A DNA stretch of 64,000 nt from Halolamina sediminis (GTDB taxonomy: Archaea; Halobacteriota; Halobacteria; Halobacteriales; Haloferacaceae), in the NCBI RefSeq assembly GCF_001282785.1, contig NZ_CVUA01000001.1, forward strand, positions 1,550,001-1,614,000. The letters are read 5' to 3'. Shown one piece after another: positions 1-64,000 of the stretch. Position numbers and translations under genes: made by a program. The notes beneath the pieces are model-generated. The model was not told the DNA's origin. It was given only the letters and a program-made list of their open reading frames with translations, and ran no database searches. Numbering within the stretch: the first letter of the stretch is position 1; each line of letters opens with the position of its first letter.

Positions 1-1
1 G

Positions 2-688
2 CTCACCCACTACCTCGGCCTCCAGCGTGACATCACCGAGCAGATTCGGAACGAACAGCGGCTCGCAGTGCTCGACCGTATCCTGCGACACAACGTCCGG
101 AACAAAACCAACGTCATCCGGGGGTACGCCGAGACGATCGTCGAGGGGAACGCCGACCCCGGGGCCGCGGCCGAGCGCATCGTCGACGCCGCCGACGAGC
201 TGTACACGATCAGCGAACAGGTCCGGGAGTTCGACGCGGTCGTCCGGAACACCGAGGAGGCGATCGACGCCGTGCAGTTGGACGCGGTCGTCGGCGAGGG
301 GGTGGCGGCGTTGCGCGAGGAGTTCCCCGCCGCCGACGTCCAGTTCCGCGCCTCGGGGGCGGTGCCGGTCAACGCCCACCCCACGCTCCGCGCGGCGATC
401 CAGAACCTCCTCTACCAGCTCGGCGACAGCGAGCGGCCGGCGGCGGAGATCGCACTCGTCCGGGAGGGCGACGACGTCCGGCTCGACGTGTACGATCGCG
501 GGGACGCGATCCCGCGCGAGGAGCTCGAACTGGTGTCGGACCGCTCGGAGACGCCGCTGGAGCACTTACAGGGGCTCGAGCTCTGGCTGCTGCGCTGGGC
601 CGTCGAACAGTCCGGCGGCGAGTTCACGCTCGGCGACGCCGACGGCGACCCGCTGCTGCGGATGCGGTTCCCCGCGGCCGACAGCTGA
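2..688 (+). CDS. Sensor histidine kinase, C-terminal part (5' end outside window)
   Basis: The reading frame is open from the window edge, so the N-terminus is missing. The first visible residues (YLGLQRDITEQ) look like the end of a PAS/PAC sensory domain. They are followed by a HisKA-type segment, LRHNVRNKTNVI, with the phospho-acceptor His as in haloarchaeal Bat/HTR-type kinases. The ATPase domain is weak: the N-box region is NLLYQLGDS, a G1-like DRGDAIP is present, but the usual GLGL box is replaced by HLQGLELWLL. It probably senses a cytoplasmic or membrane signal and relays it by phosphotransfer, but catalytic competence is uncertain. Stop TGA at 686-688. Confidence 0.8.
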   Translation, partial: LTHYLGLQRDITEQIRNEQRLAVLDRILRHNVRNKTNVIRGYAETIVEGNADPGAAAERIVDAADELYTISEQVREFDAVVRNTEEAIDAVQLDAVVGEGVAALREEFPAADVQFRASGAVPVNAHPTLRAAIQNLLYQLGDSERPAAEIALVREGDDVRLDVYDRGDAIPREELELVSDRSETPLEHLQGLELWLLRWAVEQSGGEFTLGDADGDPLLRMRFPAADS

Positions 689-799
689 CCCTCGCTTCGA
701 GATTCGTAACGCCCCCGCCGGCCCGTCCCATTGACGTGTACACCGACGCCGAGGACGGAGCCGAGGGATTCAAGGTCGTGCCCATCCCGCTCACGACTG

Positions 800-1723
800 A
801 TGCGTCAGGACCACCTCGTCGCCGCGGGACAGCTCTCCCGAGCGGACGTCGAGCGGCTGCTCGACCGCGCGGCCGAGTTCGACGCCGCGCTCGACGCCGG
901 CGGCGACCTCCCCGCCAGCTACCCGGAGAAGCTGCTCGCACTGTGTTTCTACGAGCCGAGTACGCGCACGAAGATGTCGTTCGAGGCCGCGATGAAGCGC
1001 CTCGGCGGCGACGTCGTCGACATGGGCGGCGTCGACGCCTCCTCGGTGAAGAAAGGCGAGAGCCTCGCGGACACGGTCAGGGTCATCGAGGGGTACGCCG
1101 ACGGCCTCGTGCTCCGACACCCCCGCGAGGGCGCCGCGAAGATGGCCGCGGAGTTCGTCGACGCGCCGGTGATCAACGCCGGCGACGGCGCCGGCCACCA
1201 CCCCAGTCAGACCCTACTCGACCTGTACACGATCCGGGAGGCCGCGGGGCTGGACGACCTCACGATCGGCATCGTCGGCGACCTGAAGTACGGCCGGACG
1301 GTCCACTCGCTCGCGACGGCGCTGACCGAGTTCGACGCGCGGATGCATTTCGTCAGCCCGGAGTCGCTGCGCCTCCCGCGGTCGGTCCGGTTCGACCTCC
1401 ACGAGGCCGGCGCGCAGGTTCGCGAACACACGGAACTCGAGGAGGTGCTGCCCGAACTCGACGTGCTGTACGTCACCCGGATCCAGCGCGAGCGCTTCCC
1501 CGACGAGGACGAGTACCAGAAAGTCGCCGGGGAGTACCGCGTCGACGGCGAGACGCTCGACGCCGCCCGGGACGATCTGACGGTGATGCATCCGCTGCCC
1601 CGCGTCGACGAGATCGCCCCCGAGATCGACGACACCGAGCACGCCGACTACTTCGAGCAAGCCCACAACGGCGTTCCCGTGCGGATGGCGCTGCTCGACT
1701 TCCTGTTCCAGAACCATGAGTGA
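800..1723 (+). CDS. pyrB: Aspartate carbamoyltransferase catalytic subunit
   Basis: Transfers the carbamoyl group of carbamoyl phosphate to L-aspartate, the first committed step of pyrimidine synthesis in the cytoplasm. The 307-residue product has the usual length and carries the carbamoyl-phosphate motif STRT (residues 54-57) and the late HPLPRVDEI motif that binds both substrates. The ATG at 800 gives the family start; the longer frame opening at 731 adds an unconserved leader. Its last 8 bp overlap pyrI, so the two subunits of the holoenzyme are translated from one message. Confidence 0.97.
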
Positions 1724-2177
1724 CCACGAACTCCGCGTCTCGAAGATCCGCGACGGCACCGTGCTCGACCACCTCCCCGGCGGCAGCGCGCTGAACGTAC
1801 TCGCGATGCTGGGGATCGACGGCAGCGAGGGCACCGGCGTCAGCGTCGCGATGAACGTCCCCTCCGACCGCCTCGGCACGAAGGACGTGGTGAAAGTCGA
1901 GGAGCGCGAGCTCTCACAGGCCGAGGTGGACGTCCTCTCGCTGATCGCGCCGCGGGCGACGGTGAACATCGTCCGGGAGTACGAGGTCCGGGAGAAGAAG
2001 CAGGCCGAACGCCCCGACACCGTCGTCGGCGTGTTAGCCTGCCCGAACAGCAGCTGCATCACCAACGCCGACGAGCCCGTCGAGAGCCGCTTCGACGTGC
2101 TCGACGACGGCGTGCGGTGTGGCTACTGTGAGGAGATCATCCGCGAGGGGATCGCGGACCACCTGAACGTCGGGTGA
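1716..2177 (+). CDS. pyrI: Aspartate carbamoyltransferase regulatory subunit
   Basis: Regulatory chain of ATCase that binds nucleotide effectors and docks to PyrB through a zinc domain. The 153-residue protein has the N-terminal allosteric domain and four C-terminal zinc ligands, Cys109, Cys114, Cys135 and Cys138 (CPNSSC and CGYC). The start codon lies inside the end of pyrB (8-bp overlap), which fits the 1:1 stoichiometry of the subunits in the complex. Confidence 0.97.
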
Positions 2178-2195
2178 GGGTTGTCTGAACGTTTC

Positions 2196-2885
2196 TCACC
2201 GCAGCGATCCCAACGACGGCCGCCACGACAGCAGCGCCACCGTCACCAGAAAGACGGCCGTGGACACGTCGTAGGCGTACGTCGTCGTCGCCGCCGCGAC
2301 GAACGAGCCACCCCCCAGCGCCGCCGTCCCCACCGACGCGAGGATCGGCCACGAGCAGGAGATACAGGAGAACAGCCCGAGCAGTCCCGACACCGCCGAC
2401 CCGGCCACGTCGAGCACCGTGACGTAGACGAGGTAGGTCAGCGCGAGATAGCCGATCACCTTGGCCGGCATCAGGATCAGCCGGACGAACTCGCTTTTGA
2501 ACGTGACTGCCGGCCCCCAGCCCGGCGGGAGCCAGAGCACCGAGAACCCCGGGACGTAGTTGAACGTATCGGGGATGCCAGGGGCGACGACGCCGCCCGT
2601 GTACGCGAGCACCGCGAGGTAGCCGAGCGCGAGTAGGCTCCCGCGGCGGACCGCCGACGCGCTCGCGTCGGGCGCGTCGGTCCGGCGGAACACCCAGATC
2701 GAGACGTTGATCCAGAGCAGGCCGTACAGCGCGAACCGCGGCTGGCTGACCGAGACAGTGGCGCCGAACAGCCAGTAGCCGGTCAGCGCCATCACCTCGA
2801 CGTACAGCACGGCCGTCCAGAGTAGGACCGTCCGCGGTTCCGGGAGAACGTCGGCGCCCACGCGGTCGAGGACGGACATCGTCAC
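2196..2885 (-). CDS. Polytopic membrane protein with CxxC motif, next to heme O synthase
   Basis: A 229-residue protein with about six hydrophobic segments; I do not recognise a named function. A CISC motif (Cys174, Cys177) followed by SWP lies at the start of a late membrane segment and could bind metal or heme or form a disulfide. The GTG start at 2885 overlaps the stop of the upstream heme synthase gene (2882-2884); an ATG two codons later (2879) is equally possible. The tight coupling suggests a role in cytochrome oxidase or heme/copper maturation, which is inference from context only. It converges on pyrI with an 18-bp gap. Confidence 0.8.
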   Translation of the reverse strand: MTMSVLDRVGADVLPEPRTVLLWTAVLYVEVMALTGYWLFGATVSVSQPRFALYGLLWINVSIWVFRRTDAPDASASAVRRGSLLALGYLAVLAYTGGVVAPGIPDTFNYVPGFSVLWLPPGWGPAVTFKSEFVRLILMPAKVIGYLALTYLVYVTVLDVAGSAVSGLLGLFSCISCSWPILASVGTAALGGGSFVAAATTTYAYDVSTAVFLVTVALLSWRPSLGSLR

Positions 2886-4282
2886 AGCGCGAGCGTGTCG
2901 AGCACGACGGCGAGCAGCACGCCGCCGAGGTAGGCGTTCGAGGCGTGGAACGCGCGGAACGCCGCCGCCTCGGTCCGCTCGAAGTGGAGGCGGACGACCG
3001 CCCAGAGGAACACGCCGGCGAGTGCGATTCCCAGGGCCACGAACAGCCAGTCAAGCCGCGGGAGCAGCGCCAGCGCGGCCGTCGCCGCGAGCGTCGCACC
3101 CAGGTACCAGAGTATGTGTCGGCGCGTGGTCGTCTCGCCACGAACGACGGGCATCATCGGGAAGCCGCCCGCCTCGTAGTCGTCCTTGTAGGCGAGCGCG
3201 AGGTTGTAGAAGTGGGCGGGCGTCCAGAGGAACACGATCGCCGCCAGCCCGACGCCGCCCCAGCCGATCTCGCCGGTCACCGCGGCCCAACCGATCAGCG
3301 CGGGGAGCGCGCCGGCGGCGCCGCCGATGACGGTGTTCTGGACGGTGTTGGGCTTGAGGATCAGCGTGTAGACGACGCTGTAGAACGCGATCGCGATCAG
3401 CCCCAGCACCGCCGCGAGGACGTTGATCGAGGCGAACAGGCCGACGGAGATCGCGCCGAGTGTGAGACCGAACGCGACGGCGTTGCGGACCGGCACGAGG
3501 TCGACCGCGAGCGGGCGGTCGCTGGTGCGCTGCATCTTCCGGTCGACGTCGCGTTCGAGGACGTGGTTGAACGTCCCGGAGGCACCGATCGCGAGCGCGC
3601 CGCCGACCATCGTCTTCGCGACGACGGGGACCGTGAAGTTCTCGCCGCCGGCCAGCGCCATCGCCGCCGCCGCCACCAGACAGAGCAGCCACATCAGTCG
3701 GGGCTTGGTCAACCGGGCGTACGCCGCGAGCTTTGCCTTCGTCCGGGGCCAGCCCGGTTCGGGGAGCGCCGGCGAGGGAGTGTCCTCGACGGGCGGAAGC
3801 TCGTCGTCGAGGGGGTCCTCGGGCTCGTCGTCGGGGTCACCGGTGGCGGCTTCGAGCGTCCACGCCAGCGCCGCGAGCACGCCGCCGAAGATGACGGCGC
3901 CGACGGCGAGGTGGATCGCCGAGACGGCCGCGGTCGGCGCCACGGCCGTCGTCGCGATGACGGCGCCGACGCCGGACTGGATCGGGAACAGTGCGAGCGC
4001 GAACAGGAGGGCGGCCTTCACGCGCCGGGACTCGTCGCGGCGGAACGCGAGTGCGGTGGCGCCGACGAGCAGGAGGCCGGCGCCGAGGGCGCCGATCCGG
4101 TGGCCGAGGGCGAACCAGCCGTCGGCGGAGGTCGGGAGTGCGAAGCCGCCGCCGCAGGCGGGCCACCCGCGACACGCGGCCGCGGCGTCGGTCACCGCCG
4201 TCGTCGCGCCGACGGCGACGAGGAGGTACACCCCCATCGCGGCGGCCGCGAGCAGGCCGGCGAACTGGCGGTCTGAAGTCAC
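2882..4282 (-). CDS. ctaB: Heme O synthase with N-terminal CtaA-like half (protoheme IX farnesyltransferase)
   Basis: A 466-residue membrane protein in two parts. Residues 1-145 form four membrane helices resembling half of the heme A synthase CtaA/COX15, with a Cys pair (Cys37, Cys43) and histidines at 61 and 124 in helices. After an acidic linker (about 147-175) comes a UbiA-family prenyltransferase with the diphosphate-binding motif around Asn239, Asp245 and Asp247 followed by the RTSDRPL signature. The CtaB part farnesylates heme B to heme O for terminal oxidases. The fused architecture is known in haloarchaea; whether the CtaA-like half makes heme A alone is not evident. Confidence 0.92.
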   Translation of the reverse strand: MTSDRQFAGLLAAAAMGVYLLVAVGATTAVTDAAAACRGWPACGGGFALPTSADGWFALGHRIGALGAGLLLVGATALAFRRDESRRVKAALLFALALFPIQSGVGAVIATTAVAPTAAVSAIHLAVGAVIFGGVLAALAWTLEAATGDPDDEPEDPLDDELPPVEDTPSPALPEPGWPRTKAKLAAYARLTKPRLMWLLCLVAAAAMALAGGENFTVPVVAKTMVGGALAIGASGTFNHVLERDVDRKMQRTSDRPLAVDLVPVRNAVAFGLTLGAISVGLFASINVLAAVLGLIAIAFYSVVYTLILKPNTVQNTVIGGAAGALPALIGWAAVTGEIGWGGVGLAAIVFLWTPAHFYNLALAYKDDYEAGGFPMMPVVRGETTTRRHILWYLGATLAATAALALLPRLDWLFVALGIALAGVFLWAVVRLHFERTEAAAFRAFHASNAYLGGVLLAVVLDTLAL

Positions 4283-4381
4283 TACGCGGGCTAGCGGCCG
4301 GCGCTACTTATCCGCTTCGCGTCTGCCCGGACGGTGGGAGCCAGCACAGTCCAGTCAGGCCGGGGCGACAGCGACCGTTGG

Positions 4382-4831
4382 CTACCCGCGTCGCTCCAGA
4401 ATCCGGTCGACGATCCGGCCGGTCGAGAGGAGTTCTCCGTCGTACTTCGGATCGCGCGGCCCCGCGCGAGCGACGTCGCAGTCGATCCCGCGGTCGTCCA
4501 GCGCGGCCGCCACCGCGTCCTCGTCGTGGTGCTGGTCGTAGCCCAGTACGATCACATCCGGGCCGATACGCTCGATGGGGACGAATATGTCCGATTCGTG
4601 GCCGAGGTGTGCCTCGTCCACAGCGTCGATCGCGCCGACCACGTCCCGGCGCTGGCGGGCGGGCAGCACGGGATCTTCCTTGTGAGAGACGTTCGAGCTT
4701 CGGGCGACGATGACGTGGAGTTCGTCGGCGTGTTCGGCGGCCTCGCGGAGATAGTGGACGTGGCCCGGGTGGAGCAGGTCGAAGGTTCCCTGTGCGACTG
4801 CGCGTTCGCTGTCGTGATCGTCCCCGCTCAT
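4382..4831 (-). CDS. ribL: Archaeal FAD synthase (FMN adenylyltransferase)
   Basis: A 149-residue nucleotidyltransferase of the cytidylyltransferase superfamily. The N-terminal [14 protein letters not shown] carries the HxGH catalytic motif, and [16 protein letters not shown] matches the archaeal RibL pattern. It makes FAD from FMN and ATP. Its ATG overlaps the stop of the JAMM gene upstream by 4 bp, so the two are co-transcribed. Confidence 0.93.
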
Positions 4832-5328
4832 GGCTCCCCCCCGTCGAGGCCGAGTTCGGCGTCGATGTCTTCCTGCGTGAAGTCGAAGAACTCCTCGGGA
4901 TCGTCGAGTTCGACGTCGTACACCGGGAGGCTGCGGTGCTTCCCTTCGCGGTCGAGTGCGACCCAGTCCTCGCGGCCGTAGGGGTGGCCGACGATGACGT
5001 GGACCTGCCCCTTGCTGAACGTCGCGAGATCGGCCTGCGAGGGTTGGAGGACACCGTTGGGGTGGGAGTGGATCGAGCCGACGGAGGAGAAGTCGTTTGG
5101 AACCATGCTGGTCTTGACCGTCGCGCTGATCGGGTTGGACTCGGTGCCGGGGATGATCAGGACGTCCGTCACGAGCAGCCCCTCGTGGTCGATCCCGAAC
5201 TCATCGGCGGGCTCCCCACGCAGGAGCCCCATGTACTCGTCGGGGTGGGTCTCGCGGGACGCTTCGAGCGCGAACGTGAGGGCGTCGTCGGCGATGCCGA
5301 CTACATCACCCGACCGGAACAGTCCCAT
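4828..5328 (-). CDS. JAMM/MPN+ family metalloprotease-like protein
   Basis: A 166-residue protein with an intact JAMM motif: a Glu in the first helix (DEYMGLLRG), then IHSHPNG and PSQAD, giving the two zinc histidines and the zinc aspartate. Archaeal relatives remove SAMP ubiquitin-like proteins (desampylase) or process other isopeptides; the substrate here is unknown. The ATG at 5328 gives the conserved start; the frame extends upstream to 5469 without family resemblance. It is divergent from the RecJ-like gene at 5435 and overlaps ribL by 4 bp. Confidence 0.85.
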
Positions 5329-5434
5329 CTCCGGGTACTCGGGGGCGGCGCCAACTAAGGATTCCGGGACGCTTGCGGGGGCGCGTCGTGTGCGAACTGG
5401 AAGACTTAACACCCGCGACCGCCGACTTTTCGGT

Positions 5435-7375
5435 ATGACTGAGCACTCTGCCGGCGAGGACGCCGGCATCCCCGAGGGCGGTTCGCCCTCGGCCCGTCGG
5501 GATGTTCCCGACGACGCGACTGTGGTTTACGATCTCGACGACGACTGCACGATGGACGACGTGGCGGAGGGCGCACGCTACCTCGTGACTGTCAACGGCG
5601 TCGTCGACTACGGCGTCTTCGTCGACGTCTCCGAGAACGTCTCGGGGCTGGTCCACGAGTCCGGCCTCGACGGCGAGTACGAGGAGGGCGACGAGCTGGT
5701 CGTCCGCCTGACGGAGATCCGGGAGAACGGCGACATCGCGTTCGAAGAGGTCGACCCCGCCGAGAACCGGGTCGTCGCCGTCGAGTACGAGCCCGAGATC
5801 ACGGCCGTCGACGAACTCCACCGCGGCGACGCGGTCACCGTCGAGGGCGAGCTGACTCAGATCAAACAGACCGGCGGCCCGACGATTTTCCACGTCGGCG
5901 ACGAGTCGGGGATCGTCGCCGCCGCCGCGTTCGAGGAAGCCGGCGTGCGCGCCTACCCCGAGGCCGAGATCGGCGACGTCGTCCGCGTGAGCGGCGAGGT
6001 CGGCCTCCACGACGGCGTCCGCCAGCTCGAAGTCGACGACATCGCCGTGTTGGAGGCCGAAACGGAAGAGGCCGCCCGCGAGCGCCTCGACGAGGCCCGC
6101 GCCGAGCACGCCGCCCCCGAGTCGGTCGAGCCGCTGATCGAGTGGGACGCCTTCGAGAAGCTCCGACCCGACCTCGAGGAGCTCGCGCGCCTGCTCCGCC
6201 GAACGGTGCTCGAAGGGCGCCCGATCCGGGTTCGCCACCACGCCGACGGCGACGGGATGTGCGCCGCTATCCCCGTCCAGCGCGCGCTGGAGAGCTTCAT
6301 CGAATCGGTCCACGCCGACCCCGACGCCGGTCGTCACCTGCTCAAGCGCCTCCCCGCGAAGGCGCCGTTCTACGAGATGGAGGACGTGACTCGCGACCTC
6401 AACTTCGCGCTGGAGGGGCGGGCCCGCCACGGCCAGCAGCTCCCGTTCCTGCTGATGCTCGACAACGGGAGCACCGAGGAGGACACGCCCGCCTACCGCA
6501 ACCTCGCCCACTACGACATGCCCATCGCGGTGGTCGACCACCACCACCCCGACCCGGAGGCGGTGAACCCGCTGCTCGACGCCCACGTCAACCCCTACCT
6601 GTACGACGAGGACTACAGCATCACCACGGGGATGATGTGCGTCGAGCTCGCCCGCATGATCGACCCACAGATCACGGAGGAGCTCCGCCACGTGCCGGCG
6701 GTCGCAGGCGTCTCGGACCGCTCGCGGGCCGACGCGATGAGCGACTACGTCGAGCTCGCCGAGGCCGAGGGGTACGATCGCGACGACCTCGACGACGTGG
6801 GCGAGGCGCTGGACTACGCCGCCCACTTCCTGCGCTACTCCAGCGGCCACTCCGTCGTCAACGACGTGCTCAACGTCGGCTGCGACGACCGCGACCGCCA
6901 CGAGGAGCTAGTCGAGTTCCTCGCCGACCGCGCCGAGCGCGACGTGGCCGAACAACTCGACGCCGTCGGGGATCACGTCGAACACGAGACGCTCGAAAGT
7001 GATGCCCACCTCTACCGAATCGACCTCGACCAGTGGGCCCACCGCTTCACCTACCCCGCACCGGGGAAGACCACCGGCGAGCTCCATGACACGAAAGTCG
7101 AGGAGACGGGCGACCCGGTGATCACGATCGGCTACGGGCCGGACTTCGCCGTGCTCCGGAGCGACGGCGTGCGGCTCGACATCCCCGAGATGGTCGAGGA
7201 GCTCAACGAGGAGCTGCCCGGCGCCGGCGTCTCCGGCGGCGGCCACCTCGTCGTCGGCTCGATCAAGTTCGTGAAGGGCCGCCGCGAGCAGGTGATCGAC
7301 GCGCTGGTCGAGAAGATGGCCGACGCCGAGATCGACGAGGCGCTCTCCTCGACCGCCGCCGCGCTGGACGATTAG
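5435..7375 (+). CDS. RecJ-like DHH-family phosphoesterase with S1 and OB domains
   Basis: A 646-residue protein with, in order, an acidic N-terminus, an S1 RNA-binding domain (about 48-100, VDYGVFVDV), an OB-fold nucleic-acid domain (about 120-200), and the DHH phosphoesterase core: HADGDGM, LMLDNGS and VVDHHHPD are the metal-binding motifs. The C-terminus has the DHHA1-type SGGGHLVVGSIKF. Such archaeal RecJ homologues act as 5' exonucleases or bind GINS/CMG at forks. All metal ligands are present, so activity is expected. A CTTAAC-type TATA element sits about 30 bp upstream, suggesting a nearly leaderless transcript. Confidence 0.92.
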   Translation: MTEHSAGEDAGIPEGGSPSARRDVPDDATVVYDLDDDCTMDDVAEGARYLVTVNGVVDYGVFVDVSENVSGLVHESGLDGEYEEGDELVVRLTEIRENGDIAFEEVDPAENRVVAVEYEPEITAVDELHRGDAVTVEGELTQIKQTGGPTIFHVGDESGIVAAAAFEEAGVRAYPEAEIGDVVRVSGEVGLHDGVRQLEVDDIAVLEAETEEAARERLDEARAEHAAPESVEPLIEWDAFEKLRPDLEELARLLRRTVLEGRPIRVRHHADGDGMCAAIPVQRALESFIESVHADPDAGRHLLKRLPAKAPFYEMEDVTRDLNFALEGRARHGQQLPFLLMLDNGSTEEDTPAYRNLAHYDMPIAVVDHHHPDPEAVNPLLDAHVNPYLYDEDYSITTGMMCVELARMIDPQITEELRHVPAVAGVSDRSRADAMSDYVELAEAEGYDRDDLDDVGEALDYAAHFLRYSSGHSVVNDVLNVGCDDRDRHEELVEFLADRAERDVAEQLDAVGDHVEHETLESDAHLYRIDLDQWAHRFTYPAPGKTTGELHDTKVEETGDPVITIGYGPDFAVLRSDGVRLDIPEMVEELNEELPGAGVSGGGHLVVGSIKFVKGRREQVIDALVEKMADAEIDEALSSTAAALDD

Positions 7376-7411
7376 GCAGCGCGGCACGCTGTCAGCCGCG
7401 CTGGACGACTA
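7359..7411. repeat. Hairpin repeat, one and a half copies, overlapping the 3' end of the RecJ-like gene
   Basis: One full copy (about 7373-7409) and a partial one (7359-7372, inside the last codons of the CDS) of a 36-37 bp unit that is also present four times at 17503-17648. The core is an inverted repeat CGCGGC / GCCGCG around a 9-nt loop (ACGCTGTCA). Each unit ends in a TGGACGA(C/T)T-like string. Its position right after a stop codon suggests a terminator-like or REP-like role. Confidence 0.75.
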
Positions 7412-7440
7412 GGCAGGCATCCTCTCCGCGGCTACGACGC

Positions 7441-9114
7441 TCACTCCTCCCACTTCTCCACCGACGCGAAGTTCAGCGACCGCGTTGCGACCAGCGCTGC
7501 GACCAACACCGCGGCGACGGCGCCGGCAGCGAACAGCCAGGTCCTGCCTGCCTCGCTGCCGCCCCGCCAGTCCGCCGCGAAGCTCTCGCGGTAGAACGCG
7601 ACCGGTTCCGGGCCACGGAGCGCGAGCGCCACCTCGCGATTCCGGGTCGCGCTGTTCTCGTTCCAGTTGAGCGACCCCACGACCGCGAGGTCGTCGTCGA
7701 CCAGCAGCCCCTTCGCGTGGATCTTCTCGTAGCGGCCGTCGGGCTCGGAGATCCGTGCCGTCAGGGGAGCGTCGTTGCGGTCGGCCCAGTCGTTCAGCCA
7801 CGCGACCAGCGCCTCGTTCTCCTCGGCCGAGTACCACGCCCCCGAGAGCAGAATCCGGACCTCGACGCCACGCTGGGCGGCCCGCAGCGTCGCCCGGACG
7901 AGCGCGTTGTCCTGCCGGCCGAGGCTCGGTTGGAGCACGTCGACGCGCGACTCGGCGGCGTCGATCGCCGAGATCAACGCCGACTCCGCGTTGCCGGGCG
8001 CTGTCAGGACCGTGACGTTCCTCGCAGTGACCTGCTCGGCGGGGAACTGGGTCGGGTAGCTCCCGTTCGCCGCCGGGATCGACTCGAACCGCCGGTTCTC
8101 GCGGAACGCTGCCCACGTCCGGGTGTCCGGCGCGTCGCTGTCGTTCCGGAACAGCGCTGCGAGCGCGTCTGCCGTGCTGCCGTTCTCGACGCGGACGCCC
8201 CAGCCGCGACTCGACGCGCCACCCACCCCGGAGGGTTTCCAGTTCTCCGAGAGCACGAGCGCGCGGCCGTCCGCGACGGCGTACTTCGGGTGGTGGAACG
8301 CGAACCGGTTCGCCCCGACGCCGACGACGCGGACCTCGACGCCCGCAGCGGCGAGCCGGTCGAGGAGTCGGGCCTGCCGTGCGGCGGCGCCGTTGACTGG
8401 TTCGGCCTCGACCAGCACGCGCACGTCGACGCCGCGGGATTCGGCGGCGAGCAGCGCCTCGGTGACGCGCTCGGAGGTGAAGCTGTATCCGGCGAGCAGG
8501 ATGCGGTCGTCGGCGCGCCGGAGCGTCTCGATCGGTATCTCAGGCGAGTCGGGCAGCAGGAACGCGGTCGCGTTGGCCGGCCCGGTCGCGATCGGCGGCC
8601 GGGGGTCGAGCCCGCGCGGGCGCCACTCGTCGACCGCCGGGAGGTAGCGCTCGCCCTCGCTCGTCTCGGCGTAGCGAACGCGGTGGACCGGCTCGCCGTT
8701 TCGGCGGAGCAGGACCGTCTCGCCGGTGTTCGCGAGTGAGAAGGAACCCTCCACGACCGTCGCGTCGTCGCCCGCCCCGTCACCGACGATACCGGGCTCG
8801 GGCGTGACCAGAATCCTGCCCGACCGGTTCCGCAGAGGAATCGTCGACTCGCCGTCGGAGAGCGTCCAGTTGCCGGCCTCGGGGAGTCGGACCAGCACGT
8901 ACTCCCCGCTGTCGCCGTTTCGTACGGGATCCGGGTAGAGTTCCAGGATCGCAGCGTCGTCGGACTCGCCCTGCTTGACTGCATCTGCGTTCCCTGCGAT
9001 GGCTACGTGCCCGCTGCCGGCTGCCAGCGAGACGAGCAACAGGCTCACGATGAGCAGGCGAACGACGAGGGCGCTCGGGAACGAGCGCTCCGGTTCGCAG
9101 TCCTGTCGCGCCAC
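7441..9114 (-). CDS. Secreted phospholipase-D-like protein with lamin-tail-like domains
   Basis: 557 residues. A signal peptide or anchor (about 15-40) is followed by two beta-rich lamin-tail-like segments (about 52-108 and 118-160) and two PLD domains, each with an HKD motif: His275/Lys277/Asp282 followed by SENW, and His466/Lys468/Asp473 followed by GSLNWNEN. A single C-terminal membrane helix (about 530-548) and a short cytoplasmic tail end the protein. The pattern fits a cell-surface phosphodiesterase; substrate could be phospholipid or extracellular DNA. A divergent gene pair is not present upstream; the neighbour is read in the same direction. Confidence 0.87.
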   Translation of the reverse strand: MARQDCEPERSFPSALVVRLLIVSLLLVSLAAGSGHVAIAGNADAVKQGESDDAAILELYPDPVRNGDSGEYVLVRLPEAGNWTLSDGESTIPLRNRSGRILVTPEPGIVGDGAGDDATVVEGSFSLANTGETVLLRRNGEPVHRVRYAETSEGERYLPAVDEWRPRGLDPRPPIATGPANATAFLLPDSPEIPIETLRRADDRILLAGYSFTSERVTEALLAAESRGVDVRVLVEAEPVNGAAARQARLLDRLAAAGVEVRVVGVGANRFAFHHPKYAVADGRALVLSENWKPSGVGGASSRGWGVRVENGSTADALAALFRNDSDAPDTRTWAAFRENRRFESIPAANGSYPTQFPAEQVTARNVTVLTAPGNAESALISAIDAAESRVDVLQPSLGRQDNALVRATLRAAQRGVEVRILLSGAWYSAEENEALVAWLNDWADRNDAPLTARISEPDGRYEKIHAKGLLVDDDLAVVGSLNWNENSATRNREVALALRGPEPVAFYRESFAADWRGGSEAGRTWLFAAGAVAAVLVAALVATRSLNFASVEKWEE

Positions 9115-9162
9115 GGGATGGGTGGTCCCGCTACCGGTGATAAAGACTCGGCCGGCTGGTGG

Positions 9163-9450
9163 CTACATCCCCATGTCTTCGGCAGGGTCGGGGACGGGGA
9201 GGTCGTCGACAGCCACGCCGAGCAGTTCGGCGGCGTGGTCCAGCGCCATGTCGAACCCGTAGTAGCGTTCGAGCTCGTCGCCTTCGGGGCCGTTTCGGAC
9301 CTTCAACATCGCGTAGCCGTCGATGTTCTGGGCGATCGAGGCGGTTCGGCCCTCGTGAACGAAGTCGAGTCGGCGTTCGCCCGCCTCCTCGACGTAGATG
9401 GCTCTCACGCCGCCGGCCGTCAGTTCGGTTTCGCCGTCGGAGTCGCTCAT
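9163..9450 (-). CDS. Small conserved haloarchaeal protein, function unknown
   Basis: A 95-residue acidic protein of the kind conserved only in haloarchaea (DUF7111-like, from memory). It has an alternating beta pattern (GVRAIYVEEAGERRLDFVHE) and no catalytic motif that I can see. It is divergent from the gene at 9534, with a CTTATG TATA-like element in the shared 83-bp region. Confidence 0.75.
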   Translation of the reverse strand: MSDSDGETELTAGGVRAIYVEEAGERRLDFVHEGRTASIAQNIDGYAMLKVRNGPEGDELERYYGFDMALDHAAELLGVAVDDLPVPDPAEDMGM

Positions 9451-9533
9451 GGCCGGCGGTTCGAGCGCCCCCGAGTAAGGCCCATCGGTGTCGGCGGTGC
9501 AGGCTTATGTGGCGCCCGCCCCAAGGCAGGGAC

Positions 9534-10274
9534 ATGACCGACCGTCGGGACCCCGCCGAGGACGACCTGCGTGCCCGCCTCGACGAACTCGAATCGACGC
9601 TGACGGCGCTCCGCGAACAGTTGGACGACGATCAGGGGCAGCAGCCGACGATTCCTCGCGGCCTCCCGGGCGGTGGCCGGCGACCGCCGCGTCCGCCCCG
9701 GCTGCGGGAGGTGCTTCGCTTCACCGAGGAGTACACCATCCCGACGCTGATCTCGATCCTGGAGACGAACGTCCGGCTACTCCGACTCACCGGCGCGGCG
9801 CTGCGTGCGCTCGACCCCGAGCGGTCGGCGGCGCCGTCGTCCGACGGCGCGGTCGGCCGGGCGATCGACGCCGGGCGAGGGCTCTCGACAGATCGACTAA
9901 CGAGCACGCTGGAGGAACTGAACGACGCCATCGCGGGCACGGAGGCGCCAGACCCCGAGGCCCGCGAACTGCTTTCGGAGGCCGAGGCGCTCTCCGCGGA
10001 GATTCAGGAGCGGCTGCGAGACGCGAACGAGGCGGCCGATGCGGGCCGAAAAGCCGAAGGCAACACTGAGGACGACGACGCGATCTCTATCGACGTGGCC
10101 GACGGCAGCAAACGGGACGCCGACGGCGATGCGGAGTCCGACGATTCGCCGGAGCCGGACGTCGACGCCGAACTCGACTCCATCCGGGAAGAAGTCAGAG
10201 GGTCGGAGGACGCAGATGACGACGCCGACGAATCGTGCGACTCCGAACCGGGCGACGACGCCGCGGCCGAGTAG
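9534..10274 (+). CDS. Haloarchaeal conserved protein with acidic, low-complexity C-terminus
   Basis: 246 residues. An N-terminal coiled-coil-like segment (about 8-32) and a conserved centre with a possible short amphipathic or membrane-proximal helix (YTIPTLISILETNVRLLRL, about 63-81) are followed by a second helical region (120-170) and a very Asp/Glu-rich tail from residue 175. No function recognised. The ATG at 9534 sits about 28 bp after a TTATG box, so the transcript is probably leaderless. It converges on the DUF35 gene with no gap. Confidence 0.75.
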   Translation: MTDRRDPAEDDLRARLDELESTLTALREQLDDDQGQQPTIPRGLPGGGRRPPRPPRLREVLRFTEEYTIPTLISILETNVRLLRLTGAALRALDPERSAAPSSDGAVGRAIDAGRGLSTDRLTSTLEELNDAIAGTEAPDPEARELLSEAEALSAEIQERLRDANEAADAGRKAEGNTEDDDAISIDVADGSKRDADGDAESDDSPEPDVDAELDSIREEVRGSEDADDDADESCDSEPGDDAAAE

Positions 10275-10661
10275 CTACTCCTCGACGGGGCGGAATCGGA
10301 ACCCGTCCCAGTCCTGACTCTCTGGTTCGCGGATCCCAGCCTCAGGGTCACGGAGCTCCTCGACGTGGAACGGCTGGACGGCGTCGCCGATCTCGACGTC
10401 GGCGTTTTCGAGCTGGCCCAGCGCGCGGACCGGGACGCCGTCAACGTCGAACTCCACGATCGCGAGGTGGTTTGGCTGGCGGACGCCCGGCGGCGTCGCC
10501 GTCGAGGTGGTCCACGTCACGACCTCGGCGGTGTACTCGCTGAGGTCGACGGTGCCGACGGGCTCCTCGCCGCCCGGGCCGCGCGGGTGGCCGGGGTAGG
10601 TGACGCTCCCGTCGGGGTAGCGGTACGCGGTCATCTCGGAGTCGGAGTTCTGGTCGGTCAT
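10275..10661 (-). CDS. DUF35-type OB-fold protein, thiolase partner, without zinc ribbon cysteines
   Basis: A 128-residue OB-fold acyl-CoA-binding protein of the DUF35 family, which in archaea bridges thiolase and HMG-CoA synthase or partners other thiolases. The ATG overlaps the thiolase stop by 4 bp, so they form a two-gene operon and probably one complex. The N-terminal zinc ribbon usual in this family is not functional here: the protein contains no cysteine at all. Confidence 0.85.
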   Translation of the reverse strand: MTDQNSDSEMTAYRYPDGSVTYPGHPRGPGGEEPVGTVDLSEYTAEVVTWTTSTATPPGVRQPNHLAIVEFDVDGVPVRALGQLENADVEIGDAVQPFHVEELRDPEAGIREPESQDWDGFRFRPVEE

Positions 10662-11824
10662 TCTGCCTCCGGGGTTTCGAGGATGGTCGTGGTCACGCAG
10701 TTGCCGAAGCCGCCGACGTTGCAGGCCAGCCCGATTTCGGGGTCGTCGAGCTGGCGATCGCCGGCCTCGCCCAGCAGTTGTTCGTACACCTCCACCGCCT
10801 GTGCGACGCCCGAGGCGCCGAGGGGGTGGCCCTTCGACTTCAGGCCGCCGGAGGTGTTGATCGGTAGGCCGCCGTCGCGTTCGGTGCGGCCCGACTCGAT
10901 CGCTTTCCACCCTTCGCCCTTCTCGGCGAAGCCGAGATCCTCGAACTGCAGGAACTCGAGGATCGTGAACATGTCGTGGAGCTCCGCGAAGTCCACGTCG
11001 TCGGGGTCGCGGTCGGCCATCGCGTAGGCCTGCTCGCTCGACTCCACGACGCCGCGCATCGTGGTCGGGTCCGCGCGCTCGTGGACGACGTGAGTGTCCG
11101 TCGCGCCCGCGACGCCGCTCACGACGACGTACTCGTCGGTGATCTCGCGGGCGACCGACTCCGGGCAGAACAAAAGCGCCGCGGAGCCGTCGGTGATCGG
11201 GCAGAAGTCGTACAAGCGGAGCGGATCGGCGACGATCGGCGAGTCGAGGACGGTGTCGAGGTCGACCTCCTTCCGGAACTGCGCCTTGGGGTTGTCGACG
11301 CCGTTCTTGTGGTTCTTCACGGCGACCTTGCCGAGGCTCTCGCGGGGCGCGTCGTACTCGTCGAGGTAGAGCCGTGCCGTGAGCCCGGCGAAGGAGGGGA
11401 GTGTGACGCCGTGTTTGTACTCCACCGGGTGGGTCAGGGAGGCGATCACGTCCGTCGCCTCGCCCGTCGTCTTGTGGGTCATCTTCTCGCCGCCGACGAG
11501 CAGCGTCATCTCGCTCGCCTCGGCGGCGACCGACTGCCACGCGGCGTATATGCCGGCACCGCCCGAGGAGGAGGTCTGGTCGATCCGCGCGGTGTAGGCC
11601 GGCTGGGCGGCGATATCGTGGGCGAGCATGTTCGGGGCGCCCGTCTGCCCCTCCAGTTCGCCGCTGGCCATGTTCGAGACGTACAGGTGGTCGACGGCGT
11701 CGGCGGCGACCCCGGCGTCGTCGAGACACTCCGCGCCGGCCTCGGCGAGCAGGTCCCGCAGCCACTCCCCCTCGCGGTCGCCGAAGGGGGTCATCGACGC
11801 GCCGACGATGGCGACTCGGTCCAT
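10658..11824 (-). CDS. Thiolase-family protein with Ser at the nucleophile position
   Basis: A 388-residue thiolase of the archaeal/SCP-x type. The late motifs are intact: ELHD, GHPLGASG (catalytic His about 333) and GGFGNC (Cys376). At the first active-site motif, where archaeal thiolases read ACA(S/T)GG, this one reads TSSSGG, so Ser85 replaces the acyl-accepting Cys. It is coupled to the DUF35 gene. It may act in acyl-CoA metabolism as a non-canonical thiolase or as an acyl-CoA-binding scaffold; the family call is firm, the reaction is not. Divergent from the gene at 11910. Confidence 0.9.
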   Translation of the reverse strand: MDRVAIVGASMTPFGDREGEWLRDLLAEAGAECLDDAGVAADAVDHLYVSNMASGELEGQTGAPNMLAHDIAAQPAYTARIDQTSSSGGAGIYAAWQSVAAEASEMTLLVGGEKMTHKTTGEATDVIASLTHPVEYKHGVTLPSFAGLTARLYLDEYDAPRESLGKVAVKNHKNGVDNPKAQFRKEVDLDTVLDSPIVADPLRLYDFCPITDGSAALLFCPESVAREITDEYVVVSGVAGATDTHVVHERADPTTMRGVVESSEQAYAMADRDPDDVDFAELHDMFTILEFLQFEDLGFAEKGEGWKAIESGRTERDGGLPINTSGGLKSKGHPLGASGVAQAVEVYEQLLGEAGDRQLDDPEIGLACNVGGFGNCVTTTILETPEAE

Positions 11825-11909
11825 ACCGGTTGGCCGGACGCGCGTCGCTTACGCGTTTCCCTTCGCCGAACACGAGCGATTTATGCCCGCCCCGGCGCGA
11901 ACTCCGGCT

Positions 11910-12329
11910 ATGGATCTCGCGGACCCCGCGGACGCCGGCAAACTGACGGCGGCCGTCGCCGCGCTGCTCGCCGTCGTCGCCTTCGCGCCGCTCGTACTGG
12001 TGACCGGGGCCGGGGACACCCTCGGCGCCTACTACGCGGCCGGCCCGTTCGGGCTCACCGCGGTCGGCCTGCTGGCGATCGTCGCCGCGGTCGTGTTCCT
12101 CTCGGTCGGACAGCCCCACACCGACGCGCTGACGATGTCGGGCGTCGGCGTCGTCGTCGCGCTGGGCACCGTGCTGACCGCGGCCGCCTGGCTGCTCACG
12201 CTCGACTCGACGGTGCTGTTCGGCTTCCCCGCCGAGTACGCGTGGATCGAGAACCACCGCTGGGCCGTGCTCGCTGGGGCGATCGTCCTCACGGCGACCT
12301 CGGCCGTCCAAGCGCGGACGGCGCTGTGA
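11910..12329 (+). CDS. Four-helix membrane protein, function unknown
   Basis: A 139-residue haloarchaeal protein with four predicted membrane helices (about 12-32, 44-64, 74-95, 113-132) and no catalytic motif. A TTTATG box about 28 bp upstream of the ATG suggests leaderless transcription. Its stop overlaps the GTG of the next gene (TGA at 12327-12329 within GTGA), so both are co-translated. Confidence 0.75.
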   Translation: MDLADPADAGKLTAAVAALLAVVAFAPLVLVTGAGDTLGAYYAAGPFGLTAVGLLAIVAAVVFLSVGQPHTDALTMSGVGVVVALGTVLTAAAWLLTLDSTVLFGFPAEYAWIENHRWAVLAGAIVLTATSAVQARTAL

Positions 12330-13048
12330 CCGACTGGCCACCCGTCGATCCGACTGACGCCGCGGCAGTTGCCGAGCGCCGCGACGCTGTCGTCGACGCC
12401 GTGCGCGACCACGCCGGCCGGATCGCCTACGAGCTCGCGCTGCTGGAGGGCGGCGACTACGGCCGCGTCGAGTTCGAGACCGACGGCGGGACGTGGACCG
12501 TCAAGTACGAGGCCGGCGATCTGGAGTTCCTCCTGTTCGAGCCCACGAGCGGCTCGGAAGTGTACGTCGTCTCCACCAAGCGCCAGCCCGAGCCGTCGGC
12601 GCTCGCGACGGCGCTGGCGGACTACTCGGCGTTCGTCCGGGCGTTCAACGAGCACGTCGCCGCCGCCGAGGAGCAGTTGGAAGACGTGCCGACGGAGTTC
12701 CCCGAGCCCGCGAGCACCGAAAACGCCGTGAACGAGCGTCGGCGCATTCTCGATCGGGTCGAGGAGACCTGCGACGAGATCGCGGGCCAGCTCCACCGGC
12801 TCGAAGGCGGGGAGTACGGCACCTACGAGAGCCGGATCGACGGCCAGCGCTGGGAGCTCAACTGGGACCGCGACGGCGTCTCCTACCTCCGGATCGGCGG
12901 CAGTGACGGCGTCTACCTGCTCTCGCAGTACGCGCCCCCGGAGGCCAGCGACGTCCGCCGGTACGTCCCGCAGTTCCCCGCGTTCGTCGAGGCGTACAAC
13001 GAGACGGTCGCCGACCGGACCGAGACGCTCTCGCGGGTCGAGCTCTGA
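12326..13048 (+). CDS. Haloarchaeal protein with two tandem copies of one domain
   Basis: 240 residues, GTG start overlapping the upstream stop. The protein is an internal duplication: an N-terminal copy (about 14-112) and a C-terminal copy (about 138-232) share a helix, then LEGG(D/E)YG, a beta region ending YVVS/YLLSQY, a linker with EPSALA/EASDVR, and F(V/V)(R/E)A(F/Y)NE(H/T)VA. No function recognised; the preceding membrane protein is its likely partner. Confidence 0.78.
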   Translation: MTDWPPVDPTDAAAVAERRDAVVDAVRDHAGRIAYELALLEGGDYGRVEFETDGGTWTVKYEAGDLEFLLFEPTSGSEVYVVSTKRQPEPSALATALADYSAFVRAFNEHVAAAEEQLEDVPTEFPEPASTENAVNERRRILDRVEETCDEIAGQLHRLEGGEYGTYESRIDGQRWELNWDRDGVSYLRIGGSDGVYLLSQYAPPEASDVRRYVPQFPAFVEAYNETVADRTETLSRVEL

Positions 13049-13095
13049 GCCGCGTCGAACACGCCGCCGGCGCCGAGATATCCGACCCGAAAGGG

Positions 13096-13104
13096 CCTTA
13101 AGTT
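13096..13104 (+). promoter_or_regulatory. TATA box for the SRP RNA
   Basis: CCTTAAGTT preceded by purines (CGAAAGGG) lies 25 bp upstream of the predicted 5' end of the SRP RNA, the normal archaeal spacing. Confidence 0.6.
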
Positions 13105-13120
13105 CGACCCCGCTACGCTT

Positions 13121-13436
13121 GGATGGACTAGGTCGGGCGGTTAGGCCCCGCTCGTCACCCCCGAGATAGTCTTCAGGGGGGACCGAACCCCGGGCACGTC
13201 CGGTCAGACCGGCACGGGCCTCGGGAGCCGACGTGGAAGCCTCGTCCGCCGGGGACAGCGGTCCGCGACGCCCGCCCGCAGGGGCGATCCGTCGCGGTTG
13301 GTCGACGGCACCGGGTCAGGCGCGGAAGCGAGCAGCCCACCGTCGAACGCCCGTCGCTCGTCGGGTCGCGGGGTGGAGGAGGCAACCGAGACTCCCCGTG
13401 TCGGAACGCCGGGCAACCCCGGCCGTCCGCCATTCA
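13121..13436 (+). ncRNA. Signal recognition particle 7S RNA
   Basis: RNA scaffold of the archaeal SRP, binding SRP54 and SRP19 and targeting nascent membrane proteins. The helix 8 signature is clear: GTCAGGCGCGGAAGCGAGCAG at 13314-13334 contains the GGAAG tetraloop region and the AGCAG asymmetric loop. An Alu-domain-like start (GGTCGGGCGGTTAGGCCCCG) follows the 5' end. GGATGG at 13121-13126 can pair with CCATTC at 13430-13435 to close archaeal helix 1. Length of about 315 nt is usual for haloarchaea. Exact ends are inferred to a few nucleotides. Confidence 0.92.
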
Positions 13437-13527
13437 TTCCGTTCTCAGTTCGCGAGCCGACGGCTCGCGGATCGGAGACGGTCGAAAAATTCTGGAGTGT
13501 GCGAACAGTCTGAAGGGTTCGAGCCGT

Positions 13528-14673
13528 TCAGGCCCGCTTGTACTGATCCGGCCACTCCGGCGCGTTCTCGGCGTCGAGTTCACGGCCGGCGTGGAGCGTG
13601 AAGTAGGGGTCGCGGAGATGCTCGCGGGCGAGTAACACCGCGTCGGCGCGCTCGTTGCCCACCAGCGCCTCGGCGTGGGTCGGGTCGGTGATACCGCCGA
13701 CGGTGCCGACCGCGATCTCGTCGCTGCCCGCGTCGAGCCCGTCGCCCGAGAGCGTCTGTCCGTCCTCGGCCAGTACCTCGCGGATCGTCTCGGCGTACTG
13801 GGCCTGGTAGCCCGGGCCGGCGCGGGGGAGCTGCTGGTCCGGGTGGATGCCGCCCGAGGAGACGTCGAGGAAGTCGACGCCGAGCTCGGCGAGGTCGCCG
13901 GCGAGGCGAGCGGACTGGGCCACGTCCCACGACTCCCGGTCGGGGAGCCAGTCGGTTGCAGAGATGCGCACGAAGATCGGCTTCTCGTCGGGCCAGACCC
14001 CACGGACGGCGTCACAGACTTCCCGCAGCAGCTTCGTCCGCCCCTCGAAATCGCCGCCGTACTCGTCGTCGCGGTCGTTGGTCACCGGCGAGAGGAACTC
14101 GTGGAGCAGGTAGCCGTGGGCGGCGTGGATCTCGGGCACCTCGAAGCCGGCGTCGAGCGCGTACTCCGCGGCCTGCTCGAAGGAGTCGATCACGTCGGCG
14201 ATGTCGCCTTCGCCCATGCGCTCGGTCGGCGCCGTGTTCTCCTCGTCGCGTGGGTAGGGCGTCTCGGAGGGGCCCTTGGGCGTCCAGCCGCCCTCGTCCG
14301 GCTTGACGAGGCGGGAGCCGTCCTCCCACGGCCGGCGGGTGCTGGCCTTCCGGCCGGCGTGGGCGAGCTGGATCGCCGGGACGCTGCCCTGCTCGCGGAT
14401 GAACTCGGCGGTCGGGGCGAGCGCGTCGGCGTGTTCCTGGCTCCAGAGCCCGAGGTCCTCCGGCGAGATGCGCCCGCGGGGCTCGACAGCGGTCGCTTCC
14501 GCGATCACGACGCCGGCGCCGCCGACGGCGCGACTGCCGAGGTGGACGTGGTGCCACTCCGTCGCCAGCCCGTCGCGGTCGTCACAGGAGTACTGGCACA
14601 TCGGGGACACCATCACGCGGTTCGGAATCGTCGTCTCACGCAGCGTGAGCGGCTCGAACAGTTCGGCGTTCAC
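13528..14673 (-). CDS. NADH:flavin oxidoreductase, old-yellow-enzyme family (YqjM-like)
   Basis: A 381-residue FMN-dependent TIM-barrel reductase that reduces activated C=C bonds using NAD(P)H. N-terminal NRVMVSPMCQYS has the YqjM-class Cys; HAAHGYLLHEFLSP and the R-rich SGGIHP region match the family, and the late GITDP and ARE(H)LRDPYF segments bind the FMN phosphate. The GTG at 14673 is chosen because the conserved N-terminus (NAELFEPL) starts directly there; the frame runs far upstream without family resemblance. Confidence 0.9.
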   Translation of the reverse strand: MNAELFEPLTLRETTIPNRVMVSPMCQYSCDDRDGLATEWHHVHLGSRAVGGAGVVIAEATAVEPRGRISPEDLGLWSQEHADALAPTAEFIREQGSVPAIQLAHAGRKASTRRPWEDGSRLVKPDEGGWTPKGPSETPYPRDEENTAPTERMGEGDIADVIDSFEQAAEYALDAGFEVPEIHAAHGYLLHEFLSPVTNDRDDEYGGDFEGRTKLLREVCDAVRGVWPDEKPIFVRISATDWLPDRESWDVAQSARLAGDLAELGVDFLDVSSGGIHPDQQLPRAGPGYQAQYAETIREVLAEDGQTLSGDGLDAGSDEIAVGTVGGITDPTHAEALVGNERADAVLLAREHLRDPYFTLHAGRELDAENAPEWPDQYKRA

Positions 14674-14809
14674 AGTAGCCGTTCGGAAGGGTCCGAAAAG
14701 GCGCTGTCGACTGATGCCCGGATTGCCGATTTCGCGGTCGACCGCGCCGCGTTCCGGTGGTCCGTGCCGGCTTCGGGAGTTTTTCACTACCACCGTGGGG
14801 AGAGAGCCC

Positions 14810-15643
14810 ATGGCACTCTCGACTTCCGAGATCATGGAGATCAGCCTTGACCTCGTCGACTGGGACGAGGTGCCGGCCGACAGCGGGATCCACGTTCCGG
14901 GCGAGGAGCTCGAAACCGCGCTGGTGGGGATCGACCTCGAATCGCCGGAGATCCAGCTGGCCCACAACGAGGGGTACGACCTCGTCCTCGCCCACCACCC
15001 GCCGGGCGGCGACCCGCGGGTGAACTTCGCGCCCGTACTCGACAAGCAGATCGAGTTCATGACCGACCACGGCGTCCCGGAGAAGCGGGCCGAAGAAGCG
15101 GCGTCGTCGATCATCTCGGGGATGGAGCACGCGGGCCACAGCGCGAACTACCGTCACGACCCCAGCATCGCCGAGCATCTCGGCCAGCCGTACATGAACG
15201 TCCACCTCGCGCCGGACGAACTCGGCCGGCGGCGGTTCCGCGAGATCGCCGACGACCTGGACGACGACGCGACCGTCGGCGCGTTTGCGGATGCGCTGGG
15301 CGAGATCCCGGAGATCGACGAGGCGATCACCGACGTGGAACTGCGCGTCGGCGATCGGGAGAACGATCTGGGCGAGGTCGCGATCCACCACGCCGCCGGC
15401 ACCAACGGCGGCAGCGACGTGGCCAGCGCCTACTTCGACAACGGCGTCGATACGGTGCTGTACATCCACGTCGGCGCGGGTGACACCGCCGAACTGCAGG
15501 AGGAGTACGGCGGCGAGGGGAAGAACCTCGTTGTCACCGGCCACATCGCTAGCGACGCGATCGGAATGAACGAGTTCATCGACGCGCTGGAGGCGGAAGG
15601 ACTCGACTGCGAGACGGTGTCGGGCTGCGGCATCGGCCGGTAG
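14810..15643 (+). CDS. NIF3-like (YbgI/DUF34) family protein
   Basis: 277 residues. LVLAHHPPGG gives the paired metal histidines of the NIF3 family, and the C-terminal VVTGHIASDAIGMNEF matches the second metal-binding segment. Family members are dinuclear-metal proteins sometimes annotated as GTP cyclohydrolase type I, and their true reaction is unsettled. The gene is divergent from the OYE-type reductase and has its own short leader. Confidence 0.85.
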   Translation: MALSTSEIMEISLDLVDWDEVPADSGIHVPGEELETALVGIDLESPEIQLAHNEGYDLVLAHHPPGGDPRVNFAPVLDKQIEFMTDHGVPEKRAEEAASSIISGMEHAGHSANYRHDPSIAEHLGQPYMNVHLAPDELGRRRFREIADDLDDDATVGAFADALGEIPEIDEAITDVELRVGDRENDLGEVAIHHAAGTNGGSDVASAYFDNGVDTVLYIHVGAGDTAELQEEYGGEGKNLVVTGHIASDAIGMNEFIDALEAEGLDCETVSGCGIGR

Positions 15644-15682
15644 CTCGCAGTCAGACAGTCCGCCTGTCGCATCGGTAGCGGG

Positions 15683-16549
15683 ATGGGGACGGCGCCCGAC
15701 GACGAGCGTATGCCCGAGGAGTTCACGCCCGAAGCGTACTACGACGAGTACGGCGAAAGCGAGTGGGAGCGGCTCGATCGCGATCTCTACGGCGAACTGG
15801 AACACGACGAGACGTGGCACTACCTCGAACGCCACCTGCCCGAGTCGGGGGAGGTCCTCGACGCGGGCGGCGGCGCCGGCCGTTACAGCGTCGAACTCGC
15901 CGAGCGAGGGTACGAGGTGACGCTCGTCGACCCGAGCGCCGAACAGGTCACGCTCGCCCGGGAGAACGCCGCCGAGCACGGTGTCGCGGACGCGGTGACA
16001 GCCCGGACCGGCGACGTGCGCGATCTCGCGGCGGCGGCAGACAGCTTCGACGCGACGCTCTGTCTCGGTGGCCCGCTCTCGCACGTCCTCGACGCGGGGG
16101 AGCGGCGGACCGCGGCCGCGGAACTACACCGCGTGACAGCGCCGGGCGGCCCGGTGTTCGTCTCGGTGATGGGACGGCTGGCCGCACTCCAGACCATCGC
16201 CCGGATGGCTGGCCGGGTCGACCCGGAGGTCGACGAGACCGAGCTCCTGCCCCGGCTCGCCCGGACCGGCGACTACGACGCCGACCTGCTCGAGGCGTTC
16301 GGCCTCGACCCGTCCGGCCCGCCGATGCATCTGTTCCGAGCCAACGAACTCCGCGAACTGCTCCAGCACGCCGGACTGACGGTGCACACCGTGACCGGGC
16401 TGGAGAGCGTCGCCTCCCAGCGTCGGGACGAGTTCGACGCGCTCGGCGACGACCACCGCGAGGCGATCCGGGAGAGCGTCGCGGCGCTGCGTGGCGATCC
16501 CGGCGTCGCCGACCTCTCGGGCCACATGCTCGCCGTGGCGAGGGTGTGA
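15683..16549 (+). CDS. Class I SAM-dependent methyltransferase
   Basis: 288 residues from ATG 15683, or 279 from ATG 15710. Motif I is VLDAGGGAGRYS, the acidic residue after beta-2 lies in VTLVDPS, and GDVRDL and FDATLCLGGPLSHV provide motifs II/III. Substrate cannot be told from the sequence. Standing alone between a NIF3-like gene and a coiled-coil protein, it has no informative context. Confidence 0.85.
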   Translation: MGTAPDDERMPEEFTPEAYYDEYGESEWERLDRDLYGELEHDETWHYLERHLPESGEVLDAGGGAGRYSVELAERGYEVTLVDPSAEQVTLARENAAEHGVADAVTARTGDVRDLAAAADSFDATLCLGGPLSHVLDAGERRTAAAELHRVTAPGGPVFVSVMGRLAALQTIARMAGRVDPEVDETELLPRLARTGDYDADLLEAFGLDPSGPPMHLFRANELRELLQHAGLTVHTVTGLESVASQRRDEFDALGDDHREAIRESVAALRGDPGVADLSGHMLAVARV

Positions 16550-16597
16550 TCGGCCGTCGGGCGTACCGTTATACGTCCGGCTGAAGTACGGCGTGGC

Positions 16598-17506
16598 GTG
16601 ACCCGGGAAACGAAGGGGGACGACGGGGGGACCGAGGAGCCACCCGAAGAACGCGACCGGATCGCCGAACTGGAAGCACGGCTCGATCGCTTGGAGGACC
16701 GGACCGCGGGCAACAACGGCGCGACCGCCGACGACCGCCTCGACGAGCTCAGCGAGGAGGTCGCGGCGCTCCGCGAGACTACCGACCGACTGGCGTCGAC
16801 GCTGGACGAGGCGCTCGACGAACTCGACGCGATCCGCGAGTCGGAGTACGGCGCCCTGGAGGAGAAGCGCGAGCGACAGTTCGAGACCGCGGTGAAGTCG
16901 ATGGTGGCGTTCCACCAGCTCGCGACCGAGGTGCTCGACGTTCGCGTCGAGAACTACGAGCCCGCCGCCGGCCACGCCGACGCCGAGCGCGTCGAGACAA
17001 CGAGGGACCGCATCGTCGACGCGCTGGATGTCGGACAGAGCGACGCCAGCACCGGCCCGACGCTCGAAGCGAGCGACGAGGAGTGGCCCGATCCCGAGGA
17101 GACCGCCCGGGAGGGTGCCGTGTTCTCCGGCGGCGACGAGCCGGAGACGACATCCGACGCGCCTGAATCGGGCGTCTATCCACCAGTCGGAGGGAGCGAC
17201 AACACAGAGGACGGGGGGTCGAGCTCCCTCCCCGAGAGCGTCCGAACCGACGCCGAGATCGTCGCGGAGAGCGACGCGGAGGAAACGCACGTCGGTGACG
17301 GCGACGCCGACACGGAGGACGACCCGTGGCGCCTCGCCGGCGTCGATCCGGCGAGCGCCCGCGAGGTTCGTGACGCCGTGCTGGCGGCGGACACCCGGAG
17401 AGCCCCCGCCAGGGAGGCGTACGCTCGGATCGTCGACGAGCCGCGGGACGACTCCGCGGACGCGCCGGACGGCGGCGAGCTAGCACCCGTGGACGAGGAT
17501 CGCTGA
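16598..17506 (+). CDS. Coiled-coil acidic protein, function unknown
   Basis: 302 residues starting at GTG 16598, about 27 bp after a TTATACG element. Residues about 10-90 form a long heptad-rich coiled coil (RIAELEARLDRLEDR, LDELSEEVAALRE). The middle is acidic and low in complexity (160-245), and the end (about 245-290) is a small helical segment beginning PWRLAGVDPASAREV. I recognise no family. Four copies of a hairpin repeat begin at its stop codon. Confidence 0.72.
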   Translation: MTRETKGDDGGTEEPPEERDRIAELEARLDRLEDRTAGNNGATADDRLDELSEEVAALRETTDRLASTLDEALDELDAIRESEYGALEEKRERQFETAVKSMVAFHQLATEVLDVRVENYEPAAGHADAERVETTRDRIVDALDVGQSDASTGPTLEASDEEWPDPEETAREGAVFSGGDEPETTSDAPESGVYPPVGGSDNTEDGGSSSLPESVRTDAEIVAESDAEETHVGDGDADTEDDPWRLAGVDPASAREVRDAVLAADTRRAPAREAYARIVDEPRDDSADAPDGGELAPVDEDR

Positions 17507-17648
17507 GCAGCGCGGCACACGACAGCCACGATGGACGACTGAGCATCGCGGCACGCTGTCAGCCACGATGGACGACTGAGCATCGCGGCACGCTGTCAGC
17601 CGCGATGGACGACTGAGCAGCGCGGCACACGACAGCCGCGATGGACGG
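17503..17648. repeat. Four tandem copies of a 36-37 bp hairpin repeat
   Basis: Units at 17503-17538, 17539-17575, 17576-17612 and 17613-17648 begin CTGAGCA(G/T)CGCGGCAC and end GATGGACG(A/G). Each holds a stem CGCGGC / GCC(G/A)CG around an 8-9 nt loop that comes in two forms, ACACGACA (outer units) and ACGCTGTCA (inner units). The array starts over the stop codon of the coiled-coil gene. A fifth copy lies at 7373-7409 after the RecJ-like gene. Confidence 0.85.
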
Positions 17649-17724
17649 CCGACACACAGCTCTGTGACGGCCGGCCGGACCCCGGTTTCGCTCCGCTTAA
17701 CTCCGCGGACCTGCAAGCCGGCGT

Positions 17725-18372
17725 GTGGACCCGTTCGACGTTCTGGGCGTCGAAACCGACGCCGACGAGTCCGACGTCTCCCGAGCGTATCGGGAGCGCG
17801 TGAAGGAGGCCCACCCCGATCAGGGTGGGTCCCGTGAGGAGTTCATGCGGGTCCAGCAAGCCTACGCCTCGATCCGGAACGGTACCGTCGAGGTGGCCGA
17901 CGACGGGTCGGCCGAGTCGACGGCCGCGACGGAGCCGACCGCGGCCGAGGACCAGGGGCCGCCGCCGGGCACCGCGCGGATGGAGTACCTCGACTTCGAG
18001 GTGCTGGCGGACCACGGCTGGGAGATCGACGACGACGACCTGTTCGAGATGGCGTCGAACGCCGACCTCGAACCGGGAGAGTACGGCCGCCTGCTGGTCG
18101 ACCGCGAGGAGACGCTGCTGGAGGCGGCCGAGCGCTGTGGGTTCGCGTGGCCGTACGCCTGCCGGGGCGGCGCCTGTGCGAACTGTGCGGTGTTGGTACG
18201 CGAGGGCGAGGTCGAGATGGCCGACAGCCACGTGCTCCCGGACGGAATGGTCGACGAGGGGATCCGGCTCTCCTGTCTCTGCCGGCCGCGAAGCGACGAG
18301 CTGCAGGTGGTGTACAACGTGAAACACCTCCCGGGGCTGGACGAGCTCCGGCTCCCCTCCCAACGCTTCTGA
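17725..18372 (+). CDS. J-domain/2Fe-2S ferredoxin fusion
   Basis: 215 residues from GTG 17725. Residues 1-52 are a J domain with the HPD motif (KEAHPDQGG), as in DnaJ. After a linker, residues about 88-205 form a plant-type [2Fe-2S] ferredoxin with CRGGACANC and a final CLC supplying the four cluster cysteines. The ferredoxin part carries electrons in the cytoplasm; the J domain suggests recruitment of Hsp70 or a conserved structural use. The fusion is known from haloarchaea. Confidence 0.92.
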   Translation: MDPFDVLGVETDADESDVSRAYRERVKEAHPDQGGSREEFMRVQQAYASIRNGTVEVADDGSAESTAATEPTAAEDQGPPPGTARMEYLDFEVLADHGWEIDDDDLFEMASNADLEPGEYGRLLVDREETLLEAAERCGFAWPYACRGGACANCAVLVREGEVEMADSHVLPDGMVDEGIRLSCLCRPRSDELQVVYNVKHLPGLDELRLPSQRF

Positions 18373-18382
18373 GCGGTCGTGA

Positions 18383-18730
18383 TCAGTGAGCCAGCGGTCG
18401 CCCGGCGAGTTCCGGGTTCGTCCACGCCCACTCTCCGTCCACGTGTTCGAACGCGCGGTTCGGATCGTCGACGGCCTGTCCCAGCGGTCGGGCGCCGCCG
18501 AGGTTCGGCCCAACGTCGGTGATGGGGACGGCGGCGACACAGCGCGTTCGCGTCGAGTAGTACACCGCCTCCTCGGCGCCCGAAAGCACGCCGATCAGCG
18601 TGCGGTTCCCGACGTCCGCGTCGTACAGCAGGTCGGCGGTCCGTTTCCGGACGGACACGTCGGGAGTTCGCGGGCGCAGCGCCCGGACGAGCGCGTCGAA
18701 CGGCGTCGTCGTGCGCGTTCGCGTAGCCAT
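18383..18730 (-). CDS. Small haloarchaeal protein, function unknown
   Basis: A 115-residue protein with a basic N-terminus, a central conserved-looking stretch (LIGVLSGAEEAVYYST) and no motif that I can assign. It converges on the J-domain ferredoxin with a 10-bp gap. Codon use is like its neighbours. Confidence 0.65.
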   Translation of the reverse strand: MATRTRTTTPFDALVRALRPRTPDVSVRKRTADLLYDADVGNRTLIGVLSGAEEAVYYSTRTRCVAAVPITDVGPNLGGARPLGQAVDDPNRAFEHVDGEWAWTNPELAGRPLAH

Positions 18731-18887
18731 ACATCACTGTGGGGAGCGCAGGGTAAAGGGAGTGAGCCATCCCCGGAGTGAAAGTGAAGGATACGGCGAA
18801 AGTGAACGAGGCGGGTGATTTCCGGGAGCCGTCGCCACACGGTAGCGACGCGGAAAGGTGATGTGCCCCCTCGCCCATCGGACGGGT

Positions 18888-19232
18888 ATGGAGTACGTGG
18901 CGTTCGACGAGGCCGAGACGTACGAGCCCGACGAGGGGTGGCAGCGCCGCGCCCTCGCCGGCAGCGAGCAGTTCACTTTCGAGTGGTTCGAGAAGCCGCC
19001 GGGGCACTCCTCGCCGATGCACGACCACGAGAACGAGCAGGTCTGTGTCTGTCTCGAAGGCGAGCTCACCGTCCACACCGAGGCGGAGTCGGTGACGCTC
19101 TCGGAGAACGACTCGGTCCACCTCGAGGCGTGGGAGTCCCACCGCGTCGAAAACGAGACCGACGAGCGCGCGGTCGGGCTCGACGTGTTCGCGCCCGGCC
19201 GCGGCTTCGAGTTCTGGACCGACCGGGAGTAG
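18888..19232 (+). CDS. Single-domain cupin protein
   Basis: A 114-residue small cupin. The first cupin motif is SPMHDHENEQVCVCLEGEL with His, His and Glu metal ligands; the second is HLEAWESHRVEN. The ATG at 18888 is preferred over the in-frame ATG at 18858 because it begins the conserved fold. Reaction unknown; such proteins often bind Fe, Mn or Zn. Confidence 0.82.
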   Translation: MEYVAFDEAETYEPDEGWQRRALAGSEQFTFEWFEKPPGHSSPMHDHENEQVCVCLEGELTVHTEAESVTLSENDSVHLEAWESHRVENETDERAVGLDVFAPGRGFEFWTDRE

Positions 19233-19310
19233 TCCGGAGATTCCGTGGAGTCTGGCGCGCCGACTGCCCCGGTCGTAACGTTCTCGGGCGTCCCCGCCCA
19301 ACGACCAGCT

Positions 19311-19511
19311 ATGGCACAGGAGACGATCTCCGTCGAAGGAATGGCGTGTGGCAGCTGTGAGGAGACGGTCGAGTCCGCAGTCGCGGCGCTTGAGGGCACC
19401 GAGTCCGTCGAGGCCGACAACACGACCGACACCGTCGAGATCGAGGGTGATGTCGACGGCGACGCCGTCGCCGACGCGATCGAAGACGCCGGCTACACCG
19501 TTCTCGGTTAA
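19311..19511 (+). CDS. HMA-domain copper chaperone
   Basis: A 66-residue heavy-metal-associated domain with the copper site GMACGSC (residues 10-16) and the beta-alpha-beta-beta-alpha-beta pattern of CopZ/Atx1. It carries Cu(I) in the cytoplasm, typically to a P-type ATPase, which is not in this window. Its stop overlaps the stop of the convergent FtsZ-like gene by 4 bp. Confidence 0.93.
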   Translation: MAQETISVEGMACGSCEETVESAVAALEGTESVEADNTTDTVEIEGDVDGDAVADAIEDAGYTVLG

Positions 19512-20587
19512 TCCTCGTTCGCCGGTGACGACGCCTCGATCAGCGAGACGACCCGGTCGGGGCGGTCCATCCCGGCACAGACCGACAGCACCGTGAGATG
19601 GAGTCCGTCCTCCATCGGCGCGTCACCGCCGCGGACCGCGCCGCCGCCGATCGTCTCGTCGAGCGTCCGTCGGGCGTCGGCGATCGCCTCGCGGTTGAGC
19701 CACTCTGGCGGCCCCATCGTCACCAGCAGCGCCCGCGTCGCCCGCGAGAGATCGCCGCCAGCGGAGCGCTGGCGGAACAGCGAGCGCTGGACGGCGGTCT
19801 CGATCGTGCTGTAGCTCTCGATCTCGTCGGGCGACTCCGTCTTCGAGCGCAGGCGATCGAACAGCGACGGCTTCTCGCGGACCTGCTGGCGCCAGTAGCC
19901 CATGGTCGCGTACCCACCCTCGCCCAGCGTCGCGATGATCTCGCTGGCGTCGACGACGCTCTCGCCGACCGCGGCGCCGTCGGCCGCCTCGCCGGCGCCG
20001 AACAGCGCTGGGACCCACTCGGCGATCGTCCCGTTCGCGTCGGCGTAGGCGTCGGCAGCCTCCGCGTCGGCCGGGCGCTCCGGGGGCGCGTCGAGGCTCC
20101 CGTTGTCGAACAGTAGCTGCGTATCGACGGTCGCTTCGAGGCCGCGCAGGCCGGCACGCGCGTTCGAAACGACGCCCTCCTCCTCGGGTGCTGGGAGTAC
20201 GGTCAGCGCGTAGACCGGTACCTCGATCGTCTCCCGGAGCGTGTCGACCAGCACCGGCGCGGCGCCCGCGCCGGTCGCGCCGCCGACACCGACGGTGACG
20301 AGCACGCCGTCGACCGTCGAGGGGACGGCGTCGGTGGCCGCGTGGCTGAGTTCGCGGACGTTCGCCTCCGCGGCCGCACGCACGGCCGCGGCGTCCCCCG
20401 TGGACCGCGAGGTCGTCCCGAACGCGTGCCGGCGCTCCTGTGGCACGTCGATGTCGGCGAGCGCCTCGGGGTCGGTGTCGAAGACGGCGACGGTCGCGAC
20501 GTACGGCCGGTCGTCGGGCTCCGCGGCGGCGAGCCGGGCGGCCACCCGACCGCCCGCGCCGCCGACGCCCAGTACGGCGAGTTGCAT
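19508..20587 (-). CDS. Non-canonical tubulin/FtsZ-family protein
   Basis: 359 residues. The N-terminal GVGGAGGRVAARLAA is an FtsZ-like nucleotide-binding start and GVGGATGAGAAPVL is a variant of the tubulin signature GGGTGSG. NARAGLRGLE resembles the FtsZ guanine-contact helix. The remaining half has no strong match to canonical FtsZ, and no FtsZ C-terminal tail is seen. It could be a CetZ or a third haloarchaeal FtsZ-like group affecting cell shape; GTPase activity is uncertain because the signature is altered. Confidence 0.8.
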   Translation of the reverse strand: MQLAVLGVGGAGGRVAARLAAAEPDDRPYVATVAVFDTDPEALADIDVPQERRHAFGTTSRSTGDAAAVRAAAEANVRELSHAATDAVPSTVDGVLVTVGVGGATGAGAAPVLVDTLRETIEVPVYALTVLPAPEEEGVVSNARAGLRGLEATVDTQLLFDNGSLDAPPERPADAEAADAYADANGTIAEWVPALFGAGEAADGAAVGESVVDASEIIATLGEGGYATMGYWRQQVREKPSLFDRLRSKTESPDEIESYSTIETAVQRSLFRQRSAGGDLSRATRALLVTMGPPEWLNREAIADARRTLDETIGGGAVRGGDAPMEDGLHLTVLSVCAGMDRPDRVVSLIEASSPANED

Positions 20588-20783
20588 AGTTCGGCGTTGC
20601 CGCCCGCCGGCATAGGTGCTTCGTCGCGAGGGCGGAGCGCGATCGGTGGCTCCCAACGGGGCCGGAGCCGACCGCGGGAGATCAGATCGTACAGAAGTAC
20701 TATACTGGTTCGCGCTCGTAACTCTCTGGAGAACAGATGCCCCCCAACCGAGCACGGAACGACCGTGTAGGAGGCCGGTAGCC

Positions 20784-21494
20784 ATGCTCGACAGCCTGCT
20801 CGCCGACGCCCGATCGAGCGATCACCAGTTCGTCATCCACTCCGACGATCCCGAGACGGCGGCGGCGGACTGGTTCCGGAACCACAACGTGGACGTGGCC
20901 CACCGGCCGCTCCCCGAGGGGATCCCGCGGCCGTTCCTCGTCGTCGAGCGGAACGGGGAGTTCGTTGGCGTGCTCGACCTCGCGGAGGTCGAACGGCTGC
21001 TCGAACCGCCGATCGAGCCGCCCACCGCCCGGGAAGCGCTCTCGGCTGGCCACCGGGGGTTCTTCGACGCGCTCGCCGGCACCGTGTTCACCTCGATCAG
21101 TCGGCGGGAGCTACTCGCGGTGAGCCGGGAGATCGAGGACCGCGCCCGCCGCGTCGGCGACGGCACCCTCCACGTCAGCTTCCAGCGGCTGTCGATGTTC
21201 AAATCCCAGCAGGAGGTGTACGAACAGATCGTGGCCGAAACCGCACTGGACGTCCACGTCCACGGCGTCGACGACTGGACGCCGCCGGAGGATTCGGGGA
21301 TCCACTACCACGCACACGAGGACGAGCGGCTGGCGCCCTACTGGGTGCTCGCGTTCGACGGCGGCTCCGACCGGACGCAGGCGTCCGGGCTCGTCGGCAA
21401 GGAACGCCCCGGTGAGGGGTTCACCGGGTTCTGGACGAACGACGAGGCGATGGTCGAGCGGATCCGGACGGCGATGGCGTCGGCGATCGCGTAG
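20784..21494 (+). CDS. DICT-domain sensory protein
   Basis: 236 residues. The C-terminal two thirds match the DICT domain found with signalling and transcription proteins: SFQRLSMFKSQQEVYEQI and the VHGVDDWTPPED segment are typical. No output domain (HTH, GGDEF or kinase) is fused. Probably a cytoplasmic ligand- or light-sensing regulator in trans. Start at ATG 20784. Confidence 0.82.
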   Translation: MLDSLLADARSSDHQFVIHSDDPETAAADWFRNHNVDVAHRPLPEGIPRPFLVVERNGEFVGVLDLAEVERLLEPPIEPPTAREALSAGHRGFFDALAGTVFTSISRRELLAVSREIEDRARRVGDGTLHVSFQRLSMFKSQQEVYEQIVAETALDVHVHGVDDWTPPEDSGIHYHAHEDERLAPYWVLAFDGGSDRTQASGLVGKERPGEGFTGFWTNDEAMVERIRTAMASAIA

Positions 21495-21545
21495 CCGGCC
21501 CGGCCGAGCCCGGTTCCACGACCGACAACGTGAGTCGCTTTTTGA

Positions 21546-21559
21546 AACCGATATCGGTT
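21546..21559. promoter_or_regulatory. 14-bp perfect palindrome upstream of the MOT1-type transporter
   Basis: AACCGATATCGGTT is a perfect palindrome 68 bp before the transporter start; a related half (GCCGATAT) lies at 21573-21580. Position and symmetry suggest the operator of a dimeric regulator, possibly for oxyanion control; this is inference. Confidence 0.45.
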
Positions 21560-21626
21560 CCGCCGCCGTGGCGCCGATATGCCCCATCGGAAAGGTTGAT
21601 ACGCCCATCTCCCGAGAGACGTCGTA

Positions 21627-22712
21627 GTGGACGGAACACGGTACCCGGGCGCCACGGACGCCGTTTCGTTCTCCGTCGACGAGCTGACCGGAGCGTTAGG
21701 GGATTCGGTTACTGTACTCCCCATCGTCGTGGCGGTCGGCGCGCTCACGGAGCTGTCGCTTTCGCGGATGCTGCTGGGGTTCGGCGCGTTCCAGATCGTC
21801 TGGGGGCTCCGGTACGGGCTGCCGATCTCCGTCGAGCCGATGAAGGCGCTGGCGGCGTTGGCTATTGCCGGCACGCTCGGCGCCGACGAGCTCGCGATCG
21901 CCGGGCTGCTCGCCGGCGTCGTCCTGCTCGGCGTCGGGACGACGGGCGCGCTCGGCCGGGTCGCGCGGTACGTCGGCGAGCCCGTCACCCGCGGCATCCA
22001 GCTGGCGGTCGCGCTGCTCCTGCTCCAGACCGGCGTGGAGCTGAGCCTCGGCGACCCGACGTTCGCGCTGGCCGGCGTCGTCGCGGCCGCGGTCGTCGTC
22101 GCCGCGGGCTACCGCCGCGCGAGCGCGCTGGTCGTGCTCGGGGTGGGGCTGGCGATCGCGTTGGCGGGCACCGGTGTTCCACAGCCGACGCTTCCGACCG
22201 TCGGGCTCGCGCTCCCCGGCCCGAGCGGGCTCACTCGTTCAGCCGCCGAAGCGACGGCCGCGCAGTTGGCGATGACCGTCGGTAACGCCGCCGTCGCGAC
22301 CGCGCTGCTGCTCTCGGAGTACTACGACGCCGACGTGACGCCCGACGAGCTCGCGTCCAGCATGGGGGCGATGAACCTCGCGGCGGTGCCGTTCGGCGCG
22401 CTGCCGATGTGTCACGGCAGCGGCGGCGTCGCCGGGAAGTACGCCTTCGGCGCCCGGACCGCGGGCTCGAACGTCATGCTCGGCGGGCTCTACGGCGTCG
22501 CGGCGCTGGGAACCGCGGTCGTGACGGCGTTCCCGATGGCGGTGCTGGGCGTGGTGCTCGCGCTGGTCGCGGTCGAACTCGGCCGGTCGGCGCTGGGCAC
22601 CGATCACCTCCCCACCACGCTCGCCGTCGGCGCGCTCGGTCTGCTCACGAACGTCGGCGTCGCGTTCCTCGCCGGGGTCGCGTGGTGGGTCGCGCGAGAG
22701 CGACTGCTGTGA
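21627..22712 (+). CDS. MOT1-type molybdate/sulfate transporter
   Basis: A 361-residue polytopic membrane protein (about ten helices) with the two repeated signatures of the MOT1 branch of the SulP superfamily: GLRYGLPISVEPMKALA and GALPMCHGSGGVAGKYAFGA. It probably imports molybdate or sulfate. It lacks a STAS domain. Start GTG 21627; the ORF is preceded by the palindrome at 21546-21559. Confidence 0.88.
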   Translation: MDGTRYPGATDAVSFSVDELTGALGDSVTVLPIVVAVGALTELSLSRMLLGFGAFQIVWGLRYGLPISVEPMKALAALAIAGTLGADELAIAGLLAGVVLLGVGTTGALGRVARYVGEPVTRGIQLAVALLLLQTGVELSLGDPTFALAGVVAAAVVVAAGYRRASALVVLGVGLAIALAGTGVPQPTLPTVGLALPGPSGLTRSAAEATAAQLAMTVGNAAVATALLLSEYYDADVTPDELASSMGAMNLAAVPFGALPMCHGSGGVAGKYAFGARTAGSNVMLGGLYGVAALGTAVVTAFPMAVLGVVLALVAVELGRSALGTDHLPTTLAVGALGLLTNVGVAFLAGVAWWVARERLL

Positions 22713-22727
22713 CGCGAGAATCGAGCG

Positions 22728-23120
22728 TCAGTACTCGTACAGCGACACCACGAACGGCAGTTTGTTGTACATCACGACCGCGATCGGGATGCCGACGATG
22801 CTCAGCGTGAACGCGTAGGCGATGGACATCCAGACGCCGCTTGCCCACCAACCCACGAACACGAAGTAGACGCCACGAACGAGCAGGCCGTACTGCTGCT
22901 GGCCCGGGCTCCCCGTCTTGTCAACGAAGTCGCGTTCCTTCAGCGAGAGCACCTTCGGCGTCGCGTTGATCATCTTGATCCCCAGCGGGAGGCCGACGAT
23001 CGTGACGTTCAGGAACCACGCGACGCCGAGCCAGATCCCCGTCGCCCACCACCCGACGAGCAGGAACCACACCGCACGGATCGCGAGCGAGGGGTCGTCA
23101 GTTCCGCCTGTCGTACTCAT
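22728..23120 (-). CDS. YccF-family membrane protein
   Basis: 130 residues made of two similar halves, each with GWWA(T/S)G(I/V)W and a hydrophobic helix followed by (I)VG(L/I)P(L/I), the hallmark of YccF (DUF307). Four membrane segments. Function unknown. It converges on the transporter with a 15-bp gap. Confidence 0.88.
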   Translation of the reverse strand: MSTTGGTDDPSLAIRAVWFLLVGWWATGIWLGVAWFLNVTIVGLPLGIKMINATPKVLSLKERDFVDKTGSPGQQQYGLLVRGVYFVFVGWWASGVWMSIAYAFTLSIVGIPIAVVMYNKLPFVVSLYEY

Positions 23121-23168
23121 ACCGAGTCGGAGGCGCGTCCGCCTGTTAGGTCTGCCGGCGGAACCTCC

Positions 23169-24806
23169 TCACTCCGATCGCGTCAGGTAGTCGCTGGCCT
23201 GTGGCTCGTCGGGGTCGGTCGGCACCTCGACCAGCCGCGGCTCGTCGGCCTCGAGCGCCTCGGCAACGGCCTCGCGGATCTCGGCCGGTGTCGCGGCGCG
23301 GGCGGCCGCCACGCCCATCGACTCCGCGAGCGCGACGAAGTCGATCGGTGAGTCGCCCCACGCGTACGTCCCCTTCGGGAGGCCGTGCTCGCGCTCGGCG
23401 CCGTCGCTGATGATCGCGTAGTCCTCGTTGCGGAACACGACCGTCGTCACGGGTAGCTCCTCGGCTGCGGCGGTGTGGAGCTCGTGGATCGCCATCATCA
23501 GCCCGCCGTCGCCCGCCAGCGCGACCACGTCGCTGTCGGGGTTGGCGGCCTGTGCGCCCAGCGCCGAGGGGAGGCCGGTCCCCATCGTCGCCCACGAGCC
23601 CGGGTTCACGTAGGAGCGTGGCCCCGCCGCCGGGAACGTCGCGAGCGCCCAGATGCGGAAGCCGCCGGCGTCGGCGGCGACGATCGCGTCGTCGGGCACC
23701 GCCGCACGGACGGCTCGCAGCGCGCCCGGCGAGCTCAGCGGCGGCTCACCGTCGACGAGCTCGTCGACCCGGCGGGCGACCGACGCCCGGAGGCGGTCCG
23801 TGACCGTCCTGGCGTCGTGGTCGCCCGGAGTGATCTCGGCTGTCAGCGCCGCGAGCGTCGGTTTCGCGTCGGCGACGATCCCGACCGCGGGCTCGTAGTT
23901 CGTTCCGAGGTCGTCCGGAGAGAGCGTGACGTGGACCAGCGCGTCCGGCACTTCGAGGGTCCGCCCGCGGGTGACCAGCTCGTCGAAATCGGTCCCGACG
24001 GCGAGCGCCGCGTCGGCCTCGGCGACGTACTCGTGCATCTCCGGCGTGGTCGCACCACAGAGCACACCTGCCGAGAGCGGGTGGTCCTCCGGGATCACGC
24101 CCTTCCCCTTGTACGTCGTCAGCACGGGCGCGTCGTAGCGCTCGGCGAACGCGAGCAGCTCCTCGCTGGCGCCGGCGCTCCGCACGCCGCCGCCGGCGAT
24201 CACGACCGGCGCGTCGGCGCCGCCGAGGACCGCGGCCGCGTCGGCGACCGTCGCCGCGGGCGGCGCCTCGGGCTGCCCGATGTCGGTCCCTGCGACGCCG
24301 CCCTCGGGCGCCCCGGTAGGGAGGTAGGATTTGGGAATGCCGAGCCGGACTGGCCCCTTCGGCGCCGTCGTCGCCGTCTCGACCGCGCGCTCGACCTCGG
24401 CGAGCACGCCGTCGGGGTTCTTCACCACGCGGTTGGCTTTGGTGACAGTGTCGTACGTCTCCGGCGGCGTCTCGTGGATGCCGTCGCGCCCCCGCACCTC
24501 GGGGTCGGTCTCGACGGCGATGTGGATCAGCGGCGTGTTGTCGTTGTACGCGTTCTTCAGCCCGTTCATCGCGTTCATGTCGCCGGGCCCGGGGACGACG
24601 ACGGTGGCGGCGGGGCGGCCCGAGGTCTCGGCGTACCCCCACGCTTGCTGGGAGACGGCGGTCTCGTGGCGCGCCATCACGAACTGCACGTCGTCGCGGC
24701 CGTCGACGGCCTCGTTCAGCGGCAGGGTCTGCTTGCCGGGGATCCCGAACACGGTGTCGATGCCGTGCTCGACGAGTCGGTCGATCACGGCGGCGGCGAG
24801 TGTCAT
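23169..24806 (-). CDS. Thiamine-diphosphate enzyme, acetolactate-synthase-like
   Basis: A 545-residue cytoplasmic protein with the three domains of the POX/ALS family. The catalytic Glu48 lies in ARHETAVSQQAWG, the central FAD/structural domain in about 185-330, and the ThDP/Mg motif GDGGLMMAIHELHTA starts near residue 431. No acetolactate synthase small subunit is adjacent and the FAD-specific residues are not obvious, so it may be a decarboxylase or sulfoacetaldehyde/benzoylformate-type enzyme rather than IlvB. Adjacent SLC13 permease could supply an organic acid substrate. Confidence 0.85.
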   Translation of the reverse strand: MTLAAAVIDRLVEHGIDTVFGIPGKQTLPLNEAVDGRDDVQFVMARHETAVSQQAWGYAETSGRPAATVVVPGPGDMNAMNGLKNAYNDNTPLIHIAVETDPEVRGRDGIHETPPETYDTVTKANRVVKNPDGVLAEVERAVETATTAPKGPVRLGIPKSYLPTGAPEGGVAGTDIGQPEAPPAATVADAAAVLGGADAPVVIAGGGVRSAGASEELLAFAERYDAPVLTTYKGKGVIPEDHPLSAGVLCGATTPEMHEYVAEADAALAVGTDFDELVTRGRTLEVPDALVHVTLSPDDLGTNYEPAVGIVADAKPTLAALTAEITPGDHDARTVTDRLRASVARRVDELVDGEPPLSSPGALRAVRAAVPDDAIVAADAGGFRIWALATFPAAGPRSYVNPGSWATMGTGLPSALGAQAANPDSDVVALAGDGGLMMAIHELHTAAAEELPVTTVVFRNEDYAIISDGAEREHGLPKGTYAWGDSPIDFVALAESMGVAAARAATPAEIREAVAEALEADEPRLVEVPTDPDEPQASDYLTRSE

Positions 24807-24892
24807 AGTCGGTGTGGGGGGCGGCGAGGGGAAAACTGTATCTCACTCCGGGCGCCGGCGCCGGGGCGGACTGAATCGGTCGCGTCGGCGCC

Positions 24893-26743
24893 TCAGACGC
24901 CCCAGCCGACGGCGATCCCGACCGTCGCCGTGACGGCGAGCAGGAACTGGAGCGGGCCACCCACCCGGAGGAAGTCGGCGAACTCGTAGCCGCCCGGGCC
25001 GTAGACCATCAGGTTCGTCTGATAGCCCACGGGAGTCATGAACGAGGTGGCGGAGGCGAACATCACGGCGAGCAGGAACGCGAACTCGTTTGCGCCCATG
25101 CGGGCCGCGGCATCGACGCCGACGGGGATCAACAGCACCGCGGTCGCGACCGGCGTGATGACGCTCGCGAGCAGCCCCGCAAGTAAGTAGAGCGCGAACA
25201 GTACCCCCAGCGTCGGGAGGACGGCGTCCAGCGCGACGAGGAACTCGGCGATCGTCGCCGCACCGCCGGTCGACTCCAGCGCGAGCCCCAACGGTATCAC
25301 GCCCGCGAGCAGGAAGATCACGTTCCAAGAGACGGCGTCGTAGGCATCGGCGGTCGTGAGACAGCCCGTAACGACCATCGCGACGACGCCGGCCAGCGCC
25401 GCGATGACGATCGGGAGCAGGTCCAGCGCGGCGACGCCGACGACGCCCGCGAGAATTCCGACTGCGATCGGCGTCTTCGGGGAGAGCGGCGCGACCTCGT
25501 CGGCATCTGCCGCCGCCAGTCGGTCGACGGCCCGCTCGTCGGCGACGACGAGGTCGGCCGTGTCGGTGAAGTAGCGGATCGACGCTGGGGTCGTCCGGAG
25601 CAGCAGTAGATCGCCCGCCTGTAGCGTCGTCCCGTCGAGTTCGGTCCTGAGCAGGTCGCCGCCACGCCGGATCGCCAGCACCGTGGTCTCGTGGTAGTCG
25701 CGGAGCCCGGTTTCGGCGACCGTCTCGCCGACGTAGCTCGACTGGTCCGGGACGACGGCTTTCGCGAGCGTCCCGTCGGTCGCCGCCGACTCGAACGTGT
25801 CCTCGGTCACCGATTCGCGGGAGCGGTGGTTCAGCGCGGCGGCCTCGCGGAACTGATTGACCGCCTGCAGCGAGCCGTGGACGACGAGGCTGTCGCCGAC
25901 GTCGAGGACGCGATCGGAGTGGGCGCCGGCGTACGCCTCGCCGTCGCGGCGGGCCTGCAGCACGCGAACGTCGGGGTACCCCTCGTCGAACGCGTCGACG
26001 GTCGCGCCGACGGCGGGGGAGTCATCGGTGACCTCCAGCAGCGTGAGGTAGTTGTCGAGGTCGAACTCGGTCACAGGGTCGCTGTCGACGGGCACTCGTG
26101 CGGGCGTGAGCCGCCAGCCGACCGTCAGCAGGTAGACGGTGCCGACCGCCAGCAGCACGGCGCCGAGCCCGGTGAACTCGAACATCCCGATCCCGTCGCG
26201 GCCGTCGATGAGGATCCGGGCGAAGTCGCTCGCGAGGATGTTGGTCGACGTACCGATCAGCGTTAGCGTGCCGCCGAGGATGGCGGCGTAGGACAGCGGC
26301 AGCAGGAGCTTCGACGGGCTAAGCTCCGTCTTCTCGGCGAGATCGGTTACCATCGGGATGAACACCGCCACGACGGGCGTGTTGTTCACGAAGCCGGCGA
26401 TGGGACCGGTGGTACAGACCGTCGCGACGAGCGCACGGAACTCCTTGCCGGCGGTGAAGTCAGCGAGGTAGATCCCCAGCCGTTCGACGATCCCCGTCGC
26501 CTGCACGCCGGCGCTGAGCATGTACATCGCGATGATGGTGACCGTCGCCGGGTTCGCGAAGCCGGAGATCGCCCCCCGGGCACCGACGCCGGTCCACGGT
26601 TCGAGCACGACGAGGGCGGCGACGACGGCGATCGCGGTCACGTCGTTGGGGACGACTTCGGTGACGAACGCCACGAGCACGGCGACGATGAGGAGGAAGA
26701 CGATCGCCGCGCCGGACAGTTCGAAAAGAGCCATACGGGCCAC
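24893..26743 (-). CDS. SLC13-family permease with two TrkA-C domains
   Basis: 616 residues (613 if ATG 26734 is used). About ten to twelve membrane helices in two blocks flank a central cytoplasmic region (about 205-395) with two TrkA-C (RCK_C) domains, which bind ligands and gate transport. Motifs include GFVNNTPVVAVFIP and SYAAILGGTLTLIGTSTN in the first block. Typical substrates are sulfate, phosphate or dicarboxylates with sodium. The same-strand ThDP enzyme follows after 86 bp. Confidence 0.9.
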   Translation of the reverse strand: MARMALFELSGAAIVFLLIVAVLVAFVTEVVPNDVTAIAVVAALVVLEPWTGVGARGAISGFANPATVTIIAMYMLSAGVQATGIVERLGIYLADFTAGKEFRALVATVCTTGPIAGFVNNTPVVAVFIPMVTDLAEKTELSPSKLLLPLSYAAILGGTLTLIGTSTNILASDFARILIDGRDGIGMFEFTGLGAVLLAVGTVYLLTVGWRLTPARVPVDSDPVTEFDLDNYLTLLEVTDDSPAVGATVDAFDEGYPDVRVLQARRDGEAYAGAHSDRVLDVGDSLVVHGSLQAVNQFREAAALNHRSRESVTEDTFESAATDGTLAKAVVPDQSSYVGETVAETGLRDYHETTVLAIRRGGDLLRTELDGTTLQAGDLLLLRTTPASIRYFTDTADLVVADERAVDRLAAADADEVAPLSPKTPIAVGILAGVVGVAALDLLPIVIAALAGVVAMVVTGCLTTADAYDAVSWNVIFLLAGVIPLGLALESTGGAATIAEFLVALDAVLPTLGVLFALYLLAGLLASVITPVATAVLLIPVGVDAAARMGANEFAFLLAVMFASATSFMTPVGYQTNLMVYGPGGYEFADFLRVGGPLQFLLAVTATVGIAVGWGV

Positions 26744-26822
26744 GATGGAGGTGACTCCCTTGACTGTATCCTTTGGACTGCTCAGCTTCGCAGAGGGGCC
26801 GGTCGGTGGGGAGACCGACCCC

Positions 26823-27623
26823 CTACTGGTTCCACGCCGCGCCGTCGGGGTCGATCAGTCGCTCCTCCGCCTCGATCCCGTCGATCGTCGCCATATCCTC
26901 CTCTGTCAGGTCGAGGCTCGCGGCCTCGTAGTTCGCGCGGATGTGCTCCGGCGTCGCGGACTTCGGGATCGGCACCAGCGCCTCCTTCTCGACCGCCCAC
27001 GCGATACAGACTGCCGCGGGTGTGGTGTCGTGACGGTCGGCGACCGTCTGCAGTTCGGGCGTATCGAAGATCTCCCCCTGTCCGAGCGGACAGTACCCGA
27101 CGAGAGTGTGGTCGTGCTCGGCGGCGTACTCCCGGAGCTCGTCCTGCGGGAGCAGCGGGTGGCACTCGACCTGATGAGCGGCGATATCGCTGTCGAGGAT
27201 CTCGCGGGCCTCGTCAAGCAGTTCGGGCGTGAAGTTCGACACCGCGACGTTGCGGGTCACACCCTCGTCCTGGAGTTCCTGCAGCGCGCGGAGGCTCTCT
27301 TCGGGGTCGTACGCGCCTGTCGGCCAGTGGACGTACAGCAGGTCGAGTTCGTCGACGCTCAGCCGTTCCAGGCTCTCCCGGCTCGTGCGTTTGGCGTCCT
27401 CGTAGCCGAGGTTGTCCGGGAGGATCTTGCTCGCGAGGAGCACGTCCTCGCGGTCGACCTCGGAGAGGCGAATCCCCGCACCGACCGCGGGCTCGTTGTC
27501 GTACATCTGTGCGGTGTCGACGAAGCGGTAGCCGGCGTCGAGCGCCGTGGCGACCGCGTCGGCGCACTCGTGGCCCTTCGTGCCGGAGGTGCCGAGGCCG
27601 ATGTCGGGAAGGTCGAGACTCAT
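26823..27623 (-). CDS. Aldo/keto reductase
   Basis: A 266-residue (alpha/beta)8 NADPH-dependent reductase. The catalytic tetrad is complete: Asp36, Tyr41 (DTAQMYDN), Lys66 (ASKIL) and His99 (YVHW). IPKSATPEHIRANYEA binds NADPH phosphate. The ATG at 27623 matches the family start. Substrate unknown; aldehydes or 2,5-diketo-gluconate-type sugars are usual for this branch. Confidence 0.93.
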   Translation of the reverse strand: MSLDLPDIGLGTSGTKGHECADAVATALDAGYRFVDTAQMYDNEPAVGAGIRLSEVDREDVLLASKILPDNLGYEDAKRTSRESLERLSVDELDLLYVHWPTGAYDPEESLRALQELQDEGVTRNVAVSNFTPELLDEAREILDSDIAAHQVECHPLLPQDELREYAAEHDHTLVGYCPLGQGEIFDTPELQTVADRHDTTPAAVCIAWAVEKEALVPIPKSATPEHIRANYEAASLDLTEEDMATIDGIEAEERLIDPDGAAWNQ

Positions 27624-27690
27624 GGCTGTGGCGGGGAACTGGGAGCGACGGCGTAAAGAACTCCCTGTCGCGGCGGATTTTCCCGATCCG

Positions 27691-28125
27691 TTACCACGTC
27701 CTGACTGGGAGGAGATCGGTCGCACGAGCGATTCGGTTCTCCCCGTCGACGGGGACGACCACCCGCATCTCGGGGTTGTAGTCCACGAGGAGCTCCCGAC
27801 AGGCGCCGCAGGGCGGGACGACGCGGTGGTCCTCCGCGTCGTGGCTCGGAAGCGGGTGGGAGACGGCGACGCAGGCGTCGATCTCGTCGTGTGCGTGGCC
27901 GTCGCCGATCGCCGCGCTCACCGCCCCCTGCTCGGCGCAGGCGGAGACGCGGCCGACGCTAGTCGGGAGGCTGACGCCGTCGTACACCGATCCGTCGGCG
28001 GTGCGCACCGCCGCGGCGACGACGTGGCCGCCGTCGAAGAACTCGGGGTCGAACGCCTCGCGATTCACCCGGACGGCTCTGTCGTGGAGGGACTCGTCGG
28101 CGTCGGTGAGTGGGGCCGTGTCCAT
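27691..28125 (-). CDS. Cytidine-deaminase-like zinc enzyme
   Basis: A 144-residue member of the cytidine deaminase fold. Zinc ligands and catalytic Glu are present as Cys63-Ala-Glu65 and the pair Cys106/Cys109 (PPCGACREL), the three-cysteine arrangement of tetrameric CDA and blasticidin-S deaminase types. It salvages pyrimidine nucleosides if it is a true CDA; a blasticidin-deaminase-like role cannot be excluded. It is the last clearly core-like gene before the island. Confidence 0.88.
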   Translation of the reverse strand: MDTAPLTDADESLHDRAVRVNREAFDPEFFDGGHVVAAAVRTADGSVYDGVSLPTSVGRVSACAEQGAVSAAIGDGHAHDEIDACVAVSHPLPSHDAEDHRVVPPCGACRELLVDYNPEMRVVVPVDGENRIARATDLLPVRTW

Positions 28126-28619
28126 GTGGTTCGGGTCGGGGAGAGTGGGTAAGTGCTTTCTCCAAACGCGTCTGGGCGGCGCCTGTGGGATACGTGATTG
28201 ATCGGGACAGCACCGTAGACAGCAACCGCAACAGCAGATCTATCCTTGGCAACTGGTGACCGCAGGGTGCCGGGCACGAGGCCCGGCACAGCCCCGAGTC
28301 ACCATCTCTCCCCCCGCGCTCGCCGACCGCTGGCGAGCGCGAGGCGTCCACCGCCCCGCTACCGCACCGCGGTGGCTGTCGGCGCGAAGCAGGAGCGCCC
28401 GACGGGGCGCGACCAGCGCGAGGGACGAGGGAGCGGTTGCGACCGAGTCGGCTGGGGAGGTTCGTGGGCTGTGCGGAGCGGTGCGGTCGCAAGTGGTCTA
28501 CGACCGAGGCGCTGTCGCTGTTGCGGTTCCCGTAATCATCAGTCAAACTACTGTCGCGGTTGCTGTTCCGTTAGCAACCGTCGATACTCCGCTAACCTCT
28601 GGCAAAAGAGCCCACCAAA
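28126..28619. other. Non-coding, hairpin-rich stretch at the island edge
   Basis: No convincing gene. It contains a nested stem-loop (28254-28304), an inverted repeat AACCGCAACAGC (28224-28235) / GCTGTTGCGGTT (28517-28528), and a perfect 8-bp hairpin CGGTTGCT (28557-28564) / AGCAACCG (28573-28580) with an 8-nt loop. Right edge is the IS element. Confidence 0.6.
28254..28304. ncRNA. Candidate structured RNA element, nested stem-loop
   Basis: An outer stem TGGTGAC / GTCACCA and an inner stem GTGCCGGG / CCCGGCAC with a 7-nt loop are separated by a small internal loop (CGCAGG opposite AGCCCCGA). Both stems are perfect. Strand, promoter and function are not evident; it may be a small RNA or a remnant of a mobile element. 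Confidence 0.3.
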
Positions 28620-28636
28620 CGGCTCTGGTGAATCGC
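28620..28636. repeat. IS terminal inverted repeat, right end relative to transposase
   Basis: CGGCTCTGGTGAATCGC, 17 bp, exact inverse of 29542-29558. Confidence 0.88.
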
Positions 28637-28652
28637 CAGAAGGCGTTTCGTT

Positions 28653-29486
28653 TCACTGTTTCACGGATCGCTTGATGTTGTGGACCGCACACATCAGGAC
28701 GATCTCACGAAATTCGCGGTACCACGCTCGGGCACGCACCGCGTGGCCGAGCGTGCGCTTAATCGTCGAGAAGACGGTCTCAGACAGTGCTCTTTGGCCG
28801 TATAGAGACCCATCGATGCGCGCGTTATGCGCGCAATCGATGGGTCGGAACTCGCGGTGCTTGATCAGCGGTCTCACGCCCTCTTCGCGCAATTTCTTGC
28901 GCAATTGCTGCCAATCGTAGCCTTTGTCAGCGGCGAGGCTGGCAATCTCGCCCGCGTTGCGGCGGGCGAGTTGCCAGCCGATCTGCGTGTCGTGGCGCTT
29001 CTCAGTCGTACAGTGAACGTCGAGCACAGCTTGCGTTTTCGTATCAACGAGCGCAGTCGCTTTGAGCGTTTGAACGCGGTAATTCGTCCGGCGACAGTAG
29101 TGCTTGCTGGCAGTTTCGCGGTCGAAAAACGTCGCGTCCATTGCGGCGTGATCGGCGGTGTCGTGCAGCTGCGACGAAAGGCGCAGGAGCACCCGCCAGA
29201 TCTTCATCTCTAACCTATCAAACGCCTTCACAAGCGTGGAGTGATGCGGGAGATCGCCCTCTTCGAGGCCGATCTCGGCCAAAATATGCGGCATCTCGCT
29301 CAAGAGATCAAGCGCTTCACGATACGGTTTCGCCAAGTAAATCCGGAGACAGTGAAGCGAAACGACGGCGTAGTCGGCGAAGCCGCCACCCCCTTCGGGG
29401 GCGGCGACTTCGCCTCGGCCACCAACAGCATTTTTAGCTAACGTCACAGTTTTGCGAGTGAAGCGGGAGATTTTCGACATAGGCAT
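28653..29486 (-). CDS. IS5-family transposase
   Basis: 277 residues (275 if the in-frame ATG at 29480 is used). The DDE catalytic residues are Asp117 (AMDATFF), Asp187 (AADKGYD) and Glu236 (ETVFSTIKR), the last within the Y-(2)-R-(3)-E-like region of IS5. The N-terminal half is helical (LPHHSTLVKAFDRL) as in haloarchaeal ISH relatives. It lies wholly inside the terminal repeats and appears intact. Confidence 0.93.
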   Translation of the reverse strand: MPMSKISRFTRKTVTLAKNAVGGRGEVAAPEGGGGFADYAVVSLHCLRIYLAKPYREALDLLSEMPHILAEIGLEEGDLPHHSTLVKAFDRLEMKIWRVLLRLSSQLHDTADHAAMDATFFDRETASKHYCRRTNYRVQTLKATALVDTKTQAVLDVHCTTEKRHDTQIGWQLARRNAGEIASLAADKGYDWQQLRKKLREEGVRPLIKHREFRPIDCAHNARIDGSLYGQRALSETVFSTIKRTLGHAVRARAWYREFREIVLMCAVHNIKRSVKQ

Positions 29487-29541
29487 CGACAGTCTCCCGC
29501 TTCAACTCCTTTGAACTGACGACCTATCCCGCCGCAGTATA

Positions 29542-29558
29542 GCGATTCACCAGAGCCG
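29542..29558. repeat. IS terminal inverted repeat, left end relative to transposase
   Basis: GCGATTCACCAGAGCCG, 17 bp, exact inverse of 28620-28636. Confidence 0.88.
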
Positions 29559-29754
29559 ACAATAGTAATACGGGAAACAGTGTGGAAAACCATTAAGGTT
29601 AGCTATCACCTCCACTGAAGTAGGCTGTTGGGAATACGACGTAGTCTGGTAAGATTCCGCTCACAGTGCCGTGGACGCTCACGTCTTGAACAGCACCCGG
29701 AGTCATGCCGAGGAACAACCGCCCGTAGTGATCGAGAACCCACCACACTACACA

Positions 29755-30522
29755 ATGAGTACCAGCGATTCCGACGACACTGACCGACTCGAACAGTACA
29801 TCCGCGACGAGAAGGGCCATCTCGACAGTTGCGACAGCATGGTCAATCTCGCGAATTGGCTCTACGCGAACGAGTATTTCGAGACCAACGACCAAGTGGT
29901 CCCTACGAGCGATCTCAAAGAAATCCTCGGCAGCCGGCTCGAATACGGTGTAGACACGCTGCTTGATCATCTTGAGGAAATCAACGTTGTCAGCGAAGTC
30001 TCACAAGGGGGCGGTCAGTTCATTCTACATGAGCGGACCGGACGGGCGTTCTTTGACCCGGACAATGAAGAGATGCTGCCTCTCCTCGAAGAAGAAATTT
30101 CGCGATTCCTTAAGGACCTGCGGGAACAACAAAGCCGAGCGCTGGAATCCGAAGACACCGGCGACGACGAGACTCAGTCAGTCGCTGACGGTGGAAAACT
30201 CGAAGGGGCAGGCCCGGATGAGCCCGATGAGACGGAGGCTGATGACGAGGAAGACGCCGACGATGTGCCGACAAAGTTTCGCGCAGTCGCCTCCGCGGCA
30301 CTAGATGCCGAGCAACCGCTCGAAGACGCGCTTACAAACCCCACAGACCATATCGAGCAGATCGTCCGGTTCGACGACGTGGTTACAGCAATCACCGAGA
30401 GCGACGAAGTGAGTCGAAGGTGTCCGTACGAGCCGATGGGCTGGCGCAACGCTGCGAACAAGTGGGTGCTGACCACGACAGCAAAAGCACGTAAGGAAAA
30501 CGAATCACTATCGGGGTATTGA
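29755..30522 (+). CDS. Winged-helix-like island protein with probable C-terminal frameshift
   Basis: 255 residues from ATG 29755 (a GTG at 29671 would add 28 residues). Residues about 10-90 look like a winged helix-turn-helix: LANWLY, VPTSDLKEIL, VDTLLDHLEEINVVSEV and a beta wing. An Asp/Glu-rich linker (about 135-180) leads to a C-terminal domain. No family recognised. The frame ends TATTGA after a GGGG run (30513-30516); dropping one G continues the protein for about 43 residues (IEDLSRRDLLDNARKQLEN...) to a TAA at 30644-30646, only 22 bp before the next gene. A true frameshift or a sequencing indel is likely. Confidence 0.68.
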   Translation: MSTSDSDDTDRLEQYIRDEKGHLDSCDSMVNLANWLYANEYFETNDQVVPTSDLKEILGSRLEYGVDTLLDHLEEINVVSEVSQGGGQFILHERTGRAFFDPDNEEMLPLLEEEISRFLKDLREQQSRALESEDTGDDETQSVADGGKLEGAGPDEPDETEADDEEDADDVPTKFRAVASAALDAEQPLEDALTNPTDHIEQIVRFDDVVTAITESDEVSRRCPYEPMGWRNAANKWVLTTTAKARKENESLSGY

Positions 30523-30668
30523 AGACCTGAGTCGTAGAGACCTCTTGGACAACGCTCGGAAACAATTAGAAAATCACCCTGTGAGAGCTCCGGAATATGG
30601 AACAGATGATGCGTACGCCTACCGCAAGGTGACATCAGATACATAACAGAGATATTTTCACTGCCGAA

Positions 30669-32069
30669 TTATCTGGGTGGGGTGATGTCGGTGTCGTAGA
30701 CGTCGTCGACAGCATCGGCGTAAATGCCGTCGAGGATCGAGAGTAGTTCCGGGTTTTCGACGACTAAGTCACGGAACGCGTCTTCGAGTGCAGCGATGTA
30801 GGCTGTGAAGAAGTCATCGTGGTCGTCAGGGGTGATGTCGTACGTCGCAGCGATCATGTTCCGTTTATTCCCGGTGCGATTGGCAGTCGCCGGGAGAACG
30901 GTGTCGATAGCATCGGCCTGTGCATTGAACTTCTCGTACACCGCGTCGATGAAGGATTGGTCGTTGGCGCCCATGTTTCGGAAGTAGAGGGTGAGCGTGT
31001 TGTCTCGAAGGGCTTGGTCGCGGTCGTTTTCGAGTCGGTGGTGGAATCCGATTCTGGCGTCGTTGCGGTCGTCGGGGCGCTCGTGGCGAATGTCGGTGAG
31101 GTCATCGGTGTGTCGCCACCACCCGTGCTTGAACAGCATCCCCCAGTCGGAACTGGTTGATCGGAACCACCAGTTCCCGACGCCGTCGGTCGGGCACTCG
31201 AACTGGACGTGGTAGTCTGTGTCCGAGAGGATTGCCCCTGAGCCGTTCGATGCAAGGCGATTCGCAAGTCGGGTTGGCCAGTTATGCGCGAACGTCTCCC
31301 ACTGGTCTTCGAACGTCTCGGTCACGTCGGTGATGGTCTCGTAGTGGTCGAGGTACAGTTCGACTTTCTCGGCAACGTTGTCTGTTGGGTCGGACATGCC
31401 TGCGATGGATCGGATGTCGTCGGCGAATTCGTAGAGCTGTACGACCGTTCGCTGCGGGTACCGTGGTGCGGTGGCGACGATGAAGTCGGTCAGGACGGAG
31501 TCGACGAACTTCGTCCACGTCCAGTTGCTGAATTCCGAGTCGTTCGCGTCCGGGCGGTCGGCTTGATGCAGATAGAGGTAGTACGCGCCAGACTCGTAGT
31601 CGTCCTTCGGAACATCGTCGATGTGCGTGACGTCCTGGCGATAGAACTCCGTCTGCGTGTCCTCCGCAGAGAATTTGAGTTCGACCAGAAGGAACCACTC
31701 GTTCGGAACCTGGACGACCAAGTCGACAAAGCCTGACGACACTGGGTCTCCGTCAACTTGCTCCGTGAGCCGTACTTGGTCGTCAACGACGACATCCGAG
31801 AGATCATGGAGATCCTCATCGAACCCACACGTGTCGGGCAAGCCATTGAGGAACGCGCGGAGAAATTCCTCCTCCATTCCGTGCGGTTGGTCCGGATCAA
31901 GGAAGTACGCGAACAACCGGTTGATATACACCTCGGCTTTCTGCTGTGACCCCAGGGAGTATTCGATCACGTCCATCAGTGACCGAGGTGTTTCAGGAAC
32001 GGCGGTGAGTTGCTCCCACCGGCGTGTCAACGTCTCCAACTCACGTCGTAATTCGTTTGTCTCGTTCAT
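30669..32069 (-). CDS. PD-(D/E)XK nuclease-superfamily protein (PF14281-like)
   Basis: 466 residues. NRLFAYFLDPDQPHGMEEEF (about 50-69) is the helix that precedes the nuclease core in this family, and the core residues are Asp116 (GFVDLVV), Glu130 and Lys132 (VELKF), followed by a Gln/Tyr helix. The C-terminal two thirds is rich in Trp and Asp and probably recognises substrate. Such proteins sit in defence islands, but no partner is proven. ATG 32069 is chosen over an upstream in-frame ATG at 32141. It is divergent from the helicase operon, so a shared promoter region lies at 32070-32189. Confidence 0.82.
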   Translation of the reverse strand: MNETNELRRELETLTRRWEQLTAVPETPRSLMDVIEYSLGSQQKAEVYINRLFAYFLDPDQPHGMEEEFLRAFLNGLPDTCGFDEDLHDLSDVVVDDQVRLTEQVDGDPVSSGFVDLVVQVPNEWFLLVELKFSAEDTQTEFYRQDVTHIDDVPKDDYESGAYYLYLHQADRPDANDSEFSNWTWTKFVDSVLTDFIVATAPRYPQRTVVQLYEFADDIRSIAGMSDPTDNVAEKVELYLDHYETITDVTETFEDQWETFAHNWPTRLANRLASNGSGAILSDTDYHVQFECPTDGVGNWWFRSTSSDWGMLFKHGWWRHTDDLTDIRHERPDDRNDARIGFHHRLENDRDQALRDNTLTLYFRNMGANDQSFIDAVYEKFNAQADAIDTVLPATANRTGNKRNMIAATYDITPDDHDDFFTAYIAALEDAFRDLVVENPELLSILDGIYADAVDDVYDTDITPPR

Positions 32070-32189
32070 CCCATCATCCAGAGATACATTTCGGCTGGTG
32101 TATAGGCGCTTTGGCGACAAACTCGGATGAAACGACTCCACTAGTCGAAAAGAGACGACTCGAACATGGTAGACGGGAACAGGCTTATC

Positions 32190-34298
32190 ATGACACCTCT
32201 CAACTGTTTTGACCGTCCGAGGTTCGATTACGTGTCTCTATCTACTGCTGATCGGCGATTCGACGGGACCTTAGTCACGACACCGTTCGGCGCGGATAAC
32301 GTCGAACGGACAGCGCGGGAGGAATACCGAACGCTCCTCGACGAACACGATTCTGAGGATGTGCTCGTCGTCACGGGTGCGCCGACGAGTACCGACACGT
32401 TCCAGGGGGCGTTAGGTGCGGAGCTTCCGGGCGCGGCGACACCGTACGTAACGTCGCTTGTGGTGCATGCGACGGATGTCCTCAATCAGACCGATGACCG
32501 CGTCATCCTTTCTGACGCGCTGCGACGTGAACTCCTCCACCGGTTCCTGGAAGATTACGAGTGGGAAACGGAGTACCTCCAGCGGGCGTCTGCGCAGCCG
32601 TCGTTCATCGAGGACGTGGATGCGGTGATGGGTACGATCTCTTGGCAAATGACCACGCCAGACGAGACACCGGAGCTCCGAGACATCACGGCTGCGCTTG
32701 ACGCGTTCCACGAGTGGCTCGCCGAGCACGACCACATGGAGCGCGGGCAACTGATTTCCGACGCACTTGATGTCCTCTCTGGGGATGCACGCGAGGATGT
32801 CGTGGATTTCGAGGCGGTGCTGGCAGTCGAGTTCGAGGAGTTCTTTCTCCTCGACCGCGCATACCTCGACGCGCTCGCCGGGGACGGTGACCTGGTCTGT
32901 ATCGCGGAAGAGAACGCGAGTGTGCGACGGACGTGGGTCGAGCCGGGGCCGGTGACGGAGTACGTGTCGTTCAGTGAGTCCCGGCGCGGGGTGTCGGTGA
33001 CGCCGTCGTCGCGGCCAGCGGCCACGGCAGCCTACTTCGCTGAAGCAACAGTACCGGAAGACCCGGAATCAGGGTCGGTGTCCGTCCTTGCGACGGCTGC
33101 CAGTGACGAGCAACTCGCCGAGGTAGCGAACGAGATCGAGGAGCTTGTCGGGCAGCGGGACTGGGGGTACGACGACGTCGCCGTGGCCACGAAGCAAAGT
33201 GGGGGGACGGTGACGGACGCGATCGAGGCGCTTGAACGCGCAGGAGTGCCAGCGGAATCGACGACTGTGACGGGGTTCGGTGACGACCCGGCGATCCGGG
33301 AGCTCCTTGCTGTCGTTCGATATCTCGCAGCCGACGAGGAGGATGAGGCTGTAGTGTCGGATCGCGGGCCGGAGCTTGATCCGGAGCGTGTTGCCCGTGC
33401 TGGCGAGAGGGACAGCTTGGAGGATGCGGTTCGGTGGTGGGCGACGGATTCGGGGTTGAAGGCTCGGATCGCAGAGCGTGCGTCGCCGTTAGATGCTCGT
33501 GCACAGTTTGGGAATGTGCGGCGGGCGTTCCGCATGGCGGCGTTCCTTGAAGATACTGAGTTCGTGGACGCGTCGTGGGCGTCGTACCGGGAGATGCTGG
33601 AACGCGCTCACGAGTACGCGCCTCAGCAGAACCAGACGAGCGCGACGGATTTCGACGGCGGTGTCCGGATCGATCACTTGCAAGCGATCAAGAACGAGTC
33701 GTTCCGCGCGGTGTTTCTCGTGAATCTCGTGGACAGTGAGTACCCGGGCGACGCGTTCCTGACGCGGTTGTTCCCCACAGAGCGGGTCGCGTCGATGCCG
33801 GACTACCCCGGTGTGACGGACCTTGAGGCAGCGGATGTGGATGCGACGTTCCCGACGACGTCCACAGCTTCGAGCCGGCCGTTCGCACGGTATCACACGG
33901 AGCACGCGCGGCGTCGCCTCGCAATCGGGGCTGGTGCGGCGACAGAGCGACTGTACTGTTGCCTGTACGAGTATGAGGACACGGCGCTCGAAGAGCGTGC
34001 GCAGGCGTCGCGGTTCCTCACGGCCGCATACGACGACGTGCCGTGGGTGACAGACGCCGATGATCCGGCGATTACGAGCGAGCAAGCAGCGGAGGAGTAT
34101 CTACTGTCACGGGTCGATGACGCACTGGCAGAGGTGCGGCGCGCGAACAGTCAGGACGTGACGGTGTCGCTTGACGAGGTGGAGGGAGAGCTCGGAGAGA
34201 TCCAAGCGTTGCTGGATGCGAGTGGGGAGCGGGGTGACGCGCTTCGAAAGGCGTTGCGTGCGCGTGTTGAACTGGCGAACGGGGAGGTGCGGCGATGA
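32190..34298 (+). CDS. AddB/RecB-like helicase-related protein lacking Walker A
   Basis: 702 residues from ATG 32190; an in-frame ATG at 32166 would give 710. It begins a three-gene operon of overlapping ORFs. The architecture resembles the inactivated SF1 helicase half of AddB: a P-loop-like spot reads VVTGAPTSTDTF with no GKT, while the late region keeps SF1-like features (VRIDHLQAIKNESFRAVFLVNLVDSEYPGD, with a motif V-like HLQAIK...VFLV, and HTEHARRRLAIGAGAATERLYCC, resembling motif VI). It carries no nuclease residues; those are on the next gene. Probably the recognition or scaffold subunit of a DNA end-processing complex. Confidence 0.72.
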   Translation: MTPLNCFDRPRFDYVSLSTADRRFDGTLVTTPFGADNVERTAREEYRTLLDEHDSEDVLVVTGAPTSTDTFQGALGAELPGAATPYVTSLVVHATDVLNQTDDRVILSDALRRELLHRFLEDYEWETEYLQRASAQPSFIEDVDAVMGTISWQMTTPDETPELRDITAALDAFHEWLAEHDHMERGQLISDALDVLSGDAREDVVDFEAVLAVEFEEFFLLDRAYLDALAGDGDLVCIAEENASVRRTWVEPGPVTEYVSFSESRRGVSVTPSSRPAATAAYFAEATVPEDPESGSVSVLATAASDEQLAEVANEIEELVGQRDWGYDDVAVATKQSGGTVTDAIEALERAGVPAESTTVTGFGDDPAIRELLAVVRYLAADEEDEAVVSDRGPELDPERVARAGERDSLEDAVRWWATDSGLKARIAERASPLDARAQFGNVRRAFRMAAFLEDTEFVDASWASYREMLERAHEYAPQQNQTSATDFDGGVRIDHLQAIKNESFRAVFLVNLVDSEYPGDAFLTRLFPTERVASMPDYPGVTDLEAADVDATFPTTSTASSRPFARYHTEHARRRLAIGAGAATERLYCCLYEYEDTALEERAQASRFLTAAYDDVPWVTDADDPAITSEQAAEEYLLSRVDDALAEVRRANSQDVTVSLDEVEGELGEIQALLDASGERGDALRKALRARVELANGEVRR

Positions 34299-35200
34299 GC
34301 GGGCGAGCCTTGTCCCCGTCGCGGTTGGCGACGTACGCGGCGTGCCCGCGGCAGTACGAGTACGGGTACGTCCAGGACGTGAACACGCCGGACCGGACAG
34401 AACTGTACTTGAACCAAGGATCGATGTACCACGAAGTGATTGAGGACGTCTGCGAGGCGACATCGCCTGAAGATGCAGCAGAGACGATTCATGCGCGGGC
34501 GATGGAGACGTTCACGGCGAAGTGGGACGAGCACACGGTCCGGGAAGATTACGAGTCCACCGCGCATAGGGAGTACCAGCGCCGGGAGAACCGAGCAGCA
34601 ATCGAGGCGTTCTTCGCACCGGACGGTGGTGACGGGATCGAACACGCACGTCGATCCGTTGCGACTGAGTGCTGGGTCGAGTGTGAGCGCGACGGGCGGG
34701 CACTGCACGGGAAAGCTGACAACGTCATCCGAACCGACGACGGGCTCCACGTGTTCGACTACAAACGGAATACGCGGGGCGTCATCTCCTCTGGGACCGC
34801 CGAGTACCTCGCCGATCACCGCGACGGCGACGCGCACGAGCCGAAACGCGTGCGGAACGCGTTCCAGACGGCGACGTACGTCGAGGGCGTGAAGAACGAA
34901 CCGTTCTACGAGGAGGGGATGGAGGTCCGGTTCAGTTTCTACGGCCTGCTCAACAGCACGTCGTTCGAAAGCACTTCCACTGGGTACGAGGTGTCTGCCC
35001 GCGGGTATCCGCGGGAAACCACGGGAATCTACGAAGAGCACTACGACACGATTTGGGCACTCATCCGCGAGGCTCACGACGGGATTACTGGCGAGGCGTT
35101 CGAGCCTGCCCCGTTCGACCTGATCAACGAGGAAGCATGCCCGGACTGCGACTACCGAGAGATGTGCGCTGACCGCCTGTCCACGGAGGTGCAGCGATGA
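34295..35200 (+). CDS. Stand-alone RecB/Cas4-type Fe-S nuclease
   Basis: 301 residues. It has the complete RecB-type core: His46 (SMYHEVIE), Asp142 (GKADNVI), and Asp155-Tyr-Lys157 (VFDYKRN). Four cysteines are placed as in AddB and Cas4 iron-sulfur nucleases: Cys17 (ACPRQYEYGY) and Cys282, Cys285, Cys291 (CPDCDYREMC). The ATG overlaps the stop of the helicase-like gene and its stop overlaps the UvrD gene, each by 4 bp. It looks like the AddB nuclease domain made as a separate protein. Confidence 0.88.
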   Translation: MSGRALSPSRLATYAACPRQYEYGYVQDVNTPDRTELYLNQGSMYHEVIEDVCEATSPEDAAETIHARAMETFTAKWDEHTVREDYESTAHREYQRRENRAAIEAFFAPDGGDGIEHARRSVATECWVECERDGRALHGKADNVIRTDDGLHVFDYKRNTRGVISSGTAEYLADHRDGDAHEPKRVRNAFQTATYVEGVKNEPFYEEGMEVRFSFYGLLNSTSFESTSTGYEVSARGYPRETTGIYEEHYDTIWALIREAHDGITGEAFEPAPFDLINEEACPDCDYREMCADRLSTEVQR

Positions 35201-38200
35201 GCGGCGACACCGAGTACCCGTCGTGGTACCCGGAACCGAAGGAAGACGTCTCCCCGGAACCCCAACAGCAGGCGATCATCGACGCCGATGCGTATCCGAT
35301 GCGCGTACTGGCTGGCGCAGGGACGGGGAAGACGTTCACGATGGTGCGGAAAATCGAGCACCTCATCGACGAGGAAGGCGTCTCTCCGGATCGGATTCTT
35401 GCGTTGACGTTCACGAACAACGCGGCGGACTCGATGCGAGAGAAACTCAACGCGAAACTCGGCGCGGCCGGGTACGACATCGACGCGTACACGTACCACT
35501 CCATCTGTAACGAGATCCTCACCGACTACGCGTACGAAGCCGGTATCGACCCGGACTTCGAGGTCGCCACCGACGCCGAGAAGTACGCCATCGTGCTGGA
35601 TGTGCTGGACGACATCGAGTACCGGGCTGTGAAACCCAACGTGTACGGCGGTGACGGGTACGCGTCCGGCGCGGCGTCGAAGCTGCTGAACTTCATCGGG
35701 TCGATGAAACGCAGCGGCATCACGCCCGAGGACATCGATGCGTTCCTCGGGCCTGCTGACCGCGTGCACGACCTCGCCGACCTCCCGGAGCGTGTCAAGT
35801 CGATTGCCAGCGACCATCTAAATGGCCGGTCCGTGTCCAGCGTGCTGGATTCGCTCCCAGACGCGCGTGCCGACCTCGTCGCCGAACGCGACGCGCTCGG
35901 GACGGACGGTATTGAGGCCAGTGTACGCGACTTCCTCGACCGGCTCGTCAAGCTTTGCGACGCACTCGAAGCGGCATTCGAAGCACACCAGTCCGGTGAT
36001 CGGGAACTGCCGGACAACGCGTACAAACTCCCGAAGTACTTGCTCGGCGGGTACGCAAGTGGTGCGCCGACAGGTATCCCAGGTGATCTCAACCTCGAAC
36101 TCACCGATCATCTCGACTCGTTCGTCTCGGACTGCCTCACCGCGCGTGACCTGACGGCTGGATACGCGGCGTACGAGCGTGAACTCGATGAGCGGAACCT
36201 GATAGACTTCGATGGCCTCGTCGTTGAGACGGCCGCACTGATGGATTCGCCGGTCGGCGAGGAGATCGCTGACCGGTGGGATTACGTGTTCTGTGACGAG
36301 TTCCAGGACACAGATCGGCTGCAGTTCGACCTCGTCACGTCGCTAGTCACCGACGACAACCTGTTCGTCGTTGGTGACGATGACCAGGCGATCTACGAGT
36401 GGCGCGGCGCGCACGTCGCCAACATCACCGACGAACTCGACCGGGCCTTCGACGCGCTGTCCGACGAACCCTTAGAGGAGAACTTCCGCTCCCGACAGCC
36501 GATCCTCGACCTGGCGAACGAAGCAATACAGAAACTCGACCACCGCGAACGCCACAAGACACTGAAACGCGTCGATGAACCTGCGTACGACGGGGACACC
36601 GTTGCTACCGTGGAACTGCCGGAGGAAGACGACGCGGATGGTGCGTCTCAACTTCGCACTGTCGTGCAGAACCTGTTGAGCGGTGCAGCAGACAACCTTG
36701 ACCAGGCGTACGATCCGGGCGATATCGCGTTACTCGTTCGGAAGAACGACCACGCGACGCCGGTCATTGAGGAATTCGAGGATGCCGGAATCCCGTATCA
36801 GGTTGCTGGTGATCTGGCCACGGAATCAGTTGGGGTCGGAACCGTCACCGCTTACCTGAAGGCGCTCGCACGACTCGACGACGAAGTCAGTTGGAACCGC
36901 GTCCTCTTGATGCGGTACCGACTGTGCGACGCCGATCTCCGCAGCCTCAACGCGGGCGACGAGCCACTCGTGGATACACTGCGGGAGACGCCGCTCGACG
37001 AGTTTGAAGAACCTGACCGTGTCGCCGAGGCCCGCGAACACGTGACGGAACTCCTCGAACTTCGGAACTCGGCATCACTCAGCCACTTGTACCGCGAACT
37101 TTCGGACATCACGAACATTGAGTGGTACCTGACCGAGCAGGAACGCCGTGACCTCGCCCAGCTGGAGGACGTCATCGAACAGTACGGGGACAGTACGGTC
37201 CAACCGCCGCTCACCCCGGAGTTCATCGACTCGCTCGAACACTACGACTCACTGTTCGACGAGAGCGGCTCCTCCCCGACGAGCCAGCCGGATGTCGCCG
37301 ACGACGCGGTCAACGTCACGACCATCCACAAGAGCAAGGGCCTGGATTTCCCGGTCGTCCTCATCCCGCAGATCACGGCCGACGAGTGGGCACCGAGTTC
37401 ACGCACCTACGACGCGTTCGAAACGAGCCTGTCCGACGGGCCGGAGACGGCGTTCGCCGACGACTTCGTCGAGCGTGACGCGCGTGAAACCCGGCGCGTG
37501 TTCCACGTCGGAATCACTCGCGCGGAAGATGTCCTCGTCCTCCAGGGCGGTTCCGATGACGACGACGATGCTGCGGACGTGCACCCGATTTCAGAGGCCG
37601 TCGATGAGGTTCTGCCACCTCGGATCCCGTGGCAGCCAGCGCGCGGGCAGCTCCCGCTCTGGACTGATGTGCAGGAGTGTCTCCCGGATGACGCCGGAGA
37701 CTGGACTGATACGCTGGCGAGTGAGACTGTCGGGCACATTGGCGGGAGCATCAATCACGAGGGGGAAGAACTCGCGGTTGAGCAGGCACGCGACCGCGTG
37801 GTCGATCTCGCAACAGCCACCCTGAACGGCGACCTCTCTCCGAGTACCGAGTTGGAGACACTTCAGGTTTCGTCGTTGACCGGACCGTCGGCACCGTCGC
37901 CGTCGCTCTCACACAGCTACACGTCACTGGCAGCCTACGAAGAATGCCCGCGCAGTCACTATCTGGACTACGTGGTCAACGCGTTCCCCGATCACCGGGA
38001 GGCCACGAGTGATGCGGGAAGCGGGGTGTCTCAACGTGAGATCGGCGTGCTGTTCCACGACACTGCAGAACAAGCTGGGAAGCAGGGCGTGGACCAGCAG
38101 GAGGGGTGGGACGAGATTTGCGAGCGGCTCGCCAGTCAGCGCCGAGCTGAAGACGCGCTCCCGGCGGCGAAACAGTGTATCGACCGGTACTTCGAGTTAG

Positions 38201-38649
38201 ACCTCCCTGATTACGATATCATCGACGCAGAGCGAGAGTTCGAACTCGACATCGACGGGCACGAACTCGTCGGGTACATCGACGCCGTGTATCGAACGCC
38301 GGACGACGAGCTTCTCGTCATCGACTACAAGGCGACCGAACGGCACCGCGACTTGGAGGACGATAAGCAACTCCCGATCTACCTGTTAGCGTGCCGTGAC
38401 CTGTACGACGAGCCCGTTCGACGGGCGGGGTACGCCTACGTCGGCGATATCGGACCGAAGGTTGAGACGCGAACGTTCAACGCCGACGAGCTAGAAGCGG
38501 TTAGGGACGACGTGACGGCGTCGATGAACGAGATCAGAGAGTTTTCGTTCGATCAGTATACCGACGGCGAGCATTGTCGGTGGTGCCATCATAACCAACT
38601 CGACTGCGCACCGGATTCGTTCAGGGTTGCTCCTTGGTTCGAGGAGTAA
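35197..38649 (+). CDS. UvrD/AddA-type helicase fused to a C-terminal Fe-S nuclease
   Basis: 1150 residues. SF1A helicase motifs are intact: Walker A AGAGTGKTF (39-47), LTFTNNAA, Walker B DEFQD (about 367-371), VVGDDDQAIYEWRG, HKSKGLDF (about 711) and VGITRAEDVLVL. The C-terminus (about 905-1150) is a PD-(D/E)XK nuclease: LFHDTAEQ, GYIDAVY, VIDYKAT, with an Fe-S cysteine set at Cys917 (CPRSHYLDYV), Cys1127, Cys1130 and Cys1137. The protein probably unwinds and degrades duplex DNA from ends. It is the motor of the three-gene operon. Confidence 0.93.
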   Translation: MSGDTEYPSWYPEPKEDVSPEPQQQAIIDADAYPMRVLAGAGTGKTFTMVRKIEHLIDEEGVSPDRILALTFTNNAADSMREKLNAKLGAAGYDIDAYTYHSICNEILTDYAYEAGIDPDFEVATDAEKYAIVLDVLDDIEYRAVKPNVYGGDGYASGAASKLLNFIGSMKRSGITPEDIDAFLGPADRVHDLADLPERVKSIASDHLNGRSVSSVLDSLPDARADLVAERDALGTDGIEASVRDFLDRLVKLCDALEAAFEAHQSGDRELPDNAYKLPKYLLGGYASGAPTGIPGDLNLELTDHLDSFVSDCLTARDLTAGYAAYERELDERNLIDFDGLVVETAALMDSPVGEEIADRWDYVFCDEFQDTDRLQFDLVTSLVTDDNLFVVGDDDQAIYEWRGAHVANITDELDRAFDALSDEPLEENFRSRQPILDLANEAIQKLDHRERHKTLKRVDEPAYDGDTVATVELPEEDDADGASQLRTVVQNLLSGAADNLDQAYDPGDIALLVRKNDHATPVIEEFEDAGIPYQVAGDLATESVGVGTVTAYLKALARLDDEVSWNRVLLMRYRLCDADLRSLNAGDEPLVDTLRETPLDEFEEPDRVAEAREHVTELLELRNSASLSHLYRELSDITNIEWYLTEQERRDLAQLEDVIEQYGDSTVQPPLTPEFIDSLEHYDSLFDESGSSPTSQPDVADDAVNVTTIHKSKGLDFPVVLIPQITADEWAPSSRTYDAFETSLSDGPETAFADDFVERDARETRRVFHVGITRAEDVLVLQGGSDDDDDAADVHPISEAVDEVLPPRIPWQPARGQLPLWTDVQECLPDDAGDWTDTLASETVGHIGGSINHEGEELAVEQARDRVVDLATATLNGDLSPSTELETLQVSSLTGPSAPSPSLSHSYTSLAAYEECPRSHYLDYVVNAFPDHREATSDAGSGVSQREIGVLFHDTAEQAGKQGVDQQEGWDEICERLASQRRAEDALPAAKQCIDRYFELDLPDYDIIDAEREFELDIDGHELVGYIDAVYRTPDDELLVIDYKATERHRDLEDDKQLPIYLLACRDLYDEPVRRAGYAYVGDIGPKVETRTFNADELEAVRDDVTASMNEIREFSFDQYTDGEHCRWCHHNQLDCAPDSFRVAPWFEE

Positions 38650-38673
38650 GCAGTATCATCGTTCTCCCTCTCT

Positions 38674-38712
38674 TTTTTGACTACAACGATACCCAGATAT
38701 GGTAGTCAAAAA
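38674..38712. promoter_or_regulatory. Inverted repeat after the helicase operon
   Basis: TTTTTGACTAC (38674-38684) and GTAGTCAAAAA (38702-38712) form perfect 11-bp arms around 17 nt. The T-rich left arm follows the UvrD stop by 25 bp and could act as terminator hairpin for the operon; the pair may instead be an operator for the ATPase gene downstream. Confidence 0.5.
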
Positions 38713-38714
38713 TT

Positions 38715-38732
38715 GGGTATTCCAGAATACCC
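38715..38732. promoter_or_regulatory. 18-bp palindrome upstream of the ATPase gene
   Basis: GGGTATTCCAGAATACCC is a perfect palindrome with a 2-nt centre, 56 bp before the ATG and just upstream of a CTTATC box (38745-38750). A related half ATACCCA occurs at 38690-38696. Likely operator of a dimeric repressor; inference. Confidence 0.45.
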
Positions 38733-38787
38733 TAATCTGATCTACCTTATCGACGCTGTTATTGGGGTGGACCCGGACTGTAGGCGT

Positions 38788-40170
38788 ATGGACGGATTCG
38801 TCGACCGCGATGCGGACGTTGCGGCCCTTCAAAAACGGTACGACTCCGACGAGGCCTCACTAATCACCGTCTGGGGCCGCCGGCGTGTGGGGAAGACGGA
38901 GTTAGTCGAACACTCCATTCGTGATCGGGACGACGTCGTCTACTATCAAGCCACGGAGACGACCAAGCAGATGCAACTCGATGACTTCGTGGCGGAGGCG
39001 GCGAGAGCTTTTCCGGGTATCGAGCGGATCCGCCGCGAGTGGGAGGATGTCCTCGGTTATCTCATCGAGCAGGACGCGCTGATCGTCCTCGACGAATTCC
39101 CATTCCTGATTGAGAGTGACGAGAGCCTCCCTTCGGTCGTCCAACGACTGTGGGATCACGAGGTTGAGGGCACGAGTGCCACGCTGGTGCTTGTCGGATC
39201 ATCGATCAGCATGATGAAAGAGAAGGTGATGAGTGGCGGAAGCCCGCTTCACGGCCGGTTCGACATGCGCCTCCAGCTGGAAGAACTGCCGTTCGACGCC
39301 GCCACGGAGTTCTTCCCCGACTACGGCCCTGAGGAGACGGTGCTAACGTGGGGCGTTTTCGGCGGGACACCACACTACCTGCAGGCCGTCGACGACGACC
39401 GACCACTGGAGGAGAACATCCGGGATGCCATCCTCTCGAAACGTGGGTTCCTCCACGACGAACCCGAGTACGTACTGCGAACGGAGTTAGAGAATCCGAA
39501 CCGCTATTTCTCGATCCTGAAGGCGATCGCCGCTGGGAACGCGGCCTCGAACGAGATCGCACAGACGGCCGGCATCGACTCGGATCAGATTAGCCATTAC
39601 CTGAAGAATCTGCAGGACTTGGAGATCGTCGACCGGAAAGTACCGGTGACCGAGAATCCGGCACAATCGCGGCGCGGGCAGTACGTGTTGCAGGACGCGC
39701 TGTTCCGGTTCTGGTTCCGATTCGTCTATGGACAGGGCGACAAGTACGACCGGGCGGGCACCGACGCCTACGATGAACTGATCGAACCACACCTCGCAGA
39801 CGCAATCAGTCCGAAGTTCGAGGAACTGTGCCGAACCGCCGTGTATGACCTCTATGACGGGTATACGTTCGAGCGAGTCGGCAGCTGGTGGTATCAGGAG
39901 CAGGAGGTTGACGTGGTCGGACTGACGAGCGACGCGACGATGGTCGCCGGCGAATGCAAGTTCACCAGCCAGCCGATGGGGTACGACGTGTTGAACGATC
40001 TCGAAAGCGACGTCGAGGATATCCGCTGGACGCCACATGGCGGAAGCGATGTCGCCTACGAGTTCTGCTTGTTCTCGCGGAGCGGCTTCACCCAGAGCCT
40101 GATTGAGGCTGCGGAGGAACGGGCCGACCTCCGCCTGTTCTCGATCGAGGACATCGTCAGCGCGTTCTGA
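38788..40170 (+). CDS. Archaeal AAA ATPase with DUF234-type C-terminal nuclease-like domain
   Basis: 460 residues. Residues 1-220 form a STAND-like AAA ATPase: Walker A WGRRRVGKTE (29-38) and Walker B LIVLDEF (98-104). A winged helix follows (about 240-300, NEIAQTAGIDSDQISHYLKNL), then a DUF234-type domain whose Asp375 (VDVVG) and Glu389-Cys-Lys391 (AGECKF) fit a PD-(D/E)XK fold. Members are common in archaeal mobile and defence regions, with an unknown trigger. ATG 38788 begins the conserved FVDRDADVA; the frame extends to 38677 but would run across the palindromes. Confidence 0.88.
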   Translation: MDGFVDRDADVAALQKRYDSDEASLITVWGRRRVGKTELVEHSIRDRDDVVYYQATETTKQMQLDDFVAEAARAFPGIERIRREWEDVLGYLIEQDALIVLDEFPFLIESDESLPSVVQRLWDHEVEGTSATLVLVGSSISMMKEKVMSGGSPLHGRFDMRLQLEELPFDAATEFFPDYGPEETVLTWGVFGGTPHYLQAVDDDRPLEENIRDAILSKRGFLHDEPEYVLRTELENPNRYFSILKAIAAGNAASNEIAQTAGIDSDQISHYLKNLQDLEIVDRKVPVTENPAQSRRGQYVLQDALFRFWFRFVYGQGDKYDRAGTDAYDELIEPHLADAISPKFEELCRTAVYDLYDGYTFERVGSWWYQEQEVDVVGLTSDATMVAGECKFTSQPMGYDVLNDLESDVEDIRWTPHGGSDVAYEFCLFSRSGFTQSLIEAAEERADLRLFSIEDIVSAF

Positions 40171-40237
40171 TTCCCGATGTCGCTGTCGACGGTTTCTCAC
40201 GCTTTTCTGAGGACACCGATCCCGACCATAGGGAACG

Positions 40238-40243
40238 TATATA
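40238..40243 (+). promoter_or_regulatory. TATA box for the Mrr-type gene
   Basis: TATATA within ACGTATATACG, centred about 34 bp before the ATG at 40275, giving a leader of a few nucleotides. Confidence 0.5.
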
Positions 40244-40274
40244 CGATGGAGGGCCAACAAGTGAAACTGTCAGA

Positions 40275-41639
40275 ATGCCTGTGCTGGACGAGCTCTCCGG
40301 GTTCGAGTTCGAGGACGTCATCGAGGACGTCTTCCGGAATCTCGGGTACGAGAACGTCCGGCAAGCTGAACGGACGGCTGACGAGGGGCGTGACATCCTC
40401 ATGGAGGAGATCGTCGACGGTCAGCGTCGCGGGATCGTCGTCGAGTGTAAGCACACGGGGACGGTCGGCCGGCCGGTCGTGCAGAAACTGCACTCGGCGA
40501 TTGCGACGTTCGAGTTCGATGGGCCGAAACGCGGCATGGTGGTGACGACTGGCCGGTTCACGAATCCGGCTATTGAATATGCTGAGCGGCTGCATCGGAA
40601 CGACGACCCGTACCCGATCGAACTCATCGACGGTGCGGACCTTCGTGAGATCGCCGACGAAATCGGGCTTGACCTCTACAACGGCCGGATCGAAATCTTG
40701 TGCGACGAGACGCTCCGGGCGTACGATCCGGCAACGTCTGTGACTGCGCCGGTCGAGGAAGCGTTCCAAGACATCGAAAACATCGACTCATCAGAGCTTC
40801 CCACGCCGTACTCGGAAGTCACATTCCGGCCAGTCGTGGCGGTGACAGCGGACACGAACGCTGTCTTCGAGACTTCGGTCGGCGTGATTCACCGGGTCAA
40901 CGACCGGTCACGGTTCGTCGTGCATGCTGACCGCGGGCAGCCACGAACAACCTCTGAGGACGTCTCGAATCTCGTGTTGGAGAACCTCCACACGACTGTT
41001 GACCTCGATACGGATCAGTTCGAGAGCGTGTTCGATCGCGTTGAGGAGCGACGGTACGGGCAAACGCAGACTGAGTACAAAGAGTGGGCTGTCGAACGGC
41101 TCCAGGATCACCACACGACGACGGTGTCCTATACGGGGGATAACAACGTCACGTACACGAAAACCTGCGAACCGAACCGCTCTGATATCTCGGTCCAGTC
41201 CATCGAACCGGTGTACGTGCCACAAGTCCGGCACACGACGGACCTTCAGTCGTACTCGTATCCCTACGAGTATTTCGCGGCAGGGCCATCACGCGTAACA
41301 CGTGACGACGGGATCCATCAGTGTGTTCACTGTGACACAGCAGGCTCCAAGAATACCTACACGTACTGTGGGAACTGCGGCAGCATCAACTGTGACTCCC
41401 ACGTCAAAACCGAGCGGCTGGAAGAAACTCCGGTCTGCACGGGGTGCGCGGTAACCGAGCGCTTTGCGTTCAAAACGAAGTACTTCTACGATGAGACGAA
41501 TCGGGATGCGTTCCGGGAACAGTACGAGGCCATGCCGTTCTACGAGAAAGCGATGGAGAACACGCCACTGGCTGTCGGCGCGGTAGTGTTCGTCGTCATT
41601 GTACTGCTCGGTTTCTTTGCCGCTGCTGGGGGAATCTGA
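40275..41639 (+). CDS. Mrr-type restriction endonuclease with zinc ribbon and C-terminal membrane anchor
   Basis: 454 residues. The N-terminus is an Mrr_cat-type PD-(D/E)XK domain: GFEFEDVIEDVF, Asp40 (DEGRDIL), then Glu57 and Lys59 (VVECKH), and a QxxK-like VVQKLHSAI. The middle (about 130-340) is unassigned. Cysteine pairs about residues 350-400 (CVHC, CGNC, CTGC) form one or two zinc ribbons, and one hydrophobic helix lies at about 430-450. Mrr enzymes cut modified foreign DNA; a membrane-bound version could watch incoming DNA at the envelope. Monocistronic. Confidence 0.87.
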   Translation: MPVLDELSGFEFEDVIEDVFRNLGYENVRQAERTADEGRDILMEEIVDGQRRGIVVECKHTGTVGRPVVQKLHSAIATFEFDGPKRGMVVTTGRFTNPAIEYAERLHRNDDPYPIELIDGADLREIADEIGLDLYNGRIEILCDETLRAYDPATSVTAPVEEAFQDIENIDSSELPTPYSEVTFRPVVAVTADTNAVFETSVGVIHRVNDRSRFVVHADRGQPRTTSEDVSNLVLENLHTTVDLDTDQFESVFDRVEERRYGQTQTEYKEWAVERLQDHHTTTVSYTGDNNVTYTKTCEPNRSDISVQSIEPVYVPQVRHTTDLQSYSYPYEYFAAGPSRVTRDDGIHQCVHCDTAGSKNTYTYCGNCGSINCDSHVKTERLEETPVCTGCAVTERFAFKTKYFYDETNRDAFREQYEAMPFYEKAMENTPLAVGAVVFVVIVLLGFFAAAGGI

Positions 41640-41949
41640 TCATACTGTAGAGTCGGTTTCGGCGGTTTAGACTGGCTCGGAACACGTCGCCGATGGAAAA
41701 CCCGCGGGTTGTGAGAGTGACCCTGGGTGTAACCCCAAGTTCTTGCGGGCGGTGGTGCGCCCGTGCCGGCCGCACAGGTGTATGCGCGGCCAGTCGGGAA
41801 CATGGCCGTCAAGTAACATTATTTTTTCGGGGCAGTGGGCACTGTGATCGAATGATTCCTCACAAACTCACCGTGGTTCGTGTACCTGAGCGTTTCGAGG
41901 AAGAAATTCCCCTGAAACGCCGGATTTCGGCGTCGGGACTTTACATAGC
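41640..41949. other. Intergenic stretch with palindromes, no supported gene
   Basis: Contains a 12-bp perfect palindrome AACCCGCGGGTT (41699-41710), a stem CGGGCG / CGCCCG with a 6-nt loop (41746-41763) and GCGTTTC / GAAACGC arms near 41890-41922. Short ORFs on both strands show no protein-like pattern. Confidence 0.5.
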
Positions 41950-41957
41950 TTTATAAT
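41950..41957 (+). promoter_or_regulatory. TATA box TTTATAAT
   Basis: A near-consensus archaeal TATA box centred 26 bp before the ATG at 41979, so transcription should start at or next to that ATG. Confidence 0.65.
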
Positions 41958-41978
41958 GATCCTCAAGGAACCGTACAT

Positions 41979-42035
41979 ATGCACGAGATCGTTGACAGGA
42001 AGAAAGCTCTGCGTACCACGGGAGGTGATCCGTGA
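41979..42035 (+). CDS. Putative leaderless 18-residue leader ORF
   Basis: ATG at the predicted transcription start encodes MHEIVDRKKALRTTGGDP and stops at TGA 42033-42035, overlapping the start of the next gene. The Shine-Dalgarno sequence of that gene lies inside this ORF. Translation of the leader would therefore deliver ribosomes to the downstream start. Too short for family evidence; support is positional. Confidence 0.45.
   Translation: MHEIVDRKKALRTTGGDP
42021..42029 (+). promoter_or_regulatory. Strong Shine-Dalgarno sequence GGAGGTGAT
   Basis: Full complement to the 3' end of archaeal 16S rRNA, 5 bp before ATG 42035 (2 bp before GTG 42032). Unusual in this window, where most genes look leaderless, and it decides the start as 42035. 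Confidence 0.7.
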
Positions 42036-43342
42036 TGGCGGCAAAGAGCGATGATGAGTGGTGCTCCGTGGATTCGCTTCCGGCGAGACCGCTGCTTGTC
42101 GCGGAGCTGCCGGAGGTCGCATCGGCGTTCAACGGCGACACGGCGATGTGGGTAGAGATCAATACCGTCGAGACGAAACGTGAGTTCGGGCTTCCCGATC
42201 ACGGTGAGGAACTCGTCATCAACTTCGTCGTCCTCACCGACGACGATGCCTACCAGTTCCGTTTCGACGAGGACCACTGGGTCATGGCGGGCCCGATTCA
42301 GAGCGCGTCGAGCCTCTCGACGGTCGGATCCGCCTCCGACAGAAAGTGGATCGGCTTCGACCACCTGCAGGAGCTGGTCCGATCCGCCACGGCTGTCGAT
42401 GAAACGATCCCTGTCGAGACTGAGGAGTATCGGTCCACGTCACGGGGGGATCGGACTGAGTTACTGCCCGCACACTTCGCCACGCTAGGCGACCTGGTTC
42501 GTCTGAAGACATGTGCCAAGCAAGCCTACGGCGGTGCAGTCACTGTCTGGGCCGAGACGGGACTGCTGCAGTTCTACAAGGCACATGCCGATATCGCTGA
42601 TCTCGGCGCAGCGCGCGTGCGATGTATCGCTGTCGAGACGGAGGACGCGTACTACCGGTTCGAGTTCGACGTGGTCGAGCAAACGTGGCGGGTTCTCGGC
42701 CCGATCGATCCTGCGGAGTGGGCGTACGAACCACCCCGTGGCAGTGAGTTCGTCGCCGTGGAGGAGCTCGGCGTCGATGACGCGGACAACATGTACTGGT
42801 GGCCGACTTCGCTGCCGGCACCGGAGGTGACCGTGTCGATCGCCGACCTGAACCCGTACTCGACGCTCCACATGTGCCCGCAAGAGAAGCGATCGATACT
42901 GGAAGCGCTTGATGAACGGCTCGATGATCTGGGTGACAATCATTCGGAGGATGACCCGAGGTACGAGTCGGTAGCGGATCTCCGAGCGACTGTTCAACAG
43001 GCGTCGTTGACGCTCCGCCTCTCTGTCGAGGAGCACGACCGACTCGTGAGGGAACTTCGATGGTCATCGGCAGAAGCGTCGCTGCGACGACTCCGGAATG
43101 CCGAACCGGAGTGTACTGTCGGGTGTGCCGAGAGCGGGTACCAGCGAATCCAAATCGACGATGGCGATGTCTACACGGTCTGTAACGACTGTAAAGCGGC
43201 GATAGTCGGCCCGGGCGATTCTGTCCCGGTGCTTCGACAGCTCGACCCGCGGATCACGGCCGAACACGACGTCACGATCGAGTGGCCGGAAACCGAGCAG
43301 CTCGATCCCACGCAACAGGCCGGGCTCGACGATTTCTGTTAG
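42035..43342 (+). CDS. Island protein with duplicated domain and zinc ribbon, function unknown
   Basis: 435 residues, no family recognised. Two similar beta units appear: about 58-88 (NFVVLTDDDAYQFRFDEDHW, then MAGPI) and about 190-222 (CIAVETEDAYYRFEFD, then WRVLGPI), each preceded by a region with (L/W)VEIN / TVWAET. A helical part follows (about 285-350) and then a zinc-ribbon-like set CTVGC and CNDC (about 357-390). Probably a cytoplasmic accessory or sensor protein of the island. Confidence 0.75.
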   Translation: MAAKSDDEWCSVDSLPARPLLVAELPEVASAFNGDTAMWVEINTVETKREFGLPDHGEELVINFVVLTDDDAYQFRFDEDHWVMAGPIQSASSLSTVGSASDRKWIGFDHLQELVRSATAVDETIPVETEEYRSTSRGDRTELLPAHFATLGDLVRLKTCAKQAYGGAVTVWAETGLLQFYKAHADIADLGAARVRCIAVETEDAYYRFEFDVVEQTWRVLGPIDPAEWAYEPPRGSEFVAVEELGVDDADNMYWWPTSLPAPEVTVSIADLNPYSTLHMCPQEKRSILEALDERLDDLGDNHSEDDPRYESVADLRATVQQASLTLRLSVEEHDRLVRELRWSSAEASLRRLRNAEPECTVGCAESGYQRIQIDDGDVYTVCNDCKAAIVGPGDSVPVLRQLDPRITAEHDVTIEWPETEQLDPTQQAGLDDFC

Positions 43343-43381
43343 CCCCGAGAGGAAGCGGGTTCGCCGACACAACTAAACAGG

Positions 43382-43402
43382 TGTACACACAACGTCTGTA
43401 CA
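43382..43402. promoter_or_regulatory. Paired TGTACA sites before the RHH antitoxin gene
   Basis: Two TGTACA palindromes at 43382-43387 and 43397-43402, 15 bp apart, end 3 bp before the ATG. Ribbon-helix-helix proteins often bind such paired half-sites, so these may be the autoregulatory operator. Confidence 0.45.
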
Positions 43403-43405
43403 AAG

Positions 43406-43708
43406 ATGAGTACCAAGCGAGTGAACTTCCGGCTTCCTGAGGAGCTGGTCACGCAGGCTGACATCGCTGCAGAGGTAACACACAAGAACCGGACAGAGGT
43501 GCTGATCGAGGCGCTCCAGCAGTATCTCGAAGAGAAAGAGTCCGAAGAGAGCTTCCGGGAAGCGGTTATCGAACTGTACCTCGACGACCAGATCGACTTC
43601 GAGAACCTCGTCGACGTGATCGGCCGACAGGACGCTGAGGCGGTCCGATCGTCGAAGAACGTCTTGGACCGTGGCGAAGAGCTGGCCGACGACCTCGCCG
43701 ATCTCTGA
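43406..43708 (+). CDS. Ribbon-helix-helix antitoxin
   Basis: 100 residues. The N-terminal KRVNFRLPEELVTQADIAAE is a ribbon-helix-helix DNA-binding unit (about 3-48), followed by an acidic helical tail (about 50-100) that should wrap the toxin. The stop TGA overlaps the toxin ATG by one base. It neutralises the PIN toxin and should repress the operon. Confidence 0.85.
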   Translation: MSTKRVNFRLPEELVTQADIAAEVTHKNRTEVLIEALQQYLEEKESEESFREAVIELYLDDQIDFENLVDVIGRQDAEAVRSSKNVLDRGEELADDLADL

Positions 43709-44199
43709 TGCTCGTTGTCGATACGAGCGCGCTCATCTCGCTGGCAGTCGGCGATGCGCTCGATCCTGTTCTTGCGGAGTACGACGTGATAACGACCCAG
43801 ACAGTCTGGGAGGAACTCGAAGCTACCGCCGACTACGACGACCGGCACGGGGACGGAGCAGCAACGGTTCTCGGCAGCGAGGACGCGTTCAGTATCGTCG
43901 AAACACAGGCCGAAGCGTTTGAGACTAGCCGCATTGATGCTGGTGAGGCAAGTTGCGTCGCGGCGACGCGAACCCGGGACACACCGTTTCTCGTCACTGA
44001 CGACTATCGGGCGCTCCCCGAGCTTCAAGAATTGGTGGACGCCGAAGTCGTGTTGTCCCCTATCGTGCTCCGAGCGCTTGTCAAGCGAGGGACGTGGTCC
44101 GAACAACGAGCGCAAACTGCCTTTGAGAAGATCGCAGAGGGACGTGACTGGCTCGGTGCGCCGATCTATCGGTACGCACGACAGCTCTTCGAAGATTGA
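43708..44199 (+). CDS. PIN-domain toxin (ribonuclease)
   Basis: 163 residues with the PIN acidic set: Asp5 (VVDTSALISL), Glu in TVWEEL, Asp/Glu in DAGEASC and Asp-Asp in LVTDDYRAL. PIN toxins cleave RNA, commonly tRNA or rRNA, with Mg2+. It is translationally coupled to the RHH antitoxin, giving a VapBC-like arrangement though with an RHH partner. Confidence 0.88.
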   Translation: MLVVDTSALISLAVGDALDPVLAEYDVITTQTVWEELEATADYDDRHGDGAATVLGSEDAFSIVETQAEAFETSRIDAGEASCVAATRTRDTPFLVTDDYRALPELQELVDAEVVLSPIVLRALVKRGTWSEQRAQTAFEKIAEGRDWLGAPIYRYARQLFED

Positions 44200-44283
44200 C
44201 GGTCGGGATCTCTTCGTCGAACAGTGGGCGACACCTGTTGACTCGCTCGTGAGTTGTTGAGGTTTGGCGCGGCAACTTTGCAA

Positions 44284-44291
44284 TTTTTTAA
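44284..44291 (+). promoter_or_regulatory. TATA box TTTTTTAA
   Basis: Centred about 27 bp before ATG 44315; predicts a leaderless transcript starting at the small ORF. Confidence 0.55.
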
Positions 44292-44314
44292 GTGGTTTCT
44301 TGACTATCGCCCGT

Positions 44315-44428
44315 ATGAAGCAGTTCCGACATGAGCATGCGCGACTCGTGAAAGTACGGCTCACCAGGAGTATTTTCTACCAAGCAGGCTGTTCAACTGC
44401 CCCCCAGGGGGTGGACGGCGATGCCTGA
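44315..44428 (+). CDS. Putative leaderless 37-residue ORF overlapping the TraB-like gene
   Basis: ATG at the predicted transcription start; the product is basic at its N-terminus (MKQFRHEHARLVKVRLTRSI) and ends at TGA 44426-44428, 8 bp inside the TraB-like gene. It has the same layout as the 18-residue ORF at 41979. It may be a leader for translational coupling or a real small protein. Confidence 0.4.
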   Translation: MKQFRHEHARLVKVRLTRSIFYQAGCSTAPQGVDGDA

Positions 44429-45143
44429 GGACCGGCGTCCTATCGACGCGACCGGGATCACGGACAGCGACACGGCTGGGCGCGTCGGCGGCGTCCACGT
44501 GCTGGGAGTTCTGCACAGCACTCCCCTCGCAATCGCTCGGATAACCGGGGCGATCACGCGGTACGGGCCTGATGTCGTCGCCGTCGAATCGTGTGCCGAG
44601 GCAATTGAGCAGTACCACCCGGATGTGCAGGACGCACGGTGGCCGCCTCGTGACGAAGTCGAGGCTGCGGCGCACATCACGGACCGCTGGTACGACCTGT
44701 TGCTCGCCGGGATCGACACACGAGAGTACGAGAGCACGGCGGACTTCGCAGAAATCGACGTTGAGGCGTTCACCGAGCTCGGGTACCTTGACTCGCCGGA
44801 GGAGTTGACGCGCGCTACGTACCGCGAACTGGATCTCCCGGCGATTCGCCGGTGGCGGGAGATAACGGAACAACGCGTCCCGGACCAGTTCCAGACCGTG
44901 ATTGCTGAGCGCGACGCCGTGATGGCTGGTCACCTGCACGCGCTCGCGGAGCAAGACGAGGCTGACACGATCGTCGCCGCAGTCGGTGTCCAACATCTGA
45001 CTGGGGTGCTCGACCTGCTGCGCGACCCGGCGAGTATCCCTGATGACCTCATCGAGAACCCGCCGGTGGTCGATTATCAGTTGTTCCCTCGGGACTCGCC
45101 GTACTCTAGCGCCTCATCAACACAGCCGGGCGGGATTCGATAA
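44421..45143 (+). CDS. TraB/PrgY-like protein
   Basis: 240 residues with the scattered TraB motifs: GVLHSTPLA (GxxH), PDVVAVE, a helix with IAERDAVMAGHLHALAE, and IVAAVGVQHLTGVLDLL near the end. TraB-family proteins resemble EreA/ChaN/TIKI-type Glu/His proteins and in bacteria limit pheromone signalling; in archaea the role is unknown. No membrane helix is seen, unlike full-length archaeal TraB. Last gene of the island before the tRNA. Confidence 0.75.
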   Translation: MPEDRRPIDATGITDSDTAGRVGGVHVLGVLHSTPLAIARITGAITRYGPDVVAVESCAEAIEQYHPDVQDARWPPRDEVEAAAHITDRWYDLLLAGIDTREYESTADFAEIDVEAFTELGYLDSPEELTRATYRELDLPAIRRWREITEQRVPDQFQTVIAERDAVMAGHLHALAEQDEADTIVAAVGVQHLTGVLDLLRDPASIPDDLIENPPVVDYQLFPRDSPYSSASSTQPGGIR

Positions 45144-45368
45144 GCTTCGCAGCGGAACCGATTTTCGACCTCGTTTGACGACCGCGAGTAAGCGCAGATC
45201 GACTGCCACCCAAGTATTATGTGTTCTGAGTGATATTCAAATGTAGGCGAATCGCATGACATCGGCGACCCCCGTTCCGGAGCGTGATGAAATCAACACG
45301 GCCGCGGAGGGGCTCCTTTATAAGGAACGTACCGCCGTCTGCCAAATGTTGATCGTCACGCAGAAGGA

Positions 45369-45443
45369 TGGGCGCTGCAGGATTTGAACCCGCGACAGCT
45401 TGGTCCGAAGCCAAGTACTCTGTCCAGGCTGAGCTAAGCGCCC
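45369..45443 (-). tRNA. tRNA-Arg (anticodon TCG)
   Basis: Read on the minus strand: acceptor GGGCGCT / AGCGCCC with discriminator A, D arm TTAGCTCAGC, anticodon stem CTTGG / CCAAG with loop CTTCGGA giving anticodon TCG, and T arm with GGGTTCAAATCC. No intron and no encoded CCA. A CTTAAC box lies about 27-33 bp upstream. Its 3' end faces the island, the usual geometry for integration at tRNA genes. Confidence 0.95.
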
Positions 45444-45654
45444 GACACGCCTTCGTACTGCGGACCCACAGTTAAGTCACTCGGTTCGGTCCGGCGTTCG
45501 CCCGCCGGCGTCGGCGTCGTCGGCGCCCCAAACCATCCACCAATCACAAAGAATAATAACGCCTCAAAGCATCGTCTAACCATCCGATGACTCCTGGGCA
45601 GATTGGGTACCGCGTCACCGTTGGATCTACCCGCTGTCCGCTCTCCGCCGCCTA

Positions 45655-46263
45655 ATGTACGATCTCCAGCCACATCTCGACGCGACCGTCGAGCCCGGGA
45701 CCAACATCCTGCTCACGGGGCCGCCGCTCTCGGGCAAGCGGGCGCTCTGTCTCGATCTGCTGGCTGCGGGGACCGAGACCGGCGAGGGGTCGATCATCGT
45801 AACCACGAAGGACAGTGGCGACCTGATGCTGGAGCGGTTCGCCGAGCGGACGAGCTACGAGAGCCGCCCGGTCGCCGTCGTCGACTGTGTCACGAAACAA
45901 CAGGGCGACGACGTGCCCGATCGCAATCGCGTCAAGTACGCCTCCTCGCCCGTGGACATGACCGGGATCGGGATCCAGCTCTCGGAGTTCCTGCAGGCGT
46001 TCTACCAGGACCGGAACATCACCCACAACCGCGTGATGCTCCACTCGCTGACGACGCTGCTGATGTACTCGGACCTCCAGACCGTGTTCCGCTTCCTCCA
46101 CGTGTTCACCGGTCGCGTCCAGAGCGTCGACGGGCTCGGGCTCTACTGCATCGACGAGACGGCCCACGACCAGCAGACGCTCAACACGCTCAAACAGCTG
46201 TTCGACGGCGTCGTCGAAGTGCACGAGGATGAGGAGCCGGTGATCCACCTCGCGGACGCCTGA
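45655..46263 (+). CDS. RecA/KaiC-superfamily ATPase-like protein
   Basis: A 202-residue protein of the haloarchaeal DUF7504/RAD55-like type. Walker A is GPPLSGKRA (about 20-28), the Walker B-like strand is in NRVMLHSLTTLLMY, where the usual acidic residue is replaced by His/Ser, so hydrolysis may be impaired. Such proteins act in signalling or as gas-vesicle/flagella-style regulators; none can be chosen here. High GC returns with this gene. Confidence 0.8.
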   Translation: MYDLQPHLDATVEPGTNILLTGPPLSGKRALCLDLLAAGTETGEGSIIVTTKDSGDLMLERFAERTSYESRPVAVVDCVTKQQGDDVPDRNRVKYASSPVDMTGIGIQLSEFLQAFYQDRNITHNRVMLHSLTTLLMYSDLQTVFRFLHVFTGRVQSVDGLGLYCIDETAHDQQTLNTLKQLFDGVVEVHEDEEPVIHLADA

Positions 46264-46301
46264 GCCGACCACCTTTCACTGTGGAGCCCCAACCGACAGC
46301 C

Positions 46302-46730
46302 ATGTCCATCACCGACGACGACGGCCTGCGCGAACTGCTCGACGCCGACACCATCGCGATCGTCGGCTGCTCCACGACCGAAGGGAAGGCCGCCCACGAC
46401 GTACCGAGCTACCTGCAGGAGCACGGCTACCGGATCGTGCCGATCAACCCCTACACCGACGAGATCCTCGGCGAGCGAGCGTACGACTCACTCGCCGACG
46501 TGGAGGAGGAGATCGATCTCGTCGACGTGTTCCGGCCCAGCGAGGAGACCCCGGGCATCGTGGAAAACGTGATCGAGCGCCACGAGAAGCGGGGCGACGC
46601 CGGGGCGGTGTGGCTCCAGTTGGGGATCGAAAGCGACGAAGCCGCGGAGCTAGCCGAAGAAGCTGGACTCGACTTCGTGCAGGACCACTGTATCAAGATC
46701 GAGCACGACCGACTGATCGCGTCGGCGTAG
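46302..46730 (+). CDS. CoA-binding domain protein
   Basis: A 142-residue Rossmann-fold CoA_binding protein: IAIVGCSTTEGKAAHDVPSY, VPINPYTDEILGE, and the late VWLQLGIESDEA and DHCIKIEHDRL signature of the YccU group. A GTG at 46281 is in frame, but ATG 46302 starts the conserved fold. Function unknown; binds CoA or a nucleotide in relatives. Confidence 0.88.
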   Translation: MSITDDDGLRELLDADTIAIVGCSTTEGKAAHDVPSYLQEHGYRIVPINPYTDEILGERAYDSLADVEEEIDLVDVFRPSEETPGIVENVIERHEKRGDAGAVWLQLGIESDEAAELAEEAGLDFVQDHCIKIEHDRLIASA

Positions 46731-46731
46731 G

Positions 46732-48102
46732 CTACTCCGCCTCGGCAATCGCGTCCTCGACGACCGTCCGCGCCGCCTCAGATAGCGTCTCCACGTCCTC
46801 GCTCTCCGCGTAGATCCGGAGGTACGGCTCCGTGCCGCTCGGGCGGACGAGCACCCACGATGCGTCCGGGAGTTCGAGTCGGACGCCGTACTCGTCGTCG
46901 ACCTCGGCCTCCGGGAACCGCTCCGGCAGCGTCTCCGTGAGGCGGGCCATCGCGTCGACCTTGGCGTCGTCGGCACACGGCACGCTGACCTTTCTGTACG
47001 GCCGCTCGGGGATCGGCTCACGGCGCTCCGAGAGCGGGACCTCCGCGGCGAGGCGGGCGAGCACCGCTGCCGAAGCCACGCCGTCGATCCAGCCGCCGAA
47101 GCGCGTGTGGACGTGCTTCCACGGCTCCGCGGCGAACGCGACGTCCGCCCCGTTTTCCCGCGCGTCGGCGATCCCGTCGTGGAGGTAGCCCAGCGCGACG
47201 CGCTCGACGCGGCCGCCCGCGGCGCGGACGCGCTCGTCGATGCGCGCGGAGGCGTTGGGCGTCGTCACGACCGTCGGGGCCTCGCTGTCGGCGGCGGCGA
47301 CGTACTCCTCGGCGAGCATCGCGAGCACGGTATCCTCGTGGACGACCTCGCCGTCGCCGGTGAGGACGACGATCCGGTCGGCGTCGCCGTCGTGGGCGAT
47401 CCCGAGATCGAACTCCCCGTCCTCTAGGAATCGGATACAGTCACCCAGCGTCTCCTCGGTGGGCTTGCTCCCGCGGCCGGGGAAGTGGCCGTCGACGTTG
47501 CCGTTGAGCGTGACGACCTCCGCGCCCAGCTCACGGAGCACGTGCGGCGTCGCGAGCGACGCCATCCCGTTGCCGCAGTCGACGACGACGCGCAGCCCGT
47601 CGAGAGCCGCGCCGAACCCCTCGGCGTACTCCACGACCGCGTCACGGTAGTCGTCGAGAATCTCGGCGGTCTCGTGGCTGCCCCAGCCGTCCCACTGGGT
47701 CGGCTCTGTGCCCTCGGCGATCCGGCCCTCGATCCGGGCCTCGGCGGCGCCGCTGTACTCGACGCCGTCCCTGAACAGTTTGATCCCGTTGTCCTCCGGG
47801 GGGTTGTGTGAGGCCGTGATCGCGACCCCGTGTTGATCTTGACTCGCGTACGCGAGCGCGGGCGTGGGCGCCTGTCCGATCTCGACCACGTCGGCGCCCG
47901 CCGAGGCCAGCCCCGAGGCCATCGCGTCGACCAGCGCCTGTCCCGTCTCACGACCGTCGCGGGCGACGACGAACTCGGCGGTGTCGCCGTCGGCCTGCTC
48001 TCGTGCGTCGGCGGCGGCTGCCTGTCCCACGCGCAGCGCCAGCGACGGCGTCACCGTCTCCCGCGCGTCCCCGCGGATACCGGCGGTTCCGAACAGTTCC
48101 AT
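46732..48102 (-). CDS. glmM: Phosphoglucosamine/phosphoglucomutase-family protein
   Basis: A 456-residue alpha-D-phosphohexomutase. Phosphoserine loop TASHNPPEDNG with Ser98, metal loop DGDADR (about 239-244), a sugar-binding loop (FAAEPWKHV) and phosphate loop RPSGTEPYLRIY are all present. It interconverts hexose or hexosamine 6- and 1-phosphates for glycan synthesis. Several paralogues are usual in haloarchaea, so substrate (GlcN, Glc or Man phosphate) is uncertain. Converges on the CoA-binding gene with a 1-bp gap. Confidence 0.88.
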   Translation of the reverse strand: MELFGTAGIRGDARETVTPSLALRVGQAAAADAREQADGDTAEFVVARDGRETGQALVDAMASGLASAGADVVEIGQAPTPALAYASQDQHGVAITASHNPPEDNGIKLFRDGVEYSGAAEARIEGRIAEGTEPTQWDGWGSHETAEILDDYRDAVVEYAEGFGAALDGLRVVVDCGNGMASLATPHVLRELGAEVVTLNGNVDGHFPGRGSKPTEETLGDCIRFLEDGEFDLGIAHDGDADRIVVLTGDGEVVHEDTVLAMLAEEYVAAADSEAPTVVTTPNASARIDERVRAAGGRVERVALGYLHDGIADARENGADVAFAAEPWKHVHTRFGGWIDGVASAAVLARLAAEVPLSERREPIPERPYRKVSVPCADDAKVDAMARLTETLPERFPEAEVDDEYGVRLELPDASWVLVRPSGTEPYLRIYAESEDVETLSEAARTVVEDAIAEAE

Positions 48103-48194
48103 GTTCGAGCGGTCGACGCGGGGCTACTTTGCCTGCCCGGTTCCGGACGATCGCGGGCGTCGCTGTTAAGTATCGCTCCGCGGATCGTTCCCCC

Positions 48195-48488
48195 ATGAGC
48201 GACTCCGACACCATCGTCCGTGCGCACGTCCACGTCAGCGGGAACGTACAGGGCGTCGCCTACCGGGCGAACACCGAGGAGACCGCGACGAAGCGGGGGG
48301 TGAACGGCTGGGTCCGGAACAGGGAGGACGGCCGGGTCGAGGCGGTGTTCGAGGGCGACGCACGGTCTGTCGAGTCGATGGTCGGCTGGTGCCACACGGG
48401 CAGCCCCCGGGCCGAGGTCGAGCGCGTCGAGGTGACCTACGAGGAGCCACGGGGCGAGGACGGGTTCCACGTTCGCTGGTCGGGGTAG
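48195..48488 (+). CDS. acyP: Acylphosphatase
   Basis: 97 residues. The phosphate-binding loop is GNVQGVAYRA with catalytic Arg24, and the catalytic Asn42 lies in NGWVRNREDGRVEA. Hydrolyses acyl phosphates such as carbamoyl phosphate or 1,3-bisphosphoglycerate. ATG 48195 gives the family length. Confidence 0.95.
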   Translation: MSDSDTIVRAHVHVSGNVQGVAYRANTEETATKRGVNGWVRNREDGRVEAVFEGDARSVESMVGWCHTGSPRAEVERVEVTYEEPRGEDGFHVRWSG

Positions 48489-48541
48489 GCGGGTCGCCGG
48501 AGCCGGAACGACTTAGCGGCACGGGACCGACCGACACGGTG

Positions 48542-49270
48542 ATGCGACACGCACGCTTCCGAGATCCCAGCGGCGCGGCCCGAGACGGCGAGTGGCACGG
48601 CGATTCGGTCAGCTTCGCGGGCGAGACGTACGAGCTCGACGAGGTCGAACTGCTCGCGCCTAGCGAGCCGAGCAAGGTGCTCTGTGTCGGGCGCAACTAC
48701 GTCGCCCACGCCGAGGAGCACGACGCCGACGTGCCCGATCGACCCCTCCTCTTCCTGAAGGGGCCGAACACCGTCGCGGGTCACGGCGACACGGTCACGC
48801 TGCCCGCAGGGAAGGAGCGCGTCGAGTGGGAGGCCGAACTCGGCGTCGTGATCGGGAAGCAAGCGAAGAACGTCGACAGCGAGGACGCGATGGAGTACGT
48901 CGCGGGCTACACCTGTGTCGACGACGTGTCCAACCGCGACGACCAGCGCAGCGAGTCCCAGTGGGTGCGCGGCAAGGCGTTCGACGGCGCGGCGCCGATC
49001 GGCCCCTGCGTGGCCGACCCCGAACACGTCCCGGAAGACGCGACGATCCGGACCCGGGTGAACGGTGAGGTACAGCAGGACGCAACGATCGACCAGATGG
49101 TGTTCGACGTGCCGACGCTGATCGAGGAGGCCACCCAGTACATGACGCTCGAACCGGGCGACGTGATCGCGACCGGGACCCCCGAGGGCGTCGGCTCGTT
49201 CGAGGACGGCGACACCGTCGAGATCGAGGTCGAGGGCGTGGGCACGCTCGAACACGACGTAGAGCGGTGA
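48542..49270 (+). CDS. Fumarylacetoacetate hydrolase family protein
   Basis: 242 residues. GRNYVAHAEE, WEAELGVVIGK and VAGYTCVDDVSNRD supply the metal Glu/Asp ligands, and ATGTPEGVG closes the fold. Relatives act as acylpyruvases, oxaloacetate tautomerases/decarboxylases or 2-hydroxyhepta-2,4-diene-1,7-dioate isomerases. Its stop overlaps the GTG of the next gene by 4 bp. Confidence 0.92.
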   Translation: MRHARFRDPSGAARDGEWHGDSVSFAGETYELDEVELLAPSEPSKVLCVGRNYVAHAEEHDADVPDRPLLFLKGPNTVAGHGDTVTLPAGKERVEWEAELGVVIGKQAKNVDSEDAMEYVAGYTCVDDVSNRDDQRSESQWVRGKAFDGAAPIGPCVADPEHVPEDATIRTRVNGEVQQDATIDQMVFDVPTLIEEATQYMTLEPGDVIATGTPEGVGSFEDGDTVEIEVEGVGTLEHDVER

Positions 49271-49623
49271 GCGAAAGCAGCGAACCGACCGTGGAGGGGG
49301 GCGGCGCGATCGTCCGCGTCTGGCACGGTTGGACCGAACCGGAGGACGCCGACGCCTACGAGCTGTTTCTCACCGACGCAGAAGAGGGGCTGCTCGCGAC
49401 GATGTCGGGCGACGGGTATCTCGGCTACGACCTCCTCCGGCGGGAGGACGGCGACGAGGTCGAGTTCGTGACCCAGATCCGCTTCGCGGACTACGACGCC
49501 GTCGCCGCGTTCGCGGGGGAGGATTACGAGCAGGCACACGTCCCCGACACAGCGCGGGAACTACTGACCCGCTGGGACGACGGCGCGGTCCACTACGACC
49601 ATCGGGCGAGCGAACGGGCGTGA
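49267..49623 (+). CDS. Small ABM-like (dimeric alpha-beta barrel) protein
   Basis: 118 residues from GTG 49267. The pattern IVRVWHGWTEPEDADAYELF, GYLGYDLLRRE and EFVTQIRFADYDAVAAFAG matches the antibiotic-biosynthesis-monooxygenase fold, which forms dimers. Role may be heme or small-molecule oxidation or only binding. Coupled to the FAH-family gene by overlap. Confidence 0.78.
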   Translation: MSESSEPTVEGGGAIVRVWHGWTEPEDADAYELFLTDAEEGLLATMSGDGYLGYDLLRREDGDEVEFVTQIRFADYDAVAAFAGEDYEQAHVPDTARELLTRWDDGAVHYDHRASERA

Positions 49624-49713
49624 CCGGGCGCGACGGTGGTCGCAGTCGACCGCCGGCGCTCGACACCCGATCTGTTGCCCAAACGACTTGTACCACCGCT
49701 GCGCAGCACTCGT

Positions 49714-50157
49714 ATGGCCCCCTCCACGCGCGACTTGCTGCTCGGTAATCGCTTCCAGCGAAACCTCGGCCTCCTCACTGCCGCCGCCCTGTTCGTCGGC
49801 TCGTTCGTCGCCTACGCGACCGGTATGTTCGCCGTCTCGGGCGGCATCGTGGTGATTCCGGGCGAGGCGACGCTCGTCGGCGCCGTCGCCGCCGTCCTGA
49901 TCGGCTACGACCGTGGCGCGCTACTTTCGGCGTGGCTCTGCCTCTTCGGGGCCTACTTCGGTTTCAGCGCCGAGTGGGCCTTCCTCGGGCTCTCGCCCAG
50001 CCACTCACTCGCGGGACGGCTGGCGTTCCTGTTCGACCCGGCCGGACTGGCCGTGTACGCGGTCGTGTCGGTGCTCCTGGGGAGCGCAGCGTTCTGCGCA
50101 GGCTATCTCTTCGGTCTCGGTGTCGACCGGGTTCGCGGTGCTCGACCGGACGTGTAG
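49714..50157 (+). CDS. Membrane protein, function unknown
   Basis: 147 residues, four membrane helices (about 20-40, 47-66, 72-92, 113-137). No conserved motif that I recognise. ATG 49714 follows a short basic-poor N-terminus. Codon use is core-like. Confidence 0.72.
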   Translation: MAPSTRDLLLGNRFQRNLGLLTAAALFVGSFVAYATGMFAVSGGIVVIPGEATLVGAVAAVLIGYDRGALLSAWLCLFGAYFGFSAEWAFLGLSPSHSLAGRLAFLFDPAGLAVYAVVSVLLGSAAFCAGYLFGLGVDRVRGARPDV

Positions 50158-50829
<672 letters not shown>

Positions 50830-50877
50830 CCCCGAGCCACCGGAAACGACACAAACCCCCGCCCCCATCTCTCGGGT

Positions 50878-51162
50878 ATGGTTGGACTCGGAAGCACCGC
50901 AGAGAAGCTCCAGACCGTCGCGGAGAAGGCCGAGAAGCTGTACGAACGGATGAACAAGCTCCGCGAGGAGGTCGAGGAGACACAGCAGGCCGTCGACGAG
51001 ACCCAGCGACGCGTCGGCCGCGTCGAGGAGGAGCTAGCCGAGCAGCGTGCGGTTCTCGACGCGATCGCCGAGGAGCACGACGTCGGCGTCGACGCCGTCG
51101 CCGCGGAGGCCCACATCACCGAGGCCGAAGCCGACGACGAGGACGCGGCGACGGGCGACTGA
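50878..51162 (+). CDS. Small coiled-coil haloarchaeal protein (DUF5798-like)
   Basis: 94 residues. Residues 8-65 form a continuous coiled coil (KLYERMNKLREEVEETQQAV), ending in a short acidic tail. Family known only as a haloarchaeal conserved protein; no function. Confidence 0.78.
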   Translation: MVGLGSTAEKLQTVAEKAEKLYERMNKLREEVEETQQAVDETQRRVGRVEEELAEQRAVLDAIAEEHDVGVDAVAAEAHITEAEADDEDAATGD

Positions 51163-51231
51163 GTAGCCGCAAACGACGGACGCTTTCTCGGAGATGGTAA
51201 GCTACACAAACGCCACTGCCCACGTTCGAGT

Positions 51232-52212
51232 ATGACCACCTATCGGGAACCGCTGGACTCGGTGCTCGACACCATCGGCGAGACGCCGCTGGTGCGGGTC
51301 CACGACAGCCCGGACGCCGTCCCCGTCTACGCCAAGCTGGAGTCGTTCAATCCCGGCGCCAGCATCAAAGACCGGATCGGGAAGTACATGCTCGAAGGGA
51401 TGCTGGAGCGGGGCGACGTCGACCCCGGGGGGACGATCATCGAGCCCACTGCGGGGAACACGGGGATCGGGATCGCCGTCGCCGCCGGGCAGTTGGATCT
51501 GGAGGCGGTGTTCGTCGTGCCCGAACGGTTCTCGGTGGAGAAACAGCAGCTCATGCGCGCGCTGGGCGCCGACGTGATCAACACCCCCAGCGAGGACGGG
51601 ATGCCCCGCGCGATCGAGCGCGCCCACGAGCTCGCCGACGAGCTCGACAACGCCGCGGTCCCCCAGCAGTTCTCGAACCCGCTCAACGCTGAAGCCCACT
51701 ACGAGACGACCGCGCCCGAGATCTACGACGCCCTCGACGGCGAAGTCGGCGCGCTCGTCGCGGGCTGTGGCACCGCGGGCACGCTGATGGGGATGGCCCG
51801 CTACGGCCGCGAACAGCAGTCGGACACCCACGTCGTCGCGGTCGAGCCCGAGGGATCGCTGTACGGCATGCTACTGGGCGAGGACCGCGAGGAGGGCGAG
51901 TACAAGACGGAGGGGATCGGCACCCACGACACCTCGACCAACGAGCTGTTCGACCCCGACCTCGTCGACGCGGTCCACGCGGTGCCGGACGAGGAGTCCC
52001 ACGCCGAGGTCCAGCGGCTGGCTGCCGAGGAGGGCCACCTCGTCGCCTCCAGTGCGGGCGCGAACGCGGTCGCGGCGAAGACAGTAGCGCGACGCATCGC
52101 CGACGGCGAGATCGACGCCCCCCACGACGCGGTGGTGACGGTGTTCCCCGACTCCAGCGAGCGCTACCTCTCGAAGGGGATCTACGGCGAGTACGAGGAG
52201 TGGGAGGGCTGA
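51232..52212 (+). CDS. cysK: Cysteine synthase
   Basis: A 326-residue fold-type II PLP enzyme. Lys46 in NPGASIKDRIG is the PLP lysine, PTAGNTGIG binds substrate carboxylate and GCGTAGTLMG the phosphate. It makes cysteine from O-acetyl- or O-phosphoserine and sulfide. A cystathionine beta-synthase role is less likely because no CBS domains follow and no MetB homologue is adjacent. Confidence 0.9.
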   Translation: MTTYREPLDSVLDTIGETPLVRVHDSPDAVPVYAKLESFNPGASIKDRIGKYMLEGMLERGDVDPGGTIIEPTAGNTGIGIAVAAGQLDLEAVFVVPERFSVEKQQLMRALGADVINTPSEDGMPRAIERAHELADELDNAAVPQQFSNPLNAEAHYETTAPEIYDALDGEVGALVAGCGTAGTLMGMARYGREQQSDTHVVAVEPEGSLYGMLLGEDREEGEYKTEGIGTHDTSTNELFDPDLVDAVHAVPDEESHAEVQRLAAEEGHLVASSAGANAVAAKTVARRIADGEIDAPHDAVVTVFPDSSERYLSKGIYGEYEEWEG

Positions 52213-52495
52213 TCGAACGCCACCGGCAGCGGTGCGCGCGAGCCCGCGGCAGCCCTCGTGAGGACACTGACACGGCGCCGATCGCTCCATTCGTCTCGGC
52301 CGTGGTTGTCGAGTTCGTCGCGTCGACTGCGAGACCACCCACAAACGTGTGTACTTGTTTGGGCAACAGTAACGAGATTCGGGGAGAAAAGTACAGATCC
52401 ATGTAACAAACTCCGGAAGAACTGTCAACGTTCGGTCGCGAACGCGCCGCGAAACGACGGGCTTAACCGCGGTTCACAGAGAGAGACGCACAACG

Positions 52496-53581
52496 ATGCG
52501 CGACCAGATCGATCGGCGAACGTTCGTCGGGGGCGCGGCGGGCATGGCACTGACCGGACTGGCTGGCTGTCTCGGCGGGGGTGGCGGCGGTAGCGCCGAG
52601 ACGAACGTCGGGATGGTGTACGCTCTGGGCGGTCTGGGCGACGAGGCGTTCAACGACATGGCGCACGCGGGTATCCAGCGCGCCGAGGAGGAGCTCGGTA
52701 TCTCCTACGACAACACCGAGCCGACGGGACAGAGCGAGTTCGGGACGTTCCAGCAGCAGTTCGCGACGTCGACGGACCCCAACTACGACCTGATCGGGTG
52801 TATCGGGTTCGCCCAGCGGAGTGCGCTGCAGGAGAACGCGTCGGAGTACCCCGACCAGAACTTCATGCTGGTCGACGCCGAGCTCGACGCCGACAACGTC
52901 GCTTCCTACACGTTCCGCGAACACGAGGGCTCGTTCCAGGTCGGCCACCTCGCCGGGCTGCTGTCGACCCGGGAGTTCAGCCACGAGGGCACCTACAGCG
53001 GCACCGAGAAGACGTTCTCCACCAACCCCGACGAGAAGGTGATCGGCTTCGTCGGCGGGAAGGAGAACCCCCTGATCAAGAAGTTCGAGGCCGGCTTCAT
53101 CGCCGGCGTCGAACACGTCGACTCCGAGATCGAGGTGCGCTCGGCGTACGCCGGCTCGTGGAACGATCCGGGCCGCGGGCAGGAGATCGCGGGCTCGATG
53201 TACGACGAGGGTGCCGACATCGTCTACCACGCCGCGGGCGCGACCGGCGGCGGCGTGTTCAACGCGGCGGGCGAGCACGGCCGCCTCGCGATCGGCGTGG
53301 ACAGCGACCAGTCGCTGAGCAGCGACGCCAGCCACACGATCGTCGCGAGCATGGTCAAACACGTCGACACCGCAGTGTTCAACGCGGTCGACAACGTCGT
53401 CAACGACGAGTTCCAGGGCGGCTCCACCATCGCGCTCGGTCTCGACGACGAGGGTGTCGAAGCCGTCATCGGCACCGAGTACGAAGGCGAGATCCCGCAG
53501 GACGTGCTCGACGCGCTCGACAGCTCGCGTCAGGCCATTCAGGACGGCGAGATCGACGTGCCGACCGAGCCCGAAAACTGA
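52496..53581 (+). CDS. BMP-family substrate-binding lipoprotein of an ABC importer
   Basis: 361 residues. The N-terminus has a Tat motif (DRRTFVGGAAG) and lipobox (LAGC, Cys near 25), so the protein is exported folded and lipid-anchored. The body is a BMP/PnrA-type binding protein: GDEAFNDMAH, IGFVGGKENPLIKKFEAGF and VYHAAGATGGGVF are typical nucleoside-site segments. A CTTAACC TATA element lies about 30 bp upstream. First gene of a four-gene importer operon. Confidence 0.93.
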   Translation: MRDQIDRRTFVGGAAGMALTGLAGCLGGGGGGSAETNVGMVYALGGLGDEAFNDMAHAGIQRAEEELGISYDNTEPTGQSEFGTFQQQFATSTDPNYDLIGCIGFAQRSALQENASEYPDQNFMLVDAELDADNVASYTFREHEGSFQVGHLAGLLSTREFSHEGTYSGTEKTFSTNPDEKVIGFVGGKENPLIKKFEAGFIAGVEHVDSEIEVRSAYAGSWNDPGRGQEIAGSMYDEGADIVYHAAGATGGGVFNAAGEHGRLAIGVDSDQSLSSDASHTIVASMVKHVDTAVFNAVDNVVNDEFQGGSTIALGLDDEGVEAVIGTEYEGEIPQDVLDALDSSRQAIQDGEIDVPTEPEN

Positions 53582-53651
53582 GCTCGCGGCGACCCGTCGC
53601 TCGCCCCGGCCCCGGGGCTGAACTACCCTCTACCCCCTCGAACCAACACAG

Positions 53652-55211
53652 ATGAGCGCGCCAGCGGTCGACCTCAGACGGATCACCAAACAGTTCCCGG
53701 GCGTCCTCGCGAACGACGAGGTCGACCTCACCGTCGAACGTGGGAGCGTCCACGCCCTCCTCGGCGAGAACGGGGCGGGCAAGACGACCCTGATGAACGT
53801 TCTCTACGGCCTCTATCAGCCCACCGACGGCACCGTCGTCGTCGACGGTGAGGAGCGGACGTTCGACTCCCCCCGGGACGCGATCGACGCCGGCATCGGC
53901 ATGATTCACCAGCACTTCATGCTCGTGGAGCCGATGACCGTGACCCAGAACGTCGTGCTCGGCGACGAGCCCCGGAAGTGGGGCGGGCTCGCGGTCGATC
54001 GCGAGGCCGCCCGCGAGGCGGTCGCCGAGCTCGCCGACCGCTACGGGTTCGACGTGGACCCCGAGGCGACCGTCGGCGACCTCTCGGTAGGCGAGCGACA
54101 GCGCATCGAGATCCTGAAGGCGCTGTACCGCGGCGCCGACATCCTGATCCTCGACGAGCCCACGGCGGTGCTGACGCCACAGGAGGTAGAGGAGCTGTTC
54201 GACGTGTTCGACGAACTCACCGAGGCCGGGAAGACGATCATCTTCATCAGCCACAAGCTGCGCGAGGTGACTGCCGCCGCCGACGAGGTGACCGTCCTCC
54301 GGGACGGGAGAAACGTCGGCACCGTCGAGACCAGCGGGGTCGACGACACCGAGCTCGCGGAGATGATGGTCGGCCGCGAGGTGCTGTTCGACACGCAGAA
54401 ATCGCCCGTCGAGGCGGGCTCGATCGGCCTCGCCGCGCGCGACCTGGTCGTCGAGGACGACCGCGGGGTCCGCGCCGTCGACGACGTCGATATCGAGGTC
54501 GCCGAGGGCGAGGTGTTCGGGATCGCCGGCGTCGACGGCAACGGCCAGTCCGAACTAGTCGAGGCGATTACGGGGCTGCGGACCCCCGCCGGGGGCCGGA
54601 TCTATCTCGGCGACGAGGAGGTGACCGACGCCTCCCGCCGGCACCGGATCGAGTCGGGGATGGCGTACGTCCCCGAGGACCGACAGGCCCGTGGGCTGGT
54701 GATGTCGTACGATCTGACCGAGAACGGCCTGCTCGGCAGCCAGCGGGACCCGCAGTTCGCCGACGGCGGCCGTATCCGCTGGGACGACGCGGCGGCTCAC
54801 GCGGAGTCGATCGTCGAGGAGTACGACGTACGGCCCGCGGACGCGGGGGCGACCGCGGAGTCGCTCTCGGGCGGGAACCAACAGAAGTTCATCGTCGGGC
54901 GGGAGTTCGCCCGCAATCCCGATGCAGTCGTCGCCTCTCACCCGACCCGCGGCGTCGACGTGGGGAGCGTGGAGTTCATCCACGACCGGCTGCTCGAACT
55001 GCGAGAGGACGGGGCGGCGGTGCTGCTCGTCTCCTCGAAGCTCGACGAGGTCCGGAGCCTCTCGGACCGGCTGGGCGTGATGCACGACGGCGAACTGGTC
55101 GCGGTCGTCGATCCCGCCGAGGTCACCGAGGAACAGTTAGGGCTGCTGATGGCCGGGGAGGAGCCCGACGACGTACCACGCGCCTCCCGGCGGAACGGGG
55201 GTGAGCAATGA
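53652..55211 (+). CDS. Nucleoside-type ABC transporter ATPase with two ABC domains
   Basis: 519 residues. The first ABC domain (about 5-245) has Walker A GENGAGKTT, signature LSVGERQRI and Walker B ILILDEPTA. The second (about 255-505) has GVDGNGQSE in place of Walker A, LSGGNQQKF, and VVASHPTRGVD, where the catalytic Glu is changed; this RbsA-like asymmetry is normal for the family. Its stop overlaps the next permease by 4 bp. Confidence 0.93.
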   Translation: MSAPAVDLRRITKQFPGVLANDEVDLTVERGSVHALLGENGAGKTTLMNVLYGLYQPTDGTVVVDGEERTFDSPRDAIDAGIGMIHQHFMLVEPMTVTQNVVLGDEPRKWGGLAVDREAAREAVAELADRYGFDVDPEATVGDLSVGERQRIEILKALYRGADILILDEPTAVLTPQEVEELFDVFDELTEAGKTIIFISHKLREVTAAADEVTVLRDGRNVGTVETSGVDDTELAEMMVGREVLFDTQKSPVEAGSIGLAARDLVVEDDRGVRAVDDVDIEVAEGEVFGIAGVDGNGQSELVEAITGLRTPAGGRIYLGDEEVTDASRRHRIESGMAYVPEDRQARGLVMSYDLTENGLLGSQRDPQFADGGRIRWDDAAAHAESIVEEYDVRPADAGATAESLSGGNQQKFIVGREFARNPDAVVASHPTRGVDVGSVEFIHDRLLELREDGAAVLLVSSKLDEVRSLSDRLGVMHDGELVAVVDPAEVTEEQLGLLMAGEEPDDVPRASRRNGGEQ

Positions 55212-56338
55212 ACCCCGACCGCCTGCCGGACCCGATCGCGGGCGTGATGGACCGGCTGGTCGACGCCTCGGCGGGCGAGCGCCTGCTCGTCAGCGTCGCC
55301 GCACTGATCACGGCGATCCTGCTCGGCGGGGTCGTCACGCTGGTCGCGGGCGTGTTCGCGGAGTGTGCCACACCGATCGCCGGTCCGTTCTGTTACAACC
55401 CACTCGCCGTGTACCGCTACCTGTTCCTTGCGCCGCTTTTCGACTCGTTCGTGCTGCAGGAGACGCTGAAGAACTCCGCGCTGCTTTTGTTCACGGGACT
55501 GGCCGTGGCCGTCTCGTTCCGTGCGGGGCTGTTCAACATCGGGACGCAGGGCCAGCTCGTGCTCGGCGCGCTCGCGGCCGCGCTCGCGGCGGTCTGGATC
55601 GGGCCGGCCGCGCCCTCGGGCCCCGTCGGCGGCGCGCTGATCGCGGTCGTCGCGATGGTCGCCGGCGCGGTCGTCGGCGGGCTCTACGCCGCGATCCCGG
55701 GCGCACTGAAGGCGTACGCCGACGCGAACGAGGTGATCACCACGATCATGCTCAACTTCGTCGCGAGCGACGTGGCCTTCTTCCTCGTCTCGGCGTACTT
55801 CCAGAAGCCCGGTAGCGGGAGCGTCGAGACGCGTGACGTGCCCGCGGCCGCGCGGTTCGGCCCGGAGCTGGCACTGGTGATGGCGATCGGCCTGACGCTG
55901 CTGATCACCTACCTGCTCTGGGGGACCGCGTTCGGCTACGACTTGCGGACCGCCGGCATCCAGCCCGACGCCGCGGACTACGCGGGCGTCGACGCCAAGC
56001 GCATGGTCGTTACGAGCATGACGCTCTCGGGAATGATCGGCGGCCTCGGCGGCGCGGTGTGGGTGCTGATGTCCGTCGGGCGCTGGGTCAACGGCGTCCC
56101 GTCGCTCGGCTTCGACGGGATCACGGTGTCGGTGCTCGCGAGCAACAACCCACTCGGCGTGCTGTTCGCCGGGCCGCTGTTCGGCTCGATGCAGGCGGGG
56201 AGCCTCTCGATCGACTTCCAACTGGGCGTGCCCAGACAGCTCGTCGGCGTCATTCGGGGGCTAGTGATCCTCCTGGTTGCCATGCCCGAGTTCTTCCGAA
56301 CGCTCGGCGTGCGCTGGGGAATGGGGGGTGGCCGATGA
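55208..56338 (+). CDS. Nucleoside-type ABC transporter permease 1
   Basis: 376 residues, about eight to nine membrane helices, BPD_transp_2 family. FNIGTQGQLVLGALAAA and ANEVITTIMLNF are the family signatures. Overlaps genes on both sides by 4 bp. Confidence 0.93.
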   Translation: MNPDRLPDPIAGVMDRLVDASAGERLLVSVAALITAILLGGVVTLVAGVFAECATPIAGPFCYNPLAVYRYLFLAPLFDSFVLQETLKNSALLLFTGLAVAVSFRAGLFNIGTQGQLVLGALAAALAAVWIGPAAPSGPVGGALIAVVAMVAGAVVGGLYAAIPGALKAYADANEVITTIMLNFVASDVAFFLVSAYFQKPGSGSVETRDVPAAARFGPELALVMAIGLTLLITYLLWGTAFGYDLRTAGIQPDAADYAGVDAKRMVVTSMTLSGMIGGLGGAVWVLMSVGRWVNGVPSLGFDGITVSVLASNNPLGVLFAGPLFGSMQAGSLSIDFQLGVPRQLVGVIRGLVILLVAMPEFFRTLGVRWGMGGGR

Positions 56339-57564
56339 AGGCGATCAAGCGCCTCGCGCTGCTCGCGGTCAGCACGCTCGCCGTGGGCGTGGTCGTGCTA
56401 GTCGGGCAGCTATTCCCGAATACGCCGGCGGGCGAGCTCGCGAACGTGCTCGACGCCGGCTACGCCGCCTCTGCGCTCCGACTCGCGGTTCCGATCGCGT
56501 TCGCCGCGCTGGGCGGGATCTTCGCCGAGCGCAGCGGCGTGATCAACATCGGGCTCGAAGGGCTGCTCATCGTCGGCGCGTTCACCGGCGTCGCGGTCGC
56601 CCACTGGACGATCGGCGAGGGCGGCGTGAGCCTCGGGCCGGGGGTCGTGCTCCTGCTCGTGATCGCGGCACTGCTCGCGGTCGCCGGCGCGCTCCTGGGG
56701 CTGCTCGGCGACTCCCTCCGGGAGATCGCGATCCGCGGCGGCGGCGGCGTGCTCGCGGTCGCGGTGCTCGCCGGGCTCACGGTCCTGCTCGCGGGGCCGA
56801 CGCTCGCGGCGACGTGGATCGCGTTCTACGTCGCGGTGCTCGTCAGCGGGGCGTTCTCGTTGCTGTTCGCGGTCGTCACGATCGAGTACCGCGCGGATCA
56901 GGTGATCGCGGGACTCGCGGTCTGGCTGATCGCGCTCGGGGCGGCCCCCTTCGCCAGCAACGTCATCTGGGGCAGCGTGAACTCGCCGGGCGTGGACACG
57001 CTCGGCACGTGGACGGTGCCGCTGCTCTCACAGCTCCCGGCGGTCGGCTCGGTGCTGTTCGACGCCGAGCCCGTCGTCTACTTCCTGCTGGTCGCGACGC
57101 CGCTGTCGTGGTACGTCCTGACCCAGACCTCCTTCGGCTACTGGGTCCGTGCGAGCGGCGAGAACCCCAAGGCGCTCGACACGGCGGGGGTCGACGTCCG
57201 GCGCGTGCGCTACGCCGCCGTGTTGATCTCCGGCGTGTTCTCGGGGATCGGCGGCGCCGGCCTCTCGCTCGGTCGTGTGGGGAACTTCGTCGGGAGCGGG
57301 ACGACGATGGTCGACGGCCGAGGGTGGATCGGCATCACCGCGATGCTCTTTGGCAACTACAACCCCTTCGGCGCGTTCGGCGCCTCGCTGCTGTTCGCGG
57401 CACTCGACGCGCTCCAGTTCCGGCTCCAGCAGCTGAACTACGCGATCCCCGACTCGCTGATCCAGACGGTCCCCTACGTTACGGTGATCGTCGTGCTCGC
57501 GCTGGTCGGACGGACCAGAACGCCCGACGCGGCCGGCGAACACTACGACAGCGACGAGGACTGA
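56335..57564 (+). CDS. Nucleoside-type ABC transporter permease 2
   Basis: 409 residues from ATG 56335 (stop of permease 1 overlaps). About ten membrane helices; GVINIGLEGLLIVGAF, ADQVIAGLAVWLIALG and SGENPKALDTAGVDV are BPD_transp_2 signatures. It is longer than usual because of an inserted hydrophobic region (about 85-185). It completes the importer. Confidence 0.93.
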   Translation: MKAIKRLALLAVSTLAVGVVVLVGQLFPNTPAGELANVLDAGYAASALRLAVPIAFAALGGIFAERSGVINIGLEGLLIVGAFTGVAVAHWTIGEGGVSLGPGVVLLLVIAALLAVAGALLGLLGDSLREIAIRGGGGVLAVAVLAGLTVLLAGPTLAATWIAFYVAVLVSGAFSLLFAVVTIEYRADQVIAGLAVWLIALGAAPFASNVIWGSVNSPGVDTLGTWTVPLLSQLPAVGSVLFDAEPVVYFLLVATPLSWYVLTQTSFGYWVRASGENPKALDTAGVDVRRVRYAAVLISGVFSGIGGAGLSLGRVGNFVGSGTTMVDGRGWIGITAMLFGNYNPFGAFGASLLFAALDALQFRLQQLNYAIPDSLIQTVPYVTVIVVLALVGRTRTPDAAGEHYDSDED

Positions 57565-57641
57565 TCGCCGGCGCCCCCTCTCTCGGCGGGGGCCGGGCTC
57601 GTGATAAAGAGTTTTGCACCCGCCCACCCGAGGGTTGGCAA

Positions 57642-59009
57642 ATGAGTACCCACGAGTACGACATCGTCGTCGTCGGTTCCGGCACCTCAGGCTGTTACGC
57701 GGCGGCGACGGCCGCTCGCGAGGGGCTCGACGTCGCGGTCGTCGAGCGCAAGGACGAGCAAGAGGCCGGCCACATCGCCTGTGGCGACGCCCTGAAGGGC
57801 GCCGACTCCTTCCCCGACTCGATCCCGAAGTCGAAGATCGAATCCTCGTTCACCAACACCGGCGTCGACCACGGGCGCTTCGAGATCCCCTCGGAGGACA
57901 CCGTGCTCGACATCCCGGTGCCCGGCGAGCTGGCGGTCATCGACCGCTGGGAGTTCGGCCGGAAGCTCATCGAGGCCACCACGGACGCCGGCGCGGAGTT
58001 CCACTACGACACCGTCGTTACGGACGTGCTCCAGACCGATTCGGGACGCGTGACCGGCGTTCGCGGCAAGCGCAAAGGGGAGGTCGAGACGTTCCACGCC
58101 GACGTGACAGTCGACGCCGCCGGCGCGCTCTCGGTGCTGCAGGACGAGGCCGACTTCTCCAACGCCACGTTCGACACCAACGTCTCGTACTCGCAGTTCT
58201 GCTCGGCCTACCGCGAGATCGTCGAGGTACCCGAGCCCGTCGACTGGGACGACGCGCTTGTGTTCAAGCCGACCGACCGCGCCTCGGGCTACCTCTGGTA
58301 CTTCCCGCGCACGCCGACCGAGATCAACGTCGGCCTCGGGTTCCAGATGTCGGAGGAGCCGATGAAGCTGGTCCAAGACCTCCGGAACGACCTCCAGAAC
58401 CGCCCCGAGTTCAAGGGCGCGGAGGTCGTCGACAAGCTCGGCGCCTCGCTCCCGACCCGGCGCCCGTACGACTCCGCGACCGCCCCCGGCCTGGTCGCGG
58501 TCGGTGACGCCGCCGGTCTCGTCAACCCCACCACCGGCGGCGGGATCGCGGGCGCGGCCTACTCGGGGCAGTACGCCGCCGAGGAGGCGATGTCCGCGAT
58601 CGCCGGCGGCCGGGCCGACGAGGAGCTCTGGCGCTACAACGAGCGGGTCATGGACCACTTCGGCGCCCGCTACGCCGCGCTCGACGTGTACAACGTGCTC
58701 TCGACGGCGATCGACGTGGACGAACTCACCTCACTGCTCGCCTCGCTGCCCGGCGAGCCGATCGCGGAGGCGCTCTACTCCGGGAAGGCCTCGATCGGCC
58801 CCTGGACCGCGTTCCAGACGCTCCGCGGCGCGGTCGGTCACCTCGACCAGCTCTGGGAGATCTACCAGGTCCGCAACCTCGCGGAGGAGCTGCTCGACCA
58901 CTACGAGTCCTACCCCGACCGCCCGTCGGCGCTGCCGCGCTGGCAGGACCAGCGCGACTCGATCATGGAGCGCGTCTACGAGCGGACCGGCGCCGATCCG
59001 AAGTACTAA
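57642..59009 (+). CDS. Geranylgeranyl-reductase-family flavoprotein
   Basis: 455 residues. FAD-binding VGSGTSGCYAAATAA at the N-terminus, the conserved GYLWYFPRTPTEINVGLG segment, and GDAAGLVNPTTGGGI near the C-terminus mark the GGR family, which saturates isoprenoid chains of archaeal lipids. The long C-terminal tail (about 370-455) is typical for haloarchaea. Whether it is the digeranylgeranylglycerophospholipid reductase or a paralogue acting on quinones cannot be told. Confidence 0.92.
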   Translation: MSTHEYDIVVVGSGTSGCYAAATAAREGLDVAVVERKDEQEAGHIACGDALKGADSFPDSIPKSKIESSFTNTGVDHGRFEIPSEDTVLDIPVPGELAVIDRWEFGRKLIEATTDAGAEFHYDTVVTDVLQTDSGRVTGVRGKRKGEVETFHADVTVDAAGALSVLQDEADFSNATFDTNVSYSQFCSAYREIVEVPEPVDWDDALVFKPTDRASGYLWYFPRTPTEINVGLGFQMSEEPMKLVQDLRNDLQNRPEFKGAEVVDKLGASLPTRRPYDSATAPGLVAVGDAAGLVNPTTGGGIAGAAYSGQYAAEEAMSAIAGGRADEELWRYNERVMDHFGARYAALDVYNVLSTAIDVDELTSLLASLPGEPIAEALYSGKASIGPWTAFQTLRGAVGHLDQLWEIYQVRNLAEELLDHYESYPDRPSALPRWQDQRDSIMERVYERTGADPKY

Positions 59010-59015
59010 CCCGAC

Positions 59016-59057
59016 CTTTTGCTGCGGTCGGCGCCTTCGGCGCCTCCCTGGCAAAAG
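59016..59057 (+). terminator. Stem-loop after the geranylgeranyl-reductase-family gene
   Basis: Outer arms CTTTTGC (59016-59022) and GCAAAAG (59051-59057) enclose a strong inner hairpin GGCGCC-TTC-GGCGCC (59030-59044), starting 7 bp after the stop. Confidence 0.5.
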
Positions 59058-59134
59058 CTCGGCCAAAAGCCTCCTCACTCCCTACGGTCGTTCGTGGAAA
59101 CTCTACTCTGGCTGCTAGCGGCAACCCAACCCAG

Positions 59135-60421
59135 TCAGTCCTGCTCCTGACCGAACGCCTCGATCGCCCCCGCGAGCGTCTCGATGCCGATTCGGAGCGA
59201 CTCTTCGTCGACGTCGAACGTCGACGTGTGGTGACCGCCGGGGTGATCGGTACCGAGGCCGACGTAGCAGGCCCGCCCGCCCTGTTCCTCGACGCGGTTC
59301 ATCAGATACGTCGCGTCCTCGCTGCCGCCGAGCTCGTCGTGCCCCATGATCGAGTCCACGCCCGCGACACCCTCGGCGACGTCGGCGACGATCGACGCGA
59401 GTTCCTCGTCGCTCTCCGCCGAGGGCGCCCGGGAGTTCAGCGTGCGCTCGACCTCGACGTCGTGGGTCGTCGCAGCGCCGTCGAGCACGCGGCCGGTCTT
59501 CTCCCACATGTACTCCATCAGCTCCGTGGTCTGTCCGCGGACCTCACACTCCATCCGCGCGTGCTCGGCGACGATGTTGGAGGCGGTGCCGCCCTCCACG
59601 ACGCCGGCGTTGACTCGGGTCGGCCCGTCGGCGTGGCGCGGCACGGCGTACATGTTGCTGATCGCCTCGGCCATCGCCTGAATCGCGTTGTCGCCCTGCT
59701 CCGGGTGGGCGCCCGCGTGGGCCGAGGAGCCCGTGAACTCGGCTCCGAAGCCGGAGACGGCGAGGAAGCCGCCGACGCCGGCGACGATCTCGCCGGTCGG
59801 GTGGTCAAGTCCGATGTGGACCGCGTACAGCGCGTCCACGTCGTCGAGGTGGCCCGAGCGGGACATCGGCCCGCCGCCGGCGACGCGCTCCTCGGCGGGC
59901 TGGAAGAACACCTTCAGCGTGCCAGAAAAGTCGCTGTGGCGCACCGCGTCGAGCACGCCCAGCCCGAGGGTCGCGTGGGCGTCGTGGCCACAAGCGTGCA
60001 TGTACCCCTCGTTCTCGGAGCGGAACCCCTCGGCGGCGGGGGCGTGCTCCTCGTCGTCGTCGGACTCCGTGATCGGCAGCCCGTCGATGTCGACCCGGAG
60101 GCCGACTGTCGGTCCCTCACCCTGCTCGATCACGGCGACAGCGCCCGTGTTCCCGCCGTCGAGCCGTGCGAGTAGGTCGGGATCCGCGCCGGCCTCGACG
60201 GCGCGGTCCTTCCACTCGGCGCGCGTGGCCTGATCGGGGAGGGACATCCGCGGCTCGTCGCTCTCCTCCAGCGCGTCCGGCCCGACGTGGAGTTCGTCCA
60301 CGTCACGGGCCCGGAGTTCCTCGAGGATGCGGGCGGTGGTGTAGAACTCACACCACGCGGGCTCGGGGTGGCGGTGGAGCTCCCGGCGGAACGAGGTCAG
60401 GTCGTCGGCGTCTACGTGCAC
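59135..60421 (-). CDS. M20-family amidohydrolase/peptidase
   Basis: 428 residues from GTG 60421. LRVDIDGLPI and HACGHDAHATLGLG (with the bridging metal ligands), FQPAEERVAGGG, and a dimerisation domain (about 215-330) match M20D amidohydrolases acting on N-acyl or indole-acetyl amino acids. A TTTAAG box about 28 bp before the GTG on the minus strand supports that start. Divergent from the NhaC-type gene. Confidence 0.9.
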   Translation of the reverse strand: MHVDADDLTSFRRELHRHPEPAWCEFYTTARILEELRARDVDELHVGPDALEESDEPRMSLPDQATRAEWKDRAVEAGADPDLLARLDGGNTGAVAVIEQGEGPTVGLRVDIDGLPITESDDDEEHAPAAEGFRSENEGYMHACGHDAHATLGLGVLDAVRHSDFSGTLKVFFQPAEERVAGGGPMSRSGHLDDVDALYAVHIGLDHPTGEIVAGVGGFLAVSGFGAEFTGSSAHAGAHPEQGDNAIQAMAEAISNMYAVPRHADGPTRVNAGVVEGGTASNIVAEHARMECEVRGQTTELMEYMWEKTGRVLDGAATTHDVEVERTLNSRAPSAESDEELASIVADVAEGVAGVDSIMGHDELGGSEDATYLMNRVEEQGGRACYVGLGTDHPGGHHTSTFDVDEESLRIGIETLAGAIEAFGQEQD

Positions 60422-60509
60422 GGCCGACCGGTCGGCCCGCGAGTGCTTAAACCCCGGCCGGCCGTCCGAGCCACGGCCTTTATTACCTCGCCTCGCGCCA
60501 CCTCCGTTC
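60422..60509. promoter_or_regulatory. Divergent promoter region with 16-bp palindrome
   Basis: Minus-strand TATA (GTTTAAGC, 60446-60453) and plus-strand TATA (TTTATTA, 60479-60485) each lie about 26-28 bp before the respective GTG, so both transcripts should be leaderless. GGCCGACCGGTCGGCC (60422-60437) is a perfect palindrome between the minus TATA and its start, a possible operator. Confidence 0.6.
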
Positions 60510-62057
60510 GTGCAGAACGAAACATCGACCGAACCGGGTGAAGAGACGTCGCTCAGGTTCCGCGGTGGGCCGGCCGTCAGCGCCGTTCCGATCGCGGTGT
60601 TCGTCGTCTGGGCCGTGTTCCAGTCCGGCGTGCTGGGAATCGGCGACACCTCGGGCCTCGTCGTCGGGATGCTCGTCGGCCTGATCGCCGGACTCCCGTT
60701 CGTCCGTGGGGACTGGAAGGCGTACGCCGACGCCATCTTCGAGGGAATGACACAGGAGGTGGCGGCGACCGCGGCCGTCGCGTGGCTCTGGGCGGGGATG
60801 TTCGCGAACACGATCCAGGCCGGCGGCTTCGTAGACGGGCTCGTCTGGCTGGCGGGCGCCGCCGAGGTCGGCGCCGCGCTGTTCCCGGCCGTAACCTTCC
60901 TGCTCGCGGCGGTGCTGGCGACCGGGATCGGCACTGGCTACGGGACGACGATCGCGTTCGTGACGCTGGTGTTCCCGGCGGGCCTGCTGCTGGGGACGAA
61001 CCCGATCCTCCTGTTCGGGGCGATCCTCTCGGGGGCGGTGTTCGGCGACAACCTCGCGCCCGTCTCGGACACGACGATCGTGAGCGCGGTGACACAGGAC
61101 GCCGACATCGGCGGCGTCGTCGCCTCCCGCGTGAAGTACGCCGTCGTCGCCGCGGTGCCGGCGCTTGCGGCCTACCTGATCGCTGGCGCGACCATGTCGA
61201 CCAGCGACCCCGCGGCCAACGCGGGCGTCGAGGCGGGGGCCGCGTGGGGGCTGCTCCACCTGATTCCGGTCGCGATCGTCATCGCGACCGCCGTCACCGG
61301 GCGACACATCGTCGAAGCGGTCTCGTGGGGGCTCGCAAGCGCGTTCGTGCTGAACGTCCTACTGGGGGCGTTCGACCTCGTGGACGTGGGCGTCAGCGAC
61401 GTGCTCGTGTTCTCGGCACCCGAGAGCTCCGGGGTGGCACAGTCGCTCGACGCGGCGCCGCTGATCGGCACAGTCGTCGAGACCGTACCCGCCGCTGAGG
61501 CGGGCGTCGGCGGGAGCCTCTACACCGGCGCGGTGGGCTTCTTCCCGCTGATCGTGCTGACACTGCTGATCGTCGCCGGCGCACAGATCATGCGCGCCGG
61601 CGGCGGGTTCGAGGCGCTCCAGACGTGGCTGCTGGAGACCGTCGCGACCTCCGTGCGCCGCGCCGAGGTGACGATGGTGCTCGGCACCGCGGCCGTCAAC
61701 GCGATGGTGACGATCAACACCGCCGCCGAGATCGCGGTCGCGCCGTACATCCGCACGCTGGGCCGGCGGTTCAACATCAACGGCTACCGACGGGCGAACA
61801 TCCTCGACGCCAACACCTCGGCACTGGGCTATATCTTCCCGTGGGGCGGCGGCGTGCTCGCGGGCTACTCCGCGATGCAGACCCTGCCCGGCGAGTACGA
61901 GTGGTTCACCGCCGAGATGGTGGTCAACCCCGCCGCGGTGTTCCCGTACGTGTTCCACGGCTGGTTCCTCGTGACGGTGTTCCTGCTCGCGGCCCTGACC
62001 GGCTTCGGGCTGGAGTACGTCAGCGACCGCGAGAGCGAGGAGGTGAGTCGCGTATGA
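60510..62057 (+). CDS. NhaC-family Na+/H+ antiporter or related transporter
   Basis: 515 residues, about twelve membrane helices. FGDNLAPVSDTTIVS is the NhaC signature, with GTGYGTTIAF before it. Could exchange sodium for protons or for an amino acid such as lysine or arginine. GTG 60510 at the predicted transcription start. Its stop overlaps the next small gene by 4 bp. Confidence 0.9.
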   Translation: MQNETSTEPGEETSLRFRGGPAVSAVPIAVFVVWAVFQSGVLGIGDTSGLVVGMLVGLIAGLPFVRGDWKAYADAIFEGMTQEVAATAAVAWLWAGMFANTIQAGGFVDGLVWLAGAAEVGAALFPAVTFLLAAVLATGIGTGYGTTIAFVTLVFPAGLLLGTNPILLFGAILSGAVFGDNLAPVSDTTIVSAVTQDADIGGVVASRVKYAVVAAVPALAAYLIAGATMSTSDPAANAGVEAGAAWGLLHLIPVAIVIATAVTGRHIVEAVSWGLASAFVLNVLLGAFDLVDVGVSDVLVFSAPESSGVAQSLDAAPLIGTVVETVPAAEAGVGGSLYTGAVGFFPLIVLTLLIVAGAQIMRAGGGFEALQTWLLETVATSVRRAEVTMVLGTAAVNAMVTINTAAEIAVAPYIRTLGRRFNINGYRRANILDANTSALGYIFPWGGGVLAGYSAMQTLPGEYEWFTAEMVVNPAAVFPYVFHGWFLVTVFLLAALTGFGLEYVSDRESEEVSRV

Positions 62058-62299
62058 GCCGACTCGACGCGTTCCTCGCGGGCATGGAGTTCCGGACGGC
62101 GACGCCGACGTACAGCCCCGGCGACGAGCTGACCGCCATCATCACCAGTCGTGACGGCGACGACGCGGTGATCCGGATCGGCGACACCGTGCTCCGGCTG
62201 CCCGGTGCCGCCGACGACGTGACCGTCGACGAGGAGACGCGGATCCGCGTCACCGCCTTCGACGAGGAGAACGCGACGGGCGAAGCGGAACTGCGCTGA
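62054..62299 (+). CDS. Small beta-rich protein coupled to the antiporter gene
   Basis: 81 residues (DUF7513-like, from memory). SPGDELTAIITSRDGDDAVIRIGDTVLRLPG suggests a small beta barrel, like TRAM/OB folds. The ATG overlaps the antiporter stop. No function known. Confidence 0.75.
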   Translation: MSRLDAFLAGMEFRTATPTYSPGDELTAIITSRDGDDAVIRIGDTVLRLPGAADDVTVDEETRIRVTAFDEENATGEAELR

Positions 62300-62343
62300 G
62301 CGGCCACTCGCGGCTCTTTCTTTCGGCAGGAAGAAACAGAGAA

Positions 62344-62670
62344 TCAGCGGTAGGCTTGACTCGCGCGGCGCTCCACGTCGACCTCGACGCGGATGGAGTC
62401 GGGAAGGTCGGTCGCGACGACTTCGCGGGCGATGTGGTCGGAGCCGTGGATCTCCAGCCAGCGAGTGTACACCGTGTAGTTCCACGGGTCGATCTGCTCG
62501 CCCGGCTGGCACCGGCAGTACAGCGGGACCGCGTGGTGTTCGGGCTGTTCCTGGTGAGGGCCCTTGCACTCTGCGCCCTTGCGCTCGACGCGCTGTTTGA
62601 GCCCGTCGACCGTGTCGTCTAGTACGTCCCGGTCCCCGCTCCGGAACGTAAGCGTCGTTACGAAGGTCAT
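62344..62670 (-). CDS. Short uS10-like protein
   Basis: 108 residues resembling ribosomal protein uS10/mL48: VTTLTFRSGDRDVLDDTVDGL at the start, the loop with PLYCRCQPGEQIDPWNY in the middle and SIRVEVDVE at the end. It is not the canonical rps10, lacks its usual EF-1-alpha neighbour, and holds three cysteines (CKG, CRC). Possibly a haloarchaeal paralogue used in stress or another complex. Confidence 0.75.
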   Translation of the reverse strand: MTFVTTLTFRSGDRDVLDDTVDGLKQRVERKGAECKGPHQEQPEHHAVPLYCRCQPGEQIDPWNYTVYTRWLEIHGSDHIAREVVATDLPDSIRVEVDVERRASQAYR

Positions 62671-62787
62671 ACTCGGTGGTTGGGTTCGAGCGTGAAAAGC
62701 GCATCTACCGGCTCCCGCGCCGGGAGCGTGCGCGGGGATTTCGGCCCACCGAAGCCAATTTAAGAGCACGACGCTTACCCGAACGCA

Positions 62788-63246
62788 ATGACGGTCGAAG
62801 CGACGTCTGCCGGAGCCATCCTCTTCCGCGACACCCGCGGCGAACGGGAGTATCTCCTCCTGAAGAGCCGACCGGGGGACTGGGAGTTCCCCAAGGGCGG
62901 GGTCGAGGGGGAAGAGGAGCTCCAGCAGACCGCGATCCGCGAAGTGACGGAGGAAGCCGGTATCGAGGACTTCAGACTCATCGACGGCTTCCGCAAGGAG
63001 TACGACTACGTGTTCGAGGCCGACGGGAACACGATCCACAAGACGGTCCACCTGTTCATCGCCCGGTCGTTCGAGGCCAGCGCGGAGCTCTCCGCCGAGC
63101 ACCGCGACATGCAGTGGCGCGACTACGACCAGGCGCTCAACACGATCACGCAGGACGGCCCCCGCGAGATCCTCGAGGACGCCCACGACTACCTCGACGA
63201 GGTCAAGGAGGCCGAGGGCGAGGGGTACGTCGGCACGCCGGCGTAA
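62788..63246 (+). CDS. NUDIX hydrolase (diadenosine-tetraphosphatase type)
   Basis: 152 residues. The NUDIX box runs from GGVEGE to REVTEEAGI (about residues 36-58) with all Glu ligands. SRPGDWEFPKGG and a C-terminal helix match archaeal Ap4A hydrolases. TTTAAG about 28 bp upstream of the ATG suggests a leaderless transcript. Confidence 0.92.
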   Translation: MTVEATSAGAILFRDTRGEREYLLLKSRPGDWEFPKGGVEGEEELQQTAIREVTEEAGIEDFRLIDGFRKEYDYVFEADGNTIHKTVHLFIARSFEASAELSAEHRDMQWRDYDQALNTITQDGPREILEDAHDYLDEVKEAEGEGYVGTPA

Positions 63247-63249
63247 GCG

Positions 63250-64000
63250 GTGCCGACCCCCGCCACCGACTCGGAGTTCTCCTTCGAACTTCTGGTCTGT
63301 CGCTGGGCGGAGCTGGGCTGGCCGCCCGGCGACGACGCCGCGGGGAGTGACGACGCCGCGCCCGTGCTCGTCTCGCGCCAACTCGGGACGAAGAAGCGCC
63401 GCTGGGACACGATCGTGATCGAGTGCGACCCCGAGGGGCTCGCCGCGCGCCGCGAGTTCGGCGACCGGACCATCGACGGCGACCTCCTGCCGGTGGTCCG
63501 CCACGCGCCCGCCGAGTGGGAATACTACCGCGACGCGCTCCCGGACCCGGGCTACCCGTGGCGCTACGTCCGGGAGGCGATCCACCGCGCCGCCGCCCGC
63601 GGGCTGGTCGAGAAGCGAAAGAACGGCAACCGGATCGAGATCCGGCGGAAACGGCCCTACCCCGACTGGGTGTCCCGGATCATCGCGATCGAGAACAAGC
63701 CGGACCTCGACGCGAGCGCCGCCGCCGCGCTGTCGGACCAGCTCGAACACGACGTGGACACCGCGCTGGCCGACGAGGTGTGGCTCGCGACCGGGCGGAC
63801 GGGCGAGCGGGTGGAGCCGGCGCTGCTGCGGCAGTTCCCCGTGGAGGCGGGCGTGCTCACGTTCGACTTCTCGGCCGGCACATCCGCGGACGCGGCGGCG
63901 GTGGACTGGCTCCCGTCGGCGCTGGACCCCACGGCTGGCGGGGAGCGGTTCGATTCCGCGGAGAAAGCGCGGCGCCGACGGCTGATCGCCGAGCGTGCCT
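63250..64000 (+). CDS. DUF5787-like protein, 5' part (runs off the window)
   Basis: At least 250 residues from GTG 63250, 3 bp after the NUDIX stop. Pattern WDTIVIECD followed much later by IIAIENKPDL (Asp, then Glu-Asn-Lys) hints at a PD-(D/E)XK-like fold, which I infer. A winged-helix-like stretch lies between (PWRYVREAIHRAAARGLVEK). Probably co-transcribed with the NUDIX gene. The 3' end is not visible. Confidence 0.78.
   Translation, partial: MPTPATDSEFSFELLVCRWAELGWPPGDDAAGSDDAAPVLVSRQLGTKKRRWDTIVIECDPEGLAARREFGDRTIDGDLLPVVRHAPAEWEYYRDALPDPGYPWRYVREAIHRAAARGLVEKRKNGNRIEIRRKRPYPDWVSRIIAIENKPDLDASAAAALSDQLEHDVDTALADEVWLATGRTGERVEPALLRQFPVEAGVLTFDFSAGTSADAAAVDWLPSALDPTAGGERFDSAEKARRRRLIAERA

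Follow-up and report, generated by a model that had tools for sequence, protein, structure and literature searches.

The window, that is, the whole stretch of 64,000 nucleotides analysed here, comes from Halolamina sediminis, whose 2.84-Mb genome is assembled as a single contig. Three genes lie in tandem on its forward strand: G1 (32166–34298), G2 (34295–35200), and G3 (35197–38649), encoding proteins of 710 (counted from the first ATG), 301, and 1150 amino acids, respectively. The open reading frame coordinates confirm, at both junctions, the 4-nt overlaps described in the original prediction for this DNA. Because relatives of G1 can be aligned only from about residue 17–30 onward and residues 1–28 of its AlphaFold model have pLDDT values below 50, the true start of G1 is uncertain; it may be 32190, an in-frame ATG at residue 9 of the 710-residue protein, or lie slightly later.

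The trio is located in an island whose GC content is about 0.57–0.63 (roughly 28–46 kb), compared with about 0.67–0.72 outside. Near the left edge of this island is a DDE transposase gene (28653–29486, minus strand; DDE_Tnp_1, 3.7e-23). The divergent neighbour of the trio (30669–32141, minus strand) encodes a PDDEXK_4 nuclease domain and matches the PADLOC candidate PDC-S26; it is found near the trio in a few other loci. Directly downstream is an archaeal protein combining ATPase_2 and DUF234 (38677–40170, plus strand) that matches PDC-S27, followed by a restriction-type Mrr_cat nuclease (40275–41639, plus strand); the clusters to which these two belong are each present in 7 trio loci. Farther along, at 43406–44199, a short gene whose beginning reads like a ribbon-helix-helix antitoxin precedes one that begins like a PIN-domain toxin, a possible VapBC-like pair. 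Neighbours in other trio loci include Argonaute, TmtA-like proteins, and a type II-like methylase; in three loci (L009, L011, and L027) a TmtA-like protein of 1644 amino acids, identified by PADLOC, is encoded shortly upstream of the trio.

On the right, the island ends at a tRNA-Arg(TCG) gene (45369–45443, minus strand). Synteny with five congeners begins exactly at 45369 in three of them, at 45355 in a fourth, and at 45247 in a fifth, or the reverse order for these last two, and past the tRNA nothing can be aligned, save that in one congener a distant segment of the window (59–64 kb) adjoins it. Judged from these sequence comparisons, the tRNA-Arg(TCG) gene is an integration hotspot. A search of positions 20001–45300 for a direct repeat of at least 12 nt of the tRNA-Arg 3′ end found none. 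A tRNA gene lies downstream of the trio in 13 of 27 loci including the window, always on the strand opposite to the trio (Arg-TCG in five, Cys-GCA in six, and Val-CAC in two), a count that overstates independence because it includes loci closely related to one another.

Parts of the three proteins

For G1, Pfam gives only a sub-threshold UvrD_C match (E = 0.066), and a profile built from 36 relatives and searched against the PDB finds UvrD1 (4e-10), AddB (4e-8), and PcrA (9e-6). The AlphaFold model (pLDDT 82.7, pTM 0.80) resembles SF1 helicases, and among the matches listed its top query-normalised TM-score, 0.63, belongs to the AddB chains 4cej_B and 4ceh_B, with UvrD/Rep/PcrA at 0.46–0.55 and AdnAB chains at 0.49–0.60. 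No GxxxxGK[TS] motif is present in the Walker A region in 77 rows of G1 relatives. The open reading frame, profile, model, and motif table thus describe a degenerate SF1 helicase subunit with an AddB/AdnA-like fold and no Walker A, and the predicted fold together with the missing motif would fit the dead-motor B subunit of AddAB. This agrees with the original prediction, which had called G1 AddB-like and devoid of Walker A and had proposed structure prediction against AddAB as a check. We also considered a G1–G2 fusion; the long open frames found (1359 and 1016 amino acids) contain G1 alone, and G2 remains separate.

G2 is a free PD-(D/E)XK nuclease (PDDEXK_1, 2e-24; model pLDDT 91.8) with catalytic residues H46, D142, D155, and K157 and putative Fe-S ligands Cys17/282/285/291. 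Its best PDB matches are the nuclease domains of AdnA and AddB, ahead of Cas4. G3 joins a motor of the UvrD type (Walker A K45, DE 367/368) to a nuclease of the Cas4/AddB type (H954, D1029, D1043, K1045, Q1058, Y1062; Cys917/1127/1130/1137), with Pfam matches to UvrD-helicase (1e-60), UvrD_C (1.5e-27), and PDDEXK_1 (1.6e-24). All of these motor, nuclease, and cysteine residues are found in 58 of 62 G3 rows, the other four being incomplete at one end. Both proteins are therefore as originally described, a free nuclease and a complete UvrD helicase with a nuclease of its own. The same account had made both nucleases iron-sulfur enzymes: the two cysteine sets stand, being invariant or nearly so in relatives, and the clusters themselves are putative, read off the cysteine pattern. 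Two other assignments were rejected. The Gabija GajB models match the G3 motor only, with no match to GajA, the OLD-type nuclease of that system, among the neighbours scanned, and a simple Cas4 match is weak and under the cut-off.

Distribution, ancestry, and loss of catalytic residues in G2

The gene order is strict. Of the fetched loci that contain G1 and extend far enough downstream (113, a number that includes duplicates; 77 rows remain once identical sequences are removed), every one has G2 after G1 on the same strand, and wherever G3 is within range it comes third (63 of 63 loci). G1 is found in 140 of 391 sampled Halobacteria genomes, representing 51 of 86 genera, and its relatives fall into three types. 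The island type, to which the window belongs, is 75–100% identical to the window's G1; the plasmid type, 57–62% identical, accounts for most of the plasmid records found; and the diverged type is about 30–42% identical. Outside the Natrialbaceae the distribution is patchy, with island-type copies of 77–85% identity in genera of several families, and G1 is absent from all five congeners searched with it, a set that did not include a sixth member of the genus (G749). With a cut-off of E ≤ 1e-30, a diverged-type G1 query has a match in 105 of the 121 Natrialbaceae genomes, covering 25 of the 29 genera; most have a single copy, although some of the genomes counted also have island or plasmid types. 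We read our family f4 as Natrialbaceae because a match in one of its genomes (G181, C1:26743–28830) has the coordinates of one on pAArc1-01, a plasmid of Natrarchaeobaculum sulfurireducens, which belongs to that family. A viral origin was rejected: no G1 relative was found in viral contigs (short-pattern scan) or in phage records, and the viral-contig matches of G3 are to ordinary SF1 helicases, with 25–55% identity over short stretches.

Profile comparison places all three proteins closer to UvrD-Cas4 fusions than to AddAB. In HHalign, G1 scores 181 bits over 616 columns against the fusions and 138 bits over 464 columns against methanogen AddB, G2 scores 146 against 78 bits, and G3 scores 922 bits (952 columns) against 573 bits for AddA; HMM scores favour the fusions for all three as well. 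The reference sets behind these numbers were 22 archaeal UvrD-Cas4 sequences and, for AddB and AddA, methanogen-type loci in which an AddB-like and an AddA-like gene overlap, such as the euryarchaeal loci L104, L105, L106, and L107; for bacterial AddAB and AdnAB, the comparison used NCBIfam models and PDB chains only. G1 and then G2 match consecutive parts of the fusion profile (columns 148–861 and 905–1149, motor then nuclease), as expected if both derive from one split subunit. In a tree of nuclease domains, G2, G3, and AddB each occupy one side of a branch; because the deep joins have long branches, the ancestry argument rests on the profile scores. On those scores, G1 and G2 together resemble a degenerate sister of G3 that was divided in two more than they resemble an AddB that was split. 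By the curated models, the trio is not an AddAB ortholog: G3 reaches 123 bits against the NCBIfam AddA cut-off of 707.65, the AddB model does not match G1, and addB_Gpos has no match in the window's own genome. The original description of AddAB parts cut at a different place therefore holds for the appearance of the trio, and perhaps for how it works, and not as a demonstrated ancestry.

What the trio shares with AddAB (RexAB) is one active UvrD-type motor-nuclease, one dead-motor partner, a nuclease with Fe-S cysteines, and the gene order B then A. It differs in having three polypeptides, with the nuclease detached from the dead motor as a separate gene in all loci, and in the loss of Walker A. 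The AddA nuclease is not known to carry Fe-S cysteines, whereas in the trio both nucleases carry a set, that of G3 being present in all complete rows. AdnAB of mycobacteria likewise has two motor-nuclease halves, and in the PDB G2 is matched best by the nuclease of AdnA. The AdnAB Fe-S cluster sits in AdnA; in the trio G3 bears a cysteine set, G1 is a protein distinct from G2 and has no Walker A, and PcrA/UvrD score higher than AdnA or AdnB. G3 itself has the architecture of the UvrD-Cas4 fusions, a UvrD motor with a Cas4-like nuclease, which have been linked to defence loci (Hudaiberdiev et al. 2017, PMC5704561); unlike them, it is always accompanied by G1 and G2, and the accessible text of that study describes no such partner.

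In one lineage, the second nuclease appears to be dying. Among 80 G2 rows, 61 keep all checked catalytic residues and the four cysteines, whereas 15 lack H46 and K157, with D155 missing as well in 14, and retain all four cysteines; of the rest, three are truncated at the start, from loci fetched for G3, and one has an apparent cysteine change (L067). The 15 depleted rows are of the diverged type and only 19–25% identical to the window's G2, which is a caveat for their alignment, although the DxK strand is nevertheless aligned without gaps. Twelve have a locus listed, and 11 of these come from Natrialbaceae genomes, the other (L072, genome G369) from family f1. Most Natrialbaceae copies examined have lost the catalytic residues of G2 and kept the cysteines, and G3 is intact where this has happened; other diverged-type G2 proteins, for example in L066 and L069, preserve the active site. 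By analogy, the Natrialbaceae trio, with a dead motor and a dead nuclease, may represent a RecC-like state. In RecC, too, the helicase domains and the nuclease domain are inactivated, with AddAB proposed as an intermediate on the way there (PMC1185551); in contrast to RecC, the Natrialbaceae trio retains Fe-S cysteines and consists of separate proteins.

Linkage to Argonaute and AgaP

Fifteen of the sampled genomes have an Argonaute of one subfamily (85–100% identity to the copy in L003), which is partial or broken in G317 and G289, and all 15 carry an island-type trio. Argonaute and trio are 1.1–2.4 kb apart on one contig in 14 of these genomes and on separate contigs in G261, with AgaP, annotated as 'phospholipase D family protein', between them. 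In about 40% of island-type loci, the trio directly follows Argonaute-AgaP. Among 39 distinct island-type loci, a large AgaP match is found directly upstream in 16, a short one in six (in L012 cut by the contig end), an AgaP elsewhere in one, and none in 16, including the window. In some loci without Argonaute, AgaP tails persist 9 nt upstream of G1. Because the window's genome has no Argonaute of this family and its trio no AgaP remnant, the Argonaute link cannot explain the window copy.

The arrangement corresponds to APAP, a haloarchaeal system in which a long-A Argonaute and the PLD protein AgaP form an operon. The ago-agaP pair is present in relatives, with the trio directly downstream, and absent from the window, which shows that the trio also occurs without it; the part of the APAP report available to us notes only 'a helicase-encoding gene' near some ago-agaP operons and states that mesophilic Argonautes have no helicase step of their own (PMC11442185). 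The linkage makes sense in light of bacterial precedents, in which RecBCD helps to shape the DNA guides of Argonaute, and AddAB and TtAgo co-precipitate (PMC10269773). Three plasmid-type loci (L060, L061, and L063) have AgaP downstream of the trio, together with an OB and exonuclease-like protein and no Argonaute. The protein between trio and AgaP in these loci (L060:2754–3881, plus strand) matches the N-terminus of haloarchaeal Argonaute with its own N-terminus (query residues 12–102) and, weakly, a PolB exonuclease.

Proposed machine and competing explanations

We favour, with a probability of roughly 0.6, the reading that G1, G2, and G3 form one AddAB/AdnAB-like helicase-nuclease that processes DNA ends, the island type likely degrading foreign DNA. 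Its best interpretation makes G1 and G2 together the non-motor subunit and G3 the motor subunit; we infer that the three proteins bind one another, although they could also act separately. In this machine, G3 would be the sole ATP-driven motor (3′–5′, UvrD type) and would cut one strand. G1 would be its dead-motor partner, bracing G3 and guiding or threading single-stranded DNA, and G2, held by its putative Fe-S fold, would dock onto G1 at the position of the AddB nuclease domain and cut the other strand. The island type, the window's copy included, would likely assist host defence by degrading foreign DNA that is linear or broken; where Argonaute-AgaP lies just upstream, the trio might unwind targets, supply single-stranded fragments as guides, or both.

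Two alternatives concern the composition of the machine. G3 alone could be the enzyme, a UvrD-Cas4 helicase-nuclease with G1 and G2 as regulators: it is by far nearest to these fusions, and fusions without a G1- or G2-like partner exist in the 16-kb loci L102 and L103. Set against this are the strict order and overlapping frames of the genes and the predicted retention by G1 of the whole SF1 fold, and we regard a mere regulatory role as quite improbable. We give similarly little credence to a true AddAB with a split AddB gene. The addB-addA order of the methanogen loci and the best solved fold among the matches listed, AddB, speak for it; the higher UvrD-Cas4 scores of all three proteins, the cysteine set on the G3 nuclease, and the failure of the curated AddA and AddB models speak against it.

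The other alternatives concern what the machine does. It may be a housekeeping enzyme of double-strand-break resection, an archaeal counterpart of RecBCD/AddAB merely carried onto islands and plasmids. The conservation of G3 in every complete sequence fits this idea, and the near-universal, mostly single copy in Natrialbaceae suggests housekeeping DNA repair there, so that the root function may be repair rather than defence. As a general explanation we find it rather unlikely, because the trio is patchy in other families and missing from the congeners searched, island-type copies, which occupy tRNA hotspots or plasmids, have Mrr, TmtA-like, PDC-S, and Argonaute genes as neighbours, and the window's genome has NurA and a weak Rad50-type match. 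The step of the original prediction from island to defence is supported by the low GC content, defence-type genes, and tRNA around the window's trio, and it is not a full account in view of the diverged trio of the Natrialbaceae. Alternatively, the island-type unit could be an extended APAP cassette (ATPase-Argonaute-AgaP-G1-G2-G3) of which the window's trio is a leftover. The complete linkage in the Argonaute-bearing genomes, the AgaP tails in several Argonaute-less loci, and the reported helicase gene point in this direction; the intact trios without any AgaP trace, the plasmid-type loci with AgaP and no Argonaute, and the Natrialbaceae-type loci examined, which have no AgaP cluster, make it improbable. 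A bolder proposal, which we consider unlikely as a whole, is that the trio is a helicase-nuclease dedicated to haloarchaeal Argonaute immunity, whose AddAB architecture arose on its own after a UvrD-Cas4 fusion was duplicated and one copy lost its motor activity and was split; it would feed Argonaute with guides from broken foreign DNA and have been domesticated in Natrialbaceae, its second nuclease dying as in RecC.

If the favoured reading of one end-processing machine is correct, a three-part RecBCD-like complex, present in nearly all members of one family and mobile elsewhere, would add an unrecognised enzyme of resection or DNA degradation to archaea. A dead motor and, in one lineage, a dead nuclease would make a route from an AddAB-like to a RecBC-like machine testable in living organisms, and the tight link to one Argonaute subfamily would make the trio a natural candidate to provide the helicase step which, according to the accessible text of the APAP report, mesophilic Argonautes lack (PMC11442185). 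The components are of known kinds, namely UvrD-Cas4 fusions in defence loci (PMC5704561, in its accessible part), APAP systems, and AddAB-like machines; the openly accessible part of the literature yielded no description of the three-part form, of its lineage found in nearly all Natrialbaceae, of the second nuclease having died, or of the linkage to Argonaute. End resection in haloarchaea has been credited to Mre11-Rad50, and HerA and NurA are said to be absent from Haloferax volcanii (PMC7776575). In the window's genome, a NurA family match over the cut-off lies at C1:2181371–2182306 (minus strand), and a control NurA search also matches in Haloferax volcanii, contrary to that review.

Follow-up and report, generated by a model that had tools for sequence, protein, structure and literature searches.

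A conserved three-gene module of haloarchaea encodes an inactivated SF1 helicase-like protein with AddAB-type helicase and nuclease partners

The stretch of DNA analysed here (64,000 nucleotides, called the window throughout) belongs to a haloarchaeal chromosome of 2.84 Mb that is assembled as a single contig. It carries three overlapping genes for which the labels HalB, HalN and HalA were coined in this analysis. These three genes (the trio) and their immediate neighbours are arranged as follows:

30669..32141, minus strand: PDDEXK_4 nuclease-like gene at the edge of the module (Pfam 2.6e-7; PADLOC PDC-S26 8.8e-7)
32166..34298, plus strand: HalB, 710-aa open frame, putative inactivated SF1A helicase subunit of the AddB/RecC-like kind
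34295..35200, plus strand: HalN, 301-aa PD-(D/E)XK nuclease (Pfam PDDEXK_1 2e-24)
35197..38649, plus strand: HalA, 1150-aa UvrD-type helicase with a C-terminal PD-(D/E)XK nuclease
38677..40170, plus strand: ATPase_2/DUF234 protein (Pfam 4.4e-23 and 2.6e-15; PADLOC PDC-S27 1.6e-42)
40275..41639, plus strand: Mrr-type restriction endonuclease (Pfam Mrr_cat 2.2e-26)

The genes of the trio are tightly coupled, in that the start of HalN overlaps the stop of HalB by four bases (ATGA) and the start of HalA overlaps the stop of HalN in the same manner. The original prediction began HalB at 32190, which is an internal ATG of the open frame that starts at 32166. Most relatives share DNA homology with the window only from about 32253 onward, which makes the GTG at 32232 the probable real start. 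Genes neighbouring the trio in the window match candidate defence families in PADLOC. The ATPase_2/DUF234 gene adjoins the trio in several relatives too, and the Mrr-type gene is an occasional neighbour. The PDDEXK_4 and Mrr genes are ruled out as fixed components of the system, as their presence varies between relatives.

Window HalB, when scanned by itself, falls under every curated cut-off in Pfam and NCBIfam. Its match to addB_Gpos (TIGR02773) reaches 12 bits against a cut-off of 903.7 (E 0.029) and is weak and colinear, pairing HalB 291-345 with model positions 292-346; its match to UvrD_C reaches 13 bits against a cut-off of 25.6 (E 0.066). Evidence for the fold comes from the wider family. 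Among 52 relatives, addB_Gpos is the commonest NCBIfam match (9 of the 52 at E <= 0.01, best 4.8e-6), and Pfam scans of the relatives taken singly find UvrD_C in 11 and ADDB_N in one. No nuclease domain was found in HalB by Pfam scans of the window protein and the 52 relatives. A profile built from 52 HalB sequences and searched against PDB sequences matches UvrD1 (3.2e-9), PcrA (3.1e-6) and AdnA (4.6e-5), and it matches AddB (3u44_B) at 1.5e-8 across AddB residues 58-354, making AddB the best-scoring chain with a dead helicase in that search. The corresponding profile of the C1 subclade has AddB as its top PDB match (8.2e-4), and a profile of 12 core HalB sequences alone gives no PDB match at 0.01. 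Profile-profile comparison by hhalign also relates HalB to its neighbour HalA over 409 columns (probability 97.7, E 1.4e-12).

Structure prediction points in the same direction for the N-terminal region. A model of HalB residues 28-265 (mean pLDDT 69.5, pTM 0.63) is matched by a structural aligner to Rep/UvrD with a Z score of 14.4 and to AddB (4cej_B) with 10.1, a list that serves as fold evidence only and leaves unlisted families possible. Foldseek matches the same model to UvrD (E 1.4e-6), AddB (2.1e-4) and, at a weaker E value, RecC (1w36_C; E 8.4e-3, probability 0.99). By this model, an SF1 fold is present in the first core domain of HalB. The original prediction had described an SF1-like layout that is otherwise kept and had named the lack of an SF1 fold as the finding that would count against it; the PDB profile search, the HalB-HalA profile match and the N-terminal fold match all agree with that description. 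Domains 2A and 2B are assigned from sequence, because the full-length model is poor (pLDDT 45.9 with 34 close relatives).

Comparison with HalA and with solved helicases locates the places where the ATPase motifs of HalB would lie, as follows:

32283..32303, plus strand: P-loop place, residues 40-46, PFGADNV, no Walker A
32373..32402, plus strand: TGAPTSTDTF, residues 70-79, end of strand 2, motif Ia place
32826..32840, plus strand: motif II place, residues 221-225, VEFEE, with the Walker B Asp replaced by Val; aligned by hhalign with HalA D367-D371
32904..32921, plus strand: motif III place, residues 247-252, AEENAS where HalA has GDDDQA
33681..33701, plus strand: motif V place, residues 506-512, K509 kept and the next Gly lost
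33909..33941, plus strand: motif VI place, residues 582-592, RR at 582-583 kept and Ala591 in the arginine-finger place

In SF1 helicases, the P-loop bridges strand 1 and helix 1. The N-terminal model shows a strand at 35-39, a loop, a helix at 45-60, a second strand at 66-70 and a helix at 73-86, and the P-loop is therefore placed at residues 40-46, where the first strand-helix loop lies. In agreement with this placement, the aligner sets HalB residue 33 on AddB residue 2. The AddB P-loop, at about residues 7-14, would then correspond to HalB residues 38-46 or so (TTPFGADNV), and the AddB and UvrD alignment offsets both agree with a P-loop at about 40-46. The original prediction had reported a lost P-loop and had read TGAPTSTDTF as its remnant. 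The loss is real, and GKT or GKS is absent from the P-loop columns of all 101 relatives longer than 600 aa; however, strand order and alignment offset rule out TGAPTSTDTF as the P-loop, and this segment occupies the motif Ia place instead.

The same 101 rows, which remain after four of 105 shorter than 600 aa were dropped, show that the other catalytic positions have been replaced throughout the family. The Walker B Asp position is Val, Leu or Ile in 97 of the 101 relatives, the motif III Gln position is Ala, Ser or Gly in every one, and the motif VI Arg position is Ala, Thr, Val or Ser in every one. Since no relative carries GKT or GKS, the loss of the P-loop is both old and family-wide. With the P-loop, Walker B, motif III and motif VI residues all lost, HalB is unlikely to be an ATPase. 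Other residues are held with great constancy: E224, R231, R582 and R583 are each kept in 101 of 101 relatives, and E225 in 100.

The two partner proteins retain what HalB lacks. HalA matches the Pfam families UvrD-helicase (1.3e-60), UvrD_C (1.5e-27) and PDDEXK_1 (1.6e-24). Its helicase residues K45, T46, D367, E368, Q397, R431 and R775 are identical in 32 of 32 sequences, as are the nuclease residues D1029, D1043 and K1045 together with four cysteines. By score, its closest solved relatives are PcrA/UvrD and then AdnB, ahead of AddA. HalA also matches models of GajB, the UvrD-like component of Gabija (8.9e-64), but the OLD-type GajA partner of that system was not found among the six other proteins that were scanned.

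HalN carries Cys17 and the segment CPDCDYREMC, a cysteine set that could possibly hold an Fe-S cluster, and the window copy has D142, D155 and K157. Its profile yields no credible solved relative. In an alignment of 27 rows, which leaves out the 34 HalN genes that tblastn did not detect, the four cysteines are kept in 27, 26, 27 and 27 rows, respectively. D155 and K157 are both missing from 11 of these rows, all of them from core-type loci (L085-L120). Because core-type HalN lacks these two residues, a single working nuclease is predicted for the core branch and a pair of them for the mobile branches.

Gene order is conserved. Each of the 126 relative loci examined places HalB next to HalA, in a set that includes 30 short copies, several of them from the same genomes as named loci. 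HalN was detected by tblastn in 92 of these. In each of the remaining 34, an open frame of at least 300 aa fills the gap between HalB and HalA, and in 29 of them it carries the pattern C-x2-C-x5/6-C. HalB occurs in 140 of 391 Halobacteria genomes with a patchy distribution. Nearly all of the listed HalB rows are free of internal stops, and the invariant residues persist at about 30% identity. Within Natrialbaceae, counted as the genome family that holds Natribaculum breve, HalB is near-universal (109 of 125 genomes), and no match was found in five listed genomes of the same genus as the window's host. A phylum-level draw of 392 genomes gave 36 with a HalB match, 30 of them Halobacteria; two of the six others were examined and rejected as HalB, both being intact PcrA-like helicase-nucleases. 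No relative was found in the viral contigs scanned with HalB profiles, and one relative locus (L060) is borne on a plasmid. A tree of 91 HalB proteins, made by a quick method and containing some long branches, sets a large, mostly Natrialbaceae branch apart from mobile branches and groups window HalB with loci from many host families, Argonaute-bearing ones among them.

In 10 of the 36 named loci (L031, L032, L036, L038, L039, L040, L046, L053, L055 and L058), genes for an Argonaute and for a companion protein whose N-terminal domain is of the phospholipase D type (PLD) lie directly upstream of HalB on the same strand, and a divergent AAA ATPase lies beyond them. The PLD gene is broken in L046. 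In L053, for example, the Argonaute matches Piwi (3.1e-20) and PADLOC pAgo (1081 bits) and its companion matches PLDc_2 (5.4e-7). In all five such loci that were inspected, the HalB ATG follows the PLD stop by a few bases. Variants of the arrangement also occur. In two clade B loci (L062 and L063), an Argonaute and a PLD stretch lie downstream of the trio instead, and in L051 a fragmented Argonaute lies at a distance. Ahead of HalB, L035 and L042 keep no more than the C-terminal remnant of a PLD gene, and in L041 a PLD gene is cut off by the end of the contig. No Argonaute is present within the flanks, some of them short, of 23 of the 36 named loci.

The association extends to the 391 genomes. 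Argonaute matches occur in 65 of them, and 13 Argonautes stand at 86% identity or more, all from genomes that also carry HalB. Twelve of these lie within about 2.4 kb of HalB on the same strand, and the thirteenth is on another contig of a 720-contig assembly. At the same position as the 12, one genome (G317) holds a truncated copy and another (G289) a degraded copy. HalB itself is found at 75% identity or more in 35 rows of this draw. The window's own genome gives no Argonaute match, and the window holds the island without the cassette. Loci L038 and L039 have the order PDDEXK_4 gene, ATPase-Argonaute-PLD cassette and then HalB, whereas the window has the same PDDEXK_4 gene directly against HalB with no cassette between them. 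DNA homology between the window and L038 covers 30684-32123 and resumes from 32253.

An Argonaute-PLD pair of haloarchaea has been published under the name APAP (a long-A Argonaute with AgaP; PMC11442185). The Argonaute and PLD proteins at the trio loci presumably belong to the APAP families, with which they were matched by description. The window differs in having neither Ago nor AgaP. The accessible part of that account does not present the trio as an AddAB-like complex; its sole related remark, in the discussion, is that a helicase-encoding gene lies near some ago-agaP operons. A UvrD/PD-(D/E)XK group also appears among the proteins of Argonaute operons in the available portion of PMC6299218.

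Among characterized machines, the trio most closely recalls AddAB. Like AddB, HalB has an SF1A fold with an inactivated motor; it sits beside a partner with a working motor and a C-terminal nuclease (HalA), and a second nuclease with a cysteine cluster is present (HalN). The trio is distinct from AddAB in that the helicase-like and nuclease halves of AddB are two overlapping genes (HalB and HalN), in that the latch Glu is missing from the window's clade, and in that the trio is archaeal with similarity far below family cut-offs. In addition, the HalA nuclease also has four cysteines, a set that the AddA nuclease is not known to have. Resemblance to RecBCD lies in HalB as a dead helicase subunit without Walker A, as in RecC. 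The RecC C-terminal domain is not known to keep nuclease catalytic residues, and core-branch HalN, without its own, is comparable. However, no RecD-like gene was noticed in passing among the scanned neighbours, and the direct sequence match of HalB to RecC is weak (hhalign with E. coli RecC as a single sequence, probability 2.5 over 40 columns around motif V). With AdnAB the trio shares UvrD-type motors joined to cysteine-cluster nucleases, and HalA resembles AdnB while part of HalB matches AdnA. AdnA and AdnB each combine motor and nuclease in one chain, whereas HalB has no nuclease domain. The analogy to AddB and RecC drawn in the original prediction is thus right in kind, given AddB as the best dead-helicase chain in the PDB, the addB_Gpos matches and the AddAB-type partner genes.

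The trio is an archaeal variant of the AddAB/RecBCD kind and a real, conserved feature. HalB is probably the non-motor, helicase-like subunit of a three-protein archaeal AddAB-like complex that processes DNA ends and in which AddB is split into two genes, a reading we hold with good confidence. Its observed basis comprises homology, motif loss in HalB, intact motifs in HalA and HalN, gene order and gene overlaps. The formation of a complex, its polarity and the division of labour among the three proteins would follow by analogy with the working model of AddAB (as given in the available parts of PMC4824097 and PMC4027173). HalA would supply one working SF1A motor and a four-cysteine nuclease, HalN would be the second four-cysteine nuclease and the separately encoded counterpart of the C-terminal half of AddB, and HalB would be the helicase-like half of AddB without an ATPase. 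After loading on a DNA end, HalA would unwind the duplex. HalB, in line with HalA, would split the duplex, guide the 3' strand, keep the nucleases positioned and possibly pause at certain sequences, and cutting of the two strands would fall to HalA and HalN. Outside Natrialbaceae, the window included, the trio has the look of a mobile module for defence, one that would degrade or sample DNA entering the cell. Its Natrialbaceae relative, whose HalN is without catalytic residues, resembles a RecBC-like enzyme with a housekeeping role in repair.

How HalB contributes to such a complex can be read in several ways. That HalB is a decaying helicase paralogue with no function of its own could be suggested by its lost ATPase motifs, but this reading is extremely improbable and is ruled out by conservation. 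The gene is widespread and almost always uninterrupted, it is accompanied throughout by HalA and by an open frame at the HalN position, and it keeps invariant residues across highly diverged sequences. A more specific role was proposed in the original prediction, in which HalB could scan DNA for a sequence mark distinguishing self DNA from foreign DNA. By analogy with Chi recognition by AddB and RecC, HalB would read a short oriented motif on the 3' strand, switching the complex from destruction to repair and sparing self DNA. HalB shares its fold position and partners with AddB, and the Chi site of AddB and RecC is described as the equivalent of the single-stranded DNA track of conventional SF1 helicases, with AddB residues F68, F210 and the latch E129 tested by mutation (available portion of PMC4824097). 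These residues were matched to HalB through the HMMER alignment of the PDB profile search. The F210 place is F223 in HalB and is Phe in 95 of 101 relatives, but HalA, a working SF1 helicase, also has Phe there (F369). The F68 place is L98 in window HalB and reads Leu, Ser or Pro in the family. The latch place is T157 in window HalB, which belongs to clade A, and is Thr in 38 of 38 clade A rows, although it is Glu in 27 of 41 core rows and 6 of 9 C1 rows. Furthermore, the patchy spread outside Natrialbaceae argues against a host-wide Chi there. With these residues, we consider sequence scanning, for a self or foreign mark or otherwise, possible but doubtful; if it exists, it is better sought in the core branch.

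A simpler account has somewhat less than an even chance of being right but is the strongest of these readings. The trio, together with the PDDEXK_4, ATPase_2 and Mrr proteins, would form a stand-alone nuclease defence that degrades linear or foreign DNA, with HalB acting as a structural or processivity factor that reads no sequence. The defence-family neighbours favour this account, as do the occurrence of the same island with and without the Argonaute cassette, the lack of matches in the listed same-genus genomes and the plasmid-borne relative. The near-invariance of E224, E225, R231, R582 and R583 perhaps exceeds the needs of a scaffold, although this does not decide the matter. Alternatively, the trio might supply guides, unwinding and chopping invading DNA into fragments that load the adjoining Argonaute. 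This tentative idea, which we rate as less likely than stand-alone defence, draws on the position of Argonaute beside HalB, on the link of all 13 closest Argonautes to HalB genomes and on a report that Argonautes expressed in E. coli make use of RecBCD products (accessible part of PMC10269773). It is opposed by the Argonaute-free window genome and the many named loci with none in their flanks. Moreover, the Haloarcula hispanica Argonaute-PLD pair is reported to be active as two genes alone (available portion of PMC11442185), and guide biogenesis for CbAgo is reported to have no RecBCD requirement (accessible part of PMC10269773). A combination of these ideas, in which an AddAB counterpart encoded at the locus became linked to an Argonaute cassette and supplies it with guides by processing the ends of invading DNA, with HalB deciding which strand or sequence is spared, and in which a diverged branch became the housekeeping resection enzyme of Natrialbaceae, is likewise unlikely, at about the level of sequence scanning.

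Searches of the open-access literature, a body that leaves out most subscription papers, turned up no account that presents the trio as an AddAB-like complex. Enzymes of the AddAB/RecBCD type are considered bacterial, and end resection in archaea is attributed to Mre11-Rad50 and HerA-NurA, the latter being a helicase-nuclease that is alike in role and whose proteins are unrelated to the trio. However, halophilic archaea are reported to have no apparent HerA-NurA (available portion of PMC12977600), and Haloferax volcanii is reported to lack it (available portion of PMC7776575). Because of this reported lack, and because the trio is near-universal in Natrialbaceae, a three-gene AddAB-like complex is a concrete candidate for the missing resection enzyme of that family. 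The mobile form of the trio, which lies beside Argonaute in some strains, makes the origin of Argonaute guides testable. Finally, an AddB split in two, along with a core-branch HalN without catalytic residues, sets scanner and nuclease roles apart, whereas bacteria have them fused.

Argonaute genes, together with the gene for their PLD partner protein, recur beside the trio of HalB (the inactive SF1A helicase-like protein), HalN (the four-cysteine nuclease) and HalA (the UvrD-type helicase-nuclease). The Argonaute encoded directly upstream of HalB is about 890 aa long, and the pair lies immediately 5ʹ of HalB in L053 and in nine further relative loci, L031, L032, L036, L038, L039, L040, L046, L055 and L058. 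Only remnants of the PLD gene, without Argonaute, are present in L035 and L042, and decayed Argonaute copies occupy the usual site adjoining the trio in two genomes (G289, G317).

L053:5151-10013, Argonaute and PLD protein, directly upstream of HalB
G289:C1:2389715-2390411, degraded Argonaute gene
G317:C2:1390815-1392203, truncated Argonaute gene

In clade B, a 375-378 aa protein adjoins HalA in L057 and seven further loci, some of which share genomes. One segment resembles the Argonaute N-terminus, and the match to PolB exonuclease is weak (0.0081). This protein may be a substitute for, or a helper of, Argonaute.

L057:16381-17508, minus strand, 375-378 aa protein

Other relatives carry different neighbours. 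A CARF protein (~157 aa) and a PIN-domain protein (~346 aa), which PADLOC models suggest form a signalling-effector pair, are encoded close to the trio in L059, L070, L071, L072, L076 and L078. A 1644-aa protein is encoded 5ʹ of HalB in L048, L049, L050 and L054, and its L050 copy was matched by PADLOC TmtA models at 7.1e-124.

Three features flank the trio in the window:

28653-29486, minus strand, transposase-like gene, IS-like by reading of the sequence, 1.2 kb past the nuclease-like PDDEXK_4 gene
29671-30522, plus strand, 283-aa acidic protein adjoining the PDDEXK_4 gene
45369-45443, minus strand, tRNA-Arg (tcg), ~6.7 kb 3ʹ of HalA

The tRNA is a possible island edge. Scans with Pfam, NCBIfam and PADLOC models assigned the acidic protein to no family, and tblastn did not find it in the relative loci.

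Within the core branch, HalN of L085, L090, L093, L094, L097, L100, L105, L107, L110, L112 and L120 has lost the catalytic D-x-K and retains all four cysteines, as if, judging from sequence, only the cluster and the fold were needed.
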